39,319 nt of DNA from a virus: IMG/VR virus record IMGVR_UViG_3300028589_000019, positions 1-39,319 of that record; one strand, written 5' to 3'. The translations under genes and the position numbers were made by a program. Shown here piece by piece: positions 1 through 39,319 of this stretch. Below the pieces are notes generated by a model. It worked only from the letters and a program-made list of their open reading frames with translations. It was not told the origin of the DNA and did no database searches. Positions within the stretch are counted from its first letter, which is position 1. The number at the start of each line of letters is the position of its first letter.

Positions 1-57
1 GTTATGCAGTGGATTGCAAATCCACCTACGCCGGTTCGATTCCGACCTCGGCCTCCA
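1..57 (+). tRNA. tRNA-Cys(GCA), 3' part
   Basis: The window opens inside a tRNA-Cys gene. The anticodon loop with GCA at 16-18, the T-arm GGTTCGATTCC and the encoded CCA at 55-57 are visible. The 5' acceptor strand and D-arm lie to the left of the window. Because the phage recombined into this gene, the part from about base 10 onward is phage-supplied sequence that restores an intact tRNA. The terminator that follows is also on the phage side. Confidence 0.93.
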
Positions 58-61
58 CTAT
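10..61. other. attL core (52-bp direct repeat)
   Basis: These 52 bases are repeated exactly at 38036-38087. The repeat starts at the anticodon stem of tRNA-Cys and runs a few bases past CCA. This is the usual geometry for a tyrosine integrase using a tRNA 3' half as attB. The integrase gene lies 1.6 kb inside this end. The 5' part of the tRNA is on this side, so this is the junction that keeps the functional tRNA. Confidence 0.95.
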
Positions 62-62
62 T

Positions 63-100
63 AAAAACCCCGTAGATCAATGATCTACGGGGTTTTTTTT
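63..100 (+). terminator. Phage-borne terminator behind tRNA-Cys
   Basis: An 11-bp perfect stem (68-78 with 82-92) with a 3-base loop is followed by eight T residues. It lies on the phage side of attL but resembles the host terminator behind attR at 38092-38127 in position, stem and the shared GTAGATC core. It presumably ends tRNA-Cys transcription in the lysogen. Confidence 0.85.
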
Positions 101-119
101 ATTGCCTGCGAAAAAGTGG

Positions 120-152
120 GGTGTTCCGCAATTTTTGACTGGTGTTCCGCAA
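120..152 (+). repeat. Paired direct repeats, candidate integrase arm sites
   Basis: GGTGTTCCGCAA occurs at 120-131 and again at 141-152, exactly 21 bp apart, or two helical turns. The GTTCCGCA core also occurs in the other phage arm at 37924-37931 and inverted at 37987-37995. Tyrosine integrases of the lambda type bind arm sites of about this length on both sides of the core, so these are likely P'-arm sites. No footprint data exist here. Confidence 0.6.
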
Positions 153-284
153 GGAACCCTCTGTTTTCCATAGAGACGGTGACTTTGTCGCGCTTAAGAT
201 GCGTTATAGGCGACGCGCGCAAAGCTCGACATAGGTACTGGCGACGTGCCACGCTAGCAACAAGTGAAAATTCTGGAGCCGGTT

Positions 285-542
285 ATGTTCGTTCTTAAGC
301 TGTTGGCGTTCGTTGCGTTCTTTGGCTCAATTGCGTGGTTTTGGGTTAGTCCTGATTACGAACCTGGAATCGCAATTGTCTCAACGCTATCCGGACTAAT
401 TGCCATATGGTTTGGCGAGCGTCAGTCGGCTCGAAAAGAAGCACAATCACAGGTAGTGGGGGCTGGTGGTGTTGGGGTGCAGGCGGGCCGTGATGCTCAT
501 GTTGGAAGCATTTCGGGTGGGGATTCAAAGGATGCTGAATAA
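285..542 (+). CDS. Small two-TM protein with a Gly-rich QAGRD tail
   Basis: I do not recognise this 85-residue protein. It has two hydrophobic segments (about residues 3-21 and 29-45), then a basic stretch and a Gly-rich tail with VGAGGVGVQAGRDAHVG. The ATG at 285 has a GGAG 6 bases upstream; an in-frame GTG at 264 has none. Its stop overlaps the next gene's start by 11 bases, so the two are probably translationally coupled. The tail repeats the N-terminal motif of the next protein (VGAGALAIQAGGNVTVG), which suggests the two products meet. The DNA is AT-rich compared with the phage genes. The position between attL and the integrase is a common site for lysogeny-expressed accessory genes. Confidence 0.75.
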   Translation: MFVLKLLAFVAFFGSIAWFWVSPDYEPGIAIVSTLSGLIAIWFGERQSARKEAQSQVVGAGGVGVQAGRDAHVGSISGGDSKDAE

Positions 543-1578
543 AGACCAAAATCAAGAAGTCGGTGCCGGAGCGTTAGCAATACAAGCGGGTGGAAATGTC
601 ACTGTGGGTATTTCCGTTGCGGACGCGCGGGCAATTGCTTTGGATGTTGCAAAGGCGACTTTTTATGAGCTGACCGGGGCTGCGAGGGACACGATGAGTG
701 CCCGAGTAGAGGAAATCACTGAGAAGGTCATTTCCCAAATTGAAAGGGATTACCCGGAAGGCCTCAAGAAAGCGGTTGATCCGGATTTTCAGCATGCTTT
801 ATATACCGTGCAGAAAAATTATGGGCGAACAGGTGATGCTGACTTAGGGGACCTGCTCGTCGATTTGCTTGTTGATCGGAGCAAGCAAGATAAGAGGGAC
901 TTGCTGCAAATTGTCCTGAATGAATCGTTGGAGATAGTTCCTAAACTAACTTCTGGCCAAGTGGCTAATCTTTCCATACTTTTTTTGTGTTGCTATACGA
1001 TAGATAGCGGAGTAGTTAACGATGAGCAGCTAGGGCTATATTTCGATAAAAATATACTGCCACTTGCTGATCAGCTAGTTAAGAGTGCATCATCTTTTCA
1101 ACATCTACAGTTTACAGGGTGTGGTAGCGCGCAAATGATCTCGCGGAGCCTTGAGGAATGCTTTTTGGCCCAATATCCAGGGCTTTTCTCGAAAGGATTC
1201 ACTAGAGATGAAGCTGATGTTGAGTTGCTTCCAATTAGAACTAGGCGTAAATTTTTGATGGCCTGCTTAAATGACTCGGAAAGGCTTCAAGTCCGGTTTC
1301 AAAATACTGCTTCTCTTACAGCGATGTATGACGAGCATGGAGTTGACGAGGCGAATCGATTAATAATAGATCGGCTCTTTAACTTGGGGCGAATGTCTCA
1401 TGCAGAAGTTCGTGCGAAGTGTATAGAGTTGCGAGGTTATATGGAGCAGGTGTTTTCACTGTGGAGCGTTAGCGACTTCAGAAGTTTCACCCTCACTAGT
1501 GTGGGTATGGCAATTGGTCATGCAAATATGAAGCGAATTGCAGGTAATTTTGGCGCCTTATCTCAATGGATTGAGTAA
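532..1578 (+). CDS. QAGGN-motif protein, possibly LPO_1073/Vpar_1526 family
   Basis: A 348-residue, mostly helical soluble protein with no clear enzymatic motif. Its first 30 residues carry a Gly-rich NQEVGAGALAIQAGGNVTVG element like the tail of the membrane protein just upstream. From memory the layout resembles the uncharacterised LPO_1073/Vpar_1526 family, but I cannot confirm that. The start at 532 is chosen because it places the Gly-rich motif near the N-terminus and overlaps the upstream stop; the longer frame from 466 would lie wholly inside the upstream gene. AT-rich coding, its own terminator (1593-1617) and its place beside attL suggest a recently acquired cassette. An exclusion or defence role is inferred from context only. 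Confidence 0.75.
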   Translation: MLNKDQNQEVGAGALAIQAGGNVTVGISVADARAIALDVAKATFYELTGAARDTMSARVEEITEKVISQIERDYPEGLKKAVDPDFQHALYTVQKNYGRTGDADLGDLLVDLLVDRSKQDKRDLLQIVLNESLEIVPKLTSGQVANLSILFLCCYTIDSGVVNDEQLGLYFDKNILPLADQLVKSASSFQHLQFTGCGSAQMISRSLEECFLAQYPGLFSKGFTRDEADVELLPIRTRRKFLMACLNDSERLQVRFQNTASLTAMYDEHGVDEANRLIIDRLFNLGRMSHAEVRAKCIELRGYMEQVFSLWSVSDFRSFTLTSVGMAIGHANMKRIAGNFGALSQWIE

Positions 1579-1592
1579 ATTATATTTGTTAG

Positions 1593-1617
1593 CCGGCTTT
1601 GACCTGAAGCCGGTTTT
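1593..1617 (+). terminator. Terminator of the attL cassette
   Basis: The stem CCGGCTT/AAGCCGG with a 7-base loop is followed by TTTT. It sits between the rightward two-gene cassette and the convergent integrase gene. Confidence 0.75.
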
Positions 1618-1631
1618 CTCCAAAGGTGTAG

Positions 1632-2708
1632 TTATTTCGTTGGCTTTACGATTTCCCCCACTCGGCGGTATACCTTTTTTGTCATTTCCTCAGTGGAATG
1701 ACCAAGCAGACGGCTTGCGTGCTTGATGTCCTCGATTTCGCTACCCGCCTTCGGGCGGATGTCTCTGAATTGAAACTTCCGGATCGTGATAGCCAGTTCG
1801 GTGTCACCGTCGGTCGCAGCTTTGATCGCAGCCCGATCTCTGGCTTCGTCCCAGCGATTGCGCAACATGTTGTAGCTCATGCGCAGGCCAGCCTGGTTGG
1901 TGATCAAGACAGAAGTTTTGGTGCCGGCTTGGTTCCGCCGATCAAGTAGGCCATTGATAAACACGCAGAGGTCCGTTTCGTTGTTGCCGTCGTAGAGGCG
2001 AATCCGCAAGCGCTTTTCCGTCTTGCCTTGGCCAACCATCAGAAAGCCATGATTGAGGTCGGTGGTCGATGCCTTCAGCACGTCAGCTGGGCGCTGTCCT
2101 GTCAGATATGCCAGATCCATTGCGTCCTTGAGATCCTGTCCCGCCTGTTCGTATACCGCGTTCCAGATGATATCGCCGGCATAGAAGTCCCTAGGCGTCT
2201 CCTTGTTTCGGCGCAGGCCGAAGCAGGGGTTGGCCTTGTCGGTCAAGCCCCACTCTCGGGCGAAGGTGAACATGGTTGAAAGCAATGCGATCTCCCGGTT
2301 GGCTCGTACCTTAGCGGTGCGGGCGTCCCGATATTGGGCGATCACCTGTGGAGTCATGGCGTCGATAGGGGCTGGTTTGTCACCATCGAACACCTGGCGA
2401 AGTTGTTTCAGCCCCTTGAGATAGTCGCTCTGGGTGCCTGGCTTAAGGGTAGGGATCACCTTCTTTTCGTAATCGTCGAAAAGACGGCCCATCAAGTGCG
2501 CCGGTTTCGGTGTCGCCTTGCGGTCGAGCCGCGCCCATTCGATCTTGGCTTCGTCGAGGTCGCCGCCGAGCGGAATCTCCACTCGGTTACCGTCGGCGTC
2601 CCGGCCGTTGTAATAGTAACCGGTCCAGACTGTGCCGCCTTTTCTGGTGCGGGTGCGCCGGATCATCCGTGGCGGCAGATCCCGATTGGCTGTTTTCTTC
2701 TGTCGCAT
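1632..2708 (-). CDS. int: Phage tyrosine-recombinase integrase
   Basis: A 358-residue site-specific recombinase that inserts the phage into tRNA-Cys. The N-terminal about 65 residues form a small basic arm-binding-type domain (ZYYNG-like WTGYYYNGRDADG), followed by a core-binding segment (about 70-165) and the catalytic domain. Visible catalytic residues are Arg206 in TGQRP, Lys229, Arg318 in FRDIRPK, His337 in LLGHS and nucleophile Tyr347 in KKVYRRVGE. The usual His of the HxxR box is Arg315, a variant I recall from Pseudomonas phage integrases. The ATG at 2708 lies 2 bases after the stop of the DUF4224 gene. A longer upstream frame overlaps that gene and is rejected. It is the last gene of the leftward early operon. 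Confidence 0.93.
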   Translation of the reverse strand: MRQKKTANRDLPPRMIRRTRTRKGGTVWTGYYYNGRDADGNRVEIPLGGDLDEAKIEWARLDRKATPKPAHLMGRLFDDYEKKVIPTLKPGTQSDYLKGLKQLRQVFDGDKPAPIDAMTPQVIAQYRDARTAKVRANREIALLSTMFTFAREWGLTDKANPCFGLRRNKETPRDFYAGDIIWNAVYEQAGQDLKDAMDLAYLTGQRPADVLKASTTDLNHGFLMVGQGKTEKRLRIRLYDGNNETDLCVFINGLLDRRNQAGTKTSVLITNQAGLRMSYNMLRNRWDEARDRAAIKAATDGDTELAITIRKFQFRDIRPKAGSEIEDIKHASRLLGHSTEEMTKKVYRRVGEIVKPTK

Positions 2709-2710
2709 CG

Positions 2711-2986
2711 TCAGCCCACGCGTGCCAGATCGAGGGTCCAAGTGTCGGCTACAGCATTGTTTGCCGTAGGCCTTACCCCTGCCAGCTTCAACCGGGCATA
2801 AACCCGCCCTACAACTGGACGCTGGGCGCCGGTAACAACGAACTCCCAGTGATTGTTTGTCAGCCATTGGCGCTGGCAGGATGGGATTTTGTAGCCGGTT
2901 ATGGTGGCCAGCTCATCGTCAGTCAACGTTTCACTGAGAAATTCCATCGCTTGGTTCCTGGTAGAGTTGATCTGTGCACTCTTCAC
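2711..2986 (-). CDS. DUF4224 protein next to integrase
   Basis: A 91-residue protein with the DUF4224 signature: an LTDDELATITGYKIPSCQRQWL segment in two parts, then a GRVYARL strand. DUF4224 proteins commonly sit beside phage integrases. An excisionase or integrase-accessory role is often supposed but not established. The GTG start at 2986 overlaps the stop of the upstream HD gene as GTGA and has GGAGG 8 bases upstream, so I prefer it. An internal ATG at 2947, just before MEFLSETL, has a weaker AGGA site and could be the true start of a 78-residue form. Confidence 0.8.
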   Translation of the reverse strand: MKSAQINSTRNQAMEFLSETLTDDELATITGYKIPSCQRQWLTNNHWEFVVTGAQRPVVGRVYARLKLAGVRPTANNAVADTWTLDLARVG

Positions 2987-3525
2987 GCGCAAGCCCTCCG
3001 ATGATCACCCTGCATCAGTTCCATCAGGCGGCTGAAGTACTGCATGTACGCCTCTGGTGCGGATTGCGGGATGATGGTTTCGGGCATCGGTGGGACGCCG
3101 CGCAGGCATTCCCATTCGGCGGGGTGGTTGGGCATCAGGTCGCGGCGTTCGGTGACCAGCACGATCAGATCGGCGCGCACGACGCATTCGGGCAGGACCG
3201 GATCGAGGTTGAAGCGATCGCAGATGGCGTGCCAGATGATTTCTTCAGCGATGCGGAAGCCTGGCATGATCGCTTTCAATGGTCGCGTCATGTCGCCGAT
3301 GTAGGCTTCGGTCGCGTCGTGCAGCAGCGCCACCAGTTTATGCTGGTCCGGAACAAGTCTCGAAACCAGCATGCTGTGCTGGGCCACGCTGTAGTGCGTG
3401 TGGGTGTGGCCATTGAAGCGGCACAGGTTCGACAGTGAATGGGCGATGTCGAGCGGTGAGATCATGGCGGCGGTTGGGTTGACCAGGTCGAACTGGCGAC
3501 CGCTGTGGGTGAGAATCCAGTTCAT
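2983..3525 (-). CDS. HD-domain phosphohydrolase
   Basis: A 180-residue metal-dependent hydrolase of the HD superfamily. The metal ligands are visible: histidines in the NGHTHTHYSVAQHS stretch (residues 39-51), the paired His69-Asp70 in LLHDATEAYIGD and downstream acidic residues. YfbR-like members dephosphorylate deoxynucleoside monophosphates, so a role in nucleotide balance during phage replication is plausible but inferred. The start overlaps the upstream stop as ATGA and its own stop overlaps the DUF4224 start, marking tight translational coupling in the leftward operon. Confidence 0.85.
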   Translation of the reverse strand: MNWILTHSGRQFDLVNPTAAMISPLDIAHSLSNLCRFNGHTHTHYSVAQHSMLVSRLVPDQHKLVALLHDATEAYIGDMTRPLKAIMPGFRIAEEIIWHAICDRFNLDPVLPECVVRADLIVLVTERRDLMPNHPAEWECLRGVPPMPETIIPQSAPEAYMQYFSRLMELMQGDHRRACA

Positions 3526-4169
3526 GCTGCGTCCTCCACTGTCGGCAGGCCCAATTCGATGGCCTGACGTTGCATGTCCAGCTCAAAGGCTTCGCGCAGG
3601 GCATCCCGCAGGTGTGCATAGCCATCGGTATCAGCGTCGTGGGGGAAGCTGATCGAACTCAGTTCCGGCTCGGCGTTGAAGGTGCCGTGCTTGTCCAGCC
3701 ATTCGATGAGCTGGGTGTCGAGTGGCTGTGCGTTGAGGTTGCCGGCCGTTTCGACGGCATGGAAGACGCGGTAGGCCATAGCGCGGGAAACCTTGATCAG
3801 TTGTTCAGCTCTCGCTTGGCTGGCCTCGGTACCTGTCAGTGCCTTCCACGTCTGGAGTGCAAGCGCCAGAAACTGGGTGATCTCCGTCAGGTCGCGATAG
3901 TCGGTCGCTGTGAAGGGCGTGGCCTTGATGCTTTGCATTTGTGCGCGCAGGTCGGCCAGTTGTTGGGCCTCGCGGTTGCGTAGCTGCGTGATGGCGGTCA
4001 GGTCAGTGTTGAGCGCGGCGATCCGTTGGCTGTGTAGGCCGTTGCGTTCCTTGAGGCCGGCTTCGTAGCTGCGATCCATCGCCCGCAGGATGATCTTGCG
4101 GATGTAGTAACCCAGCAGGACCAAGCCAAAGCCCATTCCGATGAAGATGATCGTGTTCTGCGCTTGCAT
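3522..4169 (-). CDS. Membrane-anchored coiled-coil phage protein
   Basis: A 215-residue protein of unknown function. A single N-terminal membrane helix (about residues 7-24, IIFIGMGFGLVLLGYYI) is followed by a basic patch and a long helical, probably coiled-coil region (about 40-85), then a soluble C-terminal domain. It lies in the leftward early operon behind a GC-rich hairpin leader (4190-4227) and the shared CACAGCAC sequence directly before ATG. It overlaps the HD gene by 4 bases. Inner-membrane location is inferred from the hydrophobic segment. Confidence 0.75.
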   Translation of the reverse strand: MQAQNTIIFIGMGFGLVLLGYYIRKIILRAMDRSYEAGLKERNGLHSQRIAALNTDLTAITQLRNREAQQLADLRAQMQSIKATPFTATDYRDLTEITQFLALALQTWKALTGTEASQARAEQLIKVSRAMAYRVFHAVETAGNLNAQPLDTQLIEWLDKHGTFNAEPELSSISFPHDADTDGYAHLRDALREAFELDMQRQAIELGLPTVEDAA

Positions 4170-4189
4170 GTGCTGTGCTCCGGTAGGAC

Positions 4190-4227
4190 CCGCCGCCGGG
4201 ATTCTTGGTGAGAGGCCGGCGGCGGGG
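4190..4227 (-). ncRNA. Hairpin leader with CCTCTCACCAAGAATC loop (copy A)
   Basis: On the RNA strand, CCCGCCGCCGG pairs perfectly with CCGGCGGCGGG over 11 bp and encloses the 16-base loop CCTCTCACCAAGAATC. Copy B at 8236-8276 has almost the same loop (one extra A) on an unrelated stem. Such loop conservation with stem change suggests a structured RNA element. There is no T-run, so it is not an ordinary terminator. It precedes the gene starting at 4169. Confidence 0.55.
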
Positions 4228-4238
4228 TGTTGCGCTGG

Positions 4239-5060
4239 TTAGATAGTTGCTTCGTACATCGGTACGCTGTTGATCGACTCTTGGATCTTGGCGCGAACGG
4301 TTGTGTAGGCCTCTTCAAGCACCTTGTCCGGGCGCACCAGTTCGAACCACATCACTAGACGACTTTCCTGAATGCGGTAGCGGAATCGAACTGGAACGCA
4401 GAACGCGTCACCTCCGAGGAATGGTTTGACGCCGATGTAGAACTGCTCAGGAATCTTGAGCTGCCCGGTCTCGCCGGCCTGGCCGTCGATCTGTTCGTTG
4501 TAGGTCAGTTGAACCTGGCCGTTGTCGAGGCGCGTTCCCTGGCGAAAGCTGATGTTTTTCTTGGCTTCGAGGGTGCGGCTGATTTCGAGCATGTCCGCAG
4601 CCGATGGTGCGTGCGGTATGCCTTCGGGGGCGGTGATGTCGCGGATGTTTTCTTCGAAGAACTCTGCGAACGTCGCTTGATCCATTTTCTTGCGATCGGA
4701 AGTTTTCCAGCGCCCCCACTCGATGCTGATCGGGCACTGGTAGACGGCGACGTGTTGCCCCCAAGACGGCTGATCGGGCTGGTGGTAATCGAGAACACCC
4801 TTGAAGGTTCGACCTTCGGGGCCATCGCAGAAAACGACTGACGCCGGCGTCGCATAGCGATTGATGTAGGCGATGAACGTGTCGGCATCAAGAACCTTCA
4901 CGCCTTGGCGGATCCTGGTCGGTGCTGCCAGCATTCCTTCAAGGTCTTTGATCGCGGTGCCGTCGGGAACGAGCGCGAATGGCGCCGGTAGTGAAGGGTG
5001 GTCCTGTGGCTTGCCCAGCGATTGGGCGAGCGTGACCAGGTGGTTGATGGCTTCTTGCAT
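4239..5060 (-). CDS. DUF2303 family phage protein
   Basis: A 273-residue soluble protein with the layout of DUF2303 (YfdQ-like) proteins: an N-terminal helical part with a LEGMLAAPTRIRQG stretch, a central FIAYINRY segment and a C-terminal beta-rich domain ending in KVLEEAYTTVRAKIQESI. The family is widespread in early regions of temperate phages of Gram-negative bacteria. Its biochemical role is unknown to me. ATG at 5060 follows a leader with CTCACCGAAGAA that resembles the loop of the hairpin elements. Confidence 0.82.
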   Translation of the reverse strand: MQEAINHLVTLAQSLGKPQDHPSLPAPFALVPDGTAIKDLEGMLAAPTRIRQGVKVLDADTFIAYINRYATPASVVFCDGPEGRTFKGVLDYHQPDQPSWGQHVAVYQCPISIEWGRWKTSDRKKMDQATFAEFFEENIRDITAPEGIPHAPSAADMLEISRTLEAKKNISFRQGTRLDNGQVQLTYNEQIDGQAGETGQLKIPEQFYIGVKPFLGGDAFCVPVRFRYRIQESRLVMWFELVRPDKVLEEAYTTVRAKIQESINSVPMYEATI

Positions 5061-5093
5061 TGGATGTGCTCCAGTTTCTTCGGTGAGTAATCT

Positions 5094-5435
5094 TTACGGC
5101 GCGACGTGGCGCAGTGGTGCGTTGGTGTCTTCCTCGACGGGGCGAAGCGCCAGATCCTGCTGTCGCGGATCGCGGCGGGTGAGGTTGCCTTCTGGTGTGA
5201 GGAAGAACAGGGAAGTGCCGCGCGACAGCGCCGGCTCTTTCACTTTTACGTCGGCCTTGATGTTCATTTGGCCGCGACCGTCGGGCTTGTAGTTCAGCTC
5301 GATGACCAGCTTGCCGGCTTTGCCGGACAGGCGGATGGCGTCGATCAATTGGAACTGGGCCTCGCTCAGTTCATCGAGCAGGCCGCCGGCCTCGATGTCC
5401 CGTAGCGTGTCGATAAAGGGTCGTGCTTTGCTCAT
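5094..5435 (-). CDS. Hypothetical protein paired with DUF2303
   Basis: A 113-residue soluble protein. Its N-terminus (FIDTLRDIEAGGLLDELSEAQFQLIDAI) is helical, and a following KLVIELNYKPDGRGQMNIKADVKVKEP stretch looks like two beta-strands. It ends in a basic, polar tail. ATG at 5435 is chosen because GAGG lies 8 bases upstream and the bases before it read CACAGCAC, as before the gene at 4169. I recognise no enzymatic motif. It sits directly upstream of the DUF2303 gene. Confidence 0.75.
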   Translation of the reverse strand: MSKARPFIDTLRDIEAGGLLDELSEAQFQLIDAIRLSGKAGKLVIELNYKPDGRGQMNIKADVKVKEPALSRGTSLFFLTPEGNLTRRDPRQQDLALRPVEEDTNAPLRHVAP

Positions 5436-5494
5436 GTGCTGTGCCTCAATGGGTTCTATTGTTTGCGCCTGTACGGCAGACGCCACCGTTGAAT

Positions 5495-5737
5495 TTAGGC
5501 TGCTTGCTTCGTCGCTTGAGCGTCGAGATAGGCAGCCAGGTCATGCAGGTAAACGACGGCGGTACCTTTTGCGGACCCGCCTAGGCGGGTCACCTTCAGT
5601 GCGATGCGTCCGGCGCTGATGCGCCGCAGCAGGTAGCGATCGCTGGTGATGTGCGAGAAGTAGCGCTGCCGAACGGCGGACAATGTCGGGCAGGGTGTTG
5701 GCCATTCTTTTCGCAGTTGGTCGATGGTGTTGCTCAC
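5495..5737 (-). CDS. prtN: Pyocin-activator (PrtN) family regulator
   Basis: An 80-residue protein that matches, from memory, the PrtN/pyocin-activator family: LSAVRQRYFSHITSDRYLLRRI, SAGRIALKVTRLG, then VVYLHDLAAYLDAQ. These correspond in order to the conserved YF-HLT, GEI-LPLVR and GVHL-DLA-Y-D blocks of P. aeruginosa PrtN. In P. aeruginosa PrtN activates pyocin genes by binding P-box repeats of the form ATTGnn(n)GTnn(n). Such repeats are present here at 13144-13185, upstream of the late region, so I infer that this protein is the phage late activator. It is shorter than PrtN at the C-terminus. It lies in the PL operon and overlaps the upstream gene by 4 bases. Confidence 0.85.
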   Translation of the reverse strand: MSNTIDQLRKEWPTPCPTLSAVRQRYFSHITSDRYLLRRISAGRIALKVTRLGGSAKGTAVVYLHDLAAYLDAQATKQAA

Positions 5738-6117
5738 GTTGCTTTCTCCCCGTGCCCCTCTGCTGGGGGCAGCAACTTCAAGCGAATCATCTCGGCGAGA
5801 CCTTCTTTGCTTTTGCCCATTGCAGCCGCACGGACATTGCCGTTTTCGTCCGCGACAACGGCGCCGAATGGATACTCCGGCGAGTTAGTCGGGGTGACGT
5901 AGGCGGTCTGGCCTTCGAGGATCACGTTGTTGACGCAGCGATATACGTCGGCCAGCTCAAGCACACGCATCGGCACACTGCTGAGCATTTCAATGGCTTC
6001 GCTTGCGGCGCCGATGAGTGTCGCGCGGCTAACGATGCCAGGGCTGTCGAGGTAGACAGGGATCAGTCGCAGGCTGCTGAGCGCGTGACAATGAGCGTTG
6101 AGATAGTTGCTGTTCAT
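5734..6117 (-). CDS. Hypothetical phage protein
   Basis: A 127-residue soluble protein with no motif I recognise. The C-terminal half (YPFGAVVADENGNVRAAAMGKSKEGLAEMIRL) looks like a small alpha/beta domain. The ATG at 6117 overlaps the stop of the KilA-C gene as ATGA, and its stop overlaps the PrtN start, so it is translated as part of the PL operon. A longer frame upstream lies inside the previous gene and is not used. Confidence 0.75.
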   Translation of the reverse strand: MNSNYLNAHCHALSSLRLIPVYLDSPGIVSRATLIGAASEAIEMLSSVPMRVLELADVYRCVNNVILEGQTAYVTPTNSPEYPFGAVVADENGNVRAAAMGKSKEGLAEMIRLKLLPPAEGHGEKAT

Positions 6118-6398
6118 GCTGCGGCGTCCTTGTTCTGGGCTTTGATGCCGATGCCGAGTTGCTTTGCCAGCCACTCGACTCCCTTTTCGGTGACTATCAC
6201 GACGGCGTAGTGGCTGTAGCCTCTGATGTGGTCGTTCCAGCGGCTGCGGGTGTCCGAAAACAGATAGCCGCGGTCGCGGTGCTGGCTGGCCAGGTCACCG
6301 CTTTGGGTCAGCACTTTGAGTTCGCGCAACCGGGTGCGGAACTTGCGGGGTTTGAGGCCCAGCACTGCGGCCGTTTCGTCCAGGGTGCGGTTCGTCAT
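6114..6398 (-). CDS. KilA-C/ANT-domain protein, possible antirepressor
   Basis: A 94-residue protein that appears to consist of a single KilA-C (ANT, phage antirepressor C-terminal) domain: DETAAVLGLKPRKFRTRLRELKVL, a DRGYLFSD turn, and a VVIVTEKGVEWLAKQLG end. ANT domains occur at the C-terminus of P22-type and P1-type antirepressors and on their own in early phage operons. It could help inactivate the repressor, but a stand-alone domain may equally bind DNA in another role. ATG at 6398 is chosen as the start before the domain. Confidence 0.8.
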   Translation of the reverse strand: MTNRTLDETAAVLGLKPRKFRTRLRELKVLTQSGDLASQHRDRGYLFSDTRSRWNDHIRGYSHYAVVIVTEKGVEWLAKQLGIGIKAQNKDAAA

Positions 6399-6408
6399 GG
6401 CGCTACCC

Positions 6409-6675
6409 TCAGACCTGCGTTGGCGGGTTGGCGACTTCATGAATGAAGTCGCGCAGATGCAGGTGATTTGCTCGGTCATTTCGGCGAAGCCTGATGCTGT
6501 CCTTGCGTCCTCCGACACTGACCTCAACGATTGTCATGGCGGAGGTCAACTGAACTGAGAGTTCTGCACGCATGGTCTGCTCTGGACGAATCAAGTCGCA
6601 GGTTGCCTCGCCACCGACTTGCAGCATGTGATGCAACAGTTCTTGCCGGGCGAGAGGGAGGGAGTAAGCGCTCAT
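6409..6675 (-). CDS. Hypothetical early protein
   Basis: An 88-residue protein, unknown. The N-terminal third is helical (LPLARQELLHHMLQVGGEA) and the middle resembles two beta-strands ending in an RLRRND basic patch. The ATG at 6675 overlaps the upstream stop as ATGA, which supports translation. It is the second gene of the PL operon. Confidence 0.65.
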   Translation of the reverse strand: MSAYSLPLARQELLHHMLQVGGEATCDLIRPEQTMRAELSVQLTSAMTIVEVSVGGRKDSIRLRRNDRANHLHLRDFIHEVANPPTQV

Positions 6676-6869
6676 GCAGCGTCACCCCCGAATGGATTCG
6701 GATCAGAAGCGGCAGTTAGCGTTTTTGCAGATGCCAAGCGGGCACCGGTGCTGACAATAACGAGCAGACCGGTTTGCTTTTGAATCGCTTCGACAGCTGC
6801 TGGGCTGCTGCACGCGGACGGGTGGAGGTATACGGGGCAGCGAGATGTTCTGTGCCGTGTAGTGTTCAT
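6672..6869 (-). CDS. Hypothetical first gene of the PL operon
   Basis: A 65-residue protein of unknown function, the first reading frame after PL. The start of the PL transcript is predicted near 6900, so its leader is only about 30 bases and contains CCTCTCACCAAG, the loop sequence of the hairpin elements. An AAGG lies about 10 bases upstream of ATG. A CPVYLHPSAC segment gives it two cysteines. It overlaps the next gene by 4 bases. Confidence 0.6.
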   Translation of the reverse strand: MNTTRHRTSRCPVYLHPSACSSPAAVEAIQKQTGLLVIVSTGARLASAKTLTAASDPNPFGGDAA

Positions 6870-6906
6870 GAGCTAGTACCCTTGGTGAGAGGTTTTGTCG
6901 CTCATA

Positions 6907-6935
6907 AAATTAGTCTGACTGATATAAGCTGTCAA
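6907..6935 (-). promoter_or_regulatory. PL, leftward early promoter
   Basis: On the minus strand a perfect -35 TTGACA (6930-6935), a 17-base spacer and -10 TAATTT (6907-6912) form a strong sigma-70 promoter. It lies between the repressor terminator and the first leftward early gene. It is overlapped by a LexA-like CTG-N10-CAG at 6929-6944 and by an imperfect dyad TGATA-N5-TGTCA at 6920-6934 that could be a repressor operator. Confidence 0.8.
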
Positions 6936-6944
6936 TATATTCAG
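6929..6944. promoter_or_regulatory. LexA-box-like site over PL -35
   Basis: CTGTCAATATATTCAG keeps the CTG-N10-CAG frame and AT-rich middle of a LexA box. Its second half reads TTCAG instead of TACAG, as the E. coli uvrA box does from memory. It covers the -35 element, so bound LexA would block PL. Confidence 0.5.
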
Positions 6945-6965
6945 CGCGGCTTTTTTTATTAGGGC

Positions 6966-6993
6966 AAAAAAAAGACCGCATGCGCGGTCTTTC
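6966..6993 (-). terminator. Repressor terminator
   Basis: A 6-bp GACCGC/GCGGTC stem is extended by flanking A/T pairs and, on the minus strand, is followed by eight or more T residues. It ends repressor transcription before PL. The shorter T-run on the other side means weak bidirectional action is possible. Confidence 0.85.
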
Positions 6994-7010
6994 TGTTTCG
7001 ATAGCGAAGG

Positions 7011-7904
7011 CTACGGGACGATCACTGAATACCAGAACACCTTGCCCATGATCTGTATGTGTTCCCTAGCATATTGGCCGTCGTAGCGTTCGTCCGGATG
7101 CTCGACATCGTTGTAGCTTTTAAGTCGAATGCCACCGCCGGGTAAGCGATAGAGGATTCTTACGCTGATCAGGCCGTCGTGGTCAACAGCGTACATTTTT
7201 CCATCATCGATATTGTTCGTAGCGGTGTCGACCGCCACGAGGCTGCCTGGTGGCAGAACAGGAACCATGCTGTTTCCTGTGACGACCACGCATGCTGCGT
7301 CTTCTGGATGGATATTTCGTTGCTGGAGTAATCCCTTCCATAAGCGATGCTTTCGTCCGTATTCATCAAGCATGACCACATTTCCTTGTCCTTCGGAAAA
7401 CTCAACCTCCCGAAAGAAAGGAAGCGCTACTTCGTCCTCTCCTAAGGGGGTTTGGTCATCCCACAGGTCTACCGGAGTAACTCTGAATGCTTCATTTTCT
7501 TCAAAGCGCAGAGGTATCAAGTTTGAATGTGAGGTGACGCTTTCCGCATTGATTGGGGTTATGTGATCAACGTTGATTTGCGGATGAGCGGCTACTAGAC
7601 GAGGGCTAACTTCACTCGGATCGAAATTTAGGATAGAGGCGAACTTCACCAGCGCTGAGAAGTTGAGTGCGATCTTGCCGTTCAGGTACTGGCTTACGAC
7701 GCTCTGTCCAGCCCAGCCGCACATATCGGCGATCTTTTCCTGGTTGAGGTCTGGGTCTACTTTTTTCTTGGCAAGATATTTGAGTTTTAAAAGGCGTGCT
7801 TCTTCGTCCCTGATCGGATCTGCGATTTGTGTTCGCGGAGCGCGTTTTCGGGTGAGGGTTGGAACCTCGAGGCGCTTAGGGTGTGTCGGTTTATGAGTAT
7901 CCAT
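7011..7904 (-). CDS. CI/PrtR-like repressor (XRE HTH + S24 fold)
   Basis: A 297-residue lysogeny repressor. Residues about 54-92 form the XRE helix-turn-helix (LNQEKIADMCGWAGQSVVSQYLNGK), and about 165-297 a LexA/S24-type domain. Ser212 in TGNSMVPVLPPG is the nucleophile. Exactly 37 residues on, where E. coli LexA has its Lys (Ser119/Lys156), this protein has Arg249 (ISVRILYRLPGG). The linker has no Ala-Gly; the nearest equivalent reads SEG at 170-172. I infer poor or absent self-cleavage. ATG at 7904 is chosen because the HTH fits and the divergent promoter lies directly upstream. It is divergent to Cro and ends at the terminator 6966-6993. Confidence 0.88.
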   Translation of the reverse strand: MDTHKPTHPKRLEVPTLTRKRAPRTQIADPIRDEEARLLKLKYLAKKKVDPDLNQEKIADMCGWAGQSVVSQYLNGKIALNFSALVKFASILNFDPSEVSPRLVAAHPQINVDHITPINAESVTSHSNLIPLRFEENEAFRVTPVDLWDDQTPLGEDEVALPFFREVEFSEGQGNVVMLDEYGRKHRLWKGLLQQRNIHPEDAACVVVTGNSMVPVLPPGSLVAVDTATNNIDDGKMYAVDHDGLISVRILYRLPGGGIRLKSYNDVEHPDERYDGQYAREHIQIMGKVFWYSVIVP

Positions 7905-7961
7905 AAAACATACTCTATAAGCACCGCTGATTGGCTCAAAACAGTCTGGCGTCTTTTTCTG

Positions 7962-7990
7962 TTGCGCGTTTATAGAAGTCACACTAATAT
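7962..7990 (+). promoter_or_regulatory. PR, rightward early promoter
   Basis: TTGCGC (7962-7967), a 17-base spacer and TAATAT (7985-7990) lie 31 bases before the cro-like start. TTATAGA occurs here at 7970-7976 inside the spacer and inverted at 7914-7920 near the repressor start. These are candidate half-sites for repressor or Cro binding. Confidence 0.7.
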
Positions 7991-8020
7991 CCTTGTGCGA
8001 TCCCATTCGAGGAAGGAAGG

Positions 8021-8230
8021 ATGGAAAACAACATTGGTGTGCCCCTGCGTGACTTCGCGACGGGGAAAACTCAGCCTGAACTGGCGCTGCTGCTCTCTGT
8101 GTCACAGAGCGCTGTGTCGCAAATGCTCAGCTCCACAAGAGATATCTGGGTAAAAACGAACCCAGATGGCAGCCACTCGGCCATTGAGTTACGGCCAGTC
8201 GGTTCTCGGCGTAAGCCAAAAGCAGCGTGA
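8021..8230 (+). CDS. cro: Cro-like regulator
   Basis: A 69-residue basic DNA-binding protein with one helix-turn-helix (TQPELALLLSVSQSAVSQMLSS, residues about 17-38) and a basic tail. Position, size and divergence from the CI-like gene are those of a Cro. It has a strong ribosome site (AAGGAAGG directly before ATG) and lies just behind PR. It would repress the repressor promoter or the early promoters once lytic growth starts, as in lambdoid switches. Confidence 0.82.
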   Translation: MENNIGVPLRDFATGKTQPELALLLSVSQSAVSQMLSSTRDIWVKTNPDGSHSAIELRPVGSRRKPKAA

Positions 8231-8235
8231 AGGGT

Positions 8236-8276
8236 GCCGGACTGGGGCCTCTCACCAAAGAATCCCCCAGCCCGGC
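8236..8276 (+). ncRNA. Hairpin leader with CCTCTCACCAAAGAATC loop (copy B)
   Basis: GCCGGACTGGGG pairs with CCCCAGCCCGGC over 12 positions with one A-C mismatch and encloses the 17-base loop CCTCTCACCAAAGAATC. The loop is nearly identical to copy A (4190-4227), but the stems share no sequence. It lies between cro and the CII-like gene on the sense strand, followed by the CACAGCACATG sequence at 8287-8297. Confidence 0.55.
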
Positions 8277-8294
8277 TACGACGATACACAGCAC

Positions 8295-8345
8295 ATGCAC
8301 ATCGGTCGTGGTCGTAGGATAGGGCGTGCCCCATCTGAAGGCTAG
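8295..8345 (+). CDS. Possible 16-residue Arg-rich leader peptide
   Basis: A tiny frame, MHIGRGRRIGRAPSEG, starts at the ATG of the CACAGCACATG leader sequence that precedes real genes at 4169 and 5435. It has no clear Shine-Dalgarno site. It could be a leader peptide for the CII-like gene, the remnant of a lost gene, or chance. The Arg-rich core is noted only because Arg-rich peptides can bind RNA hairpins. Confidence 0.2.
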   Translation: MHIGRGRRIGRAPSEG

Positions 8346-8346
8346 G

Positions 8347-8367
8347 CCGTAAACGGGGTATTTACGG
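8347..8367 (+). promoter_or_regulatory. Hairpin at the ribosome site of the CII-like gene
   Basis: CCGTAAA pairs with TTTACGG (7 bp, perfect) and ends 2 bases before ATG 8370. The loop CGGGGTA holds the only G-rich sequence that could serve as ribosome site. This suggests translational control or a protein-binding operator. Confidence 0.45.
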
Positions 8368-8369
8368 TT

Positions 8370-8852
8370 ATGAGTCGCACAGATCTCCTTCCGGGCGCTG
8401 GCCCGGTTCTTTCTTTGCGCGAGGCGCTTTATCGCGCCGGGCGTGATTTCCGGGGCGGTATCACCACGTTGGCCCATGACATGTTCATGGACTACGACGA
8501 GCTGCAGAAAAAACTGAAACTCAATGAAGAGCGCCGCTGGCTGACGCCGGATGAACTCGAGGAGGTCATTCGGCTGACGCAGAACTCCGCGCTGCTTGAT
8601 GCGTTGGTACGTCCGGCGGGGGCTGTTTGGTACAAGCCGACGCCGGTGCCGGCCACCTCTGAGGCGTTGAAGTCTGTCGGCAAGTTGCTGGAGCGCACCG
8701 GCGAGTTCGTTTCGAGCATGCACGCCGGTGCCGCCGACAACGTTTGGGAGCCACACGAAGTCGCCACGTTGGACAAGTACGGCGTTGATGTTATCCAGGC
8801 CGTCTTGGGCATCATGGCTGGTGCTAGGCAGGCGATGGAGGGGCCGGAATGA
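8370..8852 (+). CDS. Phage regulatory CII-like protein
   Basis: A 160-residue protein resembling the phage regulatory CII (YmfL-like) family of Gram-negative temperate phages: LREALYRAGRDFRGGITTLAHDM, then MDYDELQKKLKLNEERRWLTPDELEEVIRLT, and a helical C-terminus. The N-terminal half forms an HTH-type fold used in the lysis-lysogeny decision. It is in the usual place after cro. A hairpin covers its ribosome site. The next frame begins ATGA over its stop, but that frame is now occupied by the antisense DUF4145 gene. Confidence 0.82.
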   Translation: MSRTDLLPGAGPVLSLREALYRAGRDFRGGITTLAHDMFMDYDELQKKLKLNEERRWLTPDELEEVIRLTQNSALLDALVRPAGAVWYKPTPVPATSEALKSVGKLLERTGEFVSSMHAGAADNVWEPHEVATLDKYGVDVIQAVLGIMAGARQAMEGPE

Positions 8853-8884
8853 GCCAGCATTGCCCGAGCGTTAAGACGAAAGAG

Positions 8885-9523
8885 TCAATCCTCATCAGGA
8901 GACTGTCGTCGACTATCTATGAGGGCCGGCAGCGTATAGATGTATGTCAAAAAAGCTTCTGTGAATGTGACGATGTCATCAGCATCTTTTTGGGTAAAGT
9001 CCTCGTCCTCGTGGATGGCCGTATTTCGGTCAAGACGTATTTCTTGAGCCCAACCAGCCATTGCAGCTGTGATTTTCCCTTCAGCAGCAAGCTTTTTGAG
9101 GCGTTGTTCGAGCTTCCAAGCAGGATCCATCCCTTTGGTCGCAAGATCCAGAGCTTTTCCGCAAAGGAGAATAGAAGTCTCGTACTTCCTTCGGTGAAGA
9201 TTGTCGAGAGCTTCTTCGTACGTATTTCCTATTTTTTCTGGCACGTCATCGGGAATTTCTCGGCCAATTTCTTTCGGATACTGAACCCAAGTTCTTGTGA
9301 AGTAGCTTTGTGGGTTATCAAGATTGAAAACGACAGTTTCTTTAAACGTCGTCTTTTCGTATTCATACGTCCCCTGGCCGCCGACAATAACGATTTCGTG
9401 ACAGTGTGGGCATACGAGAGGGACCCTGTAACTTGGCCCAGCGCGGAGCACCACCTCGGCTCTCATTCCTGCTCTAGTGGTTTTGCAATGGGGGCAATCA
9501 AGAGTGGCAACGTACGAAGGCAT
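8885..9523 (-). CDS. DUF4145 protein with zinc ribbon, antisense accessory gene
   Basis: A 212-residue protein. The N-terminus holds two CPHC knuckles (Cys10/Cys13 and Cys38/Cys41), a likely zinc ribbon. The C-terminal half has the DUF4145 signature: LHRRKYETSILLCGKAL, WKLEQRLKKL, then WAQEIRLDRNTAIHEDEDFT. DUF4145 occurs in defence-associated and restriction-like proteins and in phage accessory genes; its activity here is unknown. It is antisense to the rightward early operon, AT-rich, and has its own candidate promoter (a GATAAT -10 about 45 bases upstream, weak -35) and an AGGGA ribosome site. I see no terminator at its 3' end. Expression in the lysogen is inferred. Confidence 0.82.
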   Translation of the reverse strand: MPSYVATLDCPHCKTTRAGMRAEVVLRAGPSYRVPLVCPHCHEIVIVGGQGTYEYEKTTFKETVVFNLDNPQSYFTRTWVQYPKEIGREIPDDVPEKIGNTYEEALDNLHRRKYETSILLCGKALDLATKGMDPAWKLEQRLKKLAAEGKITAAMAGWAQEIRLDRNTAIHEDEDFTQKDADDIVTFTEAFLTYIYTLPALIDSRRQSPDED

Positions 9524-9602
9524 AAATCAATCCCTTGGTTTTTGATTCTCTTGATTATCATTGATTGCTTTGCACCAGTCTCGCAAGCTGAGGGTGCAAA
9601 GA

Positions 9603-12302
9603 ATGATTGATGAAGGAGCGACTTTTTTATGGGCAAAGTGTTACATCGAAACCTTCGGGCTTGCCCTTGTCCCAATTGAACCCGGTGACAAAGCCCCGAA
9701 AGGCGTGGGCTGGAACAAACCGGGCGGTTACATCACCGATGCCAATGCCGCCGAAGCATTCTGGCAACGCAACCCTAACCACAATCTGGGCGTCGTGCTC
9801 GGGCCAAGCCGTGTCTGCTCGTTGGACGTCGACGATGTTCAATGGACGCGTCACGTCCTCTACGAACAGTTGGGCATTGATCTCGATGCAATGGCCGTGG
9901 TGTATCCGACTATCGTCGGCAACCCGTTGCGGTTTCGGGTGTTGTTCAAGTTGCCGGACGGCGTCGAGCTGTCGCGGCATTCGCTTTCTTGGCCGAATGA
10001 GAAGGACCCGGACGGTTCCATCTGGAAGGGGCTGATGGCGAAGGCGAAAGCCGCGAAAGAGGCGGGCGACGTTGCGGGTGAGGCGGAGGCCAAGGCCGAG
10101 GCGGATAACTACAAGCGCTTCACTGTGTTCGAACTGCGCGCTGGGCCGGTGCAGGACGTCTTCCCGCCTTCGATTCACCCCGGTACCGGAAAGCCTTACA
10201 TCTGGCGCACGCCACCAAGTGCTACCGATGGTTTGCCAACGCTGACCAATGAGCTTTTGGCTATCTGGAAAAACTGGGATTTCTTCAAGCGCGATGCCGA
10301 GGCAGCGTGCCCGTGGGCGCCAAAGCCGAAGAAGCCGCCGGCGAAGGTTATCAAGCGTGCACCGCCAGCAGCGGGTAAGCCACCGTCGGTGATTGATGAG
10401 TTCAACCGCTGTCATGACGTGGAAGAACTGTTGCGGGCGCACGGGTACATCAAGCGCGGCAGTAAATGGCTTTACCCGCAAAGCAGTACAGGCTTGCCGG
10501 GTGTCACGGTCAATGAAGGCAAGGTTTATTCGCACCACGGCGCGGATCCGTTGGCCAACGGTCATCAGAATGACGCCTTCGAGGTGTTTTGCCTGCTGGA
10601 GCATTCCGGCGATCAGTCGCGGGCGGTGAAAGCGGCTGCGCAGTTGATGGGCATGCAGCATGCGTTCCGGCCCGATCCGCACGATCTTCCCCCGACCCCA
10701 TCCATTGATCCAAGCGAGCCGAGCCCGGGCGAACCGTCGTCCAGCGAGGCCGCTCCAGATCCTGAAGGGGGCGCGGGGGGCGTGCCTGTTGCGCTGAGCA
10801 TTGACCAGGTGTTGCGTCGTTATGCGCTGGTCGATGGGACAACCCATGTCTGGGACTTCGATCAGTCCAAGGTCATGAAAAAGTCTGCGTTTGAGGCGCG
10901 TGTCGGTAAACCCATGGCCAAGCAATGGCTGGAGAACACCGAACAGCGCAAATTGATTTCGAGCGATCATGTCAGCGAGATTGAGCAGGCGCGGCGGATG
11001 GCTGGCAAGAAGGGCGGCGCGTTCGGCATGTCACCTACTGAGCGCTATGTGTATATCGATGGCACGAAGGACGTGTGGGACCGGGAGAAGAAGCGCCGGA
11101 TTGCCGAAGGTGCCGTGAAGATGGCGTTGGGCGATACCTATCCGTTGTGGTTGAACAGTGCCGAGCGCCGTGTGGTGGACGTGGACCATATTGTCTTCGA
11201 TCCAACCATGACCAAAGACCCGAGCGTCTACATCAACACGTTCGATGGCTTACCGATTGAGCCGGTTCGCGACGATGGCGCGTGCGCGAATCTGCGGTGG
11301 TTGATCAAGTTCCTTTGCAATGGTGATGACGATGCGGCGTGGTGGTTGACGCGCTGGCTGGCTTTTCCGCTTCAGCACCTCGGCGCGAAGATGGACACTG
11401 CGGTGTTGATGCACTCGATCATGGAAGGCTCGGGTAAAAGCCTATTGTTCGCTGATGCGCTGGGCATGCTTTACGGCCAGTACGCGGCGACGGTGGGTCA
11501 GACCCAGTTGGAAAGCAACTTTAACGCCTGGCAAAGCCGCAAGCTTTGGGCGGTGTTTGAAGAGGTCGTGAGCCGCGATCAGCGTTACAACCAGGTGGGC
11601 AAGATCAAACACTTGATCACCGGCAAAACCGTGCGGATGGAATCGAAGTTCATCAACGGTTGGGAAGAATCCAACCACATGAACGCGGTGTTCCTGAGTA
11701 ACGAGATCCTGCCGTGGCCCATCAGTGAGAGCGATCGCCGAATGTTGGTGATGTGGCCCAACGAGACGTTGCCGGCAGATCGGCAAAAGGCGGTCGGTCA
11801 CGAACTCAAGAACGGAGGCGTTGCGGCGCTGCACGCGTGGTTGCTGTCGCTCGACCTTGGAGACTTCGACCAGCGAACGCGACCGCCCAAGACAGAGGCG
11901 CGGGAGCGATTGGTGGCATTGAGCCGGGCAGGGTGGCAGACGTTCCTGCATTTGTGGAAGTACGGCGAGCTGGGTCGGGATCTCTGGGGTGTCTGTCTCT
12001 CCAGTGACGTGTTCGCGTTGTTCCTGGAGTGGTGTCAGCGCAACAAAGAGCACGCGATGAGTCACACGAAGTTCGCGCTGTTCCTCAGTTCGGAGTTGGA
12101 CAAGTCACGCTCGATACCGTGGACGGACGGCAACAACCGGAAGTTCGGTGCGTTTTTCTTCCCGGCTGATCTGGAGCCTTCCCGCTCCCCATCCCTGAAA
12201 GCGGCAGACCTTGGGGTCGTCGTCAGCGACTGGCGTGCCAAGGCGCGTTTGGCGGGCTGGAATGTCGACAACTGGGACCACATCAAGGCGGCTGCAGCAT
12301 GA
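9603..12302 (+). CDS. Primase-polymerase / SF3-type helicase
   Basis: An 899-residue replication protein. Residues about 1-190 form a bifunctional primase/polymerase (prim-pol) domain with LVPIEPGDKAPKGVGW, LGVVLG and the acidic pair in CSLDVDDV. A Pro-rich linker (about 355-400) follows. The C-terminal half is a DUF5906/D5-like ATPase with Walker A GSGKS at 609-613, KLWAVFEEV as Walker B and an FLSNEILPWPISESDRR sensor region. It would unwind and prime phage DNA. The ATG at 9603 has GAGGGTG upstream. A longer frame starting at 9561 is not preferred. Iterons that may be its origin start directly downstream. Confidence 0.9.
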   Translation: MIDEGATFLWAKCYIETFGLALVPIEPGDKAPKGVGWNKPGGYITDANAAEAFWQRNPNHNLGVVLGPSRVCSLDVDDVQWTRHVLYEQLGIDLDAMAVVYPTIVGNPLRFRVLFKLPDGVELSRHSLSWPNEKDPDGSIWKGLMAKAKAAKEAGDVAGEAEAKAEADNYKRFTVFELRAGPVQDVFPPSIHPGTGKPYIWRTPPSATDGLPTLTNELLAIWKNWDFFKRDAEAACPWAPKPKKPPAKVIKRAPPAAGKPPSVIDEFNRCHDVEELLRAHGYIKRGSKWLYPQSSTGLPGVTVNEGKVYSHHGADPLANGHQNDAFEVFCLLEHSGDQSRAVKAAAQLMGMQHAFRPDPHDLPPTPSIDPSEPSPGEPSSSEAAPDPEGGAGGVPVALSIDQVLRRYALVDGTTHVWDFDQSKVMKKSAFEARVGKPMAKQWLENTEQRKLISSDHVSEIEQARRMAGKKGGAFGMSPTERYVYIDGTKDVWDREKKRRIAEGAVKMALGDTYPLWLNSAERRVVDVDHIVFDPTMTKDPSVYINTFDGLPIEPVRDDGACANLRWLIKFLCNGDDDAAWWLTRWLAFPLQHLGAKMDTAVLMHSIMEGSGKSLLFADALGMLYGQYAATVGQTQLESNFNAWQSRKLWAVFEEVVSRDQRYNQVGKIKHLITGKTVRMESKFINGWEESNHMNAVFLSNEILPWPISESDRRMLVMWPNETLPADRQKAVGHELKNGGVAALHAWLLSLDLGDFDQRTRPPKTEARERLVALSRAGWQTFLHLWKYGELGRDLWGVCLSSDVFALFLEWCQRNKEHAMSHTKFALFLSSELDKSRSIPWTDGNNRKFGAFFFPADLEPSRSPSLKAADLGVVVSDWRAKARLAGWNVDNWDHIKAAAA

Positions 12303-12634
12303 ATACACCTAAATGTGTGTTGGGTGTGTCGGGTGCGTGTTGGGTTGGTTTTCGATACCCGACACAGGTCGAGGCCTTGAAATTCGCGGCTTTACGGGCT
12401 TTGTGCGGGGTGTGTTGGGTTTGCTGTCGCGCACGCGCCTGCGTGATGTTTTTTGATGCTCTCAAATGGCGAACAAAAAAACTCTATGCGAGGGACGAAA
12501 AACCCAACCAACCCAACACACTCAACTCAGATTGTTTTATTTGCCTGAATTTAAAGGGATTTATTTGTGTTGGGTTTGTGTTGGGTAGCGGTTTATTTGT
12601 GTTGGGTTCGATTTTTCGGGGGGTAGGGCGATGA
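12299..12634 (+). CDS. Doubtful 111-residue frame across the iterons
   Basis: This frame overlaps the primase stop as ATGA and the next gene's start as ATGA, so both ends fit a real operon gene exactly. Against this, its sequence is rich in Cys, Trp and Gly, with repeated VCWV and CVLGV words that are simply translated iterons, and it matches no family I know. It may be a small coding gene containing the origin, or an open frame kept by chance in repeat DNA. Confidence 0.35.
   Translation: MNTPKCVLGVSGACWVGFRYPTQVEALKFAALRALCGVCWVCCRARACVMFFDALKWRTKKLYARDEKPNQPNTLNSDCFICLNLKGFICVGFVLGSGLFVLGSIFRGVGR
12316..12607. repeat. Iteron array, candidate replication origin
   Basis: TGTGTTGGGT occurs at 12316, 12411, 12566, 12577 and 12598, with CGTGTTGGGT at 12336 and inverted ACCCAACACA at 12511-12520. 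Variants GTGTCGGGT (12326), ACCCGACAC (12357-12365, inverted) and ACCCAACCA (12502-12510) fill the gaps. A 17-mer TTTATTTGTGTTGGGTT is repeated with 32-bp period at 12560 and 12592. AT-rich tracts lie at about 12440-12490 and 12530-12570. Iterons plus AT-rich DNA beside the primase-helicase gene is the layout of a phage origin. Confidence 0.65.
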
Positions 12635-13119
12635 TCGATGAAGTTGAAGAACTCATGCAGCATTGGGGTAATCAGTTCAACCAGGTGGGTGACGGCGGCG
12701 GATTGGGCAGTCCGATGGCGACGATTATTGAATGGGGCGGCTCTGCCCCTCGCGGCACGCCGGGATCCCGAGATCTGATGATGGCGGCGGGTGGCGGCAT
12801 GGACCACGCTGCGCAGGAAGTCGCCGCGGCGCTGGCACAACTTGAGCGTCAGTCTGAGAAGGGCGCGCTGCTGGCGAAGCTGGCTCGCAATCGGTATCTG
12901 CCTCGACCTGCGTTGTCGGTCAGGTCTCAGTTGCCGATTCTTGGTCTCGGCGACAACGCAGATCGGACATATCGGAACTGGGTTCATGCCTTGCATCAGC
13001 AGGTGCTGGTGATACTGACGGCACGGAGCGCACCAGGCCGTGCGCGGAATCGCCGTGTGAAGTCAGTTGAGACCAATCTTCTGCGAGCGTCTGCGGTTGC
13101 ACGGGTCAGATTGTTCTGA
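12631..13119 (+). CDS. Last early gene, Q-like position
   Basis: A 162-residue basic protein of a kind I remember from Pseudomonas phages. It starts MIDEVEELMQHWGNQ, has a Gly-rich EWGGSAPRGTPGSRDLM stretch, then helices LARNRYLPRP and ADRTYRNWVHALHQQVLVIL that look like an HTH. It is the last gene before the late region, where lambdoid phages encode the antiterminator Q, and several terminators lie inside the late region. A Q-like role is inferred from position; I cannot assign a family. Confidence 0.7.
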   Translation: MIDEVEELMQHWGNQFNQVGDGGGLGSPMATIIEWGGSAPRGTPGSRDLMMAAGGGMDHAAQEVAAALAQLERQSEKGALLAKLARNRYLPRPALSVRSQLPILGLGDNADRTYRNWVHALHQQVLVILTARSAPGRARNRRVKSVETNLLRASAVARVRLF

Positions 13120-13143
13120 CCGCTCGTCGGGGCGTCTTGTCGC

Positions 13144-13185
13144 ATTGTGGTCACATTGCGGTTGCATTCATGTCGTTTGCTGACC
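13144..13185 (+). promoter_or_regulatory. P-box-like repeats (PrtN target)
   Basis: ATTGTGGTCAC (13144) and ATTGCGGTTGC (13155) follow each other with an 11-bp period and both match the pyocin P-box unit ATTGnn(n)GTnn(n). Degenerate units follow: ATTCATGTCGT at 13166 and TTTGCTGACC at 13176. The P. aeruginosa P box is described as four or more such units upstream of pyocin genes. The phage encodes its own PrtN at 5495-5737. Confidence 0.65.
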
Positions 13186-13187
13186 TA

Positions 13188-13213
13188 CCGAAAAACACCT
13201 CTTTTCGGTTTTT
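13188..13213 (+). terminator. Terminator behind the early operon
   Basis: CCGAAAA/TTTTCGG with a 7-base loop, followed by TTTTT, directly after the P-box repeats. Late transcription, if started at the P box, would begin at or beyond this hairpin. Confidence 0.7.
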
Positions 13214-13292
13214 CCGGAGGCAGGTAAAAAGTCCCCACGATATGCGATTTGCGCCTGAGGCGCTGACAGAGCACGTGCTGTGCAGATTCACC

Positions 13293-13344
13293 CGGCCTTC
13301 CCTGTGCCGGTCACCTAACCCCGCTTCGGCGGGGTTTTTATTTA
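13293..13344 (+). terminator. Terminator repeat, copy 1
   Basis: The stem-loop CCCCGCTTCGGCGGGG followed by TTTTT lies at about 13318-13338. The whole segment, including the upstream CCGGCC and GCCGGTCAC words, is repeated with changes at 13966-14018. The two copies flank the gene at 13448. Confidence 0.85.
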
Positions 13345-13447
13345 AACGATACCGAGGTTAAAGGAGGCTTGAAAAATCTAACTGCTGACCCAATCTTTTC
13401 TGCGCCACCGATATAGGGGCTCAGGGCAACGGAATGAGGAGTTGGGA

Positions 13448-13942
13448 ATGTCGGATGATTTGGATGCCAAGCTTGATGCGATTTTTAACGCTCGAGCTGA
13501 AAGAATTGCTGAAGCTAAGCGTGTCAGGCAGGAGGCAGAGCAAAAGCAGGAAAGAAGCTTGGAGGCTTTTCTGGATTTGAAGTGTTCAGTAATACGGCCG
13601 ACGCTTGACGCGCTTGCTCATAACCTCACTGATCGAGGCCTTGAGAGTAGGGTTTTTGAGGTCGCGGATGGACAGCCAAAAGGCAATGAGGTTTTACCTG
13701 CATCGATAGGCATCAAGTTTCTGCATCACCAAATACTGCAGATACGAGATGGAGAAGATGCTCCGCACTTGACCCTTACGCTTGATAAGGCTCTCAGACG
13801 AGTAGTTTTCCATTTCAGCAATGTTTTTCCGGGACGGAAGAATGGGGAGGAAGGTGTGGCTACTATTGTTGATTTTGACTCGGTTACAGCGACACTCATT
13901 AATGACGAGGCATTGAAAGTCATCGGGGCGATTCACAAATAA
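13448..13942 (+). CDS. Unknown gene between duplicated terminators (moron-like)
   Basis: A 164-residue protein, unknown. Residues about 5-45 are highly charged and probably coiled-coil (IFNARAERIAEAKRVRQEAEQKQER). The rest looks alpha/beta (IGIKFLHHQILQIRDGE, LTLDKALRRVVFHF). ATG at 13448 has GAGGAG 8 bases upstream. The gene is AT-rich compared with its neighbours and is bracketed by two copies of the same terminator segment, typical of a moron with its own expression unit. A TTGAAA 17 bases before AATCTT at about 13372-13400 is a weak promoter candidate. Confidence 0.7.
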   Translation: MSDDLDAKLDAIFNARAERIAEAKRVRQEAEQKQERSLEAFLDLKCSVIRPTLDALAHNLTDRGLESRVFEVADGQPKGNEVLPASIGIKFLHHQILQIRDGEDAPHLTLTLDKALRRVVFHFSNVFPGRKNGEEGVATIVDFDSVTATLINDEALKVIGAIHK

Positions 13943-13965
13943 TTTCTTTTTTTACAGAGTCCCGT

Positions 13966-14018
13966 CCGGCCCTCCATGAGCCGGTCACTTAAACCCGCTT
14001 CGGCGGGTTTTTTATTTT
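13966..14018 (+). terminator. Terminator repeat, copy 2
   Basis: ACCCGCTTCGGCGGGT followed by TTTTT lies at about 13993-14012, in a segment homologous to 13293-14344's first copy at 13293-13344. It lies 33 bases before the holin start, so late transcripts from upstream would have to pass it. Confidence 0.85.
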
Positions 14019-14050
14019 CGGCCCGATGGGTGTCTGCAAGGAGAATCAGC

Positions 14051-14404
14051 ATGAGCGAGCCGGCAACTGTTGTCGTGGCCGGTGGTGTGGGACTGGCGGC
14101 TACTGGTCTGCTGGCGGGCGTGGACATGCTCGCGGTGATTGGCGCGTTGGCTGGCTCTCTAGTGTTCTTCACCACCACTGAGGAATTGCCGGTCTGGAAG
14201 CGGGTGTTGTTCCTGCTGGTGTCTTTCGTGATGGGTTACATGTTCGCCCCTGGCATGGCCGAGGTGGAGTTGTTCGGTACCAGGCCATTTAAGTACACCG
14301 GGCCGGCGGCGTTCGGCGCCTCGGTTGTGGTCGTTACCGTCGCGCTCGCCATCATCAAACGGCGCGGCCTCATTGCTGAACCGCAAGGGAGGCAGGATGG
14401 ATAG
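14051..14404 (+). CDS. Putative holin
   Basis: A 117-residue membrane protein with three to four hydrophobic segments (about residues 5-24, 25-45, 53-70 and 90-108) and a short charged C-terminus (KRRGLIAEPQGRQDG). This is the shape of a phage holin, which would open the inner membrane at lysis. ATG 14051 has AAGGAG 9 bases upstream. It is the first gene of the lysis/packaging stretch and overlaps the next membrane gene by 8 bases, a pattern seen in holin/holin or holin/antiholin pairs. Confidence 0.75.
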   Translation: MSEPATVVVAGGVGLAATGLLAGVDMLAVIGALAGSLVFFTTTEELPVWKRVLFLLVSFVMGYMFAPGMAEVELFGTRPFKYTGPAAFGASVVVVTVALAIIKRRGLIAEPQGRQDG

Positions 14405-14687
14405 TCAACTGATGCCGCAAGTTCTCACTCAGGCCACGTTCTGGTTGTGCGTGACGTTGTTCGTTCGACTGTTCACGTTCCGCCGGCGCGGTGCCCGGTT
14501 CCGTCGAAGCATGAGTTGTCTTGCTTGGGTGGTGATGGTCGCGTCGGGGTCGGCGGTGGTTTACATCGGCAAGGGGCAGCTCGTCATGCCTCAGAACTCT
14601 TGGCCGCTGGTGGTTGTGCTGACGGTGTTCGTTGGTTCGGTCTGCCAGAGCAACGGCAATCTGGCTCGCGTCTGGAAGATGGGCTGA
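14397..14687 (+). CDS. Second holin-family protein
   Basis: A 96-residue protein with three hydrophobic segments (about 9-26, 42-58 and 70-84) and a basic loop FRRRGARFRRS between the first two. It resembles the short three-TM phage holin family found next to another holin in Pseudomonas phages. It could be holin or antiholin; sequence alone does not decide. AAGGGAGG lies just upstream of ATG 14397, and its stop overlaps the HNH start as TGATG. Confidence 0.72.
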   Translation: MDSQLMPQVLTQATFWLCVTLFVRLFTFRRRGARFRRSMSCLAWVVMVASGSAVVYIGKGQLVMPQNSWPLVVVLTVFVGSVCQSNGNLARVWKMG

Positions 14688-15055
14688 TGAGCAAGGTATC
14701 GGATGACCGTCGAGGTAGCAGTACCGCTCGGGGTTATGGGTACAGATGGCAGAAGTCACGCGATGGACACCTGCGCGAACATCCGTACTGCACGATGTGT
14801 TCGACCGACCAACGCCCGGTTGCGGCGGTGATCGTTGACCACAAGGTTGCGCCCAAGCTGAAGGACGCCAAGGACAGTGGCGATCCTGCCCGGATCAAGG
14901 CCGCATGGAAGCTGTTCTGGAACCCAGAGAACTGGGCGAGCCTGTGTAAGTTCTGCCACGACTCGACGAAACAGCGAATCGAGAAGAGCGGGCGCGTGCC
15001 CGGGTGCCATGCCGACGGCCGTCCGGTCGATCCGGGGCATCACTGGAACCGGTGA
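14687..15055 (+). CDS. HNH endonuclease, packaging-associated
   Basis: A 122-residue HNH nuclease. The motif is visible as CTMC (Cys pair), VDHKVAPK with the conserved Asp-His, and NWASLCKFCHDSTKQRI with the second Cys pair and His. HNH genes directly upstream of P27-type terminases are conserved in many HK97-like phages, and the HK97 HNH protein is needed together with terminase for cos cleavage. The candidate cos region lies just downstream. Confidence 0.88.
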   Translation: MSKVSDDRRGSSTARGYGYRWQKSRDGHLREHPYCTMCSTDQRPVAAVIVDHKVAPKLKDAKDSGDPARIKAAWKLFWNPENWASLCKFCHDSTKQRIEKSGRVPGCHADGRPVDPGHHWNR

Positions 15056-15094
15056 CCGACCATCGCCGACGCACCAAAAAATGGCACAACCCCG

Positions 15095-15190
15095 AGGGTA
15101 GGGGGGGTGAAAAACTTCATTTGGACTTCCTTCTAGACCGATCGCCCCCCTCTTTACACAAAGTCGGGAAATATGAGGGAGGGGGGGTAT
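15095..15190. other. Candidate cos region
   Basis: A non-coding stretch between the HNH and TerS genes. It holds a run of seven G at 15101-15107, a run of six C at 15145-15150 and another seven-G run at 15181-15187, with AT-rich DNA between them. G/C-run blocks at this place are typical of cos sites in phages with adjacent HNH and P27-type terminase. The exact nick sites cannot be read from the sequence. Confidence 0.5.
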
Positions 15191-15212
15191 CCACCGGTAA
15201 GGGGTTGAATTC

Positions 15213-15746
15213 ATGGCAGGAAATGGAAATTCGGGGCGCCCGGCATTGCCGGCGTCCCTCAAACTTTTGCAAGGAAACCGTGGTCGCGAGAATGTTGCCA
15301 GCCTGCTGGCCGAAGTTGCCAAGCCATTGGTGCCGGTCGGCGCTCCGCCAATGCCGGACGTCCTATCTCCCGAGGCAGTGAAGGAATGGGAGGAACTGGT
15401 ACCCGCGCTGATTTCATTGGGCATTGTCTCCCAACTCGACGCGATGGCGCTGGCTACGTACTGCCAAGCAGTAGCCGATTGGCGTCGGTACCAGCGGCTG
15501 ATAGCCAAGCACAATGCCGATTCCAAAGACGGATTGGGCGGCGATATTCAGACCTTCAAGACTGGTGCCCAGCAGATGCACGTCTTACGGCAGCTCGCCA
15601 ACGACGCCGAGAAACGTGCCAACGCTGCCGGCGCCCAGTTCGGCCTATCGCCGATGTCGCGGCGCAACCTGAAAACCGCACCGGCACCGCAAGGTGATCT
15701 ATTCCCCAATGACCAACGAGACGCAGCAGACAGATACTTCAGTTGA
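15213..15746 (+). CDS. terS: Terminase small subunit (P27 family)
   Basis: A 177-residue packaging-recognition subunit. It has the P27-family opening GRPALPASLKLLQGNRGR, a central LSPEAVKEWEELVPALISLGIVSQLDAMALATYCQA block and a conserved end GLSPMSRRNLKTAP. It would bind the cos region just upstream and recruit the large subunit. AGGGG lies about 10 bases before ATG. It overlaps the large-subunit gene by 38 bases. Confidence 0.9.
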   Translation: MAGNGNSGRPALPASLKLLQGNRGRENVASLLAEVAKPLVPVGAPPMPDVLSPEAVKEWEELVPALISLGIVSQLDAMALATYCQAVADWRRYQRLIAKHNADSKDGLGGDIQTFKTGAQQMHVLRQLANDAEKRANAAGAQFGLSPMSRRNLKTAPAPQGDLFPNDQRDAADRYFS

Positions 15747-17523
15747 CGATCGTGTTTCCGCATTCGCTCACGCGGTGCTGGCTGGCGATATCGTTGCTGG
15801 CCCGAACGTACGCAACGCTTGCAAACGTCACTTCCGCGATCTGGAGCATGGATCGTCACGCGGTTTGATCTGGGATCTGGAGTCCGCAAACCGCGCCATC
15901 GGCTTTTTCGAAGATGTGCTGTGCCTCAACGGCGGCGATTATGAGGGCATGCCTTTCCTGCTCGCGCCCTGGCAAGCCTTTGTAGTTGGCAGTTTGTTCG
16001 GCTGGATGACCGTTGATGGCTTCCGCCGTTTCCGTCTCGGCTACATCGAAACCGGAAAAGGCTCGGGCAAAAGCCCGCTGGTAGCCGGCATCGGTCTTTA
16101 TGGTCTGGTCGCGGACGGTGAGCAACGCGCCGAAATCTACGCCGCTGCAACCAAACGCGATCAGGCCATGATCCTGTTTCGCGACGCCGTGTCGATGGTA
16201 GACATGTCCGCGAAACTTCGTTCGCGCCTGGTGCAGTCGGGGCGAGACGACAAGGTCTGGAACCTGTTCTACGCGAACACCAACTCCTTCTTCCGCCCGA
16301 TCAGCGCCGACGAAGGCAAGTCCGGCCCGCGTCCGCACATTGGTTTGCTGGATGAACTGCACGAACACAAGACTGCGGCCACTGTGAACATGATGCGCGC
16401 CGGTACCAAAAACCGGCGCAAAGCCATGGTGGTGATGATCACCAACAGCGGTTCCGACAAGAAGACGGTGTGCGGCCAGTACCACGATCTGGGGGTGCGG
16501 ATCTGCGCGCAGATCGAAGATAACGACAGCTTCTTCGCCTTCATCTGTTCCTTGGATGAAGGCGATGACCCGTTCAAGGACGAAGCCTGCTGGCCGAAGG
16601 TTAACCCTTCACTGGATCACATCGCCGAAGGGCAAAGCGATGGGATCCCAGGACGTAAGTATTTGCGCGAGCAGGTCCAGTCAGCACGCGGGTTGCCGGC
16701 TCAAGAGTCGGTGGTGCGCCGCCTGAACTTCTGCGAGTGGACCTCGGCAGATGCGCCGTGGATCTCTTGGGATGTTTGGAAGCAAGCCGAAGAACCGGTG
16801 CCGATGCGCGTGTTGCGTAATCGCCGTTGTGTGGGCGGGCTCGACCTGGCCAGCACCACTGACTTGACGGCATTTGTTCTGGTCTTTTGGCCAACCCAGC
16901 ATGACCCGCACTGGCGCCTGCTGCCGTACTTCTGGATACCGGACGACGATCTGCAAGGGCGAGAGGATCGCGACAAAGTCCCTTACTCCATGTGGTTGAA
17001 GGACGGTCACCTCGAAACAACGCCGGGTCGCGCCATCAGCAAGAAACATGTGCTGATGCGGCTGGTGAAAATCTGCGCGTACTTCGACGTCGAGCGGATC
17101 GGCTATGACCGGTGGCGCGCCGAAGACCTGCTGCAACTGATGACCGATGAGGACATCACGCTGCCCGAGGTGGTGCCCTTCGGTCAGGGCTTCAAGGACA
17201 TGGCACCGGCGGTGGACGAGTTCGAGCGCCGCTTGCTGGGGCGCGAATCCGAAAGCGATGTCATTGACCTGGACCCGTCGGAATACGAACTGGTGCAGTC
17301 CGAAACGGTTGAGACGTTGCGCCACGATGGCAACCCGGTCATGACCTGGTGCGCCGGTAACGCGGTGATCGTTTCCGATCCAGCGAACAATCGCAAAGCA
17401 GATAAAGCCAAAGCGACCGGGCGGATCGACGGCATCGTGGCATCCATCATCGCCGTCGGTACCAGCATGAAGTCTGGTGGCCCGAGCGGTAAATCCATCT
17501 ACGACGAAGGGGCAGGTATATGA
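15709..17523 (+). CDS. terL: Terminase large subunit
   Basis: A 604-residue packaging motor and nuclease. The ATPase half has Walker A GKGSGKS (residues 116-122) and Walker B followed by the catalytic Glu in IGLLDELHEH. The nuclease half begins at GGLDLASTTDLTAF, with its first acidic residue, and includes GYDRWRAEDLL. The ATG at 15709 is chosen; an in-frame GTG at 15694 is possible, and neither has a strong ribosome site, consistent with coupling to TerS. Confidence 0.93.
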   Translation: MTNETQQTDTSVDDRVSAFAHAVLAGDIVAGPNVRNACKRHFRDLEHGSSRGLIWDLESANRAIGFFEDVLCLNGGDYEGMPFLLAPWQAFVVGSLFGWMTVDGFRRFRLGYIETGKGSGKSPLVAGIGLYGLVADGEQRAEIYAAATKRDQAMILFRDAVSMVDMSAKLRSRLVQSGRDDKVWNLFYANTNSFFRPISADEGKSGPRPHIGLLDELHEHKTAATVNMMRAGTKNRRKAMVVMITNSGSDKKTVCGQYHDLGVRICAQIEDNDSFFAFICSLDEGDDPFKDEACWPKVNPSLDHIAEGQSDGIPGRKYLREQVQSARGLPAQESVVRRLNFCEWTSADAPWISWDVWKQAEEPVPMRVLRNRRCVGGLDLASTTDLTAFVLVFWPTQHDPHWRLLPYFWIPDDDLQGREDRDKVPYSMWLKDGHLETTPGRAISKKHVLMRLVKICAYFDVERIGYDRWRAEDLLQLMTDEDITLPEVVPFGQGFKDMAPAVDEFERRLLGRESESDVIDLDPSEYELVQSETVETLRHDGNPVMTWCAGNAVIVSDPANNRKADKAKATGRIDGIVASIIAVGTSMKSGGPSGKSIYDEGAGI

Positions 17524-17705
17524 AATTAGCCATCGCTGCATGGCTTGCCGGCCTTTTGGGCTTCGGGCTGTTGGTCGGGGGCGTGGCGTTGATCAGCGTT
17601 CCCGCCGGTTGCATCGTCGCGGGTGTCGGTCTGCTGGCCTGGGCATATCTTGCCGATCGCGCAGCCGCTGTACTGAAAGCCCAATCCAAACCTCAAGGAG
17701 GTTGA
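17520..17705 (+). CDS. Small membrane protein of the head module
   Basis: A 61-residue protein with two hydrophobic helices (about 4-24 and 27-47) and a short charged tail. Its ATG overlaps the TerL stop as ATGA, and the portal start follows 2 bases after its stop. Such tiny membrane proteins often sit between terL and portal in these phages; I know no function for it. Confidence 0.7.
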   Translation: MKLAIAAWLAGLLGFGLLVGGVALISVPAGCIVAGVGLLAWAYLADRAAAVLKAQSKPQGG

Positions 17706-17707
17706 GC

Positions 17708-18979
17708 ATGTTTTTCTCAAGCCTGCTCGGCGATGGGCGCGGCACTCTCACAAACCCGGACAGTGGGTTCTGGCGCGGACTCATTGGTGGTGGTCGCAAC
17801 AGTTCAGGCGTCATGGTCACACCTGAGTCAGCGCTGGGTCTGCCCATCCTGCAGAACTGCGTCACGCTGCTGGCGGAAACCATGGGGCAGTTGCCATGTG
17901 AAATGTACCGCCGGCAAGAAAACGGACAGCGGGAAGCGGCGATCAATCATCCCGCCTACGACGTGCTGCGGTACCAGCCCAATGGTTTTCAGACGCCTTA
18001 CGAATACCGGGAAGGTTCCCAGCTAGCGGCGGGACTACGGGGCAACAGCTACAGCTTCATCGACCGTCGCGACGACGGCAATGTCATCGGCCTATGGCCG
18101 TTGTGCAACAACAAGGTTCAGGTGCTGAAGGGGGGCGACCTGTTGCCGTATTACCGCATCGGAGCCAGTGAACCGGTGCCGATGCGCATGATCCACCACG
18201 TTCGATGGGTGAGCACCAATCAGTACGTTGGGCTCTCGCCGATCGAGGTGCATGCCGAATCACTCGGTCTCGCCCAAGCCGTGCGGCAGTACACCGGCAA
18301 AAGCTTCGCCAACGGCGTGACCGTGTCCGGCGTCATCGAGCGTCCACGCGAAGCTCCATCGATCAAGGATCAGGGCAGCATCGACAAGATTGTCGATCAG
18401 TGGGGCCAGAAGTTCGGTGGCATGGACAACGCGAAAAAGGTCGCGCTGCTGCAAGAGGGCATGACTTTCAAGCCCGTGTCGATGAACAACGTGGACGCGG
18501 AAGTGTTGGGGATCCTCAAAACCACCGGTACCGATATCGCCCGGATCTACAAGATCCCGCTGCCGATGGTCAACGACCTGGAGAAGTCCAACTACAACAC
18601 GCTCGAACAACTGATGATCCAGTTCGTGGTGTTCGCGTTGTTGCCGTGGGTCAAACGCCACGAACAATCGATGATGCGTGACTTCCTGCTGCCCAAGGAT
18701 CGGCGCGAGTACTTCATCGAGTTCAATCTGTCCGGCCTACTGCGCGGCGATCAGAAGAGCCGCTACGAAGCATATGCCATCGGCAGGCAGTGGGGCTGGC
18801 TCAGCGTCAATGACATCCGGCGTCTGGAGAACATGCCGCCCGTGTCTGGTGGCGAGATCTACCTGCAACCCCTGAACATGGTCGATGCAGGGAAACCCGG
18901 CGGCGATCTGACTAACCCCAATGTGCGAGCCCAGCTCGAACTCCAGCACGCTGAAATCGGAAGGATTCTTGCGCAATGA
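17708..18979 (+). CDS. Portal protein (HK97 family)
   Basis: A 423-residue portal, the dodecameric ring through which DNA enters the head. It has the HK97-portal layout: SALGLPILQNCVTLLAETMGQLP near the N-terminus, HVRWVSTNQYVGLSPIEVHAESLGLA in the middle, the YNTLEQLMIQFVVFALLPWVKRHEQ helix and the LRGDQKSRYEAYAIGRQWGWLSVNDIRRLENM segment at the C-terminus. A strong AAGGAGG lies before ATG 17708. Confidence 0.93.
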   Translation: MFFSSLLGDGRGTLTNPDSGFWRGLIGGGRNSSGVMVTPESALGLPILQNCVTLLAETMGQLPCEMYRRQENGQREAAINHPAYDVLRYQPNGFQTPYEYREGSQLAAGLRGNSYSFIDRRDDGNVIGLWPLCNNKVQVLKGGDLLPYYRIGASEPVPMRMIHHVRWVSTNQYVGLSPIEVHAESLGLAQAVRQYTGKSFANGVTVSGVIERPREAPSIKDQGSIDKIVDQWGQKFGGMDNAKKVALLQEGMTFKPVSMNNVDAEVLGILKTTGTDIARIYKIPLPMVNDLEKSNYNTLEQLMIQFVVFALLPWVKRHEQSMMRDFLLPKDRREYFIEFNLSGLLRGDQKSRYEAYAIGRQWGWLSVNDIRRLENMPPVSGGEIYLQPLNMVDAGKPGGDLTNPNVRAQLELQHAEIGRILAQ

Positions 18980-19920
18980 AAAACTACCTGAGAGCTTCCA
19001 GCCTGCTGTTCAATCAGCCGCTGCTCGTGCTCCCTGACATGCTCGATCTCGGCGTGCGGTGGGCCAACCAGGCAATGAGCCTGAACATCGTGAACATCGG
19101 AGCCACGAACGGCCCGACAATCTGGGGCGATGACGGCATCGACCGTATCGCGCAGCGTGAAGAAGAACGCCGGACGGCCATTGCTCGAACCGGGATCGAG
19201 GTAATTCCCGTGAGCGGCGTGCTGGTCAGTCGCGGTAGCCATATCAGCATGTGCGAAACAATGACCAGCTACGAGTCATTGCGGGCGCAGTTGCGCAACG
19301 CGGTGGCCGATCCAATGGTCGAGCGGATCGTGCTGGACATCGACAGTCCCGGCGGATCTGCCGTAGGTGCTTTCGAACTGGCAGCTGATATTCGCGCCAT
19401 GGCTCAGCAAAAGCCCATCACCGGCATCGTCAACTTCATGGCCTACAGCGGCGGCTATCTGTTGGGCTCGGCCTGTAGCGAGCTGGTGGTGAGCCAGACC
19501 AGCGGCGTCGGTTCTATCGGCGTGATCGCCAGCCACATGGACCGCTCAAAGCAGGAAGAGGGGATGGGCGTCAAGGTAACCACGGTTTACGCCGGGGCTC
19601 ACAAGAACGATCTCAGCCCTCACGAACCCTTGAGCGAGCAATCGTTGAAGTACCTGAACGATGTTGTTCAAGAGAGCTACCAGCTCTTCGTCAACGCAGT
19701 GGCTGACTATCGCGGGCTCTCCGTACAGCAGGTTATTGCCACTGAGGCAGGGCTGTATCGTGGGCAGGCAGGTATCAATGCCGGGCTTGCTGACCGAATG
19801 CAGAGCCCGCAGCAGGCGGTCGATGACCTTTCTCACTCTGTCGCGATGAGTCGCACTGTGCGCCAGTCCGGCCGCTTGTCCGTTCGTGCATCCGCATTGA
19901 ATCTTCAAACCCAGATCTGA
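18976..19920 (+). CDS. S49 (SppA-like) prohead protease
   Basis: A 314-residue serine peptidase of family S49, here the likely prohead protease that trims the capsid N-terminus. DIDSPGGSAVG (122-132) builds the oxyanion region. Ser158 in AYSGGYLLGSACSE is the nucleophile. Lys210 in YAGAHKND is the likely general base, about 52 residues later, as in SppA. It overlaps the portal stop by 4 bases and is followed by a terminator before the capsid gene. Confidence 0.9.
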   Translation: MKNYLRASSLLFNQPLLVLPDMLDLGVRWANQAMSLNIVNIGATNGPTIWGDDGIDRIAQREEERRTAIARTGIEVIPVSGVLVSRGSHISMCETMTSYESLRAQLRNAVADPMVERIVLDIDSPGGSAVGAFELAADIRAMAQQKPITGIVNFMAYSGGYLLGSACSELVVSQTSGVGSIGVIASHMDRSKQEEGMGVKVTTVYAGAHKNDLSPHEPLSEQSLKYLNDVVQESYQLFVNAVADYRGLSVQQVIATEAGLYRGQAGINAGLADRMQSPQQAVDDLSHSVAMSRTVRQSGRLSVRASALNLQTQI

Positions 19921-19943
19921 CCGCGTTCGCGGCAGTTACCGAA

Positions 19944-19966
19944 ACCCGCCCTGTGCGGGTTTTTTT
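19944..19966 (+). terminator. Intra-operon terminator before capsid
   Basis: ACCCGC/GCGGGT with a 5-base loop and seven T, immediately followed by ATGCCCAGGAG, whose GGAG is part of the capsid ribosome site. The same hairpin, T-run, ATGCCC, GGAG order recurs at 23589 and 36334. Confidence 0.8.
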
Positions 19967-19982
19967 ATGCCCAGGAGGCAAC

Positions 19983-21314
19983 ATGTCCCAAGTACTTCAG
20001 TTGCGTAGCGAACGCGCGAAGATCAACGATTCGATTCAGGCGCTGGCCAAACTCGAAACGGCAGGCGAATCCCTGTCGGCAGAACAGTTGGCCCAGTTCG
20101 CGAGTCTGGAAGTAGAGTTCAACGCGCTCACTGACAAGATCAGTCGTGCAGAGCAGGCAGAGCGTATTGCCGCTGCGAGCGCGGTACCCGTGAGCGAGTC
20201 AGCTCAAGGCCGCACCGGTCCGCCGCAAGGTCGTGCTCACGGCCATATTTACGGTGGTGGGCCGGCTGAAGCACCAGGTGTGCGAATGGCCCAGATGGTT
20301 CGGCTGCTTGCCGCCGCCGGTGGCAACCAGCATCAAGCCGCGCAAATGGCGCAGCAGGGCGGGTTTTCTACCGATGTTTCTATGGCGCTGAGTACAGTCA
20401 CCCCTGGTGCTGGCGGCGTATTGGTTCCGACAAACTTCGCTACCGAAATCATCGAGGCGCTCCGCCCGATGTCTGTTGTACGGAAGATGGGTGCACGTAG
20501 CTTACCGCTGAATAATGGCAACCTGACCCAGCCCCGTATCACCGGCAACACCGTCGTAACCTACATTGGTACCGAAACCGATATCCCGCTCACAGGGATG
20601 ACGTTCGCGGATACAAAACTGTCTGCGAAAAAGGCTGCTGCGATCGTGCCGATTTCCAATGACCTGATTGCCAACGCTGGCGTCAGCCCTCGAATCGACG
20701 AAATTGTTGTTGCCGACCTGGCTGTATCGATGGGCCTGTCGGAAGACCTGCATTTCATCCGTGCGGACGGCAGCGGTTCGCTGCCCAAGGGTATGCGCTA
20801 CTGGGCGCAGGCATTCAACATCCTGCCGGCGCCGGCGGTGGATACCATCACCCTGGAAAAAATCGACCTGTTCTGCGGCGGCATGATGCTCCGTTTGGAA
20901 ACAGCGAACGTGATGATGAAGGACTGCGGCTGGCTGATGCACCCGCGCGTGTTCCGTTGGTTGCAATCGCTGCGTGACGGCAATGGCAACAAGGCGTATC
21001 CGGAAATCGAGCAAGGTCTGTTCAAGGGCTACCCGGTTGGCCTGAGCAACCAGATCCCTGTCAACCTCGGCGCCGGTGGCGACGAGACCGAATTCTACTT
21101 CGTCAACTTCGCGGACATGATGATCGGCGAAGACATGGACCTGACGATCTCCTTCAGTAACGAAGCCTCCTACAAGGACGCCGAAGGCAACATGGTCAGC
21201 GCGTTCCAGCGTGACCAGACGCTGGTCAAAGTGATCGCCAAGCACGACTTCGGCCCGCGCCACGTCGAGTGCATCGTCGTTGCCATCAACGTCAAGTGGG
21301 GCGCCGGCATGTAA
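19983..21314 (+). CDS. Major capsid protein (HK97 fold)
   Basis: A 443-residue HK97-type capsid protein. Residues about 5-60 form a coiled-coil delta/scaffold region (LRSERAKINDSIQALAKLETAGESL). A linker follows, then the capsid domain from about 125 with TPGAGGVLVPTNFATEIIEAL, and a typical P-domain end (FSNEASYKDAEGNMVSAFQRDQTLVKVIAKHDFGPRH). The N-terminal region is probably cut by the S49 protease upstream. ATG 19983 has AGGAGG. Terminators flank the gene on both sides. Confidence 0.95.
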   Translation: MSQVLQLRSERAKINDSIQALAKLETAGESLSAEQLAQFASLEVEFNALTDKISRAEQAERIAAASAVPVSESAQGRTGPPQGRAHGHIYGGGPAEAPGVRMAQMVRLLAAAGGNQHQAAQMAQQGGFSTDVSMALSTVTPGAGGVLVPTNFATEIIEALRPMSVVRKMGARSLPLNNGNLTQPRITGNTVVTYIGTETDIPLTGMTFADTKLSAKKAAAIVPISNDLIANAGVSPRIDEIVVADLAVSMGLSEDLHFIRADGSGSLPKGMRYWAQAFNILPAPAVDTITLEKIDLFCGGMMLRLETANVMMKDCGWLMHPRVFRWLQSLRDGNGNKAYPEIEQGLFKGYPVGLSNQIPVNLGAGGDETEFYFVNFADMMIGEDMDLTISFSNEASYKDAEGNMVSAFQRDQTLVKVIAKHDFGPRHVECIVVAINVKWGAGM

Positions 21315-21321
21315 TTCCGCG

Positions 21322-21342
21322 ACCCCGCTTCGGCGGGGTTTT
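21322..21342 (+). terminator. Terminator after capsid
   Basis: ACCCCGCTTCGGCGGGGT followed by TTTT, 8 bases after the capsid stop. The stem-loop is the same as in the terminator segment at 13293-13344. Confidence 0.85.
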
Positions 21343-21362
21343 GCATAACTGAGGGATGGGTA

Positions 21363-21665
21363 ATGACAGACAAAGTAGTGGTGCGTTTTCTGAAGGCCTG
21401 GCGTGGTTACTCGACGGATGAGTTGGCTGCCTTCGATCAGACAGTTGTTGATGGTTTGGAGTCCAAAGGCTTTGCCGAAGTCCACCAGGCTGGTGGCGAA
21501 ACTGCAGCTAAAGGGAAGGGCGGTAAAGGCAAAACCCAGAAAACCGGTACAGCAAAAGCCGGGGGCAATCAGCCTGCAGGGGTGGGCGGCAATCCGGATG
21601 GAACCGGCGGCGGTGCCGACAATAACGAGAACGGCGGCGGTGGCCTCGACGAAGAGAAACCCTAA
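21363..21665 (+). CDS. Head-associated protein with Gly/Asn-rich tail
   Basis: A 100-residue protein. The first about 40 residues (VVVRFLKAWRGYSTDELAAFDQTVVDGLESKGFAEVH) form a small domain common in phage head modules; the rest is low-complexity Gly, Lys and Asn. It may be a head decoration or connector accessory. GAGGG precedes ATG 21363. It lies between capsid and the head-tail connector. Confidence 0.72.
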   Translation: MTDKVVVRFLKAWRGYSTDELAAFDQTVVDGLESKGFAEVHQAGGETAAKGKGGKGKTQKTGTAKAGGNQPAGVGGNPDGTGGGADNNENGGGGLDEEKP

Positions 21666-21668
21666 GCC

Positions 21669-22220
21669 ATGGCCCGTCGAATCGAGTACTTCGGCGAGCC
21701 AGTTTTGACACTGGAACAGGTGGCTTTCCAGTGTCGACTGGAGCCTGAGGACATGGAGCCGGGGTTGATCAGCGACATCATCATCCCCGGCGTTACGACC
21801 CAATGTGAATCCAAAACCGGTGCAGGTATTCGCGGGGCGATCTACGAAGAAGACTGGCCGGCTGCGTTCCCCTCCGGGCATGCGCTGGATGTGGGGCAGG
21901 CGACTGAGGTTGTTTCGGTCAAAGTCCGGCAACCTGATGGTACGTGGAGCGATTACGCTGGCGCGGTAGTTCTCGAACAGGGCCAGCGCGAAAGCTTCGT
22001 ATCGTTCCCCGCAGCGCGGCCTGTTGGCGCCTTGCGTATCCGCTACAAGGCAGAGACTGACCTTGACCTTCACGCCGGCGTTCGCAACTGGTTGCTGATG
22101 GCGGCGGCGACAATTCTCCGGCATCCAGAAATGTTCCTAGTCGGCCAGTCGCTGTCCGAGTTGCCCTCAGAGTTTCTTGACCATCTGGTGGCTGAGGTCA
22201 CCGTTCCGCCGAGGTTCTGA
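21669..22220 (+). CDS. Head-tail connector protein
   Basis: A 183-residue connector of the gp6-like type. LTLEQVAFQCRLEPEDMEPGLISDIIIPGVTTQCESKTG is the helical N-terminal signature, a beta insert follows, and RNWLLMAAATILRHPEM is the C-terminal helix. It would form the ring beneath the portal. It is spaced 3 bases after the previous gene and 2 bases before the head-closure gene. Confidence 0.85.
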   Translation: MARRIEYFGEPVLTLEQVAFQCRLEPEDMEPGLISDIIIPGVTTQCESKTGAGIRGAIYEEDWPAAFPSGHALDVGQATEVVSVKVRQPDGTWSDYAGAVVLEQGQRESFVSFPAARPVGALRIRYKAETDLDLHAGVRNWLLMAAATILRHPEMFLVGQSLSELPSEFLDHLVAEVTVPPRF

Positions 22221-22222
22221 CC

Positions 22223-22585
22223 ATGGCCTACCGCGAACCGAGTGCCGGCGAGCTGGATCGGCGTATTTTGCTCAGACTCCGCACAGATGTCCCGACACCG
22301 GCTCAGGGCCTCGATTCAATCTTCACCGACGAGAAAAGGCGTTGGGCGAAGATCGAGCCAGTCGGTACCGCCGTCTACACGGCTGGTGTTCAGACCGACG
22401 TGAAGATCAGCCACCGGGTGACGTTCTATTACCTCAAGGGCGTGAGTGATGCGCATGAAGTCGTGCATGACGGGATTATCTATCGGGTGCGGCGGGTCGC
22501 GGATATGAATGGAACGCGTCGTTTCACCATTCTGGAAGTCGAAGAACTCGGGCCGCAAAAGCCTGGAGGTGGAATCTATGGCTAA
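22223..22585 (+). CDS. Head closure (head-tail joining) protein
   Basis: A 120-residue beta-rich protein of the phage head-tail joining family. The signature includes AGELDRRILLRLRTD, a KRRWAKIEPVG strand, HRVTFYYLKGV and a final IYRVRRVADMNGTRRFTILEVEE. It would seal the connector after packaging. It overlaps the gp10-like gene by 8 bases. Confidence 0.85.
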   Translation: MAYREPSAGELDRRILLRLRTDVPTPAQGLDSIFTDEKRRWAKIEPVGTAVYTAGVQTDVKISHRVTFYYLKGVSDAHEVVHDGIIYRVRRVADMNGTRRFTILEVEELGPQKPGGGIYG

Positions 22586-23099
22586 CTCCGCGTCGGTCGA
22601 AAGTTACCTGCATGTCGAGGGCTTCGAAGATTTCGAGCGCGAAGCATTCGACAAGAAGAAGATCCGCGCCGGAATGCGCAAGGCCGGTCTGCTGGTGACC
22701 CAGCACGCGCAAATGAACTTGGTGCTGGGCAAGGGACGGCAGGGCTACCCAGTCAACCGAACCGGCGAGACCGTCAGCTCCATCAAGTTCAAGGTGTCCC
22801 GCTCCGGCTTCATGGTCAAGATTTCACCGACCCTCACGCCTGCAATGGGCGAGTTCTATCCGGCTTACCTTTACTACGGCGTAAAGCAAGGCCGAAAGCC
22901 CCAGAAGCTCGCGCCCGGTAAAGGCATTGGGCGCAAGAATCGACGGCAGGCCGGCGTGCGTGCCCGACTTGTCGCCGAGCGGGCGGCGGGGGAATGGCGG
23001 ATCAAACCGCACGACAACTACATGGCTGACGCCCTTCAGGACTCATCCGAGCAAGTTCGGTCAATCCTGTTCACGGCGTTCGCGGCGGCGCTGTCATGA
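22578..23099 (+). CDS. HK97 gp10-like tail completion protein
   Basis: A 173-residue protein of the HK97-gp10 type: an N-terminal helical region with IRAGMRKAGLLVTQHAQMNLVLG, a strand pair with FKVSRSGFMVKISP and a YYGVKQGRK segment. It works in joining tail to head or tail completion. ATG 22578 is chosen over an earlier in-frame codon inside the upstream gene because GGAGGTGG lies just before it. Confidence 0.85.
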   Translation: MANSASVESYLHVEGFEDFEREAFDKKKIRAGMRKAGLLVTQHAQMNLVLGKGRQGYPVNRTGETVSSIKFKVSRSGFMVKISPTLTPAMGEFYPAYLYYGVKQGRKPQKLAPGKGIGRKNRRQAGVRARLVAERAAGEWRIKPHDNYMADALQDSSEQVRSILFTAFAAALS

Positions 23100-23173
23100 G
23101 CTGCTGTCGGTGTAGCGGACATTCTCCAACGCTTTTGCGATAGGCTTGCTGCTCTGTTAACAGGGAGTTACCT

Positions 23174-23569
23174 ATGAAAGCGTTGAGTTTGATTGCCTCC
23201 GTCGTCATGTCCGTCTCGGCGGTTACTGCGCATGCTGTAGAAGCTGCGAGGGAAGCCCCCAGTGCTGCAATCGATCGCATCACCCTCATCTACCTGAACC
23301 ATAAGATCTACCCCAACGGTTCTGTCGAGTGTGATTCGAAAGTGATTGGCAACCGCTCGATGATTGGGTGCTGGAACCTGACTTTGAACGGTAAGAGCGC
23401 GCCGCACATCTGGCTCTACGAAGCCAATAAATTCCAGTCGGTGAACGGAAGCGCCCGCCAATTGGCGGAAGGGAAGTTTTCCAAAGAGTCAGATGTAACC
23501 GTCGTGAAGCTGCCTTTGCCAAGCGACATCAATGTTGGTTCGGCGGTGGAGGCCTTCGCTAAAGGCTGA
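23174..23569 (+). CDS. Secreted protein, moron between tail genes
   Basis: A 131-residue protein with a clear signal peptide: Lys2, a hydrophobic core ALSLIASVVMSVSAV and a likely cut after AHA at residues 20-22. The mature part has two Cys, in VECDSK and IGCWN, which could form a disulphide in the periplasm. It fits no tail function and no family I recognise. It is bracketed by a possible promoter (TTGCGA at about 23134, 16 bases, TTAACA) and a terminator (23589-23611). I infer a lysogenic-conversion or exclusion gene. ATG has GGGAG upstream. Confidence 0.8.
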   Translation: MKALSLIASVVMSVSAVTAHAVEAAREAPSAAIDRITLIYLNHKIYPNGSVECDSKVIGNRSMIGCWNLTLNGKSAPHIWLYEANKFQSVNGSARQLAEGKFSKESDVTVVKLPLPSDINVGSAVEAFAKG

Positions 23570-23588
23570 TCCCCGCTCCTCGAAAAAG

Positions 23589-23611
23589 CCTCGCACTCGC
23601 GAGGTTTTTTT
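23589..23611 (+). terminator. Terminator after the secreted-protein gene
   Basis: CCTCGC/GCGAGG with a 4-base loop and seven T, followed by ATGCCCGGGAG before the next gene, like the modules at 19944 and 36334. Confidence 0.85.
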
Positions 23612-23629
23612 ATGCCCGGGAGTTGATCA

Positions 23630-24220
23630 ATGAAGTTGAACCCGATTGTTGCCCATCTCAAGGCGACATGCCCGACCTATGCCGGTCGGGTTGCAGCCGG
23701 TATCGATTGGGACGCTGTTGCGGAGACTGCCAAGCTCCCCATGCCGGCGGCATACGTGATTGCAGCGGCAGATGCCGCAGCGCCCAGTAAGGCACAGAAC
23801 GCTGTGATACAGGAAGTCACAGACCAGTTTGCCGTTGTGGTTGTGCTGGACGCCGGGGATGAACGGGGGCAAGAGGCCAACGATCAGTTGCACGACTTGC
23901 GTTCAGAACTATGGCGCGCTCTGGTGGGTTGGAAGCCTGGCCCGGAGTACACGCCGATCGAATACGACAAAGGTGCGCTGGTTTTCGTCAGTCGTGCCCG
24001 AGTCATCTACCAATACCTTTTTACCGCCGAATTCCAGATCGGCCGCAATCGATCGGACCAACCTCCAGAGACCTGGCACGAACTGGAGCTAGACGGTCTG
24101 GCCAATTTCACGGGCGCGAACATCCGCATGGATTGCATCGACCCGGCAGACCCCAACCTGAAACGCCCCGGCCCGGACGGGCGCATTGAAGTCCAATTCA
24201 CTGGAGACGTAAAACCATGA
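23630..24220 (+). CDS. Tail terminator-like protein (Gp37 type)
   Basis: A 196-residue protein of the Mu-type tail-terminator group: an N-terminal MKLNPIVAHLKATCPTYAGRV helix, QFAVVVVLDAGDERGQEANDQLHDLRSELWRALVGW in the middle and a FTAEFQIG strand. It would cap the tail tube at its head-proximal end. It is followed with a 4-base overlap by the DUF2635 gene and then the sheath gene, the usual order. Confidence 0.82.
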   Translation: MKLNPIVAHLKATCPTYAGRVAAGIDWDAVAETAKLPMPAAYVIAAADAAAPSKAQNAVIQEVTDQFAVVVVLDAGDERGQEANDQLHDLRSELWRALVGWKPGPEYTPIEYDKGALVFVSRARVIYQYLFTAEFQIGRNRSDQPPETWHELELDGLANFTGANIRMDCIDPADPNLKRPGPDGRIEVQFTGDVKP

Positions 24221-24408
24221 CCAAGCGCATCACTGTGGCGCCGGCCTCTGGCCGCTCTGTGCCCGACCCGGAGGCGGGCGACCTGTTGCCCGTTGAGGGC
24301 CGGGAAGTCCCCAACAATGCCTGGTGGCGCCGTCGCCTGGCTGACGGTGATGTCACCACCAAATCCACCAAGGCCGTTACAGCGGCGAAACCCGAGGACG
24401 GCAAATAA
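24217..24408 (+). CDS. DUF2635 protein
   Basis: A 63-residue protein matching DUF2635: VAPASGRSVPDPEAGDLLPVEGREVPNNAWWRRRLADGDV. The family sits directly before tail sheath genes of Mu-like phages; its role in tail building is unknown to me. ATGA overlap with the previous gene and a 1-base overlap (TAATG) with the sheath gene. Confidence 0.87.
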   Translation: MTKRITVAPASGRSVPDPEAGDLLPVEGREVPNNAWWRRRLADGDVTTKSTKAVTAAKPEDGK

Positions 24409-25904
24409 TGGCCATCGGATTCAGCAACATCCCCGCCGATATTCGTGTGCCGCTGTTCTATGCGGAGATGGATAGTTCGGCGGCAAACAGCGCTTCGAGC
24501 GCGATGCGACGCCTCATCGTGGCCCAGGTCAATGACGACGCCGAGAGCGAAAGCATCGGCAAGCTGGTGCTGGTCTCCAGCCTGGCGATCGCAAAGAGCA
24601 TTGCCGGACAAGGTTCGATGCTCGCCGCGATGTACGAGGCCTGGCGCAAGGTCGATCCGATCGGCGAAGTCTGGTGTCTGCCGCTGCAGAACGAAACCGG
24701 TGAGACTGCTTCGGCGACCATCACCATTACCGGTGCCGCTACCGAGGCTGGCCTGCTGAATCTGTACGTCGGCGGCGTGCGCGTGCAGTCGGTGGTTGCA
24801 TCGGCGGCCACCCCGACGATTGCTGCCGCTGCGCTGGCCGTGAAGATCAACGCAACGCCAGATCTGCCCGTCACTGCTGCAGCCGCTGGCGGCGTGGTGA
24901 CGCTGGCCTGCAAGTGGACCGGCGAAAGCGGCAATGACATTAGCATCCAGATGAACCGCCTCGGCAAGTCCAACGGCGAATCCACGCCTGCTGGCTTGAC
25001 CGTGGTCACCACGGCAATGACCGCGGGCGTCGGTGCGCCGGATGTCGTCGACGCACTCGCCGCGCTGGGTGATGAGCCCTTCGAGTTCCTGTGCCAGCCG
25101 TGGTCTGACACGACCACGCTGAATGCCTGGAAGGACGCGATGGATGACAACACAGGGCGCTGGAGCTGGGCCAAGCAGCTGTTCGGCCATGTCTACACCG
25201 CCAAGCGCGGCACCATCGGTACTCTGGTCGCGGCCGGTCAGGTGCGCAACGATCAACACATGACCATTCAGGCCGTCGAATCCAGCGTGCCGCAATCCGT
25301 ATGGGTGGTGGCGGCATCGCTTGCGGCTCGCACGGCGGTGTTCATCTCTGCCGATGCCAGCCGCCCAACGCAGAGTGGCAGCATGCCGGGCGTCGATCCG
25401 GCGCCGGCCAGTGATCGTTTTACTCTCACTGAACGCCAGTCGCTACTGAACTACGGCATTGCCACTGCGTACTACGAAGGCGGCTACGTGCGCATCCAGC
25501 GCTCGATCACCACCTACCAGAAGAACGCCTATGGCCAGGCCGACAATTCGTACCTGGACAGCGAGACCATGCACCAGTCGGCGTTCATCGTCCGGCGCAT
25601 GCAGAGCGTTATCACCAGCAAGTACGGCAGGCACAAGTTGGCCAGCGACGGAACCCGCTTCGGCGCCGGTCAGCCGATCGTCACGCCGGCGACCATCCGT
25701 GGCGAGCTGATCGCGCAGTACGCCAAGCTCGAGCTGGAAGGCCATGTGGAAAACGCCGATCTTTTCGCCGAGCACCTGGTGGTCGAGCGAGATCTCAATG
25801 ATCCGAGCCGGGTCAACGTGTTATTCCCGCCTGACTATATCAACGGCCTGCGCATCTTCGCGCTGCTCAACCAGTTCCGCCTCCAGTACGACGAAGCGGC
25901 GTAA
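24408..25904 (+). CDS. Tail sheath protein (Mu gpL-like)
   Basis: A 498-residue contractile sheath subunit. The N-terminal FSNIPADIRVPLFYAEMD, the central domain from about residue 100 and the C-terminal sheath domain (RIQRSITTYQKNAYGQADNSYLDSETMHQ, then ITSKYGRHKLA) match Mu-type sheath proteins. Its presence makes this a myovirus tail. It is followed by a terminator, as expected for a strongly made structural protein. Confidence 0.93.
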   Translation: MAIGFSNIPADIRVPLFYAEMDSSAANSASSAMRRLIVAQVNDDAESESIGKLVLVSSLAIAKSIAGQGSMLAAMYEAWRKVDPIGEVWCLPLQNETGETASATITITGAATEAGLLNLYVGGVRVQSVVASAATPTIAAAALAVKINATPDLPVTAAAAGGVVTLACKWTGESGNDISIQMNRLGKSNGESTPAGLTVVTTAMTAGVGAPDVVDALAALGDEPFEFLCQPWSDTTTLNAWKDAMDDNTGRWSWAKQLFGHVYTAKRGTIGTLVAAGQVRNDQHMTIQAVESSVPQSVWVVAASLAARTAVFISADASRPTQSGSMPGVDPAPASDRFTLTERQSLLNYGIATAYYEGGYVRIQRSITTYQKNAYGQADNSYLDSETMHQSAFIVRRMQSVITSKYGRHKLASDGTRFGAGQPIVTPATIRGELIAQYAKLELEGHVENADLFAEHLVVERDLNDPSRVNVLFPPDYINGLRIFALLNQFRLQYDEAA

Positions 25905-25921
25905 CGCTCAACTGAACAACC

Positions 25922-25944
25922 AGCCCGCCCAGTGCGGGCTTTTT
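25922..25944 (+). terminator. Terminator after sheath
   Basis: AGCCCGC/GCGGGCT with a 5-base loop, followed by TTTT, 18 bases after the sheath stop and upstream of the tube gene. Confidence 0.8.
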
Positions 25945-25963
25945 CATTCTGGAGACAAAGACC

Positions 25964-26311
25964 ATGGGCGAAAAAGTAGCCGGCACCGCGTACGTCAAAG
26001 TAGACGGTGAGCAGCTGAGCATCACGGGTGGCGCGGAAGCCCCGTTGATGGATAAAAAACGCGAGACGATTTATCCCGGTTATTTCAAGGAAGAAGAGCT
26101 CGCGCCTTACCTGAAGATGACCGCGCTGATGCCGCAGGGTTTTCCGATCAAAAAGCTGGCCAACGGCCGCGACATGACGGTGACTTGTGAATTCAACAAT
26201 GGTCGTGTCTATGTGCTGTCGGGGGCGTTCATCGTCGACGAGCCTTCTTTCAAGGGCGACGACGGCACACTTGAATTGCAATTCGATGGCGTTAAAGGGA
26301 GCTGGCAATGA
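25964..26311 (+). CDS. Tail tube protein (Mu gpM-like)
   Basis: A 115-residue tube subunit: GTAYVKVDGEQLSITGGAE, RETIYPGYFKEEELAPYLKMTALMP and LANGRDMTVTCEFNNGRVYVLSGAFIVDEPSFKGDDGTLELQFDG. The order sheath-tube-gp41 is that of Mu. GGAGA precedes ATG. It overlaps the chaperone gene by 4 bases. Confidence 0.9.
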   Translation: MGEKVAGTAYVKVDGEQLSITGGAEAPLMDKKRETIYPGYFKEEELAPYLKMTALMPQGFPIKKLANGRDMTVTCEFNNGRVYVLSGAFIVDEPSFKGDDGTLELQFDGVKGSWQ

Positions 26312-26604
26312 GTGATCTGGTGAAGTTGCAGGTGGCGATCGAGGCTCACGGCGAGCCGGTGACCGAGTTGACCATGCGCCGTCCGACGGTACAGGAAGTT
26401 CGAGCCATCAAGGCGCTGCCGTACAAGATCGACAAAAACGAAGAAGTCAGTCTGGACATGGACGTGGCCGCGAAATACATCGCTGTCTGCGCTGGCATCC
26501 CACCGTCCTCGGTCAACCAGTTGGATCTGGCAGACCTCAACGCGCTGAGCTGGGCGGTGGCCAGTTTTTTCATGAGTGCGGCGTCGACTCCATCAGCGAC
26601 CTGA
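26308..26604 (+). CDS. Tail assembly chaperone, short form (gp41-like)
   Basis: A 98-residue chaperone of the Mu gp41 type: VTELTMRRPTVQEVRAIKALPY, then LDMDVAAKYIAVCAGIPPSSVNQLDLADLNALSWAVASFF. It binds the tape measure during tail assembly. Near its end the slippery run T-TTT-TTC (26565-26571) allows a -1 shift into a second frame that runs to 26735, giving a 142-residue long form. Confidence 0.88.
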   Translation: MSDLVKLQVAIEAHGEPVTELTMRRPTVQEVRAIKALPYKIDKNEEVSLDMDVAAKYIAVCAGIPPSSVNQLDLADLNALSWAVASFFMSAASTPSAT

Positions 26605-26735
26605 TTGCCGTTGCTTATGACCTGGCGTGGTTCTGGAAAACGGATCCGGAATTGATGTTGGCTCGACCGCTCGACGTGATCCGCGAATCCATGGAGCACG
26701 CGCAACGAATCAATAGAATCCAGCAGGTGCAGTGA
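26308..26735 (+). CDS. Tail assembly chaperone, -1 frameshift product
   Basis: The long form shares codons 1-88 with the short form. After T TTT TTC at 26565-26571 the ribosome slips back one base and reads HECGVDSISDLIAVAYDLAWFWK and on to the stop TGA at 26733-26735, for 142 residues. The extension has no start codon or ribosome site of its own, is open for 54 codons and ends overlapping the tape-measure ATG (TGATG). Two-product chaperones just upstream of the tape measure are conserved in long-tailed phages. Confidence 0.85.
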
Positions 26736-28807
26736 TGGCGGATAAATTCCAGCTAAAGGCGTTGATCACCGGCGTCGACAAGCTGTCGCCGATGCTGGGC
26801 GGCATCCGGAAAAAAGTTGCGGGCTTTCGCAAGCAATTGGAAGGCTCGGGGCTCGGCAAGATCAGTTTTCAAGATGTGTTGCAGGGTGGGGCGTTTGCTG
26901 CCCCATTCGTTGCGGGAACCAAAGCCGCGATTGAATTCGAGTCATCCATGGCCGATGTGAAAAAGGTGGTCGATTTCGACACGCCTGAGCAGTTCAAGGC
27001 CATGGGCAAAGATGTGCTTGATCTGTCCGAGAAAATGCCGATGGCGGCGAGTGGCATCGCCGCTATCGTCGCCGCTGGCGGGCAGGCTGGTTTCGCCGCC
27101 GGCGAGCTGCGCCAGTTCGCGGAAGACGCCGTGAAGATGGGTATCGCGTTTGACCAGACTGCCGAGCAGTCGGGTGAGATGATGGCCAAGTGGCGGACGT
27201 CGTTCAAAATTACGCAGCCAGAGGTTGTAAAACTGGCGGACCAGATCAACTACCTGAGCAACACCGGGCCATCCTCTGCGGCGCAGATTGCCGACATTGT
27301 CACCCGCATTGGCCCTCTGGGGAAAATTGCGGGCCTGGCGTCCGGGCAGATCGCAGCGATGGGCGCAACGCTTGCGGGCGTGGGGGTGCCGAGTGAGGTC
27401 GCGGCGACTGGCCTGAAGAACTTTATGCTGGCACTGACCAAAGGGAAGGCTGCAACGAAGGAGCAAACGCAAGCCTTCAAGTCGCTCAGATTGGACGTGA
27501 AGAAAGTTTCCGAAGGCATGCAGAAGGATGCTCAGGGAACGATGCTTGATGTGCTCGAGCGCGTTGCGAAAGTTGCACCTGAAAAGCAGGCGGGATTGCT
27601 GACTCAGCTCTTCGGATCTGAATCAGTTACAGCAATCGCTCCGCTTCTGACGAATCTAGATTTGCTGAAAAAGAGCTTCGGCGACGTTTCGGCAACCACG
27701 AAGTTCGCCGGCTCGATGAACAAGGAATACGAAGCCCGTTCGGCGACGACGGCGAACGCCTTGCAGCTGATGCGCAACCGAGTCACCCGACTTGGCATTG
27801 AGATCGGCAACGCATTGCTGCCGCCGCTCAACGAAATCATGACGCTGATGGGGCCGATCGTGAGTCAGATCTCGGAGTTCGCCGCGGCCAACCCCGGTCT
27901 GGTCAAGGGCATCCTCGGCGCCGGCCTTGCCTTCGTCGTGCTCAAGTTGGCGGTGATGGGCAGCATCGTGGCCATGAAACTGTTCGACACCGCGACGAAG
28001 GTTTCGGTTGTTGGCTGGGTGATACGCGGACTCGCGCTGGCGGCTGGCCTGCTCATCGCGAACTGGCAGAAGGTGGCGCCGTTCTTCTCTGCCCTCTGGA
28101 GCCTGATCAAGGCAGTAGCCCAGCGCGCCCAGTTGGCGTGGGAAAAATTCACCCAGGCCAGCCCGGTTCTCGCGAAGAGCTTGATGGGCGCGGCTGCGGG
28201 CTTCCTTGCGATGCGAGTTGCAATGATGGCCGCAAATGTCGCCGGCAAGATCTTCAGCGCCACGCTGTTTGTGGTGCGCGGGGCTGTGCTTGCCGCGACG
28301 GTGGCGACCCGGATATTCAACCTGGTGGCCAAAGCTAACCCGTTCATTCTGATCGCCAGCCTGATCGCGATGGCTGCCGGCGCTTTGATCGCGAACTGGG
28401 AACCTGCGCTCCAGTGGTTCAAGGATGCGTGGGACAAGATCAGCGGGTGGGTGAAATCGATCATGGGCGCGTTTGGCATGGTGGGCGACGCCGGCATGGA
28501 TGGTGCGGTGAATAGCGCAACCAATGCCGTCAACAACCTGACCATGCAAGTGGCACCCGCGCGCGCCGGTAACGGCGACGGCACATTGCTCCGGCCACGG
28601 CCGGAGGGGGAGCGCTGGTCGCCGCAAGGTGATTCGCTGGTTCAGAACGCCATGGCCGCCAGTCAGCCAAAGCTGCAGGGCGAGCTGGTGATGCGCTTCG
28701 AGAATCCGCCACCGGGCCTTCAGGTCGACAAGCCACACACCAATCAGCCGGGGTTGAACATCAAGCCCAACGTAGGCACCCGCACCGTGGGTGTGATGAG
28801 GCCATAA
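26735..28807 (+). CDS. Tape measure protein (TP901 family)
   Basis: A 690-residue tail length ruler. The N-terminal region (LKALITGVDKLSPMLGGIRKKVAGF, FESSMADVKKVVDFDTPEQFKAM, then FAAGELRQFAEDAVKMGIAFD) is the TP901-type tape-measure domain. Residues about 385-425 and 480-550 hold hydrophobic helices. At 690 residues the ruler would fit a tail on the order of 100 nm by the usual scaling of about 1.5 angstrom per residue. ATG 26735 overlaps the chaperone long-form stop. Confidence 0.93.
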   Translation: MADKFQLKALITGVDKLSPMLGGIRKKVAGFRKQLEGSGLGKISFQDVLQGGAFAAPFVAGTKAAIEFESSMADVKKVVDFDTPEQFKAMGKDVLDLSEKMPMAASGIAAIVAAGGQAGFAAGELRQFAEDAVKMGIAFDQTAEQSGEMMAKWRTSFKITQPEVVKLADQINYLSNTGPSSAAQIADIVTRIGPLGKIAGLASGQIAAMGATLAGVGVPSEVAATGLKNFMLALTKGKAATKEQTQAFKSLRLDVKKVSEGMQKDAQGTMLDVLERVAKVAPEKQAGLLTQLFGSESVTAIAPLLTNLDLLKKSFGDVSATTKFAGSMNKEYEARSATTANALQLMRNRVTRLGIEIGNALLPPLNEIMTLMGPIVSQISEFAAANPGLVKGILGAGLAFVVLKLAVMGSIVAMKLFDTATKVSVVGWVIRGLALAAGLLIANWQKVAPFFSALWSLIKAVAQRAQLAWEKFTQASPVLAKSLMGAAAGFLAMRVAMMAANVAGKIFSATLFVVRGAVLAATVATRIFNLVAKANPFILIASLIAMAAGALIANWEPALQWFKDAWDKISGWVKSIMGAFGMVGDAGMDGAVNSATNAVNNLTMQVAPARAGNGDGTLLRPRPEGERWSPQGDSLVQNAMAASQPKLQGELVMRFENPPPGLQVDKPHTNQPGLNIKPNVGTRTVGVMRP

Positions 28808-30064
28808 ATGGATCAGACATGGCGTGATCAAATGCTGCCGGCGTCGTTCCGGGGGATCAGTTTCTTGATCCCTCAGGCTTCGGTGCCGGTCGGCATGAAA
28901 GTTCAGCTTCACGAGTTTCCTCAACGCGACGAGCCCTACGTCGAGCAAATGGGCAAACAGGCTCAGGTTCACCGGGTGGTCTGTTGGATCATCGGCGACG
29001 ACTGTTTCGAGCGCCGCGACAAATTCATGGAGGCGTTAGAGACTCCTGGCGCTGGCGAACTGGTGCACCCTTGGTTGGGGCGCATGCAGGTCAAGGCAGG
29101 TGAAGCCGAGCTTACGCACGACTTCAAGCAGGGCGGGATGGCGGCTTTCGCGGTGACGTTCTACCCGGATCTTCCGCTGAAGTTTCCGACAGCGAAGGTC
29201 AACACCCAGCAGCAGGTCGTGAAGGCCTCCGATAGCTTGCTGGACTCCGCTCTGGCCCGGTACAAGTCGGCCATGGCGAAGGTGAATCAGGCTCGACTGG
29301 GACTTGCCCGTTTGCGCAACAGTCTGTCGGGTGTTTACACGGTAATCCAGCAGCAGTTCTCAACCATCATCGGCGCGTTCACGAACCTGACCGGTTTCGT
29401 CCAATCACTGATGAATGCTCCGGATTCGCTGTCGTCGCTGTTCTCCAGCTACTTCAGCGAGTTTTCGGTGGATGACTATCTCGGTGATGACTCCGGTTCG
29501 AGCTACCGAAACTCGGTGGCCACGGCCACGCAGCAAACCGAGGCCGTGGCCAGTATCAATACCGTCAGCGATTCAGGCGGTGTCGACGCGGCCGCGGCGT
29601 CCCAGGCTACGGCCAACCTGGTGCAGGATGCGCTGCTGGTTCAGGTAGCGCTGATCATCAGTGAAATGCCGGTGGCGTCTCAGCCGGTTTCAACTACCAC
29701 GGTGTCTTCGGTAGAGCAGCAAGCCGTGCAGCCGATCGTGCGCCCGGAGGTTCCGGTAGCTGACGACGTTATTGAGTTGCGCGACAACCTCAACGAGGCA
29801 ATCTTTCAGGCGTCATTGAAGGCCGATCCCGAACACTACATGGTGCTCAACACTCTGCGACAAACCATCGTCAAACACCTGACCGCCGTTGCGGAGTCGG
29901 GCGTGCGCCTGGTGGAAATCACGCCGCCTGAAACGCTGTCGGCGCTGGTGCTGGCTTACCGCCGGTTCGGTGATGCCACTCGGGAATCCGAAGTAGTCCA
30001 GCGCAACCGTCTGCGTCATCCCGGTTTCGTCCCGGCCCGCCCGATCAAAATCGCCCAGAGGTAA
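28808..30064 (+). CDS. DNA circularisation protein N (Mu gpN-like)
   Basis: A 418-residue protein. Its N-terminal domain WRDQMLPASFRGISFLIPQAS, FPQRDEPYVEQMGKQAQVHRV and FMEALETPGAGELVHPWLGRMQV is the circularisation N-terminal domain of Mu gpN. In tails this protein is a baseplate/tape-measure-associated component. The rest is helical with a conserved VLAYRRFGDATRESEVVQRNRLRHPGFVP end. It starts directly after the tape-measure stop. Confidence 0.9.
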   Translation: MDQTWRDQMLPASFRGISFLIPQASVPVGMKVQLHEFPQRDEPYVEQMGKQAQVHRVVCWIIGDDCFERRDKFMEALETPGAGELVHPWLGRMQVKAGEAELTHDFKQGGMAAFAVTFYPDLPLKFPTAKVNTQQQVVKASDSLLDSALARYKSAMAKVNQARLGLARLRNSLSGVYTVIQQQFSTIIGAFTNLTGFVQSLMNAPDSLSSLFSSYFSEFSVDDYLGDDSGSSYRNSVATATQQTEAVASINTVSDSGGVDAAAASQATANLVQDALLVQVALIISEMPVASQPVSTTTVSSVEQQAVQPIVRPEVPVADDVIELRDNLNEAIFQASLKADPEHYMVLNTLRQTIVKHLTAVAESGVRLVEITPPETLSALVLAYRRFGDATRESEVVQRNRLRHPGFVPARPIKIAQR

Positions 30065-30067
30065 CCC

Positions 30068-31180
30068 ATGGAAGACGTCAATGCTGTCAGCCTGACGGTT
30101 GATGGTCTGGATTACTCTGGCTGGAAATCGGTGGAGATCACTGCCGGGCTTGAGGATCAGGCCCGGTCATTCACCCTGAACATCACATGGAAGTGGCCAG
30201 GCCAGCCATTGCCTTTGCCGATTAAGCAGGGCGCCAAATGCCAGGTGAAGATCGGCGATGACCTTGTCCTGACTGGCTGGGTGTTTGCCACGCCGATCAG
30301 CTACGACCATCAGCAGATCACCACCAGCGTCAGCGGTCGCTCGCTCACCGCCGATCTGGTGGACTGTGCGGCCATCAATAAGCCGGGGCAGTGGAACAAC
30401 CAAAGCGTTCTTTCGATCGTCAAGGCACTGGCGGCGCCTTATGGCGTTCGCGTTCGCAGCGAAATCCCGGACGGGGCAAAGCTTTCAGACCACACGATCG
30501 AGCCGGGCGAAACCGTTTTCGAATCTATCGACCGCCTTCTGACGCTGTTCCGTGTTTTCTCAACTGACGACGCGAAGGGAATGGCTGTGCTTGCAAAGCC
30601 TGGCAGCGAAGTGCGGGCATTCGATACGCTGGAAGTTGGCAACAACATCCTGAACGGTGATGCCGCGCTGGACTTCTCGGCGGTGTTTTCCGAATACCAG
30701 GTGCTGGGCCAGAAGAGCGGTACCGACGAAGAGTTTGGCGAGCAGTCGGCAGAGGTGTCGGCGGTGGTCGCGGATCCGCGCGTTGGCCGCAAGCGGATCA
30801 TGATCATTCAGGAGTCCGGCCAGATGACCAACGAGCTGGCGCAGGCGCGGGCGAACTGGGAGCGCGGCACCCGCATGGGCAAGGCGATCACCACCACCTA
30901 CACGGTGCAAGGCTGGCGGCAGTCGAACGGTGCGCTGTGGAAACACAACTCGCTTGTGCGCGTCATCGATCCGATTGTGGGCTTTGATCGAATCATGCTT
31001 ATCGCCCGAGTGACCTACACGCTTACTGACGCCGGCATGATCACAAAGATGGAGGTCGGCCCGCCGGACGGCTTTGAGCCAGAACCGCATGATCCGCACA
31101 AAGACCGCAAGCTGAAGAAAGGCGGCAAGGCCGACAACTTCGAATACCTCATCCCTGCAGATTACGAGCCAAAAAAATGA
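30068..31180 (+). CDS. Baseplate protein P (Mu gpP / gpD-like)
   Basis: A 370-residue baseplate hub component: SLTVDGLDYSGWKSVEITAGLEDQARSFTL at the N-terminus, VKIGDDLVLTGWVF and SGRSLTADLVDCAA, then WERGTRMGKAITTTYTVQGWRQ and WKHNSLVRVIDP. It matches the gpP/late-control D hub fold of Mu. It overlaps the spike gene by 4 bases. Confidence 0.9.
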   Translation: MEDVNAVSLTVDGLDYSGWKSVEITAGLEDQARSFTLNITWKWPGQPLPLPIKQGAKCQVKIGDDLVLTGWVFATPISYDHQQITTSVSGRSLTADLVDCAAINKPGQWNNQSVLSIVKALAAPYGVRVRSEIPDGAKLSDHTIEPGETVFESIDRLLTLFRVFSTDDAKGMAVLAKPGSEVRAFDTLEVGNNILNGDAALDFSAVFSEYQVLGQKSGTDEEFGEQSAEVSAVVADPRVGRKRIMIIQESGQMTNELAQARANWERGTRMGKAITTTYTVQGWRQSNGALWKHNSLVRVIDPIVGFDRIMLIARVTYTLTDAGMITKMEVGPPDGFEPEPHDPHKDRKLKKGGKADNFEYLIPADYEPKK

Positions 31181-31683
31181 GCCTGAAAAGCATGATGGCC
31201 CGCGGCACCGTGGTGCTGGCGGCAGCCGGGAAGATGATGCAGTCGCTGCAGGTTAGGCTCACCGCCGGCGAGCTGAAGGACAACGTCGAGCACTTCGAGC
31301 CCTACGGGTTGACCAGCAATCCATTGCCGGGCGCGGAGGTGCTGACAATGTTCCTTGGCGGTGACCGGTCTCATGCAGTCGTCGTGGTTGCTGCTGATCG
31401 CCGGTACCGGATCACGGAGCTTGAACCGGGGGAGGTGGCCATCTACACGGACGAGGGCGACAAGATCCACTTCAAGCGCGGCCGGATCATCGACATCGAA
31501 ACCGCCACGCTGAACATCAAGGCGACGACCTCGGTCAACTTTGACACTCCGGTCATCAATCAAACGGGAAAAATCGTCTCTACCGGTGATCAGGTAGCCG
31601 GCGGCGTAAGCCAGATCGAGCACGTCCACATCGGTGTCCAAGCGGGCAGCGGTAACAGCGGGCCACCCGCAGCGGGGGCCTGA
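31177..31683 (+). CDS. Baseplate spike protein (Mu gp45-like, gpV)
   Basis: A 168-residue spike. MQSLQVRLTAGELKDNVEHFEPYGLTSNPLPGAEVLTMFLGGDRSHAVVVVAADRRYR is the gp45 signature. An OB-like domain is followed by a beta-helical tail with the strands ISIET-type repeats near ATLNIKATTSVNFDTPVINQTGKI, which would form the membrane-piercing tip. Single-base overlap with the gp46 gene (TGATG). Confidence 0.9.
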   Translation: MSLKSMMARGTVVLAAAGKMMQSLQVRLTAGELKDNVEHFEPYGLTSNPLPGAEVLTMFLGGDRSHAVVVVAADRRYRITELEPGEVAIYTDEGDKIHFKRGRIIDIETATLNIKATTSVNFDTPVINQTGKIVSTGDQVAGGVSQIEHVHIGVQAGSGNSGPPAAGA

Positions 31684-32081
31684 TGATCTTTTCTGATGAG
31701 CGTGAATCAACGCTGACCCGGGCGGTACTGATCAGTCTGTTCACCTGGCGCCGGGCGCTGACCGACGACCCTACGGACGATGAAGAACGGTTCGGCTGGT
31801 GGGGTGACAGCTACCCGAGTACAGCCGACGACCGCATTGGCTCACGTCTATGGCTGCTGCGCCGGGTCAAGCTCACTGACGCCACACAGCGCGACGCTGA
31901 GTTCTACGCGGACGAAGCCCTGCGCTGGTTGTTGGACGACGGCCACGCGATCGCGATTGAGATCACCAGCGAGAAGGCTGAAGTCAGTCGCCTTAACCTG
32001 ACGGTCATCATCACGGTGCCGGGCGGGGATCGCATCGAAATCAAACCTATCTCTTCCTGGCAGGTGATCTATGCCGTTTGA
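31683..32081 (+). CDS. Baseplate wedge protein (Mu gp46-like)
   Basis: A 132-residue wedge component of the GP46 family: LTRAVLISLFTWRRALTDDPTD, RFGWWGDSYP, RIGSRLWLLRRVKLTDAT, ALRWLLDDGHA. It is in the Mu order between gp45 and gp47 and overlaps gp47 by 11 bases. Confidence 0.9.
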   Translation: MIFSDERESTLTRAVLISLFTWRRALTDDPTDDEERFGWWGDSYPSTADDRIGSRLWLLRRVKLTDATQRDAEFYADEALRWLLDDGHAIAIEITSEKAEVSRLNLTVIITVPGGDRIEIKPISSWQVIYAV

Positions 32082-33108
32082 AACACCTTCACTACCGGTG
32101 CTCATCAGCCGCACGCAAAGCGATCTGGCCAGCGAAGCGCTGCGCCGCTCCGATGCGCAGGTGCTGGCGCGAACCTTGAGTGGCACGGCCTACGGTTTGT
32201 ACGGATACCTCGACTGGATTGCAGAACAGATCCTGCCGGACAAGGCCGAGGAAGAAACCCTGGAGCGCATCGCCGCGCTGCGCCTGAATCGGCCGCGCAA
32301 CGCAGCTCAACCGGCGGAAGGCAGTGTCAGCTTTAGTGCCGCTGCTGGCGCTGTGCTGGATGTTGATGTCGTGCTACAGGCAAGTGACGGCCGTATGTAT
32401 CGCGTGACCACTGGTATCACGACGGCCTTGGGCCTCAACACCACTACGATTGAAGCCGTAGAGCCGGGCGCACTTGGTAACGCTGATGCGGGCCTTCAAC
32501 TGACACTCGTCCAACCGGTTGCCGGCGTGACCAACGCGTTCACTGTCATCGCCCCGGGTCTGTCAGGCGGAATTGAAAAGGAAAGTATTGAATCGCTCCG
32601 CGCGCGGGTGATTCGGTCCTACCGCGTTATCCCGCACGGTGGATCGGCAGACGATTACGAGACTTGGGCTCTGGAATTTCCCGGCGTAACCAGAGCGTGG
32701 TGCCGCGGCAATTACATGGGGCCAGGCACGGTAGGAGTTTTTGTAATGCGTGACAACGATCCGGCGCCTCTGCCGAATCCGGCGCAGTTGCAGGAGATCA
32801 AGGACTACATCGAGCCATTGCGGCCTGTGACAGCTGAACTCTACGTGCGGGCCCCGACGCTGAAACCCGTGCTTTACAGCCTCCACCCCGTACCCGACAC
32901 AACTGCGGTGCGGGCCGCTATCACCGCAAGCCTGAAAGACCTGCATGAACGCGAGGCCGGTCTCGGCGACAAGCTGCTGATCAGCCACATCCGTGAGGCG
33001 ATCAGCAGCGCTGCCGGAGAAACCGATCACGGATTGACCGTACCGTCTGCAGATGTGCCCGCCGCCGCCAATGAGCTGCTGACCTTCGGAGGCATCACAT
33101 GGCTATAG
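32071..33108 (+). CDS. Baseplate J / Mu gp47-like protein
   Basis: A 345-residue wedge protein of the baseplate J family. The N-terminus FETPSLPVLISRTQSDLASEAL, the YGYLDWIAEQILPDKAEEETLERIAALRLN block, GGIEKESIESLRARVIRSYR and GGSADDYETWALEFPGVTRAWC are typical of the family. It overlaps both neighbours by about 10 bases. Confidence 0.93.
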   Translation: MPFETPSLPVLISRTQSDLASEALRRSDAQVLARTLSGTAYGLYGYLDWIAEQILPDKAEEETLERIAALRLNRPRNAAQPAEGSVSFSAAAGAVLDVDVVLQASDGRMYRVTTGITTALGLNTTTIEAVEPGALGNADAGLQLTLVQPVAGVTNAFTVIAPGLSGGIEKESIESLRARVIRSYRVIPHGGSADDYETWALEFPGVTRAWCRGNYMGPGTVGVFVMRDNDPAPLPNPAQLQEIKDYIEPLRPVTAELYVRAPTLKPVLYSLHPVPDTTAVRAAITASLKDLHEREAGLGDKLLISHIREAISSAAGETDHGLTVPSADVPAAANELLTFGGITWL

Positions 33109-33698
33109 CGCGAACCTCTGATGAATATCTTCAGCAATTGCGCGGACTCTTGCCGGCGGGTCCTGCATGGGACCCTGCCTTGGTCCCCGAGATTGATCTG
33201 GTCCTTACTGGTATTTCTTTGGAGTTCTCGCGGCTTGATGCTCGGGCGGTCGACCTTATGAACGAGATGGACCCGTCCGGCGTCAGCGAGTTGGTCCCGG
33301 ACTGGGAAGCCGTGATGGGCCTTCCCGACCCGTGCCTGGGGCCGAACCCGGCGTTTGAAGATCGGCGACTGGCCGTTCGCCGTCGACTCGTAGAGATCGG
33401 TGGACAAAGCAGGGCGTACTTCATCGAGATTGCCGTGAGTCAAGGCTATCCAGACGCCACGATCACGGAACACCGAGCGCCCCGAATGGGGCGTTCTCGT
33501 TTTGGAGCCGCGCACTTTGGTACTTGGTACGCACAGTTCATGTGGACGTTGAATACGGGGGGCCGCCACCGGCAGGGTCGTCGATTCGGAGTCAGCTACT
33601 GGGGGGAGCGTTTCGGCACCAACCCAGGTAATCCGCTGGAGTGCTTGATCCGACGCAGATCGCCGGCGCACACCGTCGTACACATCAATTATGACTGA
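33099..33698 (+). CDS. YmfQ/DUF2313 tail protein (Mu gp48-like)
   Basis: A 199-residue baseplate-to-fibre protein: YLQQLRGLLPAGPAWDPA, LSRLDARAVDLMNEMDPSG-like block, LVPDWEAVMGLPDPC, RRLAVRRRLVEIGGQSRAYFIEIA. It is the last conserved baseplate gene before the fibre, as in Mu. Confidence 0.9.
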   Translation: MAIARTSDEYLQQLRGLLPAGPAWDPALVPEIDLVLTGISLEFSRLDARAVDLMNEMDPSGVSELVPDWEAVMGLPDPCLGPNPAFEDRRLAVRRRLVEIGGQSRAYFIEIAVSQGYPDATITEHRAPRMGRSRFGAAHFGTWYAQFMWTLNTGGRHRQGRRFGVSYWGERFGTNPGNPLECLIRRRSPAHTVVHINYD

Positions 33699-33709
33699 GA
33701 GGTAGAACC

Positions 33710-34900
33710 GTGGATTTTCCGATTAGTGTGCCCAGTATTGGGTTGGTAGATGGCAAGTTTGTAGATGAGAGCCCTCTGACCGGTGCGCCGGGATCGCTCA
33801 TTCCGGCGCAGTGGGGTAATGCCGTTACTGAGGAAGTGCTGAACGCAATCGTTGCGGCGGGCCTGGCGCCCGATGAGAACAACAACGCCCAGTTGGTTAC
33901 AGCCATTCGTTTGCTTCAAAAACAACCGGTGCTCGTCGCCGACACTGGCATTGCTAACGCGTATGCAGCAGTCAACGCTCCCGCACTCTCAGCCCTTCCC
34001 GGAAATGGCTATGTTCAGCGAATCATTATCGCGCACGCCAATACTGGGGCGTCCACCTACGCGCCAGACGGGTTGTCGGCTAAGCCGATATACGGTCTAG
34101 CGCTTCAGCCGCTGCAGGGCGGCGAGTTGCCTGTTGGCATTGCTGTGTTGATGTATCTGGTGCAAGCCGGCGTGAACGGCGGCAATGGTGCTTGGATCAT
34201 CATCGAGTCATTGGGTGGTGCAAGCCAGATATCTCCGGCCACCAAAAGCCAGCACGCTATGCAGCTTGGGCAGGCGACCGGGCGGCTCATCAACATCTCG
34301 TCTTTTACCTCTTCAGGAACATTTACCCCGAATGCAAGCACAAAGATTCTGCGCGTTCGCGGGGTCGGTGGCGGCGGATCTGGTGGTTACTCGCTTGCGA
34401 CTGCCGCTGGGCAGACGAGTACCGGCACTGGTGGCGATGCAGGGGCGTTTGGAGAAATCTGGGTTACGTCCGGGATTGGATCAACGTCAATCTCAGTCGG
34501 TGCTGGAGGCGTTGGTGCGGCTGGCGGACAATCGTCATTTGGCGCTCTTCTCGTTTGTCCTGGCGGGGCTGCAGGCATCAACGGTGGCGCGTTTGCTCCG
34601 CCCAACCAAAACGTACGAACCGGGGCAATTTTGCAGCCTTCCGGCACTGGCATATTTGTTGTTAAGGGCGCAGGCAATGGTGGCTTAAACGGAATTTCTC
34701 TTTCGTCATCGTTCACGCAGGGCGGATCTGGTGGCAGCACCCAATATGGCGGTGGAGGGCAGGGTGCAATTAACGGGGTCGGCGGGGGCGGTATTGGATA
34801 TGGCTCTGGCGGTGGTGGTGCTACGTGCCTGCCCTCAACTGGAGCTCAGGCTGGCGGGAATGGAGCACCTGGTATCGTTATTGTTGAGGAGTACTCATGA
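33710..34900 (+). CDS. Tail fibre with glycine-rich adhesin tip
   Basis: A 396-residue fibre. The N-terminus (DFPISVPSIGLVDGKFVDESPLTGAPGSLIPAQWGNAVTEEVLNAI in conserved order) attaches to the baseplate. The C-terminal half from about residue 215 is dominated by Gly-rich runs (GVGGGGSGG, GAGGVGAAGG, GGSGGSTQYGGGGQG, GGGGIGYGSGGGG) separated by variable loops. This is the pattern of polyglycine-II sandwich adhesins such as the gp38 tips of S16-like phages, in which the loops contact the receptor. The start is GTG at 33710 with GAGG 7 bases upstream. Confidence 0.88.
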   Translation: MDFPISVPSIGLVDGKFVDESPLTGAPGSLIPAQWGNAVTEEVLNAIVAAGLAPDENNNAQLVTAIRLLQKQPVLVADTGIANAYAAVNAPALSALPGNGYVQRIIIAHANTGASTYAPDGLSAKPIYGLALQPLQGGELPVGIAVLMYLVQAGVNGGNGAWIIIESLGGASQISPATKSQHAMQLGQATGRLINISSFTSSGTFTPNASTKILRVRGVGGGGSGGYSLATAAGQTSTGTGGDAGAFGEIWVTSGIGSTSISVGAGGVGAAGGQSSFGALLVCPGGAAGINGGAFAPPNQNVRTGAILQPSGTGIFVVKGAGNGGLNGISLSSSFTQGGSGGSTQYGGGGQGAINGVGGGGIGYGSGGGGATCLPSTGAQAGGNGAPGIVIVEEYS

Positions 34901-35079
34901 ATAGATATGCCGTAATTGACACGGCCGGACTGGTAGAAAATGTAATTCTTCTGGATAGCCCGGAAGATTGGTCTCTACCTAAAAACTGCACGATTCATCA
35001 ACTTGATGACAGCCAGCGCTGCGGGCCTGGTTACACATATAAGGATGGTGAATTTACTGCCCCGCCAGAAGTGGTCTAG
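34897..35079 (+). CDS. Tail-fibre assembly/chaperone-like protein
   Basis: A 60-residue protein with the short fibre-assembly layout: YAVIDTAGLVENVILLDSPEDW at the N-terminus and CGPGYTYKDGEFTAPP at the end. It overlaps the fibre stop by 4 bases, so it most likely helps fold or trimerise that fibre. Codon use turns AT-rich from here to about 36250. Confidence 0.82.
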   Translation: MNRYAVIDTAGLVENVILLDSPEDWSLPKNCTIHQLDDSQRCGPGYTYKDGEFTAPPEVV

Positions 35080-35101
35080 TGCTTTGTTGAAGCACCGCCA
35101 G

Positions 35102-35120
35102 CCGCCATTGAGCGGTTTTT
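35102..35120 (+). terminator. Weak terminator after fibre genes
   Basis: CCGC/GCGG with a 6-base loop and TTTTT. The stem is short, so efficiency is doubtful. Confidence 0.5.
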
Positions 35121-35139
35121 GTGCCTAGATGGGTGAAAA

Positions 35140-35436
35140 TTAATTAGAGCGTTCAGCCGACCCCCTTGGTCGCATCAGGCGTTTACTAATCATGTGACTG
35201 CATCTGCCGGAAGTGCCACGCTGGATATGGTGGTGGACAGACTGCTGGCGGTGGCAGCCTCAGCAGTCAAGACTTGCGCCAAGTCCTTAAAGCAGCTGCG
35301 GATATCGATCTTCTGAGCAGCGCCATCCGTTCTTTTATTGAAGATAAACCTTACTCTGCCTGCTCGACCCGCATGGCTAGCCACGAGACTCCCGGAATGG
35401 TAGGTTGTCGATCACGGAATTTCGTCAACATGGAGT
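35140..35436 (+). pseudogene. Decayed coding remnant
   Basis: No intact gene fits this stretch of more than 300 bases. On the plus strand one frame reads SHQAFTNHVTASAGSATLDM up to about 35230. A neighbouring frame then continues with GYGGGQTAGGGSLSSQDLRQ and KAAADIDLLSSAIRSFIEDK to a stop near 35436. Together they look like the end of a fibre-type gene split by a frameshift and cut at its 5' side. A 64-residue minus-strand frame (35190-35384) is judged a shadow. Confidence 0.4.
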
Positions 35437-35443
35437 AACACCA

Positions 35444-36172
35444 ATGGGATGCTCTGCTGCTACGTTCTTGAATAAGTACGCGCCATCTATCGAGGGGTGG
35501 CTATTTGATGGTGCAGCATATGTGACGGAATACCTACTGGGCGCTCAAACATCAATGGATGTGAATGCTGGCTGTTTGGAGATAGGTGTCTACAAGGGGA
35601 AGTATCTTTCTTATCTTGCTGCGGCGAGCAATGTTCCTTGCGTGGGAATGGACGTGTTCATCTTTGATCAGAAAATCGAGGCTGAGCAGAATATAAAGCG
35701 CGTGATGAGCGCAACCGAATCGCAAAACTCGACCCAGCTTGTCAAGGTCAACACACGTACGCATACGGCAGACACATTCCGCGATGCGCTCACGGCGGCA
35801 GGTGTGAGCAAGTTGACATTTGCTAGCATCGATGGCGACCACAGTTGCGCTGGCGTGATGCATGATCTTCACCTCGTCGAAAAGAACCTGGCGCCCGGCG
35901 GAATTATCGCTATGGACGACATGTTCTCCGCTATGAGCCCTGCTGTATCTGAGGGCTTTTTCAACTACATGAAGTCTGGTTCAGAGTTGAAACCTATCGC
36001 ATTCAGCGACAACAAGCTATTCATGACAACACCCGGATTCGACGAGCTTTATCAGATAAAGCTCATGGTGGAGATGTCGAAACGAGAAAACCTGATTGGT
36101 GAACGATGGCTAGATGGCAATCAGTCCGGCCGCATTCGTCCTTTCCTGAAAGGAACAATGATTCATATCTAA
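35444..36172 (+). CDS. Class I SAM-dependent methyltransferase
   Basis: A 242-residue methyltransferase. Motif I is CLEIGVYKGKYLSYLAA (about residues 44-60), with VGMDVF as the acidic strand after it. FASIDGDHSCAGVMHDLHLVEKNLAPGGIIAMDD is the post-motif region of the Methyltransf_24 type, which includes sugar and small-molecule O-methyltransferases. ATG 35444 has GGAG 9 bases upstream; a TTG at 35405 would add 13 residues. AT-rich coding and its place between fibre genes and endolysin mark it as accessory. Target unknown: fibre, host surface sugar or a metabolite. Confidence 0.82.
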   Translation: MGCSAATFLNKYAPSIEGWLFDGAAYVTEYLLGAQTSMDVNAGCLEIGVYKGKYLSYLAAASNVPCVGMDVFIFDQKIEAEQNIKRVMSATESQNSTQLVKVNTRTHTADTFRDALTAAGVSKLTFASIDGDHSCAGVMHDLHLVEKNLAPGGIIAMDDMFSAMSPAVSEGFFNYMKSGSELKPIAFSDNKLFMTTPGFDELYQIKLMVEMSKRENLIGERWLDGNQSGRIRPFLKGTMIHI

Positions 36173-36221
36173 CAATCAATTCGACCGCTCAGGGAGCCGC
36201 TGATCAAATCGGTTTTTCTTA

Positions 36222-36247
36222 GCCGAGGCGCTCGGCAGTCCTTTTTT
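36222..36247 (+). terminator. Terminator after methyltransferase
   Basis: GCCGAG/CTCGGC with a 3-base loop, followed after AGTCC by six T. It closes the AT-rich accessory stretch. Nothing coding is visible from here to the endolysin start. Confidence 0.6.
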
Positions 36248-36333
36248 ATTAGGGGGGGCGGAATTGCTGGAATTTGAATTATTCAGCGGCTACCTCGACT
36301 GTCACCACCAGTGCGCATGCTGTCAAAATACTG

Positions 36334-36355
36334 AACCGCCCATGGCGGTTTTTTT
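36334..36355 (+). terminator. Intra-operon terminator before endolysin
   Basis: AACCGCC/GGCGGTT with a 3-base loop and seven T, then ATGCCCGGAG, the endolysin ribosome site. Same module as at 19944 and 23589. Confidence 0.8.
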
Positions 36356-36371
36356 ATGCCCGGAGAAAAGT

Positions 36372-36920
36372 ATGCCTATCACTCAGCAGCAGTTGCTGCA
36401 GATCCTCCCGAACGCCGGCGCCAAAGCCGGCGTTTTTGTTCCTGTCCTAAATACTGCCATGCAGCGCTACCAGATTGTCGGTACCAAGCGTGTCGCCGCA
36501 TTCATCGCTCAGATCGGCCACGAGTCCGGCCAGTTGCGCTGGGTGCGTGAGATTTGGGGGCCAACGGATGCACAGCGCGGGTACGAAGGCCGCAAAGATC
36601 TGGGCAACACCATGGCGGGTGATGGCACGAAGTTCTGCGGCCGTGGCCTGATCCAGATCACCGGCAGGACGAATTATGCGGCGTGCGGCGAGGCGCTGGG
36701 CTTGGACCTGATCAATCATCCAGAGCTGCTGGAGCTGCCGCAAAACGCCACGATGTCGGCAGCCTGGTGGTGGGCCACGCATGGGCTGAACACGCTGGCC
36801 GATGCTGGCGACAACGCGAACATCGGTAGCATCATCAACACCGGACGGCGCGGGCGCACTCCGAATGGCGCCGCTGAGCGCCAGACCTTCTACGAGAAGG
36901 CATTGCAGGTGCTGGCGTGA
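36372..36920 (+). CDS. Endolysin, glycoside hydrolase family 19
   Basis: A 182-residue muramidase/chitinase-like lysin that cuts peptidoglycan at lysis. Catalytic Glu51 and Glu60 lie in AQIGHESGQLRWVREI; FCGRGLIQITGRTNYAACG and the AWWWATHGLN helix are typical of GH19 phage lysins. It has no signal peptide, so release depends on the holins 22 kb upstream in the prophage map. GGAG precedes ATG 36372. Codons 14-22 encode a terminator-like hairpin (36411-36437). Confidence 0.92.
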   Translation: MPITQQQLLQILPNAGAKAGVFVPVLNTAMQRYQIVGTKRVAAFIAQIGHESGQLRWVREIWGPTDAQRGYEGRKDLGNTMAGDGTKFCGRGLIQITGRTNYAACGEALGLDLINHPELLELPQNATMSAAWWWATHGLNTLADAGDNANIGSIINTGRRGRTPNGAAERQTFYEKALQVLA

Positions 36921-37456
36921 TTGCCGTTCCGTGGAAAGCAGTGGGCGCGATAGTGCTGGTGCTGATCGGCGCCGGCAGCGCCTGGCAGTTTCAGGACTGG
37001 CGCTACGGCCGCCAACTGGCCGAGCAAGCGCGGCTGCACGCAGAAACCCTCAACCAACTCACACGGGGGGCCGCCACCGCGCAGCAAGCCGAGCAGGACA
37101 AGCGCCTGGCGCTCGAGCAGCGGCTTGCGGCCAGCGAGAAAACCCACTTCAGGAAAATGACCGATGCCCAACGTGACCAAGATCTCCTGCGCGATCGCCT
37201 TGCCACTGCTGATGTCCGGCTGTCAGTCCTCATCGACGCAGCCGACGCAGCCGACGCAGCCGACGCTGCCAAAGGCTGTGGTGTGCCAGCCACCGCCGGC
37301 ACCGGCGGCGTGGATCATGCAGCCGTACGAGCCCGACTTGACCCAGCGCATGCTCAACGAATTGTCGCCATCACCGATAGCGGCGACCGGGGGCTGATCG
37401 CGCTGCAGGCTTGTCAGGCTTATGTCAGAGCACTGGCGCCCCCACACTATGAGTGA
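36917..37456 (+). CDS. Rz: i-spanin, Rz-like
   Basis: A 179-residue inner-membrane spanin. It has one N-terminal membrane helix (about residues 7-23, AVGAIVLVLIGAGSAW) and a long periplasmic coiled coil (about 30-110), followed by an ADAADAADAA repeat and a C-terminus with three Cys in total. The GTG start overlaps the endolysin stop as GTGA. The partner o-spanin is encoded inside it in another frame. Confidence 0.88.
   Translation: MIAVPWKAVGAIVLVLIGAGSAWQFQDWRYGRQLAEQARLHAETLNQLTRGAATAQQAEQDKRLALEQRLAASEKTHFRKMTDAQRDQDLLRDRLATADVRLSVLIDAADAADAADAAKGCGVPATAGTGGVDHAAVRARLDPAHAQRIVAITDSGDRGLIALQACQAYVRALAPPHYE
37164..37397 (+). CDS. Rz1: o-spanin lipoprotein, Rz1-like, nested in Rz
   Basis: A 77-residue outer-membrane lipoprotein in the +1 frame wholly inside the Rz gene. 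The signal ends in the lipobox LMSGC with Cys20 as lipid site. The mature part is Pro-rich (TQPTQPTQPTLP, CQPPPAPAAW), as usual for Rz1. It would bridge to Rz and fuse the two membranes in the last step of lysis. GTGACCAAG-type Pro/Lys codon use differs from Rz because the frame is shared. Confidence 0.85.
   Translation: MPNVTKISCAIALPLLMSGCQSSSTQPTQPTQPTLPKAVVCQPPPAPAAWIMQPYEPDLTQRMLNELSPSPIAATGG
37235..37270 (+). repeat. Four 9-bp tandem repeats read in two frames
   Basis: GACGCAGCC at 37235, 37244 and 37253, then GACGCTGCC at 37262. In Rz it encodes Asp-Ala-Ala units and in Rz1 Gln-Pro-Thr units. Confidence 0.9.
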
Positions 37457-37458
37457 GG

Positions 37459-37827
37459 TCACCGGTTCGGTTGGCCGGTCCGCGCGCTGATCCCGGTAGC
37501 TGCGTCAAGCTTTGTGCTTAGTTCGCTGATGTGCTTGTCCTTGGCCATCAACTGCCAGTTGCTTTTGGTTTCGATATCGGTGGCTTTCCGGTTTGCGTCG
37601 GCAGCCTCTGACTTTGCTGCGGTCAGTTGCGTGCGGAGTTGATCGCGTTCAATTGCGACGGCGGCGTGCATCTCGACCAGCTTGAATATCCGTTCCCTGG
37701 CTTGTCGCAGTTGCAGGTTTAGTTCCTCAAATTCGTTTTCGTAAAGGGCGAGCTGGTGCCGGCATGTTTCGAGCGGTGTCGGGCAGCCCAGCCAGTTGTC
37801 AGTGTCTTCGATTTCAATGGGTTTCAC
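37459..37827 (-). CDS. Coiled-coil protein under a LexA box
   Basis: A 122-residue soluble, highly charged protein. Residues about 25-110 form a continuous helix rich in heptads (YENEFEELNLQLRQARERIF, then ERDQLRTQLTAAKSEAADAN). I recognise no family. It is the only leftward gene at this end and stops 3 bases from the Rz stop. The GTG start at 37827 has AAGG 8 bases upstream. A near-consensus LexA box (37846-37861) covers its likely -10. Gene size and SOS control fit an antirepressor or other induction factor, but this is inference. Confidence 0.75.
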   Translation of the reverse strand: MKPIEIEDTDNWLGCPTPLETCRHQLALYENEFEELNLQLRQARERIFKLVEMHAAVAIERDQLRTQLTAAKSEAADANRKATDIETKSNWQLMAKDKHISELSTKLDAATGISARTGQPNR

Positions 37828-37845
37828 GGAGCTGCCTTGTTGATA

Positions 37846-37861
37846 CTGTTTGTATATACAG
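37846..37861. promoter_or_regulatory. LexA (SOS) box
   Basis: CTGTTTGTATATACAG has both perfect half-sites CTGT and ACAG with 8 bases between them and further TA/TA flanks. It overlaps the -10 TATATA (37853-37858) of a minus-strand promoter with -35 ATGACG (37877-37882, 18-base spacer), 19 bases upstream of the GTG at 37827. Confidence 0.85.
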
Positions 37862-37912
37862 TAATCGAGGGCTGCACGTCATGCGAGGCTGAGGCGACGA
37901 GCTGCGGCTACC

Positions 37913-37995
37913 GTTTAAAATCAGTTCCGCATCTGAAATCATGGCCCTTGAATTACGCGGCTTGTAGGGCGTTAAAAATCAGTAGCTTGCGGAAC
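37913..37995. repeat. Second-arm repeats near attR
   Basis: GTTCCGCA at 37924-37931 and inverted TTGCGGAAC at 37987-37995 match the arm-site core near attL. GTTTAAAATCAG (37913-37924) and GTTAAAAATCAG (37971-37982) form a second repeat pair 58 bp apart. Likely P-arm binding sites for integrase and accessory proteins. Confidence 0.55.
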
Positions 37996-38035
37996 TGGAA
38001 TAGTGCTAACCTATTGATCTACAGAGATTTATAGA

Positions 38036-38087
38036 TGGATTGCAAATCCACCTACGCCGGTTCGATTCCGACCTCGGCCTCCACTAT
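38036..38087. other. attR core
   Basis: Exact copy of attL 10-61. The tRNA-Cys 3' half here is cut off from its 5' half and is not a functional gene. The host terminator follows at 38092-38127. Confidence 0.95.
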
Positions 38088-38091
38088 AAAC

Positions 38092-38127
38092 AAGCTCCGT
38101 AGATCCATGATTTACGGAGCTTTTTTA
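38092..38127 (+). terminator. Host tRNA-Cys terminator
   Basis: A 14-base stem with one mismatch or G-T pair, from AAGCTCCGTAGATC to GATTTACGGAGCTT, with a CAT loop and six T. It is now separated from the tRNA by the prophage. Confidence 0.85.
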
Positions 38128-38175
38128 TTTGCAAAGTACCGCAAGATTTGGTCTTGAAAAACGGTCATTGCAAAC

Positions 38176-38204
38176 TTGCTTCACCGGGAAGTGATGTATA
38201 TATT
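38176..38204 (+). promoter_or_regulatory. Promoter of tRNA-Leu
   Basis: TTGCTT (38176-38181), a 17-base spacer and TATATT (38199-38204), followed by a C/G-rich discriminator, about 70 bases before tRNA-Leu. It would keep tRNA-Leu expressed independently of the interrupted tRNA-Cys. Confidence 0.6.
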
Positions 38205-38279
38205 TCCCGCACTGTTGTTCAAGGCTTGATCCTGTCAGGATCGCGACTGTGCAGCAGAAGACAGCAGCACCGCGCTACC

Positions 38280-38366
38280 GCCCGAATGGCGAAACTGGTA
38301 GACGCATGGGACTTAAAATCCCCCGCTCGTAAGGGCGTGCCGGTTCGATTCCGGCTTCGGGCACCA
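38280..38366 (+). tRNA. tRNA-Leu(UAA)
   Basis: An 87-base class II tRNA. GCCCGAA at the 5' end pairs with TTCGGGC, the anticodon loop CTTAAAA gives UAA, a long variable arm CCGCTCGTAAGGGCGTG follows, the T-arm GGTTCGATTCC is intact and CCA is encoded. It is the host gene next to tRNA-Cys. Confidence 0.96.
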
Positions 38367-38375
38367 TGAATATCA

Positions 38376-38413
38376 AAGGCCTGCATGAGAATTCTCATGC
38401 AGGCCTTTTTTTT
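38376..38413 (+). terminator. Terminator after tRNA-Leu
   Basis: A perfect 14-bp inverted repeat, GGCCTGCATGAGAA with TTCTCATGCAGGCC, followed by eight T. Confidence 0.95.
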
Positions 38414-38432
38414 GTGCCTTTATTATGCGGCG

Positions 38433-38717
38433 CTAAACGAACGCCTGGCCGCCAAAGCCACGAGGCAAGCGCTGAAGACCAGCCATTGCTGTCAGCCGTT
38501 CGATCCATTCTGCGCGCCAGTCTGTTGCCCTGTGTGTGGTTTTGCCCTGGCGGGACATTCTTCGGGCCGCGTTGCGCTGATCCTTTCGTGCCTGTTTGTA
38601 GGCATCGGTATTGCGGCAACTGCGGCACTTCACACGATTGAGCTCGCGGCTTGCCGAAAGTTGCTCGCCTTTGTGCCCACAGGCCAGATGCCCGTCGACG
38701 TTGAAATGGATAACCAT
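38433..38717 (-). CDS. Host small Cys-rich basic protein
   Basis: A 94-residue host protein, unknown. CGHKG and CRSC give three cysteines and histidines in an order that could bind zinc, followed by a very basic helix (YKQARKDQRNAARRMSRQGK). ATG 38717 has AAGGAG 6 bases upstream. A longer frame from 38840 reads through the terminator at 38790 and is rejected. Confidence 0.7.
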   Translation of the reverse strand: MVIHFNVDGHLACGHKGEQLSASRELNRVKCRSCRNTDAYKQARKDQRNAARRMSRQGKTTHRATDWRAEWIERLTAMAGLQRLPRGFGGQAFV

Positions 38718-38789
38718 AACTGTCTCCTTTGCGACATGTATGAGTTTTGACAACTCACCCACAGCGCCGTTCGCTGCTTGGGTGCAGAC

Positions 38790-38816
38790 AAAAAAACACC
38801 CGCATGCGGGCGGGTG
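38790..38816 (-). terminator. Terminator of the 76-residue host gene
   Basis: CACCCGC/GCGGGTG with a 6-base loop, followed on the minus strand by six to seven T. It separates the two host genes. In the same spacer an 8-bp inverted repeat GCGGTGAC/GTCACCGC lies at 38908-38929 without a T-run. Confidence 0.8.
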
Positions 38817-38966
38817 ATCGCTGTCGTGCAAAGGAGTCATTGGTGCAGAGTGGTCGTTAGGTAAAACCCGTAATTGCTGGAAAAACCAATATAGCGACCA
38901 TGCGCGCGCGGTGACGGATGTGTCACCGCTGTGAAGAAAACTCCCGAGACCGTGGCGAGGTCGGCG

Positions 38967-39197
38967 TCATCTGAACCGAGGTAGTGGCCGATCAAGGGGC
39001 TTGAGCGCCGACAGCGTATTGCGAATCAGCGGAGCATCCTTCTCGATGTCGTTCAGCCGGTCACGGATGCGTAGGGCGGTCGGGTGTCCGCCTTGGTGAT
39101 CGACCCAGTCGGCGATCTCTTTGCAGGCAGCCGCGAGGCGCGCTTGCCGAGCGTCGAGCAGGGTGAGGAGGGTGGTGATGGACTCTTTTTCGGACAT
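38967..39197 (-). CDS. Host small helical protein
   Basis: A 76-residue soluble, helical host protein of unknown function (ITTLLTLLDARQARLAAACKEIADWVDHQ). ATG 39197 has GGAGGTG upstream. It is the last gene in the window. A minus-strand hairpin followed by T residues at about 39233-39258 probably ends the next gene outside the window. Confidence 0.72.
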   Translation of the reverse strand: MSEKESITTLLTLLDARQARLAAACKEIADWVDHQGGHPTALRIRDRLNDIEKDAPLIRNTLSALKPLDRPLPRFR

Positions 39198-39319
39198 GGA
39201 ACACCTCCGTTCTATGAAACCTGAGCTGCAGCAAAAAGCCCGCGTGTTGCGAGCCTTCTGCCGTGGGGTGCTGCTCCTTCAGCTGGTTTCAGTATAGACC
39301 CGCTTCTGATCGGCATCAG

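Follow-up and report, generated by a model that had tools for sequence, protein, structure and literature searches.

What would a small gene under putative LexA control do at the far end of a prophage whose own repressor looks non-cleavable? This question is raised by a leftward gene for a coiled-coil protein at positions 37459–37827 (- strand) of a viral DNA stretch of 39,319 nucleotides (IMG/VR record IMGVR_UViG_3300028589_000019, hereafter the window). The original prediction, made from the sequence alone, took this gene for an antirepressor of the phage. LexA-controlled prophage genes decide how lysogens behave on DNA damage. No earlier description of the gene was found in the literature searched.

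The coiled-coil gene and its place in the prophage

The leftward ORF runs from a GTG codon at 37827 to a stop at 37459 and encodes 122 aa. Comparison with nine relatives gave dN/dS values of 0.08–0.27, which rule out an antisense or non-coding role for this interval; this is a coding ORF, conserved and under purifying selection. The protein matched no Pfam model at cut-off in the profile search and nothing better than E 0.07 in the PHROG search (threshold E < 0.05), and neither the antirepressor families of Pfam and PHROG nor DinI were among the matches. AlphaFold2, run with 23 relatives, predicted a single continuous helix over residues 18–111 (mean pLDDT 87), preceded by a short non-helical N-terminus that carries the motif W-L-G-C-P-T-P-L-E, and no membrane segment is apparent in the sequence, so that the earlier description as a small coiled coil of no known family holds. 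Over 25 diverse members, W12, P16, L19, E20, E32, L40, R44, L50, V51, and L68 are invariant, and the N-terminal motif is kept even at 26–35% overall identity. In the family alignment, at least three unrelated-looking C-terminal halves are attached to one common N-terminal half, and truncated copies also exist. The helical part resembles YabA (PF06156) in a weak match below the Pfam cut-off (18.9 bits against 30, E 0.0024), which probably reflects coiled-coil composition only, and identity with YabA was dropped; a clamp-binding motif was likewise dropped, as the QLxLY-like stretch is not conserved in the family.

A 52-bp perfect direct repeat marks the attL core (10–61) and the identical attR core (38036–38087), the latter forming the 3′ part of a tRNA. 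The prophage therefore spans about 10–38087, with the start of the gene 209 bp inside attR, in agreement with its predicted position near this site. Pfam and PHROG searches identified a tyrosine integrase at 1632–2867 (- strand) and, together with locus comparison, an Rz-like spanin at 36917–37456 (+ strand) as the convergent neighbour of the coiled-coil gene. The two genes stand tail to tail in most loci, and the neighbours of the coiled-coil gene vary widely among loci. Past attR, the window (38280–39197) holds a complete tRNA-Leu as well as two leftward ORFs that match phrog_24988 and phrog_12397. As judged by eye, up to 29 other loci have a relative of the phrog_12397 ORF upstream of their coiled-coil gene, so that a second element may abut the prophage.

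Contigs with relatives of the gene numbered 15 among Pseudomonas genomes and 65 in IMG/VR, where its absence from a record can be false because IMG/VR records often end near att sites. Five phage records contain relatives, of which four name a host, in every case Pseudomonas, and the host of the window is taken from these relatives only. Among 299 sampled genomes of one Pseudomonas genus, 93 matched at E ≤ 0.001, the weak matches possibly including unrelated coiled coils, and about 59 of the 93 fell below 1e-20 by our own count of the table. Some genomes carry two or three copies (G321:C1 2419199–2428331, G270:C1 2327375–2367492, and G115:C1), those in G321 being just 9 kb apart.

The LexA box and the att-proximal slot

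The near-consensus LexA box of the original prediction was recovered, CTGTTTGTATATACAG sitting exactly at 37846–37861. Toward the leftward gene (- strand) it reads CTGTATATACAAACAG, which agrees with the consensus CTGTATATATATACAG at 14 of 16 positions and with the CTGT/ACAG core at all eight. The loose pattern CTGT-N8-ACAG, with one mismatch allowed, matched 11 times in the window against 12 expected and is therefore uninformative alone, whereas the specific pattern CTGTATAT-N4-ACAG occurs once against 0.00 expected. Conservation of the box extends through the family: a LexA-like box is present in 79 of the 81 relatives whose upstream sequence is long enough (64 with the full CTGT/ACAG core, 15 with seven of its eight positions), compared with 5 of 7,200 shuffled upstreams, and a second, partly overlapping locus set gave 33 of 34. 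The box mostly begins 34–37 nt before the start codon, within a full range of 34–48 nt in which distances up to 48 nt are counted to the match start in cases whose alignment opens within the ORF. The genes for LexA and for YebG-like, TopB-like, and radical-SAM-like proteins in a related Pseudomonas genome (G051) are preceded by the motif as well, all names being assigned from sequence. CTGTTTGTATATACAG is thus a well-supported putative LexA site, and the gene appears to fit the host LexA regulon.

The placement of the box over a -10 element did not find support: the promoter scan gave no sigma-70-type promoter reaching threshold at the LexA box, although the distance from box to start codon is conserved. 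A second conserved promoter element, CTCGTCGCCTCAGCCTCGC, lies at 37883–37901 (- strand), about 75 nt before the start codon. Strict matches to its pattern, [CT]TCGTCGnCT..CCTCGC, occur in 36 of 84 loci, mostly 74–88 nt before the start codon, and only three strict copies were found elsewhere in 647 kb; it is possibly the site of a second regulator.

The company of the gene also points toward the SOS response. In 14 of 84 coiled-coil loci an SRAP gene follows 21–136 nt downstream on the same strand, an identity backed by Pfam on L082. Among the spanin-sharing phages without the coiled-coil gene whose slot was inspected, two have SOS-type genes behind a LexA-like box there: L373/G400, the repressor of G400 being itself Glu-Gly, has a LexA-like box with divergent UmuDC and SRAP, and L381/G387 has a LexA-like box, a 242-aa protein without Pfam match, and then SRAP. 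SRAP has been described beside SOS mutagenesis genes and in prophages (PMC3765255). Together these loci suggest an att-proximal site for SOS-controlled accessory genes. The window has no SRAP or UmuDC at the slot of its coiled-coil gene, so guilt by association rests on the other phages. As a separate observation, several related phages (L375 3730, L377 4001, L381 3684, and L384 4257, in coordinates with the spanin on the - strand) have in the same att-proximal region an adenine-methylase-like gene immediately preceded by the LexA-like sequence CTGTATGGATAAACAG.

Inheritance with the lysis end, not with the repressor

The repressor at 7011–7904 (- strand), of CI type with an S24 domain, is encoded divergently from a Cro-like protein at 8021–8230 (+ strand). 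Alignment with relatives bears out the reported alteration: Glu-Gly replaces Ala-Gly at the cleavage site and Arg replaces the catalytic Lys, with Ser kept, and the repressor of this phage accordingly looks non-cleavable. Its closest relative found (L117, 63% identical) retains both Ala-Gly and Lys, and its record yielded no coiled-coil gene. Nearly all of 146 distinct repressor domains have Ala-Gly; by automatic flags checked by eye the Ala position is altered in only a handful, among which loss of Lys was not seen again. CI-type repressors with Asp-Gly, Glu-Gly, Val-Gly, or Gly-Gly (L319, L320, L322, L323, L202, L274, L282, and L284) are further candidates for non-cleavable repressors.

Other features of the early region deserve mention. 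A small KilAC (ANT) domain protein at 6114–6527 (- strand), in the leftward early operon with xis, is a relative of the C-terminal part of Ant antirepressors from phages and is another antirepression candidate of the window phage. ARAGORN called a tRNA-Ala inside its gene (6275–6372), probably a false positive. Upstream of the same operon, CTGTCAATATATTCAG (6929–6944) is one mismatch from the LexA core and could equally belong to a repressor operator.

In its inheritance the coiled-coil gene, located outside the immunity region at a distance of 30 kb from the repressor gene, follows the lysis end of the phage and is independent of the repressor. Across the 31 phages with both genes, the similarity of the coiled-coil protein showed no relation to that of the repressor (Mantel r 0.00, P 0.49), and no matching of the two was found, whereas in the 23 phages with a recognised spanin it followed the adjacent spanin (r 0.64, P 0.0005); the test used bit-score ratios without phylogeny, and the HTH proteins scored as repressors in G007, G023, G029, G036, and G039 may not be the CI of the phage concerned. 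Individual cases are in line with these values, G003, G007, and G008 having coiled-coil ratios of 0.95–0.98 with repressor ratios of 0.04–0.05, and G024 and G044 a repressor ratio of 0.99 with coiled coils whose C-terminal halves share nothing. Any conserved partner is therefore probably not the repressor. Furthermore, at least 12 of the 31 accompanying repressors have Ala-Gly, Ser, and Lys and look cleavable, and the remainder include some without Ala-Gly and some without an S24 domain.

An association of altered repressors with the gene was suggestive before conditioning, but not significant with the lysis module held constant and the seed phages excluded. Among spanin-sharing phages, the gene accompanies 5 of 6 repressors with altered non-Gly sites and 6 of 21 intact ones (P 0.027) with the seed phages included. 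Without the two seeds the comparison is 3 of 4 against 6 of 21 (P 0.12, not significant), counting Gly-Gly repressors as altered gives P 0.16–0.40, and most of the altered cases belong to one repressor clade.

Possible roles and known systems

The reading that we favor, at a probability of roughly 45%, is that of an accessory ("moron") gene under LexA repression in Pseudomonas prophages, carried in the interval between lysis genes and attR and encoding an effector with a host target. On DNA damage, inactivation of LexA by RecA would lead to expression from the still-integrated prophage; the protein would form a coiled-coil dimer, its N-terminal W-L-G-x-P-T-P-L-E motif may dock on an SOS or replication protein shared by all the hosts, and the output could be tuned through the alternative C-terminal halves. 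Its task, beside SRAP or UmuDC, would be to tune the damaged host toward survival of the lysogen or a productive burst, rather than removal of the repressor of its own phage. LexA control and coding status are supported at the level of sequence, and the later steps of this mechanism are inference. Against a host effector it could be held that physical linkage alone accounts for the tie to the spanin, and that repressors which look non-cleavable carry the gene more often than expected, though not significantly.

Among the alternatives, the antirepressor of the original prediction comes closest, and we nevertheless consider it unlikely. In the manner of 186 Tum or Gifsy GfoA/GftA, a damage-induced protein would bind the apparently non-cleavable repressor and free its operators, and may act on several repressors. 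The LexA box, the site outside the immunity region, and the loss of Ala-Gly and Lys in the window, both retained by the L117 repressor whose record yielded no coiled coil, are all in keeping with such a role, as is the co-occurrence with altered non-Gly sites when the seeds are counted. Of these, the LexA box, the site, and the non-cleavable look of this repressor are supported, as is the coiled-coil nature of the protein. What speaks against it is the lack of co-variation, with nearly identical coiled coils beside unrelated repressors, the many partners that look fully cleavable, the fading of the association without the seeds or with Gly-Gly included and its origin mostly in one clade, and the lack of any match to PHROG antirepressor families or DinI. 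Since the gene does not travel with the repressor, it is probably not a dedicated antirepressor, and a shared host target is more likely. Antirepressors of the Salmonella phages Gifsy and Fels-1 can hit non-cognate repressors, and Fels-1, whose own repressor is cleavable, carries one active on the repressor of another phage (PMC3121763); with such examples the missing co-variation carries less weight, and a cross-acting antirepressor would be a minor possibility here.

The tie to the spanin, in adjacency and in co-inheritance, and the LexA timing would also suit an SOS-timed modulator of lysis or cell division that delays or prepares lysis in damaged cells, but proximity on the DNA accounts for the tie just as well, the structure predicted is a single charged helix without an apparent membrane segment, and in 14 loci an SRAP gene separates the coiled-coil gene from the lysis genes, so that we regard this role as improbable. 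Still less credit is given to a selfish cassette with a LexA promoter, recombining at the att-proximal end and encoding a protein of minor or dispensable function. The exchange of C-terminal halves, the truncated copies, and the large variation of neighbours would be expected of such a cassette, yet the strong purifying selection and the retention of the N-terminal motif in distant members argue otherwise.

If the host-effector reading is extended beyond the window, the gene would represent a Pseudomonas-wide, as yet unnamed class of LexA-licensed coiled-coil effectors, in which a fixed N-terminal dock engages one conserved host SOS or replication protein and exchangeable C-terminal halves set the effect, so that very different prophages, with any repressor, could steer the damaged host during induction. 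This generalization is offered more tentatively than the accessory-gene reading itself. Roughly one fifth to one third of the species sampled from one Pseudomonas genus carry the gene, which belongs to no Pfam or PHROG family.

Known systems resemble the coiled-coil gene in different respects. The SRAP/UmuDC cassettes of the SOS response (PMC3765255) share with it the LexA-boxed genes in the same att-proximal slot, but the coiled-coil protein is neither SRAP, UmuD, nor UmuC. The nearest functional precedent in Pseudomonas is PP_3901 of Pseudomonas putida KT2440, likewise reported as a small prophage gene under LexA control and as a requirement for the induction of prophage genes by DNA damage (PMC4595014, citing Abella 2007). 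Homology was dropped as an explanation: the PP_3901 locus, traced in L116 by a published primer sequence, encodes a different protein of 86 aa and has a LexA box of its own, and the L116 prophage record yielded no relative of the coiled-coil protein. PP_3901 also reportedly lies close to the repressor gene PP_3896 (PMC12894663), whereas the coiled-coil gene lies near attR. With 186 Tum, N15 AntC, and Salmonella GfoA/GftA (PMC3121763), the common ground is a small phage protein with a LexA box directly upstream, encoded outside the immunity region, in a phage whose repressor here looks non-cleavable; the coiled-coil protein differs in that no relation in sequence or to DinI was found, and in that its gene is uncoupled from the repressor and often stands beside cleavable ones. 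A LexA box and a small gene near attR are therefore insufficient to call an antirepressor, and the uncoupling from the repressor suggests a target shared among hosts more than a classical cognate antirepressor.
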